A stretch of 29,783 nucleotides of DNA, from the IMG/VR virus record IMGVR_UViG_3300041016_000283, positions 1-29,783 of that record; one strand, 5' to 3'. The number at the start of each line of letters is the position of its first letter. Positions within the stretch are counted from its first letter, which is position 1. Origin of the DNA: a virus. Positions 1 through 29,783 of this stretch are shown in pieces. Under the pieces are notes generated by a model. It did not search any database, had not been told where the DNA came from, and saw nothing but the letters and a program-made list of their open reading frames with translations. Position numbers and translations under genes: made by a program.

Positions 1-309
1 TACTCCTTTTGCACTTAATAGTTGATAGGTATTTAAAACCGCTTGACTTGGGAAAACTTCTACAAAAGCAGAGCCTGACCACAAATAAAGTTTCTGCGTA
101 TCCTTTGCACAATAAATAGTATTTAAAACACCTGTTGCGGGAAACGCAGCTAGGTTAGTATAAAAGTCAACAGATCCTGCAAATAAAGATGCTATCTGTG
201 ATAATGTAATTTTTTTACTTACCCCTGTAATTGGATCGCCTACAATAGTTAAATCACTTACTACCGGTGCAACATTTGTTGCTAACTGATTTATTTTTTT
301 TGATTCCAT
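1..309 (-). CDS. Fibre/appendage-type virion protein, N-terminal part (cut by window edge)
   Basis: The reading frame begins with ATG at 309 and stays open to base 1, so about 103 N-terminal residues are present and the rest is outside the window. It starts MESKKINQLATNVAPVVSDL and continues with a segment (GDPITGVSKKITLSQIASLF) that from memory is a common opening of tail-fibre or appendage proteins in Bacteroidota phages. That opening probably anchors a variable receptor-binding region downstream, which cannot be seen here. The start overlaps the stop of the preceding gene as TAATG, so translation is likely coupled. No catalytic motif is visible. The assignment rests on the N-terminal pattern and on its place after the connector genes; a general structural protein is the alternative. 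Confidence 0.7.
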   Translation of the reverse strand, partial: MESKKINQLATNVAPVVSDLTIVGDPITGVSKKITLSQIASLFAGSVDFYTNLAAFPATGVLNTIYCAKDTQKLYLWSGSAFVEVFPSQAVLNTYQLLSAKGV

Positions 310-758
310 TAATAAGTATAATTTGTAGGTACTTGACACCTATCGTTAGTAAATGGTAAACTTAAAGTAATATCACACTTAACCCCTGCTAACAAATCCG
401 GATCTGATTCTGTGTAATATGTTACAGGAATATTATCGCCACAAGTCCAAGTAACAATATCATAATCTTGTGGGTATCTTAATTGAGCAATAATATCTTG
501 TGCCACTAATGTCATATCTGATAACACCTCTGTTTCGTTTGTCTCTTCCATTAACATCCGATCCATAAAATAAAAGCTAAATTGATATTGTATCTCTTTA
601 GCTACTATTGTTGCACCTGTTAAATTATAAAACATTGCCGGATAAGTTACCTCTCCATTGCTTAACCTTTCCCAGACATCGCCAAAATAAACATAATTAA
701 TTTGCTCGTGGTCGTTTCCTATCTTGGTTAACTGACTTGATATTTGATTTAATGTCAT
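309..758 (-). CDS. Putative tail-completion / neck protein
   Basis: 149 residues, acidic and mixed alpha/beta by eye, with no membrane segment or signal peptide. It opens MTLNQISSQLTKIGNDHEQI and contains a FGDVWERL-type stretch followed by aromatic residues. Similar small proteins sit between the head-tail connector and fibre genes in Bacteroidota siphoviruses, and the proposed role in closing the neck or tail is inferred from that position. It lies downstream of the portal and DUF6712-like connector and overlaps the next gene by TAATG. A small ORF (697-825) overlaps its first codons in another frame. The function is not proven by any motif. Confidence 0.75.
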   Translation of the reverse strand: MTLNQISSQLTKIGNDHEQINYVYFGDVWERLSNGEVTYPAMFYNLTGATIVAKEIQYQFSFYFMDRMLMEETNETEVLSDMTLVAQDIIAQLRYPQDYDIVTWTCGDNIPVTYYTESDPDLLAGVKCDITLSLPFTNDRCQVPTNYTY

Positions 759-825
759 TGATTTTAACTTTTTCCAAATAGACTTTTAGCCTTGTTTGGT
801 TTTTTATTGTTATTTGTTTGCTCAT
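697..825 (-). CDS. Small basic hypothetical protein overlapping the next gene
   Basis: An ATG at 825 opens a 42-residue frame (MSKQITIKNQTRLKVYLEKV then a Lys/Arg-rich tail ending DRKRPRAN). The start is one base from the stop of the connector gene (827), as expected for coupled translation, and the ORF fills an otherwise unexplained gap of 68 bases. Against it, the last 62 bases overlap the following gene in a different frame, which is long for this genome. I do not recognise a family. It may be a real short basic peptide or a chance frame. Confidence 0.4.
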   Translation of the reverse strand: MSKQITIKNQTRLKVYLEKVKINDIKSNIKSVNQDRKRPRAN

Positions 826-826
826 A

Positions 827-1423
827 TTAGCATCCTATATTTCCCTGATACCTTTCCTCAAAACTTCTTTTTCTTTTACCATTATCATCATATTCATCAT
901 AATAATAGCTATCTCCTAAATATATGCTTGTTGTATAGCCATCGTTTTCAGGTCTAATACTATCAATGCCACTTCCAAAGTTTAAATATTCAGGGTATAA
1001 AGTATTATTTTGTTTTAAATACTTAATCATTCTTTGTCTGTAAAACTCTGCTCTTGCTCTGTATCTATTTGCTACATCAATCAAATCTTGCATTGATGGG
1101 TTCTCTGTGTTTTCTCCTGACTTTCTTAATAGACCTTTGTTATAAAACTGATATGATAACCCCATTGGAAGCTCACTCATAACAAAATAAACTAGGCAGT
1201 CAACTAAATAACTGTCTAATAATATTACCTCATTAGCAGTTAGCGTATTGCCAACAATATGAGTTTGTAATGTATTGTATAAATTAGATCCAAGCGCAGG
1301 TAGTATATACATATCCTGTGCGGTCTTAATCTCTGGTAGCACTAATTTATCATCTACATTAGCGTGTAATCCTGTTCTGTCTTTTATACTTTGAACACTT
1401 ATAAATAAAGTATTTGCACTCAT
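827..1423 (-). CDS. Head-tail connector-like protein (DUF6712-type)
   Basis: 198 residues, mostly helical, beginning MSANTLFISVQSIKDRTGLH with a LVLPEIKTAQDMYILPALGS segment and a later RYRARAEFYRQRMIKYL helix. This arrangement resembles the DUF6712 family of Bacteroidota phages, which is thought to act like gp6/gp15 head-completion adaptors docking below the portal. Placement directly after the portal supports this. The C-terminus is rich in Tyr, Asp and Glu. The ATG at 1423 is 4 bases from the portal stop. The family match is from memory of sequence pattern, not a search. Confidence 0.75.
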   Translation of the reverse strand: MSANTLFISVQSIKDRTGLHANVDDKLVLPEIKTAQDMYILPALGSNLYNTLQTHIVGNTLTANEVILLDSYLVDCLVYFVMSELPMGLSYQFYNKGLLRKSGENTENPSMQDLIDVANRYRARAEFYRQRMIKYLKQNNTLYPEYLNFGSGIDSIRPENDGYTTSIYLGDSYYYDEYDDNGKRKRSFEERYQGNIGC

Positions 1424-1427
1424 CTTT

Positions 1428-3545
1428 TTATTTTTTTCTTGTTACTACATTTGTTTGCCATTGATGTCTGCAAGATTCACTATGCTTACCACTTGGCTTT
1501 GTCCACCATCCGCCTCTCCTATCCCATACTGAATACCCTAATCTTGCACTCATTTGCTCAATATCGCTTCTGCTATAAAATCTATTTGCAGCTAATAAAG
1601 TTTTACAAAATGGTCTGCTTGTGTCAATATCTGAATTACTATATCCTGCAATCCAAGCATAGGAATATCTAATTAAAATTTCAGTAGTTGTAGGCTTTAC
1701 ATCTTCAACAATCTTTGCTAAAGGTTTTGTTAATTCCCTTTCTATTATTACATTCTTATCAATGCCCTTACCTATGGATGTGGATTTAGATTTTAATATA
1801 CCTCTCTCTTCTAAATCAGCTATAACATTATTAATAGTTTTAACATCGGTTTTTAAAACTTTTGCTAATACCTCTGGGGTTACATCCTTTTGTTTACTAA
1901 TTTGGTCAAGTATATTGGATTCTAATTGACTAACATCTGCAAAGGTTTGTAAATCCTCTTCATCACTAAATCTTTGTTTTGTTTTCCAAATATTAAAATC
2001 GTTTTTATCTTCTCCAAATTCAAGGAATAAACTAAAATCTTGATCTGCAAACTCCAACTCTTCTGAACCTAGCCAAGTGGTAATCTCTTCATCACTTAAA
2101 GCATAACCTGTTTTAAGCATTGCAGTTGCTTGTTCTCTGTTTATCTTACCTTTAGTAAACTCCCTAATGATACGCTGCATATTTTGCCACTCTCTTCCCT
2201 TTAATCCTTTGATATGCTCATTAACAGATAAACCTTCAAGGGGTGGTAATAGATTACCATTAGCATCTAATTGTGGAACAGTAGTTGAAGGTAATCCAAC
2301 CAATGCCCTTATTTCATCAGGTGTCATTGATTCTAAAACTTTATTTGCAACTAAAGGGCTTAATCCTGTAATGCCATCAATAACTTTTTGTGAATCATTT
2401 GATGCATCAACTTGTAAAATTGGAAGGTTTAATTTTTCTCTAATTTCATCTTTAGTCATATTTTGAATCATAGCAGCTTCACTAAATTCAATACCAATAG
2501 GTTCAGTAGGCATAATCTTTAACGCAGGATCTTGTATGCCTCTAAAATTAGCTAACATATTAAACACCCCTTCAAGGTGCATCTGCTTTGCATTGACATA
2601 AGTATTTTTAAATATCTCATATCCATCACGCATTTCTGACCTTGCGCCTAACTTACCTGCTTCCGCAATCCCAAATATGGATGGGGTTGTAATTTGATGA
2701 CCTGAAAATATATTAGTCTGAATTAAACTATCTACTTTAGCAAAGTCCTCTTTGGTAATATCCGAAGCACCTAAATCCTCAACGATAGGTTTTCTTGCGC
2801 TATCATTTACAAAGGCTAATATAAATTTCTTACCATCAGATCCACTAAAACGATTTGTAAACCTTTTTTCAATGTTTCTTTTTTCATCATCACTTGGTTC
2901 TCCATTAGGTAGCGTAATAAGTTTACTAGCAGAAAACCCTGTTTGAGCATTGCCCAAAACTGTTTTGCTTATTTCAATATCTGATTCTATATAATTTAAA
3001 GCACCAAAGTAACCCGGCAAAGAATAAATGCCCATATCTGGTCTGTACTCTTTAACATATAAAATCTGCTTACCTGTTGGAAAGCTAGGATTAAAAGCAG
3101 GGTAAACAATATAATCCTCTTTATTATCCCTCCATTCATCCTTATACCAGAACTGTGTATTGTCTTTATTAGTTCTAATCTTTGTATAATCACAATGCCA
3201 AACCTCTGCTAATTGTCCTGTGGCTGACCATATTAATTCTAAATAATAACCGCCAAATAACTCAACATCTAAAGATACCTTTCTTGTAAGCTCATCAAGG
3301 CTTTCCATTCTATTAACCTTTGCTATAAATGTTTGCGCCTCATCAGATCCTGTCCACCCATTGCCTGTAATATAGTGTACTTTGCTTTTTATAATAGCAT
3401 TATGCTTTGCAGATTTATTAAACAACTCAACCAAATAATTTGGGTAGTCGTTTCTATCTCCATAAAGCATATATCCTATGCCTTTTTTTTCTTTGTATTC
3501 TGGTTGTCTTGCTTCCGCAAAACCTAAAAATCTTAAATCTATCAT
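1428..3545 (-). CDS. Portal protein with C-terminal winged-helix and MuF-like segments
   Basis: 705 residues, longer than the usual 400-550 of a siphovirus portal. Residues about 1-430 have portal character: early YGDRNDYPNYLVELFNKSAK, then KSKVHYITGNGW, the VELFGGYYLEL region and the TPSIFGIAEAGKLGAR segment typical of portal wing/stem regions. Residues about 540-590 look like a winged helix (VTPEVLAKVLKTDVKTINNV followed by LEERGILKSK). Residues about 643-700 carry RPFCK, a GGWW pair and a final SCRHQW, like the C-terminal part of MuF/SPP1 gp7 head-morphogenesis domains. The portal forms the dodecameric ring for DNA entry; the C-terminal part may be cleaved or internalised (inference). It overlaps the 3542 gene by ATGA. 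Confidence 0.9.
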   Translation of the reverse strand: MIDLRFLGFAEARQPEYKEKKGIGYMLYGDRNDYPNYLVELFNKSAKHNAIIKSKVHYITGNGWTGSDEAQTFIAKVNRMESLDELTRKVSLDVELFGGYYLELIWSATGQLAEVWHCDYTKIRTNKDNTQFWYKDEWRDNKEDYIVYPAFNPSFPTGKQILYVKEYRPDMGIYSLPGYFGALNYIESDIEISKTVLGNAQTGFSASKLITLPNGEPSDDEKRNIEKRFTNRFSGSDGKKFILAFVNDSARKPIVEDLGASDITKEDFAKVDSLIQTNIFSGHQITTPSIFGIAEAGKLGARSEMRDGYEIFKNTYVNAKQMHLEGVFNMLANFRGIQDPALKIMPTEPIGIEFSEAAMIQNMTKDEIREKLNLPILQVDASNDSQKVIDGITGLSPLVANKVLESMTPDEIRALVGLPSTTVPQLDANGNLLPPLEGLSVNEHIKGLKGREWQNMQRIIREFTKGKINREQATAMLKTGYALSDEEITTWLGSEELEFADQDFSLFLEFGEDKNDFNIWKTKQRFSDEEDLQTFADVSQLESNILDQISKQKDVTPEVLAKVLKTDVKTINNVIADLEERGILKSKSTSIGKGIDKNVIIERELTKPLAKIVEDVKPTTTEILIRYSYAWIAGYSNSDIDTSRPFCKTLLAANRFYSRSDIEQMSARLGYSVWDRRGGWWTKPSGKHSESCRHQWQTNVVTRKK

Positions 3546-3916
3546 TGTCTTATGTTAAAAGTGTCTGTTGTAGTATATTCAGTATATGATAATGGAGTTC
3601 CAATAAGTTCCATAATGCCACTTTCTAGCTCATTTAAGCCTGTCGGGTTTAAGTTTGATGTACTTACTTGCTCATATATTTGATAGTCGTATTGACCATT
3701 TAAAGCAGTATTAAAATGGGTATTGGTTGTTATGCTAAATTCGTTAAACCTATCCTTATATAAACTTAAATCAGTTGCGTATAATTTTACAAAGCTCACA
3801 GTTGTATTTGAACTCCTATTTGTAAATACAAATAAATAGTTTGGGGTTGTTAATAACTCCTTTTCTGTTAATGTTAATATCACTCCTTGCGTTTGTCCTT
3901 TTGTTAACCTCATCAT
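3542..3916 (-). CDS. Hypothetical virion-associated protein upstream of portal
   Basis: 124 residues from the ATG at 3916; an upstream TTG at 3931 is possible, but the double ATG is the better start. The sequence reads as beta-rich (VILTLTEKELLTTPNYLFVF, then TTVSFVKLYATDLS) and contains FNEFSITTN followed by a YDYQIYEQ stretch. Proteins of this look are frequent beside structural genes of Bacteroidota phages, but no function is known to me. It is the first gene after a 345-base non-coding region, so it probably heads its own transcription unit with the portal gene, with which it overlaps by ATGA. Confidence 0.75.
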   Translation of the reverse strand: MMRLTKGQTQGVILTLTEKELLTTPNYLFVFTNRSSNTTVSFVKLYATDLSLYKDRFNEFSITTNTHFNTALNGQYDYQIYEQVSTSNLNPTGLNELESGIMELIGTPLSYTEYTTTDTFNIRQ

Positions 3917-4123
3917 ATATCTAAATAGCAAAATACTTTTTATTTACATTTGGTACTTTATTTATAATCTGCTTGAATTTTACCTAAAAACCTATGCAAT
4001 AGTTAATAAATTGGCAATATATGTCCAAGTTTTGATAATGTTCGCTGCCAATGAACAATGCAATAAAATGAACGCACCTAAATTATAAAATCCTGTTGTA
4101 TCTAAATTATAAAGTCAAGCGCT

Positions 4124-4180
4124 ATTGATTGACAAATGAGTTGTAAATGATTGATAAGCGGCTCAATAATGATTGATAAA
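4124..4180. repeat. Three 13-bp direct repeats phased at exactly 22 bp
   Basis: The units ATTGATTGACAAA (4124), AATGATTGATAAG (4146) and AATGATTGATAAA (4168) start exactly 22 bp apart, about two turns of the helix. The last two are identical over 12 bases; the first differs at two positions within that core. Such phasing puts bound protein on one face of the DNA and is typical of operators or iterons. The position in a non-coding stretch argues against a coding repeat. Confidence 0.7.
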
Positions 4181-4200
4181 TGCACATCATAAAGTGCATT
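4179..4200. repeat. Inverted repeat AATGCAC / GTGCATT
   Basis: AATGCAC at 4179-4185 and GTGCATT at 4194-4200 form a perfect 7-bp inverted repeat around the 8-base loop ATCATAAA, starting at the end of the third phased direct repeat. No U-tract follows on either strand, so a protein-binding palindrome is likelier than a terminator. Confidence 0.55.
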
Positions 4201-4261
4201 ATATGACGCATATTGCCATCATTAGTGTCATTAATGACCAATTATGGTGGATGTTTACCAC

Positions 4262-4294
4262 AAAAAAACCCCCAAACCAATAAAGGAATGGGGG
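4262..4294 (-). terminator. Intrinsic terminator after the tail-tube-like gene
   Basis: Read on the minus strand, CCCCCA (4294-4289) pairs with TGGGGG (4274-4269), with a further CC/GG pair inside, and is followed by seven T residues (4268-4262). It begins 25 bases after the stop of the 4319-4837 gene and closes the tail/capsid transcription unit. Confidence 0.9.
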
Positions 4295-4318
4295 CAAAAC
4301 CTATGAAAAACTACAAAC

Positions 4319-4837
4319 CTAACCCGGTGTTTGCAAAGCGTTATAGACAGTTGAATTAACACTTGGTGCTAATGCAGGTTCAGAACCTGTAAAAGTTAAA
4401 GTGAATCCACTTCTATCGCCCTGTGCAGTACCTGTTCCGGCAGTTCCTGCAGTAACATCTAATCCTCTTGTTTTACCAAGATACCAATATGTTCCATTAC
4501 TATCTCTAACTACTGCCACTAAACTATTTTGTGCCAATAACAAGATTTCATTTCTTGTTGCAGTTTGTAATTTATTTAAAACTATTTGTAACTCCTGTGC
4601 GTAAAATACTGTGCCATTTTGAACATTAGCAGTAATAGTTTGATTCATCATTGATGTATCTTTTACTTGCTCATACTTCCAAAATCTTTTACCTGATGCT
4701 TTAGTTAGTGCAGTTATTACACCACTTGCTTCGGTTGTCGCAGATACATTCGCAGCTTCTGTAAGATACACCTCAACGACACCGCCTAAACTATCTCGGC
4801 AATCTAAAGTATATCCTTGTGTTAATGCACACGCCAT
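4319..4837 (-). CDS. Putative major tail tube protein
   Basis: 172 residues, no membrane segment, beta-rich. It opens MACALTQGYTLDCRDSLGGV, has a VYLTEAANVSAT strand pair, a KFW-type aromatic patch around GKRFWKYEQV, and ends with GTAQGDRSGFTLTFTGSEPA, a pattern I associate with tail-tube or virion-surface proteins encoded beside the capsid gene in Bacteroidota phages. It follows the capsid gene and is bracketed by a hairpin on its 5' side and a strong terminator on its 3' side, as is common for highly expressed virion proteins. A capsid decoration or stopper protein is the main alternative. Confidence 0.65.
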   Translation of the reverse strand: MACALTQGYTLDCRDSLGGVVEVYLTEAANVSATTEASGVITALTKASGKRFWKYEQVKDTSMMNQTITANVQNGTVFYAQELQIVLNKLQTATRNEILLLAQNSLVAVVRDSNGTYWYLGKTRGLDVTAGTAGTGTAQGDRSGFTLTFTGSEPALAPSVNSTVYNALQTPG

Positions 4838-4858
4838 TTTGCTTGAATTTATTAATTT

Positions 4859-4886
4859 AAAAATAGGGGGGATTTTACACCCCCCT
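4859..4886 (-). terminator. Attenuator-like hairpin between major capsid and tail-tube genes
   Basis: On the minus strand AGGGGGG (4886-4880) can pair over 7 bp with CCCCCCT (4871-4865), loop of 8, followed by ATTTTT (4864-4859). It sits 6 bases after the capsid stop and 22 bases before the next ATG. It may terminate part of the transcripts so that capsid mRNA exceeds tail-tube mRNA, or it may protect the 3' end after processing. Confidence 0.65.
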
Positions 4887-4891
4887 TAATA

Positions 4892-5854
4892 TTATGCTAG
4901 GATAAACTTCACAACCTCATCTGGGAATGCAATGTTAGTACCTATCTTGAACTCTGCCATAAATCTTACGCTGTCAGCTTCTTTAGCAAAGAAGATTTCA
5001 AACTTCTCCTCTTCGTTTAATAAGTCTGTACCCAAGAACATATTGCTCAATCTTGATGCGTAGATCTTATTTGTGCCATTTAAACCTTGAACCGCTACAA
5101 CTTTAATAGGTGTACCCGGTAATGTAAACTCGCTATCTGACTTACCATCAAATGCGTAGTTAAACATATTAGCGTTTTTCAATGCAATAGTGTAAGTTCT
5201 AAAAGAATCCATACCGCAGAAGATAGTCATATCTTCAGCAGCTACAACCTTTGCAGGAATAGCTTTATAGATGCCATCAAAAATTGAAATTACATTACTT
5301 GCTACAATACCTGTTCCTGTACTAATAGGCGCAGTTGCAATAAAAGCTACTACATTTGCAGCTACTACTCCTGATGCAGCACCAATCAATTTAACTAAAC
5401 CATCAAATTGCTTTAAGTTAGTATCTCCTGAACCTGTATCGCCTTGCCATAAAGCAGTCTCTACTTGAGAAGCAATAGTTTTAGCTTTTTTCTCGCTATA
5501 TTGTTGCTCAAAAGGAATTGAATCATATTGGCTTCCTGTTGGTAATGCTTTTTGTAAATAAGCAGTCTCTAAAGATTTAGGACATAATGATTCTTGTACT
5601 TTAATTTTTCCAACAGTTACTGTTCTTTGAGTAAAAGTTGTTGCTCCTGATGCGTTAAATCCGCAAGTACCACCTGCTTGAAATATTGCATCGGTCTCCA
5701 TAATGTTGATTGTCTCTGCAGACTTTACACCAATCATTACATTTCCTGCACTCTTAATAAGAGAAGCAGTTTTTGCACCTAATACAGATGAAGTAACCAA
5801 TAAGGCTTCATTTTGTTCTGTGTATGCTGATAATGCTGAAATGTCAAATGCCAT
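4892..5854 (-). CDS. Major capsid protein
   Basis: 320 residues, within the HK97-fold capsid range. It begins MAFDISALSAYTEQNEALLV and contains LVTSSVLGAKTASLI, MIGVKSAETINIMETDAIFQ, a CGFNASGATTFTQRTVTVGK strand region and the QQYSEKKAKTIASQVETALW helix that resembles the spine helix of capsid proteins. Its place immediately after protease and scaffold genes is the classical order of a head module. There is no N-terminal delta domain, consistent with a separate scaffold. The flanking hairpin and terminator suggest high expression. Fold assignment is inferred from context and length; a structure prediction would settle it. Confidence 0.85.
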   Translation of the reverse strand: MAFDISALSAYTEQNEALLVTSSVLGAKTASLIKSAGNVMIGVKSAETINIMETDAIFQAGGTCGFNASGATTFTQRTVTVGKIKVQESLCPKSLETAYLQKALPTGSQYDSIPFEQQYSEKKAKTIASQVETALWQGDTGSGDTNLKQFDGLVKLIGAASGVVAANVVAFIATAPISTGTGIVASNVISIFDGIYKAIPAKVVAAEDMTIFCGMDSFRTYTIALKNANMFNYAFDGKSDSEFTLPGTPIKVVAVQGLNGTNKIYASRLSNMFLGTDLLNEEEKFEIFFAKEADSVRFMAEFKIGTNIAFPDEVVKFILA

Positions 5855-5866
5855 TGTTATTAATTT

Positions 5867-6436
5867 TTATTTGTTTAAAATTGCGTTTCTAAATTTGTTA
5901 ATCCTCTGTTCTTTAATATCATTTGTTGATACATAAGCCTTAAATGAATTAGGCTTTTGAACAGGATCTGCGGTTGGGTTAACTGAAAGTGCTTCTATTA
6001 AAGATGCTACTGATTCAAAACCTTGCTTTACCTTACCTTCTAATTCATTGTACTTATCTTGCATACTTTGAGTAGCTGCCAATAGTTCATTAAACTTATT
6101 AGCTAACTCATTGTATTTCATATCTTTTTCTTTTTCTGCCTCAACTTCCTCTGGTACTATTTCCTCAACCGGTGCTTCTATTTCTACAATAACACCTGTT
6201 TCATCTAATACTACCTTTGAGCCATCTGCTAATTCGTGTTCTCCTGTTGGTGCATTGCTGCCATCTTCCAATGTAACTTTGCCGCCAACTTCTAATTTAT
6301 CAATCATTACTTTAGTTCCATCTGCTAAAGAATACTCCATCATCTCAACCTTTGCTTCACTTGGAACAACAGGTTCAGTCATTGGTGCATCTTCAAATAA
6401 TGCCTTGATTTTTAATATCGCTTCTTGTGCGTTCAT
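5867..6436 (-). CDS. Scaffold-like protein
   Basis: 189 residues, strongly acidic in the middle (VEEIVPEEVEAEKEKDMKYN) with a probable coiled coil at about 105-145. Residues 30-90 contain two similar beta units (YSLADGTKVMIDKLEVGGKV and HELADGSKVVLDETGVIVEI). This layout, an acidic beta-repeat head followed by a coiled coil, is typical of proteins between prohead protease and capsid genes in Bacteroidota phages and fits an internal scaffold that is removed during maturation. It is 12 bases upstream of the capsid ATG. Function is inferred from composition and position. Confidence 0.8.
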   Translation of the reverse strand: MNAQEAILKIKALFEDAPMTEPVVPSEAKVEMMEYSLADGTKVMIDKLEVGGKVTLEDGSNAPTGEHELADGSKVVLDETGVIVEIEAPVEEIVPEEVEAEKEKDMKYNELANKFNELLAATQSMQDKYNELEGKVKQGFESVASLIEALSVNPTADPVQKPNSFKAYVSTNDIKEQRINKFRNAILNK

Positions 6437-6473
6437 ACTTTTTTTATTAAATAGTTAAAAAATAAATTGTTTA

Positions 6474-7067
6474 TCACTTAACCTCTGATAATATCTTTTT
6501 GATACTATCCATAAGTGATGCTGATTGCATAACCTTTTTAGGTTTATAGTTAAATAAGCCTTCTACTGAAAACCCTTTTACCTTGCCATCTTTAATCATT
6601 TGCCATACCTCTTCATTATCTACCTTAAAGCTACCAAACCAAGAACCATCTGGCACATCCTCAAAACCCTTCATTGGCATAATACCCCTTGACTTATCAG
6701 TAATAAAACTCTCAAACATTGTTAATCCTTCTACAACTGATCCGCTATCGTGCATTAGATTTACATTGTTTTGATAGCCTTTTTTGAAAAACTTTTGTGC
6801 AATTTTAAATATAGTGTCTTTAGTAAATGCCACATAATAATCCCCATAAGTAGCATCGCTGCGAAAAATAGGTATATCAGCCAACATAATAGCTCCACTA
6901 ATAATGCGCTTGTCCTCGCTAATAATATCAAAGGCTTGTTTTTCTTTAAAAGCATACCAATTTTTTTGAATAGCCGGTTTATCAACTAATGCTATATAAT
7001 CAACCTGTGAATCATCCTCAACATCATCTGTAATGTCAAGCATATAGATAGGTAATTCTTTCTCCAT
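6474..7067 (-). CDS. Prohead protease, XkdF-like (Peptidase S78_2 type)
   Basis: 197 residues, close to the usual size. The N-terminus has YIALVDKPAIQKNWYAFK, the typical XkdF opening. The probable catalytic residues are His106 in NLMHDS and Ser167 in KGFSVEGLF, both embedded in segments that recur in S78-like prohead proteases. The family cleaves scaffold and sometimes capsid subunits during head maturation. The gene lies directly upstream of the scaffold and capsid genes, the classical order. The C-terminal tail (SLMDSIKKILSEVK) may be a self-cleavage or docking segment. Confidence 0.9.
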   Translation of the reverse strand: MEKELPIYMLDITDDVEDDSQVDYIALVDKPAIQKNWYAFKEKQAFDIISEDKRIISGAIMLADIPIFRSDATYGDYYVAFTKDTIFKIAQKFFKKGYQNNVNLMHDSGSVVEGLTMFESFITDKSRGIMPMKGFEDVPDGSWFGSFKVDNEEVWQMIKDGKVKGFSVEGLFNYKPKKVMQSASLMDSIKKILSEVK

Positions 7068-7101
7068 AATCTTAAATAGTTTTAATTTGTTTATTTATCG
7101 C

Positions 7102-8925
7102 TTAACTAAATCTTGCCCTTTGTCTAATAGCTGCCATCCTTTCTTGATTGCTTGTTACATCTGTCTCAATTACATAAGCCCTTACTGCTTGATTGCCTAT
7201 ATCATTTATTGTTTGTCTGCTTAAATTTGTAGTTGCAGCCTGTGGAAGTTCTGGTGTCATAGGCGCAGCCATTGTTGGCATACCGCCACCGCCAAACCTA
7301 CCCGGTATTTGTACGGATGCTATTGATTTAACAGTTTTAATACCTGTTGCAATAATAGTCGCAACATTTAAAACTTTTGCAATTACATCAAATGGGGATG
7401 GTAAAGTTGACTTTTGCTTTAATGCTTCTGATGCACCTTGATAAGTATTTATAGTTGCAGTTGCTATTCCTAATGCTTTACCTGCTGCGGTTTCTCTTCC
7501 AACAAAATCAGATAATTGAGACATAGCAACCATACTTTCATTAATCTGTGCTTTTTTTGTTTCTAATTTTTCAGCATCAATTAATTTTTCAGCATCTGCA
7601 TTTTGTTTATTTAATTCTTGCCCTTTTGTAAATGCAACTGCCTTATCAGCTAACATTTTACCTAATCCATTTTTATTGCTTTGTACTAATAATTCTTGTT
7701 GCTTATCTGCATCTTTCTTATCATTCTCTGCTTTATCTTTTTTTGCAGCTTCATCAATATCTGATAAACTTAAACCTTTTTGTAAACCTTTTTTTCTTTT
7801 TTCATAAGCAGCCAACTCATCATCAATGGCTTTCTTTTCTTTTAATGCTGCTGCAACTGCTCTTTTTTCAGCAGCCTCTTGACCTTCTTTTCTTATTCTT
7901 GCTTGGTTTTCAAGTGCTGCAACTTGACCATCTGTATTTATTTTATTAATCTCATCAGAACTATCCTGTGCTGCTTTTGCATCTTTGCTATAAACATCTT
8001 GATAATGTCTTTGATGTGATTCAGCTCTTAATTTTCTATACCTTTGTTCAATATTAAATATTTCTTGTTCACTTGCACCTTTTGCTTTTGCTCTAGCAAT
8101 ATCTAATTTTTCTTGATTTTCTAAAAATTTAATCTCTGAATCTAATTGTATTTTTGCCCCCTCTGCTATTTTTTTATTTAACTTATCTTGTGCTGCTGCC
8201 GCATCTTCTGTTGCATTTTTAAATTTTAAAAATGCCTCAACAGCAAATCCTATTATTATAATTAATGCTCCAATACCTGATGCAATTAAAGCTATTCTAA
8301 ATGCTTTCATTGCTGCGGTTGAAGCACCTACCGCAGTAGTTGTTGTTACAGTTGCAACCCCTTGCTCAACTGTTGCAACTGTTTGTGCTTCTGTTGCAAC
8401 TGTTTTTGCTTCTAATGCAATAATATTACCTGCAACTGCAACTTTTTCATTTCCTAATACAAAATTATATGCCGATTGAAATAATGTAGTACTTTTTATT
8501 ACCGCACCTAATTGTTTAAAACTATCAACTGCTTCTCCAACCGATTGCAATCCTTGTGAAATTGCCATAGCAGATTGAACCTTTAATAACATTTTTTGAG
8601 CATCTTCTGATTCTGCGCCTAGTAATCCCATTGCACCTTGAACCGCAGCAAAGCCACCTGCCACACCTGATAAAGATGCAGTTAATGCTTTAAACTTTGC
8701 ATCTGGATTAAACGCATCTGTTAATGCTTTTGCATCCCCTATCTTATCTTTTAATTCTCCTGCTCTTTTTGCTGCTTCAATAGCCTCTTTGGATGTTGCT
8801 CCAAACTTATCAGATAATGCAGCTACTTCCGCCTGTGCTTCTTTTAATTGGCTTTTTAATGAACCAAGTGCCTTACCGGCTTGACTTGTATTTACATTAA
8901 CATTAAGATCTAAATTTTGTGCCAT
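7102..8925 (-). CDS. Tail tape measure protein
   Basis: 607 residues. It starts with coiled-coil sequence (LKSQLKEAQAEVAALSDKFG), has one hydrophobic segment at about 211-232 (IALIASGIGALIIIIGFAVE), a long charged coiled-coil region (about 235-450) and a C-terminal GRFGGGGMPT hinge followed by VRAYVIETDVTSNQERMAAI, an ending I know from tape measures of Bacteroidota phages. At roughly 0.15 nm per residue this predicts a tail near 90 nm, a siphovirus-type value. The protein fixes tail length and is expelled with the DNA. The start overlaps the tail-tip gene stop as TAATG. It is shorter than many tape measures. Confidence 0.9.
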   Translation of the reverse strand: MAQNLDLNVNVNTSQAGKALGSLKSQLKEAQAEVAALSDKFGATSKEAIEAAKRAGELKDKIGDAKALTDAFNPDAKFKALTASLSGVAGGFAAVQGAMGLLGAESEDAQKMLLKVQSAMAISQGLQSVGEAVDSFKQLGAVIKSTTLFQSAYNFVLGNEKVAVAGNIIALEAKTVATEAQTVATVEQGVATVTTTTAVGASTAAMKAFRIALIASGIGALIIIIGFAVEAFLKFKNATEDAAAAQDKLNKKIAEGAKIQLDSEIKFLENQEKLDIARAKAKGASEQEIFNIEQRYRKLRAESHQRHYQDVYSKDAKAAQDSSDEINKINTDGQVAALENQARIRKEGQEAAEKRAVAAALKEKKAIDDELAAYEKRKKGLQKGLSLSDIDEAAKKDKAENDKKDADKQQELLVQSNKNGLGKMLADKAVAFTKGQELNKQNADAEKLIDAEKLETKKAQINESMVAMSQLSDFVGRETAAGKALGIATATINTYQGASEALKQKSTLPSPFDVIAKVLNVATIIATGIKTVKSIASVQIPGRFGGGGMPTMAAPMTPELPQAATTNLSRQTINDIGNQAVRAYVIETDVTSNQERMAAIRQRARFS

Positions 8926-10991
8926 TAGTATTCGGTTTCAATTACTTTTAATAAACTTATTTTTGTTGTCTTGTATTCCATTGGGTTAAACCCCTCTACT
9001 TTATTTAATCTGTATAATACTCCATCAATCCATTTGTAGCTGCTAAAATCCAAATTCATAATATCAATAGTATTTAATAAAGCTGAACAAGTTAATAGCT
9101 TACTATTCTTGCTCGTTATCTCTGCTATATATTCGCTATAATAAGCATTGAATAAATTAGTTGTTGGATAGGTAGTTGCAGTAAATTGCAGCTCATTAGG
9201 TACTCCAAAATTAATATCGTTTGTTGGTGTATCTGGATTGTCTAAATGCCCACCATATCCATAATCGGTGTTTGTACTTAATACAGTTGCATCGTTTAAT
9301 ATAGTCCAACTTGCTTTGCCTGTTATCTTTTTAGCTTGTAATATTCTTATCACGCTATCCATTGCATTCTCTTTTGTGTTATTATCAGATACCTTATAGA
9401 TTGCAGGATATATTTTATCTGTGCCTGTCTTTTGATATAAAACACTCGGCGCAAATATTACTTCAACACTTTCTGTATTTTTACTAAAATCATAAGCAGT
9501 ATCGTATATCCTGTCACCATAGCTCTCATTATATTTTTTCTTATAATTCTCATTGTAAAAATCATTATCCTCTTTAAATTTGTAATGGTAATATCTTGCA
9601 TTAAGTTCACTCATTGGTTTTATGCTCAATGGCTTTGCCCTATCTATTTTGTTAGTCCAATCTTCTGCATCTGTACTCGTTGATGGATAAAAATCTATGT
9701 ATGGTTTTATAAGTATTTTCTTTTCATCCCAAGTATCATCATATACATACAAATTAAATAACTTACATATACTTAAAAAAAAGTCTCTTTGAAATATCCC
9801 TTTAGGTATTGTATTATTTATTTTAATTGTCTCTGCATAATTTACAGGTACTATATCAGATGTGGTTGTTGTAATATCAAACCCTGATGAACTTAAACTA
9901 TTAAATGTATATGGTTGACTTCCTAATGACCAAGCAATTTGTATTCTAAAAGTATCGTTTACTAGAATTGTATTTGCACTTATATTAAAATTAGCTTGAA
10001 AATAATTACCTGCAAACCCTACTCCCATACTATATGATGCAATAGCTACTCCATTTTTTAATAAATTCATTGTTGCATTCTGTCCAACTTCCCATTCTCC
10101 GTTTACATTGAAATCAATATTAACTACTTTTGTTGAACCTGTATATGTGAATAGTGTATTGCTAGATGTTAAAGTAAAATTACCTAAAGTAAATGTGCCA
10201 AACTCTAAAAAAACCTCAACCGCAGTACCTATATATGTTTGGTCTATTGGATAAGCATCTAATTGCAAATTAGTTGAATTTGATAAAAATGCTTGATTAT
10301 GTGGTATAATTAATCTATTGTATAAAGCTAAATCCCCTGCACCTAAATCTAAAGTATATGTGTAATCAGTTCCTTCAAATATCTTTTCAATATATTCAGC
10401 TACAAATAAAGCAGGTCTAAATGCTTTAAACTGAAAGTCTTTTTTAGCTACTCCATAAAGCCCTGTACTTACATTACCATAATCAATCAATGGATAATAA
10501 TACCCAGATCCGGTAATGCTATCCCAACTTGCTGCAATATTAGCAACATTATAAGTATGGTCGTATGCACTAAAATCTAAATTTTCCAATCTGTCATTCC
10601 CTAATGCAGTTATAAATCCACCTAGTTCTCCAAATACAGAGCATTGATACTCTATTGTTTTATTGTCAACAACAATTTCAAGGATTCTTAATGTGCCTTT
10701 AAATATCTGTACCTTGTCAATAAATATTCTACATTGTGCTGCTTTTGCTGCATTAAAGTTATAGTTAACATTTGGCAAAGTATCATCTGTAAAATTAGCA
10801 CTACCCATATCAAAAATGAATCCAAATATTTTATTATTTGTTGCAGTTCCTGTTATAGATATTGTTTTACTAAAGCTAGTATTTTTACTACCAAAGTCCG
10901 TAATATCATCAATAGTATATGTAAACTCTGTACTAATATCCTGAACTAGATCTAATCTATTATCTTCAATATATATCTCTGTGCTTATCAT
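8925..10991 (-). CDS. Tail tip / baseplate hub-like protein
   Basis: 688 residues, beta-rich with many Tyr, Asn and Thr. The first 130 residues (TEIYIEDNRLDLVQDISTEF, TDFGSKNTSFSKTISI, then FKGTLRILEI) are conserved in Bacteroidota phages, by memory, in the position of distal-tail/hub proteins. The centre holds insertions resembling carbohydrate-binding beta sandwiches (about 270-390), and the C-terminus contains YYSEYIAEITSKNSKLLTC followed by a final LDFSSYKWIDGVLYRLNKVE. Its neighbour is the tape measure. A Dit/Tal-like or host-recognition role is inferred; no enzymatic motif is visible. Confidence 0.7.
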   Translation of the reverse strand: MISTEIYIEDNRLDLVQDISTEFTYTIDDITDFGSKNTSFSKTISITGTATNNKIFGFIFDMGSANFTDDTLPNVNYNFNAAKAAQCRIFIDKVQIFKGTLRILEIVVDNKTIEYQCSVFGELGGFITALGNDRLENLDFSAYDHTYNVANIAASWDSITGSGYYYPLIDYGNVSTGLYGVAKKDFQFKAFRPALFVAEYIEKIFEGTDYTYTLDLGAGDLALYNRLIIPHNQAFLSNSTNLQLDAYPIDQTYIGTAVEVFLEFGTFTLGNFTLTSSNTLFTYTGSTKVVNIDFNVNGEWEVGQNATMNLLKNGVAIASYSMGVGFAGNYFQANFNISANTILVNDTFRIQIAWSLGSQPYTFNSLSSSGFDITTTTSDIVPVNYAETIKINNTIPKGIFQRDFFLSICKLFNLYVYDDTWDEKKILIKPYIDFYPSTSTDAEDWTNKIDRAKPLSIKPMSELNARYYHYKFKEDNDFYNENYKKKYNESYGDRIYDTAYDFSKNTESVEVIFAPSVLYQKTGTDKIYPAIYKVSDNNTKENAMDSVIRILQAKKITGKASWTILNDATVLSTNTDYGYGGHLDNPDTPTNDINFGVPNELQFTATTYPTTNLFNAYYSEYIAEITSKNSKLLTCSALLNTIDIMNLDFSSYKWIDGVLYRLNKVEGFNPMEYKTTKISLLKVIETEY

Positions 10992-12218
10992 TTATCTAAA
11001 TTGGCTTGTTGTATATTTACCTACTTCAATTTCAATCTCAAAATTAAATAGCTTGTCGCTTATCTCTAATTTGTATTCATAGTTAGTATCGCTTATTACT
11101 ACCGGAAAGTATGCCCCCTGATATTCCATATAGCAAATACTACTTGCTACTAATTGCGCTAACCATTCGTAATCCTGTTGGCTAACCCAATCGCTTATTA
11201 GCTTGTATTTATCTTTGTGCTGAATAGCGTAGTTTAATGTAGTCTCATTGTATTTATTATATACATCAATATTAGTCATAGTGTTACCACTTAACTGCCA
11301 ATCGTTCCTTCTATATGATGCCCTTTGAAATTCACTTGACCTTTTATTTACTAATGCAAATTTCATAGTGTCCCAACCGCCTAGCCTATTAAGGAAGTGA
11401 AGATTGTACTGCCTGTATTTAGGGTAGCACTTTTGAACAAACTTTAACTTTCTTGATTCCGCAACTCCTAATTTTAAATATACATTATAGCCATAAGTAT
11501 TCTCATCAATTAATGTTAAACCCGCCCAATCGTTTATATGAGCTGCCTGTAAATTAAATATATTCATCTCCCCAGATAAAGTAATATTAGCACTTGCAGT
11601 TGATACAACTGAACCGCTATTGTTTACCACATCTACAAATGCCTTGTAGCTACCGGCAGTTATTTTTAAATATGTAGCATAAAAATTATCTCCATACTCA
11701 ATCGTGATATTTTCATTATCCCTTTCTGTAATCCAATCATCTGTAAAGTTTTCAAGCAATAGGTTATCGTAATAATTAGATAACACTAATGGTGTATTGT
11801 TATTTGTAAAGAATATATCAGCAAATAATGGTGGGTAATAATTATAAGCGTTCAATGCCCCAGATGCTAAATTGTAATTGCTTATAGATCCACTTGCGGT
11901 ATTATACTCCTCGCCTATCTTAATAGTGTAATCAACTTTAATTTTATCATTGGATGAAACTAGGATTGAATTACCACTTGGTTCAAAGTAATTAGTAACA
12001 TAAGCCCTAACCACAGGGCTTGAATTATAAACTCCATAGCTACCTTCCGCAGAAGGGGATGGGTATATTTTTGTCCTGCTTACCTGTGCATTGTTTATAT
12101 AAATATCATATATAAACTTAAATGAAGTCTGCCCTACATTTGTAGAACTTGCTACAAACCAAAGGTCATCGTGCATACTGCTATATGTCGCAGGGCTACT
12201 TTCTATTGTTATTGCCAT
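10992..12218 (-). CDS. Tail protein, tip-associated, function unknown
   Basis: 408 residues, beta-rich and aromatic, beginning MAITIESSPATYSSMHDDLW. It contains FKFIYDIYINN, a YNLHFLNRLGGWDTMKFALV segment and a C-terminal VVISDTNYEYKLEISDKLFN followed by FEIEIEV. The LNRLGGWDTMKF pattern is, from memory, common in proteins encoded next to tail tips in Bacteroidota phages. It abuts the hub-like gene with no spacer and overlaps the preceding gene by 23 bases. A structural part of the tail tip is the likeliest role; no domain gives a specific function. Confidence 0.7.
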   Translation of the reverse strand: MAITIESSPATYSSMHDDLWFVASSTNVGQTSFKFIYDIYINNAQVSRTKIYPSPSAEGSYGVYNSSPVVRAYVTNYFEPSGNSILVSSNDKIKVDYTIKIGEEYNTASGSISNYNLASGALNAYNYYPPLFADIFFTNNNTPLVLSNYYDNLLLENFTDDWITERDNENITIEYGDNFYATYLKITAGSYKAFVDVVNNSGSVVSTASANITLSGEMNIFNLQAAHINDWAGLTLIDENTYGYNVYLKLGVAESRKLKFVQKCYPKYRQYNLHFLNRLGGWDTMKFALVNKRSSEFQRASYRRNDWQLSGNTMTNIDVYNKYNETTLNYAIQHKDKYKLISDWVSQQDYEWLAQLVASSICYMEYQGAYFPVVISDTNYEYKLEISDKLFNFEIEIEVGKYTTSQFR

Positions 12219-12864
12219 CTTGTAATTCTTTACCTATTTGTTTAATTTTTATTTCTACATCAAAACCTAATGCAGCATTCATAATCTTTTGAAAGTCATT
12301 GCCAAATACCTCATCCGCAGCTTTATCAAAGTACCTTGTTGACCTTAATCCCTTTGTATGGATAGATCTAGCAATGGCATAAGCCAAAGACTTTTTGCCC
12401 TCAATAGCTTTTAATTCTACTCCTAGCTTATTGTATTTTTTTACTGCAACTGTTTTAAGTTTGTTGTATTTTAACCAACCTTCTACAACTGAAACAGGAA
12501 TAGATTTTTTTGTACTCTTAAATGAGTATGGGGTTTTACTATCTGCCTTCTCATTCTTTGTTCCCTTTACTCCCTGATTGACATAATCCCAATACTTTGA
12601 TGCCGGTTCACTTTTAGGGTAACCCATTGACAAAGTGTATAAAGTACCAAACTGCGTAAACTCAACCCTTATGTCGCTAATATCCCCAGATGCTATTGAT
12701 TTGTTTTTATTAAGATTCTCTATTGCTTGTTTTTGAAACTCTGAACCATATTTAACCAAGATAGCTTCAATTACAGGTAAATCGGTATCATTCCCTTTTG
12801 CCTCTCCTAATGAAGCTAAAAAGCCATCTGCTATCGCTTTTGCCTGTGCTTGACTAATACTCAT
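12196..12864 (-). CDS. Putative tail-completion protein (gp10-like position)
   Basis: 222 residues if translation starts at the ATG at 12864 (MSISQAQAKAIADGFLASLG). An in-frame ATG at 12900 would put 12 extra codons almost on the terminator at 12901-12929, so I reject it. The protein is basic and helical, with a FGTLYTLSMGYPKSEPASKY stretch, a repeated lysine-rich middle and an IARSIHTKGLRSTRYFDKAA segment resembling the C-terminal RP(A/R)..F part of HK97 gp10-type tail completion proteins. It is the first gene after a terminator, so it may need its own promoter or read-through. Confidence 0.65.
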   Translation of the reverse strand: MSISQAQAKAIADGFLASLGEAKGNDTDLPVIEAILVKYGSEFQKQAIENLNKNKSIASGDISDIRVEFTQFGTLYTLSMGYPKSEPASKYWDYVNQGVKGTKNEKADSKTPYSFKSTKKSIPVSVVEGWLKYNKLKTVAVKKYNKLGVELKAIEGKKSLAYAIARSIHTKGLRSTRYFDKAADEVFGNDFQKIMNAALGFDVEIKIKQIGKELQDGNNNRK

Positions 12865-12900
12865 AAAACTAAATAGCAGGACAGGATCTAAATACCGCAC

Positions 12901-12929
12901 AAAAAAAACCCCCTCCGTAATGGAAGGGG
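12901..12929 (-). terminator. Intrinsic terminator after the chaperone-like gene
   Basis: On the minus strand CCCCTTCC (12929-12922) pairs with GGAGGGGG (12916-12909) over 8 bp with one G-U pair and a 5-base loop ATTAC, followed by eight T residues (12908-12901). It starts 3 bases after the -1 frame stop at 12933. The G-U pair means the fold is better on the minus strand. Confidence 0.9.
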
Positions 12930-12932
12930 AAA

Positions 12933-13681
12933 CTATAACTGTCTATGTAACTCCCTATCATAGTCTGCTTTTGCTTTTAGATAGGCTAGGGAATTTAAAC
13001 TCTCTATTGTGGATCTGTCGTAAACTTCCTCAACTCTAATATTTTCGTGGTCGGCAATAAGTTTGGCTGAATAATGCCATCCAAAATACTGCATAAATTT
13101 GTTACCATTTGGCTGCTCTGCTCCATTGTCTGCCCTGTCATCATCATCTTGGTTACCAAATAATCCTTTGTAACTTCTATCCAATTTCTGTAAACTTGAT
13201 AAAAAAAAACCAACGAAAAATAAACATCTGTAAAGTTAGCTGCTAATATATCCTCTGCGTAATCTTCGTGCATACCGGCATCATACTTATCATCTACCCA
13301 TCTGCCATACCAAGTACGCTTCTGTGGCATTACCATTGTTGCCCCTAGCTTATGTAAGTTGGCATATATATCTCCTACAAATGCTTTCGTTTCTACATAC
13401 CTACCAAATGGCATTTTTGTTATATTATAAATAGGTCTGTACCTTTTGCCATTAACTTTAATAATCTTAACCGGCTTACCCTCTGGAAGCTGATTCAAGA
13501 ACTCTAAATCTTTTAGCTTTGCTTTATAATCCTCTTGTAATAATGAATCTACTTGGTTGTCTGTCATATTGTAAACTAATGCAATTAGCTTAAATGATTT
13601 ATCTATATCATCCAAACTCTTATCAGATAAGGCTTTTACAATATTTTGGTATTGCCAAACAGTTATATCATTCCATCTCAT
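12933..13681 (-). CDS. Tail assembly chaperone, predicted -1 frameshift product (gpGT-like)
   Basis: A -1 shift on T_TTT_TTT (13208-13202) would join residues 1-160 of the 13004-13681 frame to 89 codons of the overlapping frame that ends at 12933, giving about 249 residues. The -1 frame is open from a stop just upstream of the slip site to 12933 and has no good ATG of its own. Its C-terminal half (FMQYFGWHYSAKLIADHENI, then RVEEVYDRSTIESLNSLAYL) looks more like a conserved helical protein than the 0-frame tail does. Lambda gpG/gpGT and many siphophages make two chaperone forms by this mechanism. The alternative is a one-base sequencing error in the T9 run. Confidence 0.7.
13004..13681 (-). 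CDS. Tail assembly chaperone-like protein, unshifted form (gpG-like)
   Basis: 225 residues, largely helical and mixed-charge. It begins MRWNDITVWQYQNIVKALSD, and the N-terminal helix pair followed by a compact KIIKVNGKRYRPIYNITKMP segment resembles chaperones encoded in siphovirus tail modules. Codons 158-161 (Val-Phe-Phe-Tyr) are encoded by a run of nine T residues that forms a canonical slip site. Residues after 161 end in a poorly conserved-looking tail. It overlaps a 50-codon ORF at its 5' end. The usual neighbour, the tape measure, lies four genes further on, so the chaperone role is inferred mainly from the frameshift layout. Confidence 0.7.
   Translation of the reverse strand: MRWNDITVWQYQNIVKALSDKSLDDIDKSFKLIALVYNMTDNQVDSLLQEDYKAKLKDLEFLNQLPEGKPVKIIKVNGKRYRPIYNITKMPFGRYVETKAFVGDIYANLHKLGATMVMPQKRTWYGRWVDDKYDAGMHEDYAEDILAANFTDVYFSLVFFYQVYRNWIEVTKDYLVTKMMMTGQTMEQSSQMVTNLCSILDGIIQPNLLPTTKILELRKFTTDPQ
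13202..13208 (-). promoter_or_regulatory. Slip site T_TTT_TTT for -1 ribosomal frameshifting
   Basis: In the 0 frame the codons read GTT TTT TTT TAT, so the heptamer T TTT TTT is in register for a tandem -1 slip. It is part of a T9 run (13209-13201). The -1 frame then stays open for 89 codons. I see no strong downstream hairpin or Shine-Dalgarno-like stimulator. Confidence 0.65.
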
Positions 13682-13820
13682 AGCACGAAGTTACTAAAAG
13701 TTCCTCAATATCTGATTCTAATACCTCATCTATTTTATTTAAGATCTCTGCGCAGGATATTGGGTTACCTGTCTTGCATTGCAGCTCAACCCATTCTCTT
13801 AATTCAAGTAATTGTTTCAT
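13668..13820 (-). CDS. Small acidic hypothetical protein
   Basis: ATG at 13820 opens a 50-residue frame beginning MKQLLELREWVELQCKTGNP and ending TSCYEME, acidic and probably two helices. Four cysteines do not form an obvious metal motif. It overlaps the chaperone-like gene by 14 bases and follows the 36-residue membrane peptide gene closely, so it fits the tight packing of this block. No family recognised. Confidence 0.65.
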   Translation of the reverse strand: MKQLLELREWVELQCKTGNPISCAEILNKIDEVLESDIEELLVTSCYEME

Positions 13821-13823
13821 AGC

Positions 13824-13934
13824 TTATTTGTTTATTATATTTTCATCATCATCAACTAATGGTGCATTAAGCATATCATAGCCTAACTTAAACCATATTA
13901 AAATTAAGCAAATCAAAGTAATTATTATTGCCAT
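13824..13934 (-). CDS. Tiny single-pass membrane peptide
   Basis: 36 residues from the ATG at 13934. Residues 2-16 (AIIITLICLILIWFK) form a hydrophobic helix, followed by an acidic tail (VDDDENIINK). The start overlaps the stop of the preceding tiny gene as TAATG, and the gap to the next gene is 3 bases. The topology fits a small inner-membrane peptide; role unknown. Confidence 0.6.
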   Translation of the reverse strand: MAIIITLICLILIWFKLGYDMLNAPLVDDDENIINK

Positions 13935-14062
13935 TACATTTTATTTATTGAAATAGCCAAATCGTAACAAGCTACTAATGTTTTATAAACTAATGTTTCC
14001 TTATCTTCTATTTTATCCATTTGCTTTTTTAAGGCATATATATATAAATCTAATTTATTCAT
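13934..14062 (-). CDS. Tiny hypothetical protein
   Basis: 42 residues from the ATG at 14062: MNKLDLYIYALKKQMDKIED and then a helical tail ending AISINKM. Probably one long amphipathic helix or coiled coil. TAATG overlap with the next gene. No recognised family. Confidence 0.55.
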   Translation of the reverse strand: MNKLDLYIYALKKQMDKIEDKETLVYKTLVACYDLAISINKM

Positions 14063-14072
14063 AATATGTTTT

Positions 14073-14201
14073 TTAATCCATCCATTTATAATGTGTACGA
14101 AGATGCCAAAATCTATGCTTTAATACTTCAACAATAATACCCCATAAAGTATCTGCTTCGTAGCTTCCGGCTTTACAAGTTAGTTTAAATTTTGCTTTCA
14201 T
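14073..14201 (-). CDS. Tiny basic hypothetical protein
   Basis: 42 residues from the ATG at 14201, basic, beginning MKAKFKLTCKAGSYEADTLW and ending HLRTHYKWMD. The start overlaps the stop of the preceding gene by four bases (ATGA). No recognised motif; support comes from the overlap pattern and from codon use matching the neighbours. Confidence 0.55.
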   Translation of the reverse strand: MKAKFKLTCKAGSYEADTLWGIIVEVLKHRFWHLRTHYKWMD

Positions 14202-14368
14202 CTGTCGGTGTTTAAAATAAAATACTTTGGTGTTGGATTCTGGTTTACTCTCCTTAATTGTAATTCTAGTTCGCCAATGCGTTTTTCTAGCTTTACAATT
14301 TTTTCAATAAGCAGATCCTTCTCCCATTTGTCTAAAATAGCCTGTCTTAATTCGTAGTTAGTTTTCAT
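14198..14368 (-). CDS. Small coiled-coil protein
   Basis: 56 residues from the ATG at 14368. Residues 8-41 have heptad character (IVKLEKRIGELELQLRRV), so a coiled-coil dimer is likely, followed by a short tail with NPTPKYF. It overlaps both neighbours by four bases. Small coiled-coil proteins in this position have no assigned role that I know. Confidence 0.6.
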   Translation of the reverse strand: MKTNYELRQAILDKWEKDLLIEKIVKLEKRIGELELQLRRVNQNPTPKYFILNTDR

Positions 14369-14493
14369 AAGTTTTCAATTAAAGCGGTTAATAATAAAGC
14401 AGCAGCCATAATATACCAAAACCATTTGCTTGATAAACTTTCGGCTTGATACTGCTCGTTTCTTTTTTCCTGTGTAGTTTTTAATTTGTTCAT
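14365..14493 (-). CDS. Tiny membrane protein, first gene of the late small-gene block
   Basis: 42 residues from the ATG at 14493. A charged N-terminus (MNKLKTTQEKRNEQYQAESL) is followed by a C-terminal hydrophobic helix (WFWYIMAAALLLTALIENL). It is the first gene downstream of the promoter motif at 14514-14539, with the ATG 21 bases after it. A holin-like or membrane-anchoring role is possible but not shown. Confidence 0.6.
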   Translation of the reverse strand: MNKLKTTQEKRNEQYQAESLSSKWFWYIMAAALLLTALIENL

Positions 14494-14513
14494 ATTGTTT
14501 GTTTTGTTATATA

Positions 14514-14539
14514 AATATACTACTTATATCCATATTATA
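14514..14539 (-). promoter_or_regulatory. Putative phage promoter, copy 2
   Basis: On the minus strand the site contains TATAATATGGATA and, at its 3' end, GTATATT, and matches the site at 27110-27135 at 24 of 26 positions. The TATATT part is placed like the -7 element (TAnnTTTG) of Bacteroidota promoters, with a TTG about 22 bases upstream of it. It lies between the terminase stop and the first tiny gene. Confidence 0.75.
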
Positions 14540-14594
14540 TACAATTTACTCAACTATTTTTAAAGTATTTTTTAACTCTTTGTAAACCAATAAG

Positions 14595-15761
14595 TTACGC
14601 AAATGCGTATCTGCCAGATCCTCGCTTGTGATTGAAGTTTTGCCATGCCATAGCCAATGCTACTACGCAATCATCGTGGAAGCCGGTGGGAGCTGAATAG
14701 CGTACTCCGTTAGCGGTAAACTGATATTCAAATACATCTAGCTCATCACTTATTACCCCCTCTGGGAAGCCTATTTTATTCTGTTGTATAGCAGTTGCTA
14801 ATCCTTCCATTAACTGTTGTTTGCTTTGGCTTGTAAACTTTAGCCCTTCAATAGCCATTCCTTCCCTAATTAGATCCTCAATGATAGGATCTCCTACACC
14901 TGTGCTATCTGCTAATATGGGCGCAATAGGAAGCCTCTTAATAGTTTCTTTAGTATTATGCCAATCCATTTGGAAGCGGTCAAAATAAGCCACATTGCCC
15001 TCTTTATCAAGCCCTATGATAACTGTCCAATCTACTGACTTTGCTAGATCTATTCCATAGCAAACAATTTGCTGACTTGTAATTGGTCTCTGACATAGTT
15101 TTATAAATGCGTTCCCAAATGGGTTTGCACTATTTTCGGAAGGGTTAGCCATATACTCCTGTTCAAATACAACTGCCGGTAACTGTTGCTTTGCATCCTG
15201 TATTTCTTTATGGTTAATATAGGGATTGTCATAGGTAGTAAACTTGTAGCTTTCCCATTCGTTTTCCCCTGCCTTCATAAACAAGCTATAAAAATAATTC
15301 TTACCTCTGGGTGTTGATAGAAATATTGCCCTACCTTGATAATCAGTTAGCGTTGGTCTTATAGAAGATAACCATCCTTGTTCAAGATCTGGTATAAATG
15401 CAGCTTCATCAATTATAACTAAATGAAATTTGCGACCTCTTAAATTATCAAGCCTTTCCCCTGTAAAAAATTCTATCGTTCCCCCATTAGGGCAATATAT
15501 TTTTAGGTTGCTTATATTGTTTCTAAATCCTAATACTGTTGTTAGCTTCTCAAAAAATGTCTTGGCTAGTTTATAAGTAGGTGTAATATATGCAACAGTT
15601 CCCCCTGATTCAATAGCCGGATCTAATGCAGTCTTTAAACAAAGGATTTGACTTAACTCTGATTTACCAAACCGCCTTCCGCACATAACCACAATAAATC
15701 GCTTTGTGCAATCCAATATTAATTGTTGCTTATTATGTGGCTTTGGTATCTCAATTCTCAT
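14595..15761 (-). CDS. terL: Terminase large subunit
   Basis: 388 residues, at the short end of the family but complete. The ATPase domain has Walker A GRRFGKS (28-34) and Walker B VIIDEA (115-120), with a following coupling segment (STPRGKNYFYSLF). The nuclease domain carries GIDLAKSVDWTVI, ILADSTGVGDP and FHDDCVVALAMAW, giving the three acidic clusters of the RNase H-like fold. The enzyme pumps DNA into the prohead and cuts concatemers. The start overlaps the small subunit by ATGA. The motifs make this one of the firmest calls here. Confidence 0.97.
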   Translation of the reverse strand: MRIEIPKPHNKQQLILDCTKRFIVVMCGRRFGKSELSQILCLKTALDPAIESGGTVAYITPTYKLAKTFFEKLTTVLGFRNNISNLKIYCPNGGTIEFFTGERLDNLRGRKFHLVIIDEAAFIPDLEQGWLSSIRPTLTDYQGRAIFLSTPRGKNYFYSLFMKAGENEWESYKFTTYDNPYINHKEIQDAKQQLPAVVFEQEYMANPSENSANPFGNAFIKLCQRPITSQQIVCYGIDLAKSVDWTVIIGLDKEGNVAYFDRFQMDWHNTKETIKRLPIAPILADSTGVGDPIIEDLIREGMAIEGLKFTSQSKQQLMEGLATAIQQNKIGFPEGVISDELDVFEYQFTANGVRYSAPTGFHDDCVVALAMAWQNFNHKRGSGRYAFA

Positions 15762-16120
15762 AATATAGTTTTGCCTTCAACAAATACTATCTCAATTTTA
15801 TTATCTGACTTCATATCTATTTGTTCCTTTGGCTTACCATAAACTCTTGTCATTAAAGTTTCTAAAGAATACAAACTACCCTTCTGCAAACTTTTATTCA
15901 TAGCATTAGCAATAGTCTTTTCCATAATTGTTGCACTTGGGTTTTTATAAACCGCATTAAGCTCATCCATATCCATAGACATCATTGCCTGTATCGTGTC
16001 GTTTATCTCGCTTAATTTATAACCCTGTTCTTTTAATAGGCTTACATACTTTCTAGGTCTGCCATTAGGGTTTCTTATTTCTCCTTTCTGAACCGGTATT
16101 AAATTTTGTTCGTTTGCCAT
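15758..16120 (-). CDS. terS: Terminase small subunit-like protein
   Basis: 120 residues. The N-terminus carries KGEIRNPNGRPRKYVSLLKE, with the NPNGRP motif common in DNA-binding small-terminase-like proteins (DUF5681-like). The middle is helical (TIMEKTIANAMNKSLQKGSL) and ends in TRVYGKPKEQIDM, a segment I associate with small-terminase helical cores. It sits directly upstream of the large subunit with a 4-base overlap, the classical order. It should recognise the packaging site and regulate the motor; the site itself is not visible to me. Confidence 0.85.
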   Translation of the reverse strand: MANEQNLIPVQKGEIRNPNGRPRKYVSLLKEQGYKLSEINDTIQAMMSMDMDELNAVYKNPSATIMEKTIANAMNKSLQKGSLYSLETLMTRVYGKPKEQIDMKSDNKIEIVFVEGKTIL

Positions 16121-16141
16121 ATTCTCTTATTTCCTTCTTTG

Positions 16142-17212
16142 TTATTTTAATTCCCAATTTGTTGTTAATCTTTGTTTTGAATAATCTATTATCCTATTTT
16201 TTAAATCCCCACTATAAGGAGTATTTCTGCCAAAACTTTTGCAAATCCAATTTTTATCTTTTTTTAATCCAAACATTAAACTAGGTGCAGATGTTACAAT
16301 TGTAAACCTCCAGCCATTATTTTTATAATATTTGCCTATTTCATTTAAAAATCTAATTCCTATTCCAAATCCTTGATAATCAGGTAATATTACTAATCTA
16401 TGTACTTTTTTTTGATTTTTTACTTTTGGATGTGGAAAATGCAATACGCTGCAATATCCAGCTAATTGATTATTTATAAATGCTAAATATACTAATGCAG
16501 CATTATTATGGGTATGACTTAAATAATGATGTTTAGCAAAGATTTTCCATATTGACTTATCTGTTGTTTGGAATATCTCAAATTTAATGTCTGGTCTATT
16601 TTTTTTTTGCCCATCGTTTGAACGAAAGGTCATAGAATCAGTATCAAATACCCAATCAGGTAACAACCAATCTTCTACATCATAATGACAAGTAACTGCT
16701 ATAAACTGTTTATTTGTTTTCTTTATTGCTTTTTGCATAGCAAATGAACCAATTTGAGCAACATTCCTATCAACTACGCTTGTAAATTCATCAAATACAA
16801 ATAAATTTTGTTCATCTAATATAGCTCTTGCTAGATCTACTCTCATTTTTTCTCCATTAGACAATACAGAATAAGATTTTAACCAAGATGGTGGCGAACT
16901 AAAACCAACTGAATTAAATGCTTTTGTAATATCTTCAACTGAACAGTCTTTAGGCATATCATCCAAAATTGTTTCTGCGCTATATTGAAAATTAGTTATA
17001 TATGAATCAGGAAATAATTGTTTTGCAATGGTTGTTTTACCACTACCACTTTTACCTACAATTAAACCAATTTTCCAATTATCTTTAATATCAATATTGC
17101 CCTCAAAATGTTCTTTTATTTGATTAGATTCTAAATCAAACTTTCCCATTATTGAGGCAACTCTAAAGGTTTTTTTAGGTTCTGCTGTTTTTACAATGTT
17201 AAAAGTCGGCAT
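16142..17212 (-). CDS. ABC-type ATPase fused to a GNAT (Mom-like?) acetyltransferase
   Basis: 356 residues in two parts. Residues 40-190 form a soluble ABC ATPase: Walker A GKSGSGKTT (53-61), signature LSNGEKMR (117-124), Walker B LFVFDE (137-142) and His176 in VTCHYD. Residues 212-345 look like a GNAT fold: KHHYLSHTH (228-236), then RLVILPDYQGFGIG (272-285), which holds the acetyl-CoA loop, and a conserved-looking FTIVTSAPSLMFG. Fusions of this kind are reported in phages beside ParB-like genes and have been linked to Mom-type DNA base modification, from memory. No membrane segments exist, so it is not a transporter. The function is inferred. Confidence 0.75.
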   Translation of the reverse strand: MPTFNIVKTAEPKKTFRVASIMGKFDLESNQIKEHFEGNIDIKDNWKIGLIVGKSGSGKTTIAKQLFPDSYITNFQYSAETILDDMPKDCSVEDITKAFNSVGFSSPPSWLKSYSVLSNGEKMRVDLARAILDEQNLFVFDEFTSVVDRNVAQIGSFAMQKAIKKTNKQFIAVTCHYDVEDWLLPDWVFDTDSMTFRSNDGQKKNRPDIKFEIFQTTDKSIWKIFAKHHYLSHTHNNAALVYLAFINNQLAGYCSVLHFPHPKVKNQKKVHRLVILPDYQGFGIGIRFLNEIGKYYKNNGWRFTIVTSAPSLMFGLKKDKNWICKSFGRNTPYSGDLKNRIIDYSKQRLTTNWELK

Positions 17213-17787
17213 TCGTAGTTTTGTTCAATTAGTTTATTATAGGTTTGTTCTTGTTCTACTTCATCTTTACAAATAATTTCAATCTTAAATTCTGATTTTA
17301 ATTTATCACTTAAATCTTTTTGTTCTTGTTCATCTATAAAGTTAGGTATATCTAATCCCCAATCCGTTAACTCCTGTTCATCCCAATTATTTGCTAAATC
17401 TGACCAATCCCATTCTCCATATCCTAAATTATCTTTTATGATAAATTCTTTTTGTTGCTCTTCTGTCCAATCTACCATCTGCACAGGTGCTTCCTTCCAA
17501 CCTACTTCCTTCATTGCTTTTAATCTCATATTGCCACCAATGACAACCATATCCATATTTACAACAATAGGTCTAACATCTGCCATCTCTGGGAACTTCT
17601 CAATGCTTGTAACTAACTTTCTAAACTTGTCATCTTTTAATATTCTTGGATTGTTTGGGTTAGCTTTTATCTCGGTAATCTTAACGACCTTGACCGCGAT
17701 AGTTGGTTTCTTTTCTATCATTTTTATTATGGGATTTTTTATACTTACCTCGTTTCCTTTTTCCAAAGTTAACTTTAATTGAATCAC
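17191..17787 (-). CDS. ParB/Srx-fold protein
   Basis: 198 residues if the GTG at 17787 is used; an internal ATG at 17721 would still keep the full domain. The ParB N-terminal domain shows ITEIKANPNNPRILKDDKFR, then VVIGGNMRLKAMKEVGW, with the GGNMR motif that binds nucleotide in ParB/Srx folds, and a later FIIKDNLGYGEWDWSDLAN. Phage ParB-like proteins of this size act as nucleases, CTPases or modification partners, not as partition proteins. It overlaps the ABC-acetyltransferase gene by 22 bases, so the two are probably co-translated. Confidence 0.85.
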   Translation of the reverse strand: MIQLKLTLEKGNEVSIKNPIIKMIEKKPTIAVKVVKITEIKANPNNPRILKDDKFRKLVTSIEKFPEMADVRPIVVNMDMVVIGGNMRLKAMKEVGWKEAPVQMVDWTEEQQKEFIIKDNLGYGEWDWSDLANNWDEQELTDWGLDIPNFIDEQEQKDLSDKLKSEFKIEIICKDEVEQEQTYNKLIEQNYECRLLTL

Positions 17788-17789
17788 TT

Positions 17790-18047
17790 TTAACTTTTGC
17801 CATCTAATTTTATTTTATGTGCATTTAATAATAGCTCAAAATATCTAGTTTTGTCTCCGTATTCAATATGGCAGGATCTACAAACCGCCATTAAGTTTTC
17901 AATCTTATCTGCATCTTTGCTTCCCCCCATCCCCCTTCTATGTATGTGATGAATATCTACTGCTTTGCTTCCGCATACTTCACAAGGAATAAAATCCTCG
18001 CCTATGTAACCAAAATGGTTCAGATATATTTTAGTATGGTTTTTTAT
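17790..18047 (-). CDS. HNH endonuclease without a standard start codon
   Basis: A complete 85-codon HNH reading frame stays open here but contains no ATG, GTG or TTG before the active site. The best start is ATA at 18047 (overlapping the preceding TAA as ATAA); CTG at 18023 is an alternative. The protein reads IKNHTKIYLNHFGYIGEDFI followed by PCEVCGSKAVDIHHIHRRG; C22/C25 and C56/C59 form the zinc knuckle pairs and H33/H34 with D31 form the HNH site. HNH proteins near terminase often assist packaging-site cleavage. It may be translated from the rare ATA, or the start may have been lost by mutation. Confidence 0.75.
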   Translation of the reverse strand: MKNHTKIYLNHFGYIGEDFIPCEVCGSKAVDIHHIHRRGMGGSKDADKIENLMAVCRSCHIEYGDKTRYFELLLNAHKIKLDGKS

Positions 18048-18601
18048 TTTAAATCTTCTTTATGGTATAAATACTCGCTATCTTCTGTATGTACTGCGCC
18101 TGTCATTAATTTACCTGCTTCTTTATGCGTTTCTCCTGTCCATAATTTACCATCCTTTGTGTAATGTGGAACTCCAACTTCAAACTTTTGTTTATCAATT
18201 TGTTCAAGTTTATTTATAGCCCATTCTATTCCTGATGTTCCACCCCACGCATCCCACATTAATCCACCGCAGCCTTCTGAATATGGTACATCTTTATATT
18301 GTTGATGCCTTTTAAAAGATGCCATTCGTGCAATCGTGTCTCTTGATATTGCTTCTTTTTTTGCTAATTGGTTTGCCCTTGCTTTGCCAACAGGTGTACC
18401 GCATTCACCCCATCCATTTTCATCTGCCCATTTTAAAGCCTTTTTTGCATTATTACTAGCTGCCTCTGGATAGTCTTTATAACCTTCAGCCATTGATATT
18501 TTAATAGCAGCCCATACACTTTCAGCCTTTTGTTCTGTGTCATAAATACAACCGCCTTGTCCTATTCTGTATTTTCCGTTTAAGCATTTATATATTGGCA
18601 T
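18044..18601 (-). CDS. Conserved phage protein with helical VGKARANQLAK-type domain
   Basis: 185 residues. The central part holds ASNNAKKALKWADENGWGEC, then TPVGKARANQLAKKEAISRD and a TIARMASFKRHQQYKD helix followed by DAWGGTSGIEWAINKLEQ. This block is, from memory, usually found fused to head-maturation proteases or portal-adjacent proteins in Bacteroidota phages; here it stands alone far from the head genes. The N-terminus (MPIYKCLNGKYRIGQGGCIY) resembles a small zinc or calcium-binding-like cap. The C-terminus is charged. Function unknown; the overlap with the glycosyltransferase gene indicates co-expression. Confidence 0.7.
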   Translation of the reverse strand: MPIYKCLNGKYRIGQGGCIYDTEQKAESVWAAIKISMAEGYKDYPEAASNNAKKALKWADENGWGECGTPVGKARANQLAKKEAISRDTIARMASFKRHQQYKDVPYSEGCGGLMWDAWGGTSGIEWAINKLEQIDKQKFEVGVPHYTKDGKLWTGETHKEAGKLMTGAVHTEDSEYLYHKEDLK

Positions 18602-19589
18602 TGTCTATTAATTTATTATAAATAGCAAATCTTTGCTTGTTTACATCGTGTAAGTTAAAGTGCGTATTGCAATACTTATACAACTGCTCCCCCATTTCTT
18701 GCCTTGCTTGTTTGTCATTGGTTAAAAGTTTAATCCAATAATACCAATCCTTCTGGCTATTTACATAACATACCGGCATATCTTTATAGGGATGCACATT
18801 TGAGACAATCGCAGGATTATGCTTTGCTGCGGTCTCTAATATCTTTAGGTTTGATTTCATCCTGTTAAAGCTAGTATCTAGTAAAGGGATTAAACTCACA
18901 TCACTATCTGCATAGGCAGCCATATATTTAGTAACCTCATTGTAATTATAAATCATTGGATTTAGCTTTAGCCCATTGGTAAAAGCTACTATCATTTTAT
19001 CCCATACAGGTTTCTCTCCATCATTGTAACCGGCTATAACTGTCTTAATAGGAAAGTTTATACGCTTCATTGGGAATCTTAATATCTCTATATCCCTTTC
19101 GTGCGTTCCGCTACCTGACCAAAAAAACCTAACTAATTCACTTTCAATTTTATTATCTTGGAACTGCTCTTCTCCATAGGGTATCGCATTAGGTATAATC
19201 TCAACGCTTTTGTTTATTTCGTATATCTCTGTGGCTAACCTTTCGTGTGTGCAGGTGCATAAATCTGCTATCTCTATATATGATAATATTCTATTTGTTA
19301 CATCATTATCTTTATAGCTTTGATTTAATATATGCGAAGGATCTAGTTGCCAATGGTCATCATTATCTACTATTAACTTAAATCCATACTTATCTCTCCA
19401 CGCTTCAATCTCGCTTACAGGATGCGATAGCATTCTATTCATAATAACCAAATCAAACTTATGTTCTAATATCTCATCATTTATTACATCCGTAATCAAG
19501 CAATAATCTTTTCGCATATTAACCAATGGCATCATTATTCTATGATAACCTACACCGCTATACTTACTTGTTAAAGCTAAAATTCGCAT
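18588..19589 (-). CDS. Glycosyltransferase, GT4-like (GT-B fold)
   Basis: 333 residues with the layout of a GT-B enzyme. The N-terminal Rossmann part opens MRILALTSKYSGVGYHRIMM and contains a LVIMNRMLSHP strand. The C-terminal nucleotide-sugar domain contains EIIPNAIPYG, VRFFWSGSGTHERDIEILRF and SLIPLLDTSFNRMKSNLKIL with a Glu in the donor-binding EX7E region. It should transfer a sugar from a nucleotide donor; the acceptor is unknown. It overlaps GT2 and LpxA-like genes in a chain, so all three act together. It overlaps the 18044 gene by 14 bases. Confidence 0.85.
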   Translation of the reverse strand: MRILALTSKYSGVGYHRIMMPLVNMRKDYCLITDVINDEILEHKFDLVIMNRMLSHPVSEIEAWRDKYGFKLIVDNDDHWQLDPSHILNQSYKDNDVTNRILSYIEIADLCTCTHERLATEIYEINKSVEIIPNAIPYGEEQFQDNKIESELVRFFWSGSGTHERDIEILRFPMKRINFPIKTVIAGYNDGEKPVWDKMIVAFTNGLKLNPMIYNYNEVTKYMAAYADSDVSLIPLLDTSFNRMKSNLKILETAAKHNPAIVSNVHPYKDMPVCYVNSQKDWYYWIKLLTNDKQARQEMGEQLYKYCNTHFNLHDVNKQRFAIYNKLIDNANI

Positions 19590-20266
19590 CTAATCTTTTT
19601 TTCATTGTGATATATTGGTTGATACTTTTCCCAAACTGCCTGTGCTTTATTTAGGCTTTCATCTTTCATTGCCCTGTATTCTGATTTGTTTCCAACATCG
19701 TGTCCTATATGTTCTGATTTTAAATTAGGCACATAATAATTTACATATCCTGCAATGGTTGCCCTTTCTGCAAAGTCTCTATCTTGCATTCCATAGGGAT
19801 CATATTCAATGTTATAACCGCCTATCTCTTTAATCAGATCCCCAGAGATAAAATTATTTCCAAAAGGTGTATGCGTTTTATGTACTCCATCCTCTAAAGG
19901 TGGCAAATCTTCAACGCAGTATATTCCAATAATACCTGTCTTTGGTATGCTTTTATAAAAAGTAACCCAACTTTGTAGCCAATTTTTAGGTAATAAAATA
20001 TCATTAGCCATTACACAAACTGCATCGTAATCTTTTGTCAATGATAGCCCTAAATTAAATCCTGCTGCTATCCCTCTTTTATGTTGCGACCAAGTAGCAA
20101 AATGCCATTTATATAATTTAGCAATATTAAAAAACTGCTCTTCTGTGCTTCCGTTATCTATTAAAAAACAATCAGCATTGTAACCGGCATTGTAAAAGTT
20201 TTGCTCAATTACTTGCTTTGCTAGGTGCTGCCTGTCAAGGCTTAAAAAAATTATTGCTATTTTCAT
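19577..20266 (-). CDS. Glycosyltransferase family 2 protein (GT-A fold)
   Basis: 229 residues. It begins MKIAIIFLSLDRQHLAKQVI, the GT2 nucleotide-binding strand, followed by CFLIDNGST with the diagnostic Asp-Asn, GIAAGFNLGLSLTKDYDAVC and VMANDILLPKNW, where NDI stands in for the DXD metal motif. Later DPYGMQDRDFAERATIAGYV gives the acceptor-site acidic residues. No transmembrane segment is present, so it is cytosolic. It sits between the LpxA-like and GT4-like genes, overlapping both, which suggests a short glycan- or lipid-modifying pathway for the host envelope or the virion. Confidence 0.88.
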   Translation of the reverse strand: MKIAIIFLSLDRQHLAKQVIEQNFYNAGYNADCFLIDNGSTEEQFFNIAKLYKWHFATWSQHKRGIAAGFNLGLSLTKDYDAVCVMANDILLPKNWLQSWVTFYKSIPKTGIIGIYCVEDLPPLEDGVHKTHTPFGNNFISGDLIKEIGGYNIEYDPYGMQDRDFAERATIAGYVNYYVPNLKSEHIGHDVGNKSEYRAMKDESLNKAQAVWEKYQPIYHNEKKIRCEF

Positions 20267-20781
20267 TTTAAATTACTTCCGATTTTTTTAGCAGGTATTC
20301 CTGCATATTTACCAAATGCCTCTGAATGTCCTTTAAAAAATGCTGATGCCCCTATCATACAACCCTCTTCAATTACTGCCCATTGATGTAATACTGCGTT
20401 TAATCCTATATTACTATTTTCTTTTATGATTGAATGCCCACCTATTTTTGCACCGCAGCTTATTGTAACTCCGTTTTTTATTACGCAATCGTGTCCAATA
20501 TGTGCGTGTTTCATAATGAAACAATCATCTTGTATGTATGTTAAATCTTCTGTACCGGCATCAATAGTTACAAGCCCTGTGATTATATTGTTATTGCCTA
20601 TGTAAACCTTACCTTTTTTTAAACCTATATAAGAATAAAATTTACCTTCTGGATCTGTATCAAACCAATATTTTTTGTACTCTGCTAAATCTCCAATAAT
20701 GCAATAAGCACCAATGTAGTTATTATCTCCTAGTTCAACATTTTTGCCAATGATAGCGGTTGGGTGTATTATGTTAGCCAT
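20263..20781 (-). CDS. LpxA-like acyltransferase (hexapeptide beta-helix), truncated form
   Basis: 172 residues, against about 260 for bacterial LpxA. Hexapeptide-repeat beta-helix from residue 3 on (IIHPTAIIGKNVELGDNNYI). The segment KHAHIGHDCVIKNG at 91-104 matches the catalytic region of LpxA (HIAHDC around His125 in E. coli), with His97 the probable catalytic base. The C-terminal helical domain of true LpxA is missing, so it ends after GKYAGIPAKKIGSNL. The family transfers an acyl or acetyl group to UDP-sugars. Overlap with GT2 suggests joint modification of a surface glycan. Confidence 0.8.
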   Translation of the reverse strand: MANIIHPTAIIGKNVELGDNNYIGAYCIIGDLAEYKKYWFDTDPEGKFYSYIGLKKGKVYIGNNNIITGLVTIDAGTEDLTYIQDDCFIMKHAHIGHDCVIKNGVTISCGAKIGGHSIIKENSNIGLNAVLHQWAVIEEGCMIGASAFFKGHSEAFGKYAGIPAKKIGSNLK

Positions 20782-20992
20782 TGTTTTCGTGATAAGTGTA
20801 TAAAGTTTTTATCATATCCATTTTACAATTACCGCACCATATTATGCAGATGTAATTGCTATCAATATATTTTCTATAAATTGCTTCATAGCTTTTAAGT
20901 ATGTTTAATTCAATATTCCTAATATAACCATTTTGAACTGTGTGCCAATTATTAATATGCTCATTCATAAAATCTTTATCAGCTATTTCCAT
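20774..20992 (-). CDS. Small Cys-containing hypothetical protein
   Basis: 72 residues, helical, with a C-terminal IWCGNCKMDMIKTLYTYHEN. The CxxC pair suggests a metal site or redox pair. From memory similar C..CK.DMI..LY endings occur in small proteins of Bacteroidota phages with no known role. It overlaps both neighbours by 8 to 14 bases, in the same tight chain that runs from the sigma-like gene to the sugar cassette. Confidence 0.65.
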   Translation of the reverse strand: MEIADKDFMNEHINNWHTVQNGYIRNIELNILKSYEAIYRKYIDSNYICIIWCGNCKMDMIKTLYTYHENNG

Positions 20993-21227
20993 ACATTAGT
21001 TTGTTTAAATAAAATTCAGCTATTGCAGAAAAAACTCCACTTACAAACATAACAGTTGCAATATTTAAAATTAATTCAGGTGTATATAAAAATAAGATTC
21101 CCACCCACGCGGATAAACAGGATACGCACGAGAATGGCTTATAATTAATATTCCATTTGATATGTAAGCGGTGTATATAATTAAAGAATAATGATGCACA
21201 TATTGATGTTAAAATTACTTGAATCAT
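20979..21227 (-). CDS. Small membrane protein (DUF1360-like)
   Basis: 82 residues with two or three hydrophobic segments: MIQVILTSICASLFFNYI, then FSCVSCLSAWVGILFLY and ILNIATVMFVSGVFSAIAEF. The central CxxCxSxW motif resembles DUF1360 membrane proteins. A role at the inner membrane is likely, but nothing more can be said. The start overlaps the sigma-like gene stop by ATGA. Confidence 0.65.
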   Translation of the reverse strand: MIQVILTSICASLFFNYIHRLHIKWNINYKPFSCVSCLSAWVGILFLYTPELILNIATVMFVSGVFSAIAEFYLNKLMYGNS

Positions 21228-21709
21228 TTTTTAAGGTTTTGTTTTAATTCTTTTTTGGTTTTATGCAAAGTTCTTATAATACTCATATAGGGTATGCCGG
21301 TTTTTCTGCTTAACTCTTTTGCGTTCTTTTTAAAATCAATAGCATATAATTTTAATATCTCTTTATGATACCAATGCAAACCCTCCATTTTCTTTTCCAT
21401 CCTATCAACTAGATCGCTTTGCTCATCCTCAACTTTTGCGCCTGTATCAATATACTCTGTATAATTCCTATAATTTTTATAAAAAGAACTTCTATCTGAT
21501 TTTATCATATTGAGCATTGTTCTTACTATGTAAAACTTTAACTCGCATCTTTGATACATACCTATCAGCTTCTCCTCATCCATTTCGCAAAGAACTAAAA
21601 AAACTTCTGCCTTTAAATCATAGCGTAACTCCTCTGGCTGCATCTTATTAAAGGCTTCATCTACCTCTTTACTATTCCAAAATTGCTCTATAATTTTACT
21701 TTTGACCAT
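21224..21709 (-). CDS. Sigma-70-like factor, small (sigma region 4 HTH)
   Basis: 161 residues. Residues 100-160 match a sigma region 4: MEGLHWYHKEILKLYAIDFK, then AKELSRKTGIPYMSIIRTLH, a clear helix-turn-helix that would read a -35/-33 element. Residues 25-75 (EELRYDLKAEVFLVLCEMDE, then YIVRTMLNMIKSDRSSFYKN) could be a reduced region 2. Proteins like this are frequent in Bacteroidota phages and are thought to switch host RNA polymerase to phage promoters. The two near-identical promoter motifs at 14514 and 27110 are candidate targets, which is inference. It overlaps the VRR-NUC-like gene by 22 bases. Confidence 0.75.
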   Translation of the reverse strand: MVKSKIIEQFWNSKEVDEAFNKMQPEELRYDLKAEVFLVLCEMDEEKLIGMYQRCELKFYIVRTMLNMIKSDRSSFYKNYRNYTEYIDTGAKVEDEQSDLVDRMEKKMEGLHWYHKEILKLYAIDFKKNAKELSRKTGIPYMSIIRTLHKTKKELKQNLKK

Positions 21710-22002
21710 TCAACTAATACAGGTTTGCCATCCTGTTCGGTACAAATATAGACTAAACATTTACATTTACAAGCATCAGTAAATCTCTCAATCTGTTCCT
21801 TGCTTAACTTATCTCCTATTTTTTTTATCTCAACTGCTAAATATCTGCCTTCGTTTGTGTACCCTTGTAGATCTGCCCAACCCTTTTCAATCGTTCCTTT
21901 TCGCTTTCCATAGGGTATATTATTAACTCTGTTTAATCGGTAGCCTAAATACTCAAAGTTATTTTTAGCCCACTTTGTTAATTCGTTTGCGGTAATATCC
22001 AT
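21688..22002 (-). CDS. VRR-NUC-like PD-(D/E)XK nuclease
   Basis: 104 residues. The catalytic core is compact: KGWADLQGYTNEGRYLAVEI followed by KKIGDKLSKEQIERF, giving Asp in WADLQG and Glu-x-Lys in VEIKK. The upstream VNNIPYGKRKG could contact DNA. VRR-NUC proteins resolve branched DNA or cut at flaps, so a role in replication or packaging is likely. It overlaps another PD-(D/E)XK gene upstream by 25 bases and the sigma-like gene downstream. Confidence 0.85.
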   Translation of the reverse strand: MDITANELTKWAKNNFEYLGYRLNRVNNIPYGKRKGTIEKGWADLQGYTNEGRYLAVEIKKIGDKLSKEQIERFTDACKCKCLVYICTEQDGKPVLVEWSKVKL

Positions 22003-22427
22003 TCTTGTATTTTTGATTTAGCCCTGATTAAATGCTTTGGAACAAGTATTGCTCTTTTACTTTCCGTATCTCCATTACCTATAAACCTAACCGCTTTCAG
22101 CTCATTCCAAATTATAATATCTTTTATATCAATAGGTTTTATATACATTAATTCAAAGCCATCATAGAATATCCAAAAGTCTGACTTTGTAACAAACAGG
22201 GCAGATGGTTTATTATACATCTCAATCTCTACAACAAAGTTGCCGGTATAATTACTTTTTTTGTCAAACTTAATCTCAATCTTTAATTTCTTTTCAGGTA
22301 CATAAATATCATAGTCCTTGAAATATCCTTCTACTTTATAAGCCAATGGGTATTTTTCTTTAATAATTTCAAGTATCATATACTCAATATATTCCCCAAT
22401 CTTTAATGATTTATGAAACTCTGACAT
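21978..22427 (-). CDS. PD-(D/E)XK-type protein, second nuclease
   Basis: 149 residues. FKDYDIYVPEKKLKIEIKFD supplies an Asp followed by an Ile-Glu-Ile-Lys core, the PD-(D/E)XK signature, and YTGNFVVEIEMYNKPSALFV may provide the next strand. KEKYPLAYKV and a C-terminal RAILVPKHLIRAKSKIQEWI flank it. This resembles endonucleases that act on foreign or branched DNA. It is 1 base from a zinc-finger-like small gene. It could be an inactive remnant or DNA-processing partner of the next nuclease; no specific family is certain. Confidence 0.65.
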   Translation of the reverse strand: MSEFHKSLKIGEYIEYMILEIIKEKYPLAYKVEGYFKDYDIYVPEKKLKIEIKFDKKSNYTGNFVVEIEMYNKPSALFVTKSDFWIFYDGFELMYIKPIDIKDIIIWNELKAVRFIGNGDTESKRAILVPKHLIRAKSKIQEWILPQTN

Positions 22428-22428
22428 T

Positions 22429-22590
22429 TTAAAATGCTTTTATAATTCCTTCCTTTTTTTTATCACTATATCTTTTTTGGTTTGCCCTCTGGCATTCTAA
22501 ACATAAACAGTATATACCGCTTATAGTTCTATGGTCTTTTCTAAACTCCTCCAATGCCTTCTCTTTTTTGCACTTCGTACATTTTTTCAT
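22429..22590 (-). CDS. Small CxxC zinc-finger-like protein
   Basis: 53 residues from the ATG at 22590. It has MKKCTKCKKEKALEEFRKDH followed by YCLCLECQRANQKRY, that is, two CxxC pairs about 26 residues apart, which could bind one zinc ion as in the short knuckles often encoded beside HNH or nuclease genes. It overlaps the preceding small gene by 50 bases in another frame, and both may be real. The lysine-rich tail (SDKKKEGIIKAF) is compatible with nucleic-acid binding. Confidence 0.65.
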   Translation of the reverse strand: MKKCTKCKKEKALEEFRKDHRTISGIYCLCLECQRANQKRYSDKKKEGIIKAF

Positions 22591-22720
22591 AAAACTCTTT
22601 TTCAAATATTAATAAATTTTTTTCCTCAACACATTCTATATAACCACGATAATAGTTTTTAAAATCTTTAGTATAGCACCATTTTAAGCTGCCATATTCT
22701 CTATATCTAATCTGCCACAT
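22541..22720 (-). CDS. Small hypothetical protein
   Basis: 59 residues from the ATG at 22720. It opens MWQIRYREYGSLKWCYTKDF with several Tyr and Trp, then CVEEKNLLIFEKEFYEKMYE. No recognised family. A TTG at 22726 lies two codons upstream, but the ATG at 22720 is the better start because it directly follows one copy of a 21-bp repeat also found before the PAPS-reductase-like gene. Its last 50 bases overlap the zinc-finger-like gene. Confidence 0.6.
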   Translation of the reverse strand: MWQIRYREYGSLKWCYTKDFKNYYRGYIECVEEKNLLIFEKEFYEKMYEVQKREGIGGV

Positions 22721-22738
22721 CTTCAAAGTATTTAACTA
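22718..22738. repeat. 21-bp direct repeat, copy A (cassette boundary)
   Basis: Identical over 21 bases to 23458-23478. On the minus strand the copy ends in GAAGATG, its last three bases being the ATG of the 22541-22720 gene, and starts TAGTTAAATAC, which includes the stop of the PAPS-reductase-like gene. The copies start 740 bp apart and bracket that gene. Confidence 0.85.
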
Positions 22739-23460
22739 GTACACGAGCAATTAAATGCCGGATTGAGATCTGATAAATCTTGTCCTTTGAATAAATCATT
22801 TTGTGCATAGTTTAATAATTGTTTGTAGGTTGTATCTTGAAAGTATGTATGTCCTTTGCCTTTTAATTTACTTAATTCCTCATCTTCAATCCATTCGTTT
22901 GCTAATTCAGGATATGACCTTAAAATATTTATTATTGCATTTTTACCTTTAAGGAAACATAAAGTGCAGTTTCCTAATATAGCAGAGATTTCCAAAGTAT
23001 AGGGTTTTTTACTCCAATAGTCATTTACTTGTGCCTTATCAATACCTTGTTCGTATAAAGGAAATACAGGATAAATATAGGCTTGTCGTTTCTCATATCC
23101 TTTAACCCTGCGTTCTTCATCTGCTCTAAATCCTACCATCCATTCATAATTTTGTTTACCATAGTTTGCCCTTAACCATCTTTTTGCAGTCTTTATTTTA
23201 AGTTCAACTGTGCAAATTCTTTTTACTCTATTAGGTATTGTTCTAAATTTTGTATGTTCTAGCATTCCTCTAAATCCACCTTCATAGGAAATCCTTATTA
23301 CAGGTATTTTTTCGTAAGCCTCAAAGTCATTTATAAATTTATAAGTCTTTGGGTGCTCTCTTTTAGTATCTGCAAACAAAACAATATCACCTTCACGATA
23401 GTTCATTATTGTCATCAATGCACTTGTCTTGCCACCGCTAAAATTAATTACCCTTTTCAT
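22732..23460 (-). CDS. PAPS-reductase-like / N-type PP-loop protein
   Basis: 242 residues from the ATG at 23460. The N-terminal PP-loop is FSGGKTS (residues 7-13), followed by VLFADTKREHPKTYKFINDF, the usual nucleotide-binding strand. Cysteines lie in RICTVELKIK, in ILGNCTLCFLKGKN and at the end in NCSCTS, a spacing compatible with an iron-sulfur site, as in DndC- or PAPS-reductase-type enzymes. These proteins activate sulfate or modify DNA or RNA; DNA phosphorothioation partners are absent here. The gene is flanked by exact 21-bp direct repeats, suggesting a cassette. Function is inferred from fold. Confidence 0.85.
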   Translation of the reverse strand: MKRVINFSGGKTSALMTIMNYREGDIVLFADTKREHPKTYKFINDFEAYEKIPVIRISYEGGFRGMLEHTKFRTIPNRVKRICTVELKIKTAKRWLRANYGKQNYEWMVGFRADEERRVKGYEKRQAYIYPVFPLYEQGIDKAQVNDYWSKKPYTLEISAILGNCTLCFLKGKNAIINILRSYPELANEWIEDEELSKLKGKGHTYFQDTTYKQLLNYAQNDLFKGQDLSDLNPAFNCSCTS

Positions 23461-24172
23461 CTTCAAAGTATTTAACTATTGCTAATGCTTTACATTGCCT
23501 ATCAAAATAATTAGGGTTTTTAATCTGCTCTTTAAATTCCTTTGCTTCTACCGGTAGCATTTTTAAAATCCTTTGACTGTTATCTGCGTTTACTATTCTC
23601 ATTATTTTTTCACTCTGGGCTTTATCTATAATTAATTTACCTTGTTTTAATAAAATATCAAATACCCTATGAATATTAAATATTTTGTTAAAATCAGTTT
23701 TATAACTATTATTCCAATCATTACGAGTAAAGTCCACAATCTCATCCTCTGTTAATTTTGGCACAGGTAATTGATTTATAGGTTTTATTTGTTTCCTTAC
23801 ATCATTAGCTTTTGATTTATACGCATTCATTACTTGGCTTATAAACTTACCACTAAACTTTTCGTAGTGTTCCACATTACAATCTAACTTTCCCAATGTA
23901 GCTAATTTAAACGCAATACGAAACTCCTGTATTGTAAACATTGGATAGCTTGTACGAATAAAATCCTCAATAATAGAATACTCATCAGGATCTGGAAGCC
24001 TAGTTAATCCTATCAAAGTAAAAATATAAGCAAGATTTTGTTTTAAAATTACAGGGCTGACAAGGTTTAATTTATCGCCATTAAAACAAGATGCTATTTC
24101 ACTCTCCAACCCATTGCTTGAGATCTGACATTCTTTTTGTACTTGCTGCGGTAGCTGATTTTGTTGTTGCAT
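23444..24172 (-). CDS. Replication-associated protein, putative
   Basis: 242 residues. Helical, with SPVILKQNLAYIFTLIGLTR and FTIQEFRIAFKLATLGKLDC, then VEHYEKFSGKFISQVMNAYK. The last part is a long helix-rich tail (KMLPVEAKEFKEQIKNPNYF) ending FEDEKGN. It follows the DUF4373-type gene with an overlap of 74 bases in another frame, a position often held by helicase-loader or primosome proteins. I see no Walker motifs, so a loader or accessory role is a guess. Its C-terminal codons lie inside the 21-bp repeat copy B. Confidence 0.55.
   Translation of the reverse strand: MQQQNQLPQQVQKECQISSNGLESEIASCFNGDKLNLVSPVILKQNLAYIFTLIGLTRLPDPDEYSIIEDFIRTSYPMFTIQEFRIAFKLATLGKLDCNVEHYEKFSGKFISQVMNAYKSKANDVRKQIKPINQLPVPKLTEDEIVDFTRNDWNNSYKTDFNKIFNIHRVFDILLKQGKLIIDKAQSEKIMRIVNADNSQRILKMLPVEAKEFKEQIKNPNYFDRQCKALAIVKYFEDEKGN
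23458..23478. repeat. 21-bp direct repeat, copy B (cassette boundary)
   Basis: Exact second copy of 22718-22738. Here the repeat holds the codons VKYFED of the preceding replication-associated gene and, at its end, the ATG of the PAPS-reductase-like gene, so the sequence serves two genes at once. Confidence 0.85.
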
Positions 24173-24779
24173 ATTTATCTTTGTTTTTATTCCAAGTTAA
24201 TATCCTGCGTTCAAGATTAAAAAACTTTTCTAGTTCGTATCGTAATTTACCATTTTTATCTGATTCAGTCCAATACATTAAAAAATTTTCATATTCATTA
24301 TCTAATTCTAATTTGTAGGGAATAAGTTTATTTATAAACTGTTCTCTATAATCTATTATAGTTTCTTTTACTTTTATTTCCTTTTCTTTTCTTTTCTTTG
24401 CATTGCCCTCCCCAATAGCCCCCCCAATAGCCCCCCCATTTAGCCACCTATTATTTGCGCCTGTTTTACCGCTTTCGCTTAATTTCTGTCGTAATGCTAA
24501 ATGATTTTGTAATCGTTCTGAATGGAACTCCCCAGATTCAATAGTAAATAAATTAAAGTTCATTAATACTCCATTAACTTTTACATCTGTGCATTGCATT
24601 TGCATTGCTAATACAGGTATTAATTCAAGCGGTAATTTACCTCCGGCACTTGCTAACTGTTCAACTAAAAACCAATAGATCCCATAGCCTTCCATACCTA
24701 GCTGATGCCTTAAAAACAAAATTTTTGTATCATTAGCAGCGTTATAATCGTGGCTAAAATAATATGAATTACTTTTCAT
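24099..24779 (-). CDS. Replisome organiser-like protein (DUF4373 / Lin1244-type)
   Basis: 226 residues. The N-terminal 95 residues fit the DUF4373 domain: MKSNSYYFSHDYNAANDTKI, then QLGMEGYGIYWFLVEQLASA, and a LMNFNLFTIESGEFHSERL stretch. Members are winged-helix DNA-binding proteins found at phage replication origins. The linker at 113-126 carries two GGAI units encoded by exact 12-bp tandem repeats with G7 runs. The C-terminal part (LRYELEKFFNLERRILTWNK) is helical and may contact a helicase or loader. Its ATG is only 10 bases after the last G-C pair of a structured leader. Confidence 0.85.
   Translation of the reverse strand: MKSNSYYFSHDYNAANDTKILFLRHQLGMEGYGIYWFLVEQLASAGGKLPLELIPVLAMQMQCTDVKVNGVLMNFNLFTIESGEFHSERLQNHLALRQKLSESGKTGANNRWLNGGAIGGAIGEGNAKKRKEKEIKVKETIIDYREQFINKLIPYKLELDNEYENFLMYWTESDKNGKLRYELEKFFNLERRILTWNKNKDKYATTKSATAASTKRMSDLKQWVGE
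24414..24437 (-). repeat. Tandem 12-bp repeat inside the replication organiser
   Basis: On the minus strand two exact copies of GGGGGGGCTATT (24437-24426 and 24425-24414) encode Gly-Gly-Ala-Ile twice. Each contains a run of seven G residues, so slippage and length variation are likely. It lies in a flexible linker after the DNA-binding domain. Confidence 0.85.
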
Positions 24780-24783
24780 AAAT

Positions 24784-24869
24784 AAAAAAGCCCTCGGATT
24801 TGCAGGTAATTGCAGTACCTACGCCTCTTCGGGCAATGATTTTAAAAACAAAGGATTCTGCAATAACCC
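24784..24869 (-). ncRNA. Structured leader RNA: two hairpins with kissing loops and a kink-turn, ending in a U-tract
   Basis: On the minus strand hairpin 1 is GGGUU (24869-24865), loop AUUGCAG (24864-24858), AAUCC (24857-24853), with one G-U pair. Hairpin 2 spans 24834-24790: GCCC/GGGC basal stem, a GAA bulge, tandem G-A/A-G pairs, GG/CC, a C/AAAU internal loop, a 7-bp stem (GUAGGUA / UACCUGC) and loop CUGCAAU (24815-24809). The two 7-nt loops are perfect complements. The GAA bulge plus tandem GA pairs is a standard kink-turn. Six U residues (24789-24784) follow, then AUUU and the AUG at 24779. It may be an attenuator or ligand- or protein-controlled leader. No known class was recognised. Confidence 0.6.
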
Positions 24870-25273
24870 TATTTTGATACAAAGTTACTATATTTTCCAA
24901 TCTCATCTTGGATTATTTCTATCTTATTTCTGTACCAATCTTCTGTAACCATTAGATCTCCACATTTTTTGATTGAATATAAGACTGTGCTATGGTCTTG
25001 TACTCCAATCTCTAAAGCTATTTCTTTTAGTGATAGCCTTGTAAAGTTCTTTAAAATAAAAGCAGCAGCCTTTCTCCCGAATACAGTTGTTTGTTTCCTG
25101 TTTTGTAAACTAATATCACATTCAAATACATCCTCAACTAATGATACTAATTTTTTCGGTGTAATGTTAATTATCTTTTCATCAGTTATTAAATTGTTTT
25201 TCTTTAATATCTTTTTAAGAATTTTTAACTGCTCTGCACTATGCCGGTAGTATGCTACTATTTCGCTATTCAT
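24869..25273 (-). CDS. DnaA C-terminal (domain IV)-like DNA-binding protein
   Basis: 134 residues with no AAA+ part. Residues 60-115 (RKQTTVFGRKAAAFILKNFT, then LSLKEIALEIGVQDHSTVLY) carry the DnaA domain IV helix-turn-helix, with GVQDHSTVLYSIKK corresponding to the DHSTV signature that contacts the DnaA box. The N-terminal 55 residues are helical. Such single-domain proteins in phages may direct initiation or recruit the host DnaA. It is the last gene before the structured leader, whose first paired base is the G of this gene's TAG stop codon. Confidence 0.9.
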   Translation of the reverse strand: MNSEIVAYYRHSAEQLKILKKILKKNNLITDEKIINITPKKLVSLVEDVFECDISLQNRKQTTVFGRKAAAFILKNFTRLSLKEIALEIGVQDHSTVLYSIKKCGDLMVTEDWYRNKIEIIQDEIGKYSNFVSK

Positions 25274-25459
25274 TTAAAATGGGGTTTCTGTTGGTTTGTA
25301 TGTGTCCTCATAAATTTGGTAATCTGGATGCTTTGATTCCTTTTTAAATTTATTCTCCCACATAGAATATCTTTGCCCATTAATGGTAAAGTTAATTACT
25401 ACACCCTTGCTCGTTTCTTTTTTCCAAGCACCGATTTTGATTTTTTCTACTTCGTTCAT
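25274..25459 (-). CDS. Small conserved hypothetical protein
   Basis: 61 residues: KIKIGAWKKETSKGVVINFT followed by NGQRYSMWENKFKKES, beta-rich, reminiscent of DUF736-like small phage proteins. The stop abuts the next ATG (TAA ATG). Function unknown; part of the early block that includes ERF and the DnaA-like gene. Confidence 0.6.
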   Translation of the reverse strand: MNEVEKIKIGAWKKETSKGVVINFTINGQRYSMWENKFKKESKHPDYQIYEDTYKPTETPF

Positions 25460-25463
25460 TTGT

Positions 25464-25667
25464 TTATTTTTTTAATGAATAATTTGTTACATACTTTGGT
25501 TTCTTTGCAGATCCCACATTTACATTAGTGCTTATAATCTTGTACCCTTCTCTTTTAAGGTTAAATACATAAGCTGCTAATCTCATTGTTCCACACTTTC
25601 TTAATGCCTGTATAGATGTTAGGCTTCCTTTTTTTAGGTGATTAAGCACCTGTGTTTGTTGTGTCAT
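25464..25667 (-). CDS. Small helix-turn-helix protein
   Basis: 67 residues matching the short phage HTH family (HTH_39-like by memory): TQVLNHLKKGSLTSIQALRK followed by CGTMRLAAYVFNLKREGYKI. The recognition helix is the MRLAAYVFNLKRE region. Likely a regulator or accessory of the replication block. It overlaps the preceding gene by 26 bases. Confidence 0.85.
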   Translation of the reverse strand: MTQQTQVLNHLKKGSLTSIQALRKCGTMRLAAYVFNLKREGYKIISTNVNVGSAKKPKYVTNYSLKK

Positions 25668-25827
25668 CTTGATTTATTTGATTACTAAATACTGCTTTAA
25701 TTTCGCATTTATCTTCCCATTTTTTTATATACTCTTGTAATTCAATGTAGGCTTGTGCATCATACCAAGCATAATGATAAACCTTTGCTAAAAGCATTTG
25801 CCTTTCTATTGGTATTAAATTTCTCAT
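25642..25827 (-). CDS. Small hypothetical protein
   Basis: 61 residues. It opens MRNLIPIERQMLLAKVYHYA and is helical, ending FSNQINQDDTTNTGA. The ATG at 25827 overlaps the ERF stop by ATGA. No recognised family; the tight overlaps support a real gene. Confidence 0.6.
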   Translation of the reverse strand: MRNLIPIERQMLLAKVYHYAWYDAQAYIELQEYIKKWEDKCEIKAVFSNQINQDDTTNTGA

Positions 25828-26438
25828 AAACTTTTTTTAGCTTTCTTAATATCGCTTTGGTTGTAATTAAACCCCATTGCAATTCTGTCTTTATCTTCTA
25901 TCTGATTGCTTAATAGATTTACCTCTGCTTTTTTATAACTATCTATTGTGGTAATCGCTTCAATCCTTATGGCTAATTTTTCTTTTGCCTGTTCATCATA
26001 AGTAGTTGATTCAAGCATAGTCAATAGGAATAAGCGTTTATCTGCGCCAACCTCATCTTCGTGCTTATTTGTAGCATCTGAATCTTTGGTATCATCAATA
26101 GCAAATAAACCATTAAGCGCATACTTTCGTGCATAGCTTGATGCAGATCCGGTAATCTGTGCAGCATCCATTCCCTTTTTAACTTCCTCTTCTCTAGCCC
26201 ACCCAGATACCTGTACCCTTTCGCCAATATCATCAAGTAGCGTTGCAGTTGCTTTTATATAAAGCCGATCTCCTACCAATACAACTTCATCACTAATAAT
26301 TAAAGCAGTATTATATTTAAACAATATAGGTTTAACCGCTTCAATAATATCCTCTGCGCTTCGGTATTTATATTTACCAAAGTTGTTTGTTTGCCCTTTC
26401 GGTGCTTTTAATTCATTTTGAATTTTAAATAAGTTCAT
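25824..26438 (-). CDS. erf: ERF-family single-strand annealing recombinase
   Basis: 204 residues. The ERF domain spans about 1-115: LKAPKGQTNNFGKYKYRSAE, then VQVSGWAREEEVKKGMDAAQ and the signature GSASSYARKYALNGLFAIDD with the following DSDA. ERF proteins anneal complementary single strands and support recombination-dependent phage replication. The C-terminal 80 residues (DKRLFLLTMLESTTYDEQAK) are charged and helical. It lies with HTH and DnaA-like genes in a block headed by the promoter at 27110-27135. Confidence 0.93.
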   Translation of the reverse strand: MNLFKIQNELKAPKGQTNNFGKYKYRSAEDIIEAVKPILFKYNTALIISDEVVLVGDRLYIKATATLLDDIGERVQVSGWAREEEVKKGMDAAQITGSASSYARKYALNGLFAIDDTKDSDATNKHEDEVGADKRLFLLTMLESTTYDEQAKEKLAIRIEAITTIDSYKKAEVNLLSNQIEDKDRIAMGFNYNQSDIKKAKKSL

Positions 26439-26442
26439 AGTT

Positions 26443-26667
26443 TTAATTTATAAAGTTTTCAAAGTTTTCTGACCAATCATCCATTCTTACAGAAGGTTTA
26501 TATTTAACAGTTATTTTAATTTCCTGTTTGCCGGTGTACTCTTTTAATACTGCCCTTGCTTTTATCCATTTATCATAATAATCTTTTTTACGAAGGGGAT
26601 GGCAGCGTTCATATTTACCTCTATATAATTCAACATCTAATAATAATTCGGCTAATTTAAAGTTCAT
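26443..26667 (-). CDS. Small basic hypothetical protein
   Basis: 74 residues from the ATG at 26667 (MNFKLAELLLDVELYRGKYE). A TTG at 26691 lies 8 codons upstream, but the ATG gives an 11-base overlap with the preceding stop, the style used throughout. Basic, with a DYYDKWIKARAVLKEY stretch and a C-terminal MDDWSENFENFIN. No recognised family. Confidence 0.65.
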   Translation of the reverse strand: MNFKLAELLLDVELYRGKYERCHPLRKKDYYDKWIKARAVLKEYTGKQEIKITVKYKPSVRMDDWSENFENFIN

Positions 26668-26827
26668 TTGCTTGAATTTTAATTTGCTCAATTTGGTTTT
26701 CTGCCTGTATGTCTTTTATAATCTCCTCCTCATCTTCCTCCTCCCAATCGCAATGGTCTAAACAATCAGGACAAATTCCCATCTCTGGTTCTGTGGTATG
26801 CGCTCCGCAGCAAGTTGAGTATGACAT
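26657..26827 (-). CDS. Small CxxC zinc-ribbon-like protein
   Basis: 56 residues from the ATG at 26827. MSYSTCCGAHTTEPEMGICP continues into DCLDHCDWEEEDEEEIIKDI; a CC pair and CxxC (with a third Cys) could bind zinc. The second half is strongly acidic. The start overlaps the stop of the preceding gene as TAATG and the end overlaps the following gene by 11 bases. No known function. Confidence 0.65.
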   Translation of the reverse strand: MSYSTCCGAHTTEPEMGICPDCLDHCDWEEEDEEEIIKDIQAENQIEQIKIQANEL

Positions 26828-27072
26828 TATTTATTAATTGTTTCAAGGTTAGTAAATTTGCTACTTGGGATTTCTAATTCAAAATCTTCGGTAATCAAAG
26901 TTTCCCTTTCTTTTTTTACATACTTCTCTTTAAAAGCATTGTATTTAATGTAGGCATCTGCTTCGGTGTAAGCCAAATCAAGTGCTAATCCATCAACGCG
27001 AATCCAATAATAATCTTTGAAATCATTGTAAGTGGTTTCCCATTTTGATTCCTTTTGTAGTTCAATTTTCAT
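26827..27072 (-). CDS. Small hypothetical protein, first gene of the early block
   Basis: 81 residues: MKIELQKESKWETTYNDFKD, then YYWIRVDGLALDLAYTEADA, mixed alpha/beta. It is the first gene behind the promoter at 27110-27135, with a perfect 8-bp inverted repeat in between (27080-27105). A role as an early regulator is plausible from position alone. No recognised family. Confidence 0.7.
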   Translation of the reverse strand: MKIELQKESKWETTYNDFKDYYWIRVDGLALDLAYTEADAYIKYNAFKEKYVKKERETLITEDFELEIPSSKFTNLETINK

Positions 27073-27079
27073 AGTTTTA

Positions 27080-27105
27080 ATGTCGTAGGGTTTTTATTAC
27101 GACAT
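27080..27105. repeat. Perfect 8-bp inverted repeat just downstream of the promoter
   Basis: ATGTCGTA (27080-27087) and TACGACAT (27098-27105) are exact reverse complements around 10 bases. The pair starts about 4 bases after the -7-like element and ends 7 bases before the ATG at 27072. It could be an operator or, in RNA, a 5' stem-loop protecting the transcript end. Confidence 0.75.
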
Positions 27106-27109
27106 AGCG

Positions 27110-27135
27110 AATATACAACTTTTATCCATATTATA
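27110..27135 (-). promoter_or_regulatory. Putative phage promoter, copy 1 (early block)
   Basis: Minus-strand site with TATAATATGGATA and GTATATT, 24 of 26 identical to the site at 14514-14539. The TATATTCG sequence at its 3' end resembles the Bacteroidota -7 element TAnnTTTG. It lies between a terminator and the first early gene. Confidence 0.78.
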
Positions 27136-27161
27136 AACATTTTATCTTAATTATTTTGCAT

Positions 27162-27185
27162 AAAAAAACCACTCAAATAAGTGGT
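27162..27185 (-). terminator. Intrinsic terminator after the lysis/exonuclease unit
   Basis: Minus-strand stem ACCACT (27185-27180) / AGTGGT (27073+ register: 27173-27168), loop of 6, followed by seven T residues (27168-27162, the first also closing the stem). It lies 24 bases after the stop at 27210 and about 27 bases upstream of the promoter at 27110-27135. Confidence 0.85.
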
Positions 27186-27209
27186 AATGCCTTATATATA
27201 ATAATAAAT

Positions 27210-27455
27210 TTATATATCTTCCTCTTCTATATCAAACATTTCAGTATGCAATTCATCTATAATATTAGATATTATTTCAATAGATTGCTTTCTAATCTTT
27301 TTAATTTTATTCGCTTCTATTTTACTAATCAGCGTTAGATCTATTTCATCAACTGCCGAGATAGCATAATAAGCACAGGAAATTAAATCACTTCTTGTGG
27401 TAGCTTCTGCATCTTCCCATTCTATTTCCTCCTCAATTTTAACCGGATCTTCCAT
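27210..27455 (-). CDS. Small acidic hypothetical protein
   Basis: 81 residues, very acidic: MEDPVKIEEEIEWEDAEATT at the start and FDIEEEDI at the end. The middle (YYAISAVDEIDLTLISKIEA) is helical. Acidic small phage proteins often mimic DNA or bind host enzymes, but nothing here shows that. It is followed by a terminator. No recognised family. Confidence 0.6.
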   Translation of the reverse strand: MEDPVKIEEEIEWEDAEATTRSDLISCAYYAISAVDEIDLTLISKIEANKIKKIRKQSIEIISNIIDELHTEMFDIEEEDI

Positions 27456-27456
27456 A

Positions 27457-27642
27457 TTAAAGTTTTAAGGTTGCTTCATCTGGTCTATCAATTTCTTTTA
27501 CTTCAACTCTTTGACCGCCTCTTATCTTTGCTAACATCTTTGAGATCTGATTCTCAACTGCATAGTATTCCTGTAATCTATTAACTAGCCATAACTCTTG
27601 TTCGCTTAAACTCCATTTACTAAATCCTTTTGGCATTTTCAT
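27457..27642 (-). CDS. Small hypothetical protein
   Basis: 61 residues, helical: SKWSLSEQELWLVNRLQEYY, then AVENQISKMLAKIRGGQRVE, possibly dimeric through the second helix. No recognised family. Overlaps the exonuclease stop by 4 bases. Confidence 0.6.
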   Translation of the reverse strand: MKMPKGFSKWSLSEQELWLVNRLQEYYAVENQISKMLAKIRGGQRVEVKEIDRPDEATLKL

Positions 27643-28373
27643 TTGTCAGTTTTTGAATGATATGTTGAACAAGTTTTACACTTGTATTGTATTTTTTTTA
27701 ATCCTGATGCAGTTGTTCTTTTTAGATTTATAATTAAATCATCACTTCCACATTCAGGGCAAGATCCCCTATCTTCTCCAAATATAACACCATAATGCGT
27801 TTTAGAAATTATATGCGGTCTTAATTTTTTAAACACACTTTCCAATAATATTACATCCTTTTTGCAATACTTTATCATTTTCTCCATTGCATCTTTATCT
27901 TTATGCAATAGTATATCCTTCCATAGACTAAACTCCGTTTTAATCTTTTGCCCTATCCCTAAAAAATCTGCTATATAATTTAACCTATTAGATTGAAATC
28001 TAAATTTAGATCTGGCAATCTTTAGCGTATCAATAGTTACATAGCTAGGGAACATATCTATTTGATGAAATAAGCATCTTGTTCTTATCCACGCTAAATC
28101 AAACCGATCTCCATTATGCCCTACCATTTCACTAGATTGATTTGCTACCTGTATAAATTTTAATAGCATAGCTTTATCCGTTTGCCTTAAATCCCATTGT
28201 AAAGAATGTACTTCCTTTTCATCTTCCCACTTATAACAAATGCAAATTATAGATCTCTCTCTAATTATGTTATCCGTTGTTATATTTTTTTTAAAACCTG
28301 CCTCCCAAAACAATCCTATATTAGGGCTTGTTTCAATGTCAAAGAATAATCTTCTCCGTTTGGTTTGTAGCAT
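27639..28373 (-). CDS. DnaQ-like 3'-5' exonuclease with C-terminal zinc ribbon
   Basis: 244 residues. The three Exo motifs of the RNase H-like fold are present: DIET at 12-15 (Exo I), HNGDRFDL at 86-93 (Exo II) and KYCKKDVILLESVF (Exo III). The C-terminus carries SCPECGSDD and CKTC, a CxxC...CxxC zinc ribbon, unusual for this exonuclease type and suggesting DNA- or protein-binding. It may trim ends during replication or recombination, or act as a proofreader for an unidentified polymerase. No polymerase gene is visible in the window. Confidence 0.88.
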   Translation of the reverse strand: MLQTKRRRLFFDIETSPNIGLFWEAGFKKNITTDNIIRERSIICICYKWEDEKEVHSLQWDLRQTDKAMLLKFIQVANQSSEMVGHNGDRFDLAWIRTRCLFHQIDMFPSYVTIDTLKIARSKFRFQSNRLNYIADFLGIGQKIKTEFSLWKDILLHKDKDAMEKMIKYCKKDVILLESVFKKLRPHIISKTHYGVIFGEDRGSCPECGSDDLIINLKRTTASGLKKIQYKCKTCSTYHSKTDK

Positions 28374-28829
28374 TTAGTAGGGTTTATATTGTGTACCATT
28401 ATTTCGTATTGCTTTTAAAACTTGTTTTCTATTTCTGTCTGAATACGAACAATGTACCCAATCCGGATTCTCATCTGTGCCAAACTCCCAAATAAGTTGG
28501 TCAAAGGGTAATTTGTCTTTAATAAAATCAAATACCATTTTATTAGTTACCCCATTAGGTGTGCCATCCATATCAATATCAATAGCCTGACCAAAACAAT
28601 GCTGTGATGTTTTAGATCCCCCAATTTTATCGTTTAATTCTTTTGACCTATACCCACTTGATATATGTATAGGCACTCTAAAATTGTTTCTTACCGGCTC
28701 AAATATATGATCTGCTAATAATTTAAAGTTAGCTATATGATCCTCGCTTGGCATATTACTAATACCATTGCGCTTTGCTGATTCGCTTCTAATTACTTCG
28801 CTTAAATCTAAATGTTCAGATAGTCGCAT
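28374..28829 (-). CDS. Endolysin, peptidase M15 family
   Basis: 151 residues, a single-domain peptidase M15 (M15A/VanY-like). SSGYRSKELNDKIGG (58-71), SQHCFGQAIDID (75-86) and PDWVHCSYS (122-130) carry the zinc ligands (His77, Asp84 or Asp86, His126). It should cleave a D-Ala-containing peptide bond of peptidoglycan at the end of infection. No signal peptide is visible, so it needs a holin. It is adjacent to a small membrane protein gene and a spanin-like gene. It abuts the exonuclease gene stop-to-start. Confidence 0.92.
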   Translation of the reverse strand: MRLSEHLDLSEVIRSESAKRNGISNMPSEDHIANFKLLADHIFEPVRNNFRVPIHISSGYRSKELNDKIGGSKTSQHCFGQAIDIDMDGTPNGVTNKMVFDFIKDKLPFDQLIWEFGTDENPDWVHCSYSDRNRKQVLKAIRNNGTQYKPY

Positions 28830-28830
28830 A

Positions 28831-29019
28831 TTAATCTTTTTTAAATATTTTCTCTGCTGCGGTAAATCCTAAACAAGCTGCTCCTAAACTAGCCACAGAA
28901 ACAACCAACGCTTCTGTTGGGTTTCTTACTAATCCTGCACATAATGATATTGTGCATAAAAATCCACATAATCTTTTCATTGATAACCTTCCGTTATCTT
29001 CGGTAAAAAATTGCTTCAT
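28831..29019 (-). CDS. Small membrane protein, holin-like candidate
   Basis: 62 residues with two hydrophobic segments: LCGFLCTISLCAGLV and EALVVSVASLGAACLGFTA, a short loop (RNPT) between. N-terminus MKQFFTEDNGRLSMKR is charged. Size, two helices and position next to the endolysin gene fit a class II holin. The peptide at 29564-29737 is a second candidate, so which one triggers lysis is open. Confidence 0.7.
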   Translation of the reverse strand: MKQFFTEDNGRLSMKRLCGFLCTISLCAGLVRNPTEALVVSVASLGAACLGFTAAEKIFKKD

Positions 29020-29571
29020 CTAAAATAATTTTTGATACATTCCAACTGAATATCCTTGCATTCCGTAGTTGATTGTAAATAAGCTCTTTTTACGACCTTT
29101 AAAAGCTAACCCTATGCTCCCTTCCAATTTCTTATTATCTAGTCTGTAATCGCCTCGTAACCCCCAATAAACCGCAAATTTGGGTGGGGTTGTCTTAATC
29201 GTTTCTATGTATATTGTTTTTTCTGTAATTTCCGCCTTCACCCCCCTGCCTTGAATTTTGTTCTGGCTTATGGTATCTTTAATAAAAACATACCCATTGC
29301 TATCAAGTTTTATCGTATCTGAATATGCATACACTCGGCTATAATCGGTTATGATTTTTATGGTATCGTGAACAATATTGGTTTGTAAAATAGTATCTAT
29401 AACCTTATAAGGGATCTGCTGACCTTTTTTATACTTTACAATTTCCTTTTTTGTTATAACAGTATCGTATTTTGTTATAACCATAGTTTCTTTTTTAGTA
29501 AACTTTTCTCTATTAAATAATAATAAAAATAAAATAACTGCCAATGCTGCTATTAATAAATCTTTAGTCAT
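29020..29571 (-). CDS. Membrane-anchored spanin-like protein
   Basis: 183 residues from the ATG at 29571; an upstream start at 29628 would add 19 residues that overlap the preceding small gene, so I reject it. LLIAALAVILFLLLF (residues 4-19 from MTKDL) is a membrane anchor, followed by a repetitive beta-rich region (MVITKYDTVITKKEIVKYKK, then KVIDTILQTNIVHDTIKIIT). It ends in an aromatic, beta-barrel-like segment (FAVYWGLRGDYRLDNKKLEG). Proteins of this shape, DUF6808-like by memory, sit in the lysis genes of Bacteroidota phages. A spanin role is inferred. Confidence 0.65.
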   Translation of the reverse strand: MTKDLLIAALAVILFLLLFNREKFTKKETMVITKYDTVITKKEIVKYKKGQQIPYKVIDTILQTNIVHDTIKIITDYSRVYAYSDTIKLDSNGYVFIKDTISQNKIQGRGVKAEITEKTIYIETIKTTPPKFAVYWGLRGDYRLDNKKLEGSIGLAFKGRKKSLFTINYGMQGYSVGMYQKLF

Positions 29572-29737
29572 ATTTTTTACTTGCTTTGTAATAATATCTA
29601 ATTGCAAATGCTCCTGAAATAATAGCAACTAAACTCGCTATTAATGTTACATAAGGTTGAATACTCTTTACGCTTATGACTGCTGTTGTTCCGCTTATAA
29701 GTGTTAATATATCTGCGTGGTTGCTATTTTGTGCCAT
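29564..29737 (-). CDS. Small membrane protein, holin-like candidate
   Basis: 57 residues from the ATG at 29737. The C-terminal half has one hydrophobic segment (YVTLIASLVAIISGAFAIRY) ending with a lysine cluster (KASKKYD), and the N-terminal 20 residues (MAQNSNHADILTLISGTTAV) form an amphipathic segment. It overlaps the spanin-like gene by 8 bases (ATGACTAA) and the upstream gene by TAATG. Confidence 0.65.
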   Translation of the reverse strand: MAQNSNHADILTLISGTTAVISVKSIQPYVTLIASLVAIISGAFAIRYYYKASKKYD

Positions 29738-29783
29738 TACAATTCTTCTTCTATTTCTTTAATAAATTCAATACCGCTTGTCC
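29737..29783 (-). CDS. C-terminal end of an upstream gene (cut by window edge)
   Basis: Only the last 14 codons are inside the window (reading TSGIEFIKEIEEEL then TAA). The stop overlaps the next ATG as TAATG, the same coupling used elsewhere, which supports a real gene end. Nothing can be said about the protein. Confidence 0.6.
   Translation of the reverse strand, partial: TSGIEFIKEIEEEL

Follow-up and report, generated by a model that had tools for sequence, protein, structure and literature searches.

A leader RNA with predicted kissing hairpin loops before replication and homing-endonuclease genes of Bacteroidota phages

The window analysed here, a stretch of 29,783 nucleotides (positions 1 to 29,783 of the viral record IMGVR_UViG_3300041016_000283), carries a short leader between a DnaA-like gene and a replication initiation (rep) gene, and the question it raises is whether this leader is a structured RNA of a new kind and, if so, what it does to the gene that follows. 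The original prediction was a candidate new structured RNA, formed by two kissing hairpins and a kink-turn and resembling a switchable attenuator or a control of ribosome access. All genes around the leader lie on the minus strand (Table 1). Read from its 5' end, the RNA consists of a hairpin, P1 (AGGGUU and AAUCCU around the loop AUUGCAG), a 17-nt linker whose 3' end, just before P2, has the family consensus AAACUUAUU, and a long hairpin built of P2 (GCCC/GGGC), a 3x3 internal loop (GAA/CGA), P2b (GA/UC), a second 3x3 loop (GGC/AAA) and P3 (GUAGGUA/UACCUGC), closed by the loop CUGCAAU; six U, AUUU and the AUG follow. Over all 7 nt, the two loops, L1 and L3, complement each other exactly, and 4 nt separate the end of the U6 tract from the AUG; both points agree with what had been predicted, as does the location as a leader with a terminator-like end, P2, the U-tract and the AUG standing in that order. 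The 5' end of P1 overlaps the stop codon with which the upstream ORF ends.

Table 1. Features of the leader and of its neighbourhood in the window
Feature	Positions	Strand	Basis or remark
Controlled gene: Lin1244_N (PF14297) / phrog_2562 replication initiation protein	24099..24779	-	
Upstream gene: DnaA domain IV only (Bac_DnaA_C, PF08299), 134 aa	24869..25273	-	
Promoter-like -7 box TAACTTTG (TAnnTTTG type)	24880..24887	-	inside end of upstream DnaA_C gene; direct sequence
Leader RNA	reverse complement of 24870-24784	-	direct sequence
Hairpin P1	24852..24870	-	sequence, fold and pair changes across relatives
Loop L1 AUUGCAG, 5' half of kissing contact	24858..24864	-	exact complement of L3; columns 13-65, 11-67 above phylogenetic null
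Linker UUGUUUUUAAAAUCAUU, single-stranded, 17 nt	24835..24851	-	position-specific conservation
Long hairpin P2+P2b+P3	24790..24834	-	covariation above phylogenetic null; energy fold
Loop L3 CUGCAAU, 3' half of kissing contact	24809..24815	-	covariation; complementarity in relatives
U6 tract right after P2	24784..24789	-	U at +3 to +5 kept in family
AUG of controlled gene	24777..24779	-	P2 end to AUG 9-12 nt throughout family

When the RNA is folded from the inferred transcript start, the minimum-energy structure contains exactly the P1, P2, P2b and P3 helices. A descriptor asking for two hairpins with exactly complementary 7-nt loops, an outer GC stem, a T-rich tail and an ATG gives a single match in the window, whereas 100 dinucleotide shuffles of it give no match. 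The folding energy of the 86 nt is unremarkable (z -0.80) and not informative, so that comparison with relatives must decide, and the evidence is carried by the kissing loops and by conservation.

A search of IMG/VR with the Rep protein alone returned about 80 relatives; in almost every one, this leader stands immediately ahead of the AUG. The set was widened by further protein and pattern scans. Fifty distinct elements, chosen for complementary loops, were aligned with MAFFT (alignment A4). Over 26 pairs, seven kissing pairs included, 92.4% of the cells are paired and both sides change in 24 of the 26; the covariation score is 0.714, against 0.195 for shuffled alignments and at most 0.22 with slid partners, and RNAalifold recovered P1, P2 and P3 unaided. 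Because A4 had been selected for complementary loops, our claim rests on sets collected blind to the loops, namely leaders picked by their Rep protein, matches of a covariance model (R1) built from A4 with the loops treated as unpaired, and DNA pattern matches. R1 gave 103 matches in 100 loci, 77 of them distinct and full-length, and when hairpins were chosen by stem stability alone, 73 of these 77 had exactly complementary loops. Three of the four misses were errors of hairpin choice with the complement present, which brings the count to 76/77, and the fourth, L086, has no P1. That element (L086:1265-1356), on a contig binned as a Sphingomonadaceae MAG, keeps P2, P3 and the U-tract intact and is missing P1 and its loop, possibly through a natural deletion or as a binning or assembly artefact.

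The complementarity is kept by about 15 different loop pairs in the R1 set, with loop sequences that include GUUGCAG, AUUGCAG, GUAGGAU, GUCGGAU, GUCGCAU, GUCGUAU, GUACGAG, GUGAGAU, GUCAGAU and the 6-nt CCGUAC, among others; in L074 the pair GUCGCAU/AUGCGAC is swapped between the two hairpins. Loops drifting without compensation in related phages, which would have spoken against the contact, were looked for, and the loops were found to stay complementary, their changes being compensated. Against a phylogenetic null, for which 200 alignments were simulated on the inferred tree (GTR+G4; 95% family-wise limit), eight column pairs stand out, all inside the proposed structure and none outside it: 57-76, 58-75 and 60-73 in P3, 44-89 and 45-88 in P2, 51-82 in P2b, and 13-65 and 11-67 in the kissing contact. 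In P1, both sides change in all five counted pairs across relatives. The two loops thus show the mutually compensatory changes by which a kissing-loop RNA is recognised, and the comparison among relatives shows, at the level of sequence, an architecture in which P1 forms, its loop L1 pairs with that of P3, and P3 is stacked on the P2 stem, which is rich in GC and runs into the U-tract. Two other ideas were set aside: swapping 5' and 3' halves among pattern matches, when not limited to hairpin loops, proved too unspecific (53% vs 24% at >=7 nt), and an upstream mini-ORF in P1/L1, whose AUG or GUG would lie at the edge of the loop, is not conserved within class A.

The kink-turn fared differently. 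Its letters (GAA bulge, GA/GA and GG/CC) are present in the window RNA, which is the likeness to Kt-7, and the energy fold pairs them otherwise there, GA with UC. As a family feature we rejected it, since the full signature occurs in only 7 of the 50 aligned elements, all of them class A and close relatives of the window. Within class A, pair 52-83 passes from G-C to G-U to U-C, uncompensated, and the G-A partner of the kink-turn becomes C in L034 and L063. Column pairs 50-82 and 51-81 of A4 are both standard in 42/50 rows. The inner pair 51-82, one of the eight significant ones, covaries among A-U, C-G and G-C; it is A-U in the window, and because a kink-turn would need to break it, it counts against that fold. 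A kink-turn in the single window RNA is possible; what the family appears to conserve, judging from covariation, is another pairing that uses the same bases differently.

A second search used a DNA pattern that ignores the loops (ACTTATT, a gap, then TTTTATTTTATGAA) and also retrieved an independent, more distant class, the leaders of homing endonucleases (HNH, GIY-YIG), in which P1 is longer and the internal loops are different. Here 7/7 kissing pairs are kept in 11/11 sequences, with double changes at six of the seven. One 25.6-kb viral contig, G482, carries four copies (L495-L498) before four endonuclease-type genes (GIY-YIG- and HNH-like), each copy with its own, different kissing-loop pair. 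Other first genes after the leader encode a DNA methylase, HTH_36 proteins and NUMOD4 HNH proteins. The methylase gene (L015:4015-4990) is inserted between the leader and rep, and the spacing of the leader to the new first gene is exact; standing before the inserted methylase and not before rep, the leader is tied to whichever gene comes first in the unit. The predicted position upstream of the replication organiser is therefore true in the window, but too narrow for the family, which also precedes homing endonucleases and methylases.

The cultured Flavobacterium columnare phage FCV-3 has a divergent member before an HNH/NUMOD4 gene (KY951963.1 40367-40490; L504), with a TATATTTG box, the P1 loop AGUAGUGC, its complementary partner GCACUAC and a terminator of the form A6...U9. 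The annotated CDS start (40460) falls inside this leader, and the true start of the gene is likely the AUG after the U9 tract. By DNA similarity, Flavobacterium phages were reached only by the NUMOD4-class query; no similarity to named phages was found with the window region or with rep-class, endonuclease-class or other elements. Among 395 Bacteroidota genomes, strong matches occurred only in phage-type contigs of one Chitinophagaceae MAG, and besides these contigs we found only two weak, unconvincing matches, so that for this sample a place of the element in host chromosomes was rejected. The leader looks phage-borne.

Of 74 distinct elements, 72 have a TAnnTTTG box, at a distance of 15-32 nt upstream of loop 1. 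We take this box, from the known Bacteroidota consensus, to be a putative promoter, and with this spacing transcripts would begin at or near P1. The leader fills the gap from the box, or from the stop codon of the preceding gene, to the AUG. At the other end, U is found at +3 to +5 after P2 in 78/78 distinct elements, all with a T-run of at least four, and the run is anchored on P2, not on the AUG. The region before the AUG is rich in T (T 0.56, A 0.16), compared with T 0.28 and A 0.49 upstream of other ORFs in the same phages, and the distance of 9-12 nt from the end of P2 to the AUG is constant before unrelated genes. The co-directional ORF upstream ends with a stop codon located from -27 to +7 nt relative to P1, the commonest position being 11-15 nt ahead of it, although the upstream genes represent three or more families (DnaA_C, C5-methylase, HTH_39). 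The endonuclease cassettes are flanked by co-directional genes, with almost no gaps.

Two observations concern the neighbouring genes themselves. Proteins that consist of DnaA domain IV only, of about 134-146 residues, precede rep in several phages (L005:4474-4911, L016:4467-4904, and 24869-25273 in the window); they are possibly DnaA-box-binding decoys or origin proteins. Inside the rep gene of the window (24409-24446, minus strand), the mRNA reads G7-CTATT-G7-CTATT-G4-A-G3, a strong candidate for an RNA G-quadruplex; the G7-CTATT tract encodes a GAIGGAIGEGNAK repeat, which relatives also carry in varying copy number.

As to novelty, Rfam 15 gave no gathering-level match in the window, where the leader had only chance matches at E<=10; seven related loci gave nothing at E<=1, and eight distant loci gave a single sub-threshold L20_leader match, outside the element. 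A search of openly accessible papers found no description of such a leader. Taken with the covariation, this upholds the prediction of a new structured RNA with kissing loops, and we regard it as a new RNA family, a variant of the cis-acting leader RNA with an architecture unfamiliar to us. Loop-loop pairing is well known from the ColE1-type RNAI/RNAII system, in which the loops have 7 nt and all seven bases pair. Pairing there, however, joins the loops of two molecules, a sense and an antisense RNA, whereas a single RNA carries both loops here.

Our preferred reading, to which we give a probability of roughly 55%, is that the leader acts in cis and gates expression through conditional termination at the U-tract, through a block to ribosome entry, or through both. 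P1 would be made first, L3 would kiss L1 once P3 appears, and P2 would close as the polymerase reaches the U-tract; the kissing contact would shut the RNA into a ring and hold P2 closed at the critical moment. RNA polymerase might then terminate at the U-tract, and/or the 30S subunit might be denied the start site 9-12 nt after P2, with the outcome that DNA-acting proteins such as replication initiators, homing endonucleases and methylases would be kept low or timed. Termination as the main output falls a little short of an even chance in our estimation, and ribosome blocking as the main output is a weaker, tentative candidate. That the leader is regulated at all, with an opened and a closed state, is an assumption.

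Several findings bear on these two outputs. A GC-rich hairpin followed by a U-tract, the sequence form of an intrinsic terminator or attenuator, was found in all 78 elements. P2 has only 4-5 bp before the internal loop, against stems of at least 7 bp in ordinary terminators of the same phages, but the complete P2-P3 hairpin at least matches their stability (mean -17.6 vs -12.5 kcal/mol), which makes a conditional terminator assisted by kissing reasonable. Attenuators built on intrinsic terminators likewise have a GC-rich stem and a U-tract in a leader; here, in contrast, P2 is short, interrupted and tied by kissing to an upstream hairpin, the AUG follows 9-12 nt after P2, and no alternative antiterminator fold was found for the leader. 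Since the endonuclease cassettes are nested in co-directional genes, an unconditional terminator would silence the genes downstream. The structure also covers ground that the 30S subunit needs for binding, which makes a block to translation a real alternative to termination, or a partner of it. Work in F. johnsoniae found that the initiation of translation is favoured by A at -3, -6, -12 and -13 and tuned by mRNA structure, and that UUUU at -14 to -11 reduces reporter output by 60% (PMC6847099). By these preferences, the U-rich leader is expected to start translation poorly unless it is opened. A plausible trigger would be the ribosome finishing the upstream gene, which might disturb P1, and the closeness of the upstream stop codon to P1 suggests that a terminating ribosome could open it. 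The predicted switchable attenuator or ribosome-access control thus stands as far as a leader with a terminator-like end goes, but for the switching neither an alternative fold nor a ligand was identified. A further-reaching version is doubtful: a translation-sensing gate in which termination or access to the start would depend on a P1 hairpin opened by the ribosome that ends the preceding gene, as a portable module of replication initiators and mobile endonucleases, with copy-specific loop pairs within a genome, and as a new type of regulatory RNA that is widespread in phages.

It is somewhat unlikely, in our judgement, that the element acts on translation only, the kissed structure blocking or positioning the ribosome at the AUG and the U-tract being an unstructured spacer. 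The distance from P2 to the AUG kept before unrelated genes would fit, as would the cassettes within runs of co-directional genes, where termination is polar, and in T4 the expression of homing endonucleases is known to be restrained by hairpins that the RNA forms at the ribosome binding site (PMC2988022). The U-run, however, follows P2 rather than the AUG and resembles the terminator tails of the same phages, and a plain spacer could be A-rich, like other start sites. The leaders of T4-like phage endonucleases (I-TevI, segB, mobE, also seg43(25)) share with ours a structured RNA right before the start codon and the presumed purpose of delaying or limiting expression (PMC2988022). In those phages, plain hairpins hide a Shine-Dalgarno site and contain a late promoter, whereas here two kissing hairpins and a U-tract are found, in hosts without Shine-Dalgarno use, and replication genes share the element; no Shine-Dalgarno site was found before the AUG, where the U-tract lies.

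Antitermination of the HK022 put type, with a folded 5' RNA that stays on RNA polymerase so that later terminators are resisted, is very unlikely. Like putL and putR, the leader has a size of about 70-90 nt and would place two stem-loops at the 5' end of a transcript just after a phage promoter (PMC9378689); for put RNAs, which come from other phages and hosts, neither kissing loops nor a terminal U-tract are mentioned (PMC9378689), and our element ends in a terminator-like U-tract and is usually present in one copy per phage, often before single endonuclease genes. That the ring merely protects the mRNA from degradation, with no role in switching, is quite unlikely: the start of P1 near the inferred transcript start and the closed topology would suit such a 5' stability element, but the invariant U-tract and the fixed distance to the AUG would be left unexplained. 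A ligand-binding riboswitch or a self-cleaving ribozyme appears highly improbable. The element is compact, pseudoknotted and placed in a leader, and its linker AAACUUAUU is conserved, yet the internal loops differ freely between classes, which argues against a conserved pocket or core, and Rfam has no match; among unpaired positions only the linker and the U-tract are conserved, and no conserved ligand pocket was found in the family. Least probable of all is a protein operator or origin that acts as DNA, its inverted repeats bound by a replication protein. The element adjoins replication genes and its two loops would form an inverted repeat in DNA; against this stand 39 G-U pairs in P1, P2 and P3, compensatory changes in every stem, the occurrence before endonucleases and methylases, and loops that differ among copies within one genome. 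G-U pairs and covariation largely refute the DNA reading.

If the gating reading is right, the leader probably limits when replication and homing-endonuclease genes of Bacteroidota phages are expressed. In Bacteroidota, translation starts without Shine-Dalgarno sites, and to our knowledge few regulatory leaders have been described there, so that an RNA family with strong comparative proof is added to the phages of this phylum. The kissing contact is unusually testable, since simple changes in the two 7-nt loops would break the pairing and compensatory ones restore it, and the relative in cultured Flavobacterium phages offers a laboratory entry. The leader is shared by replication initiators and by homing endonucleases of the free-standing kind, which suggests a portable means of holding DNA-acting proteins in check, and it may also help in building gene-expression tools for Bacteroidota.
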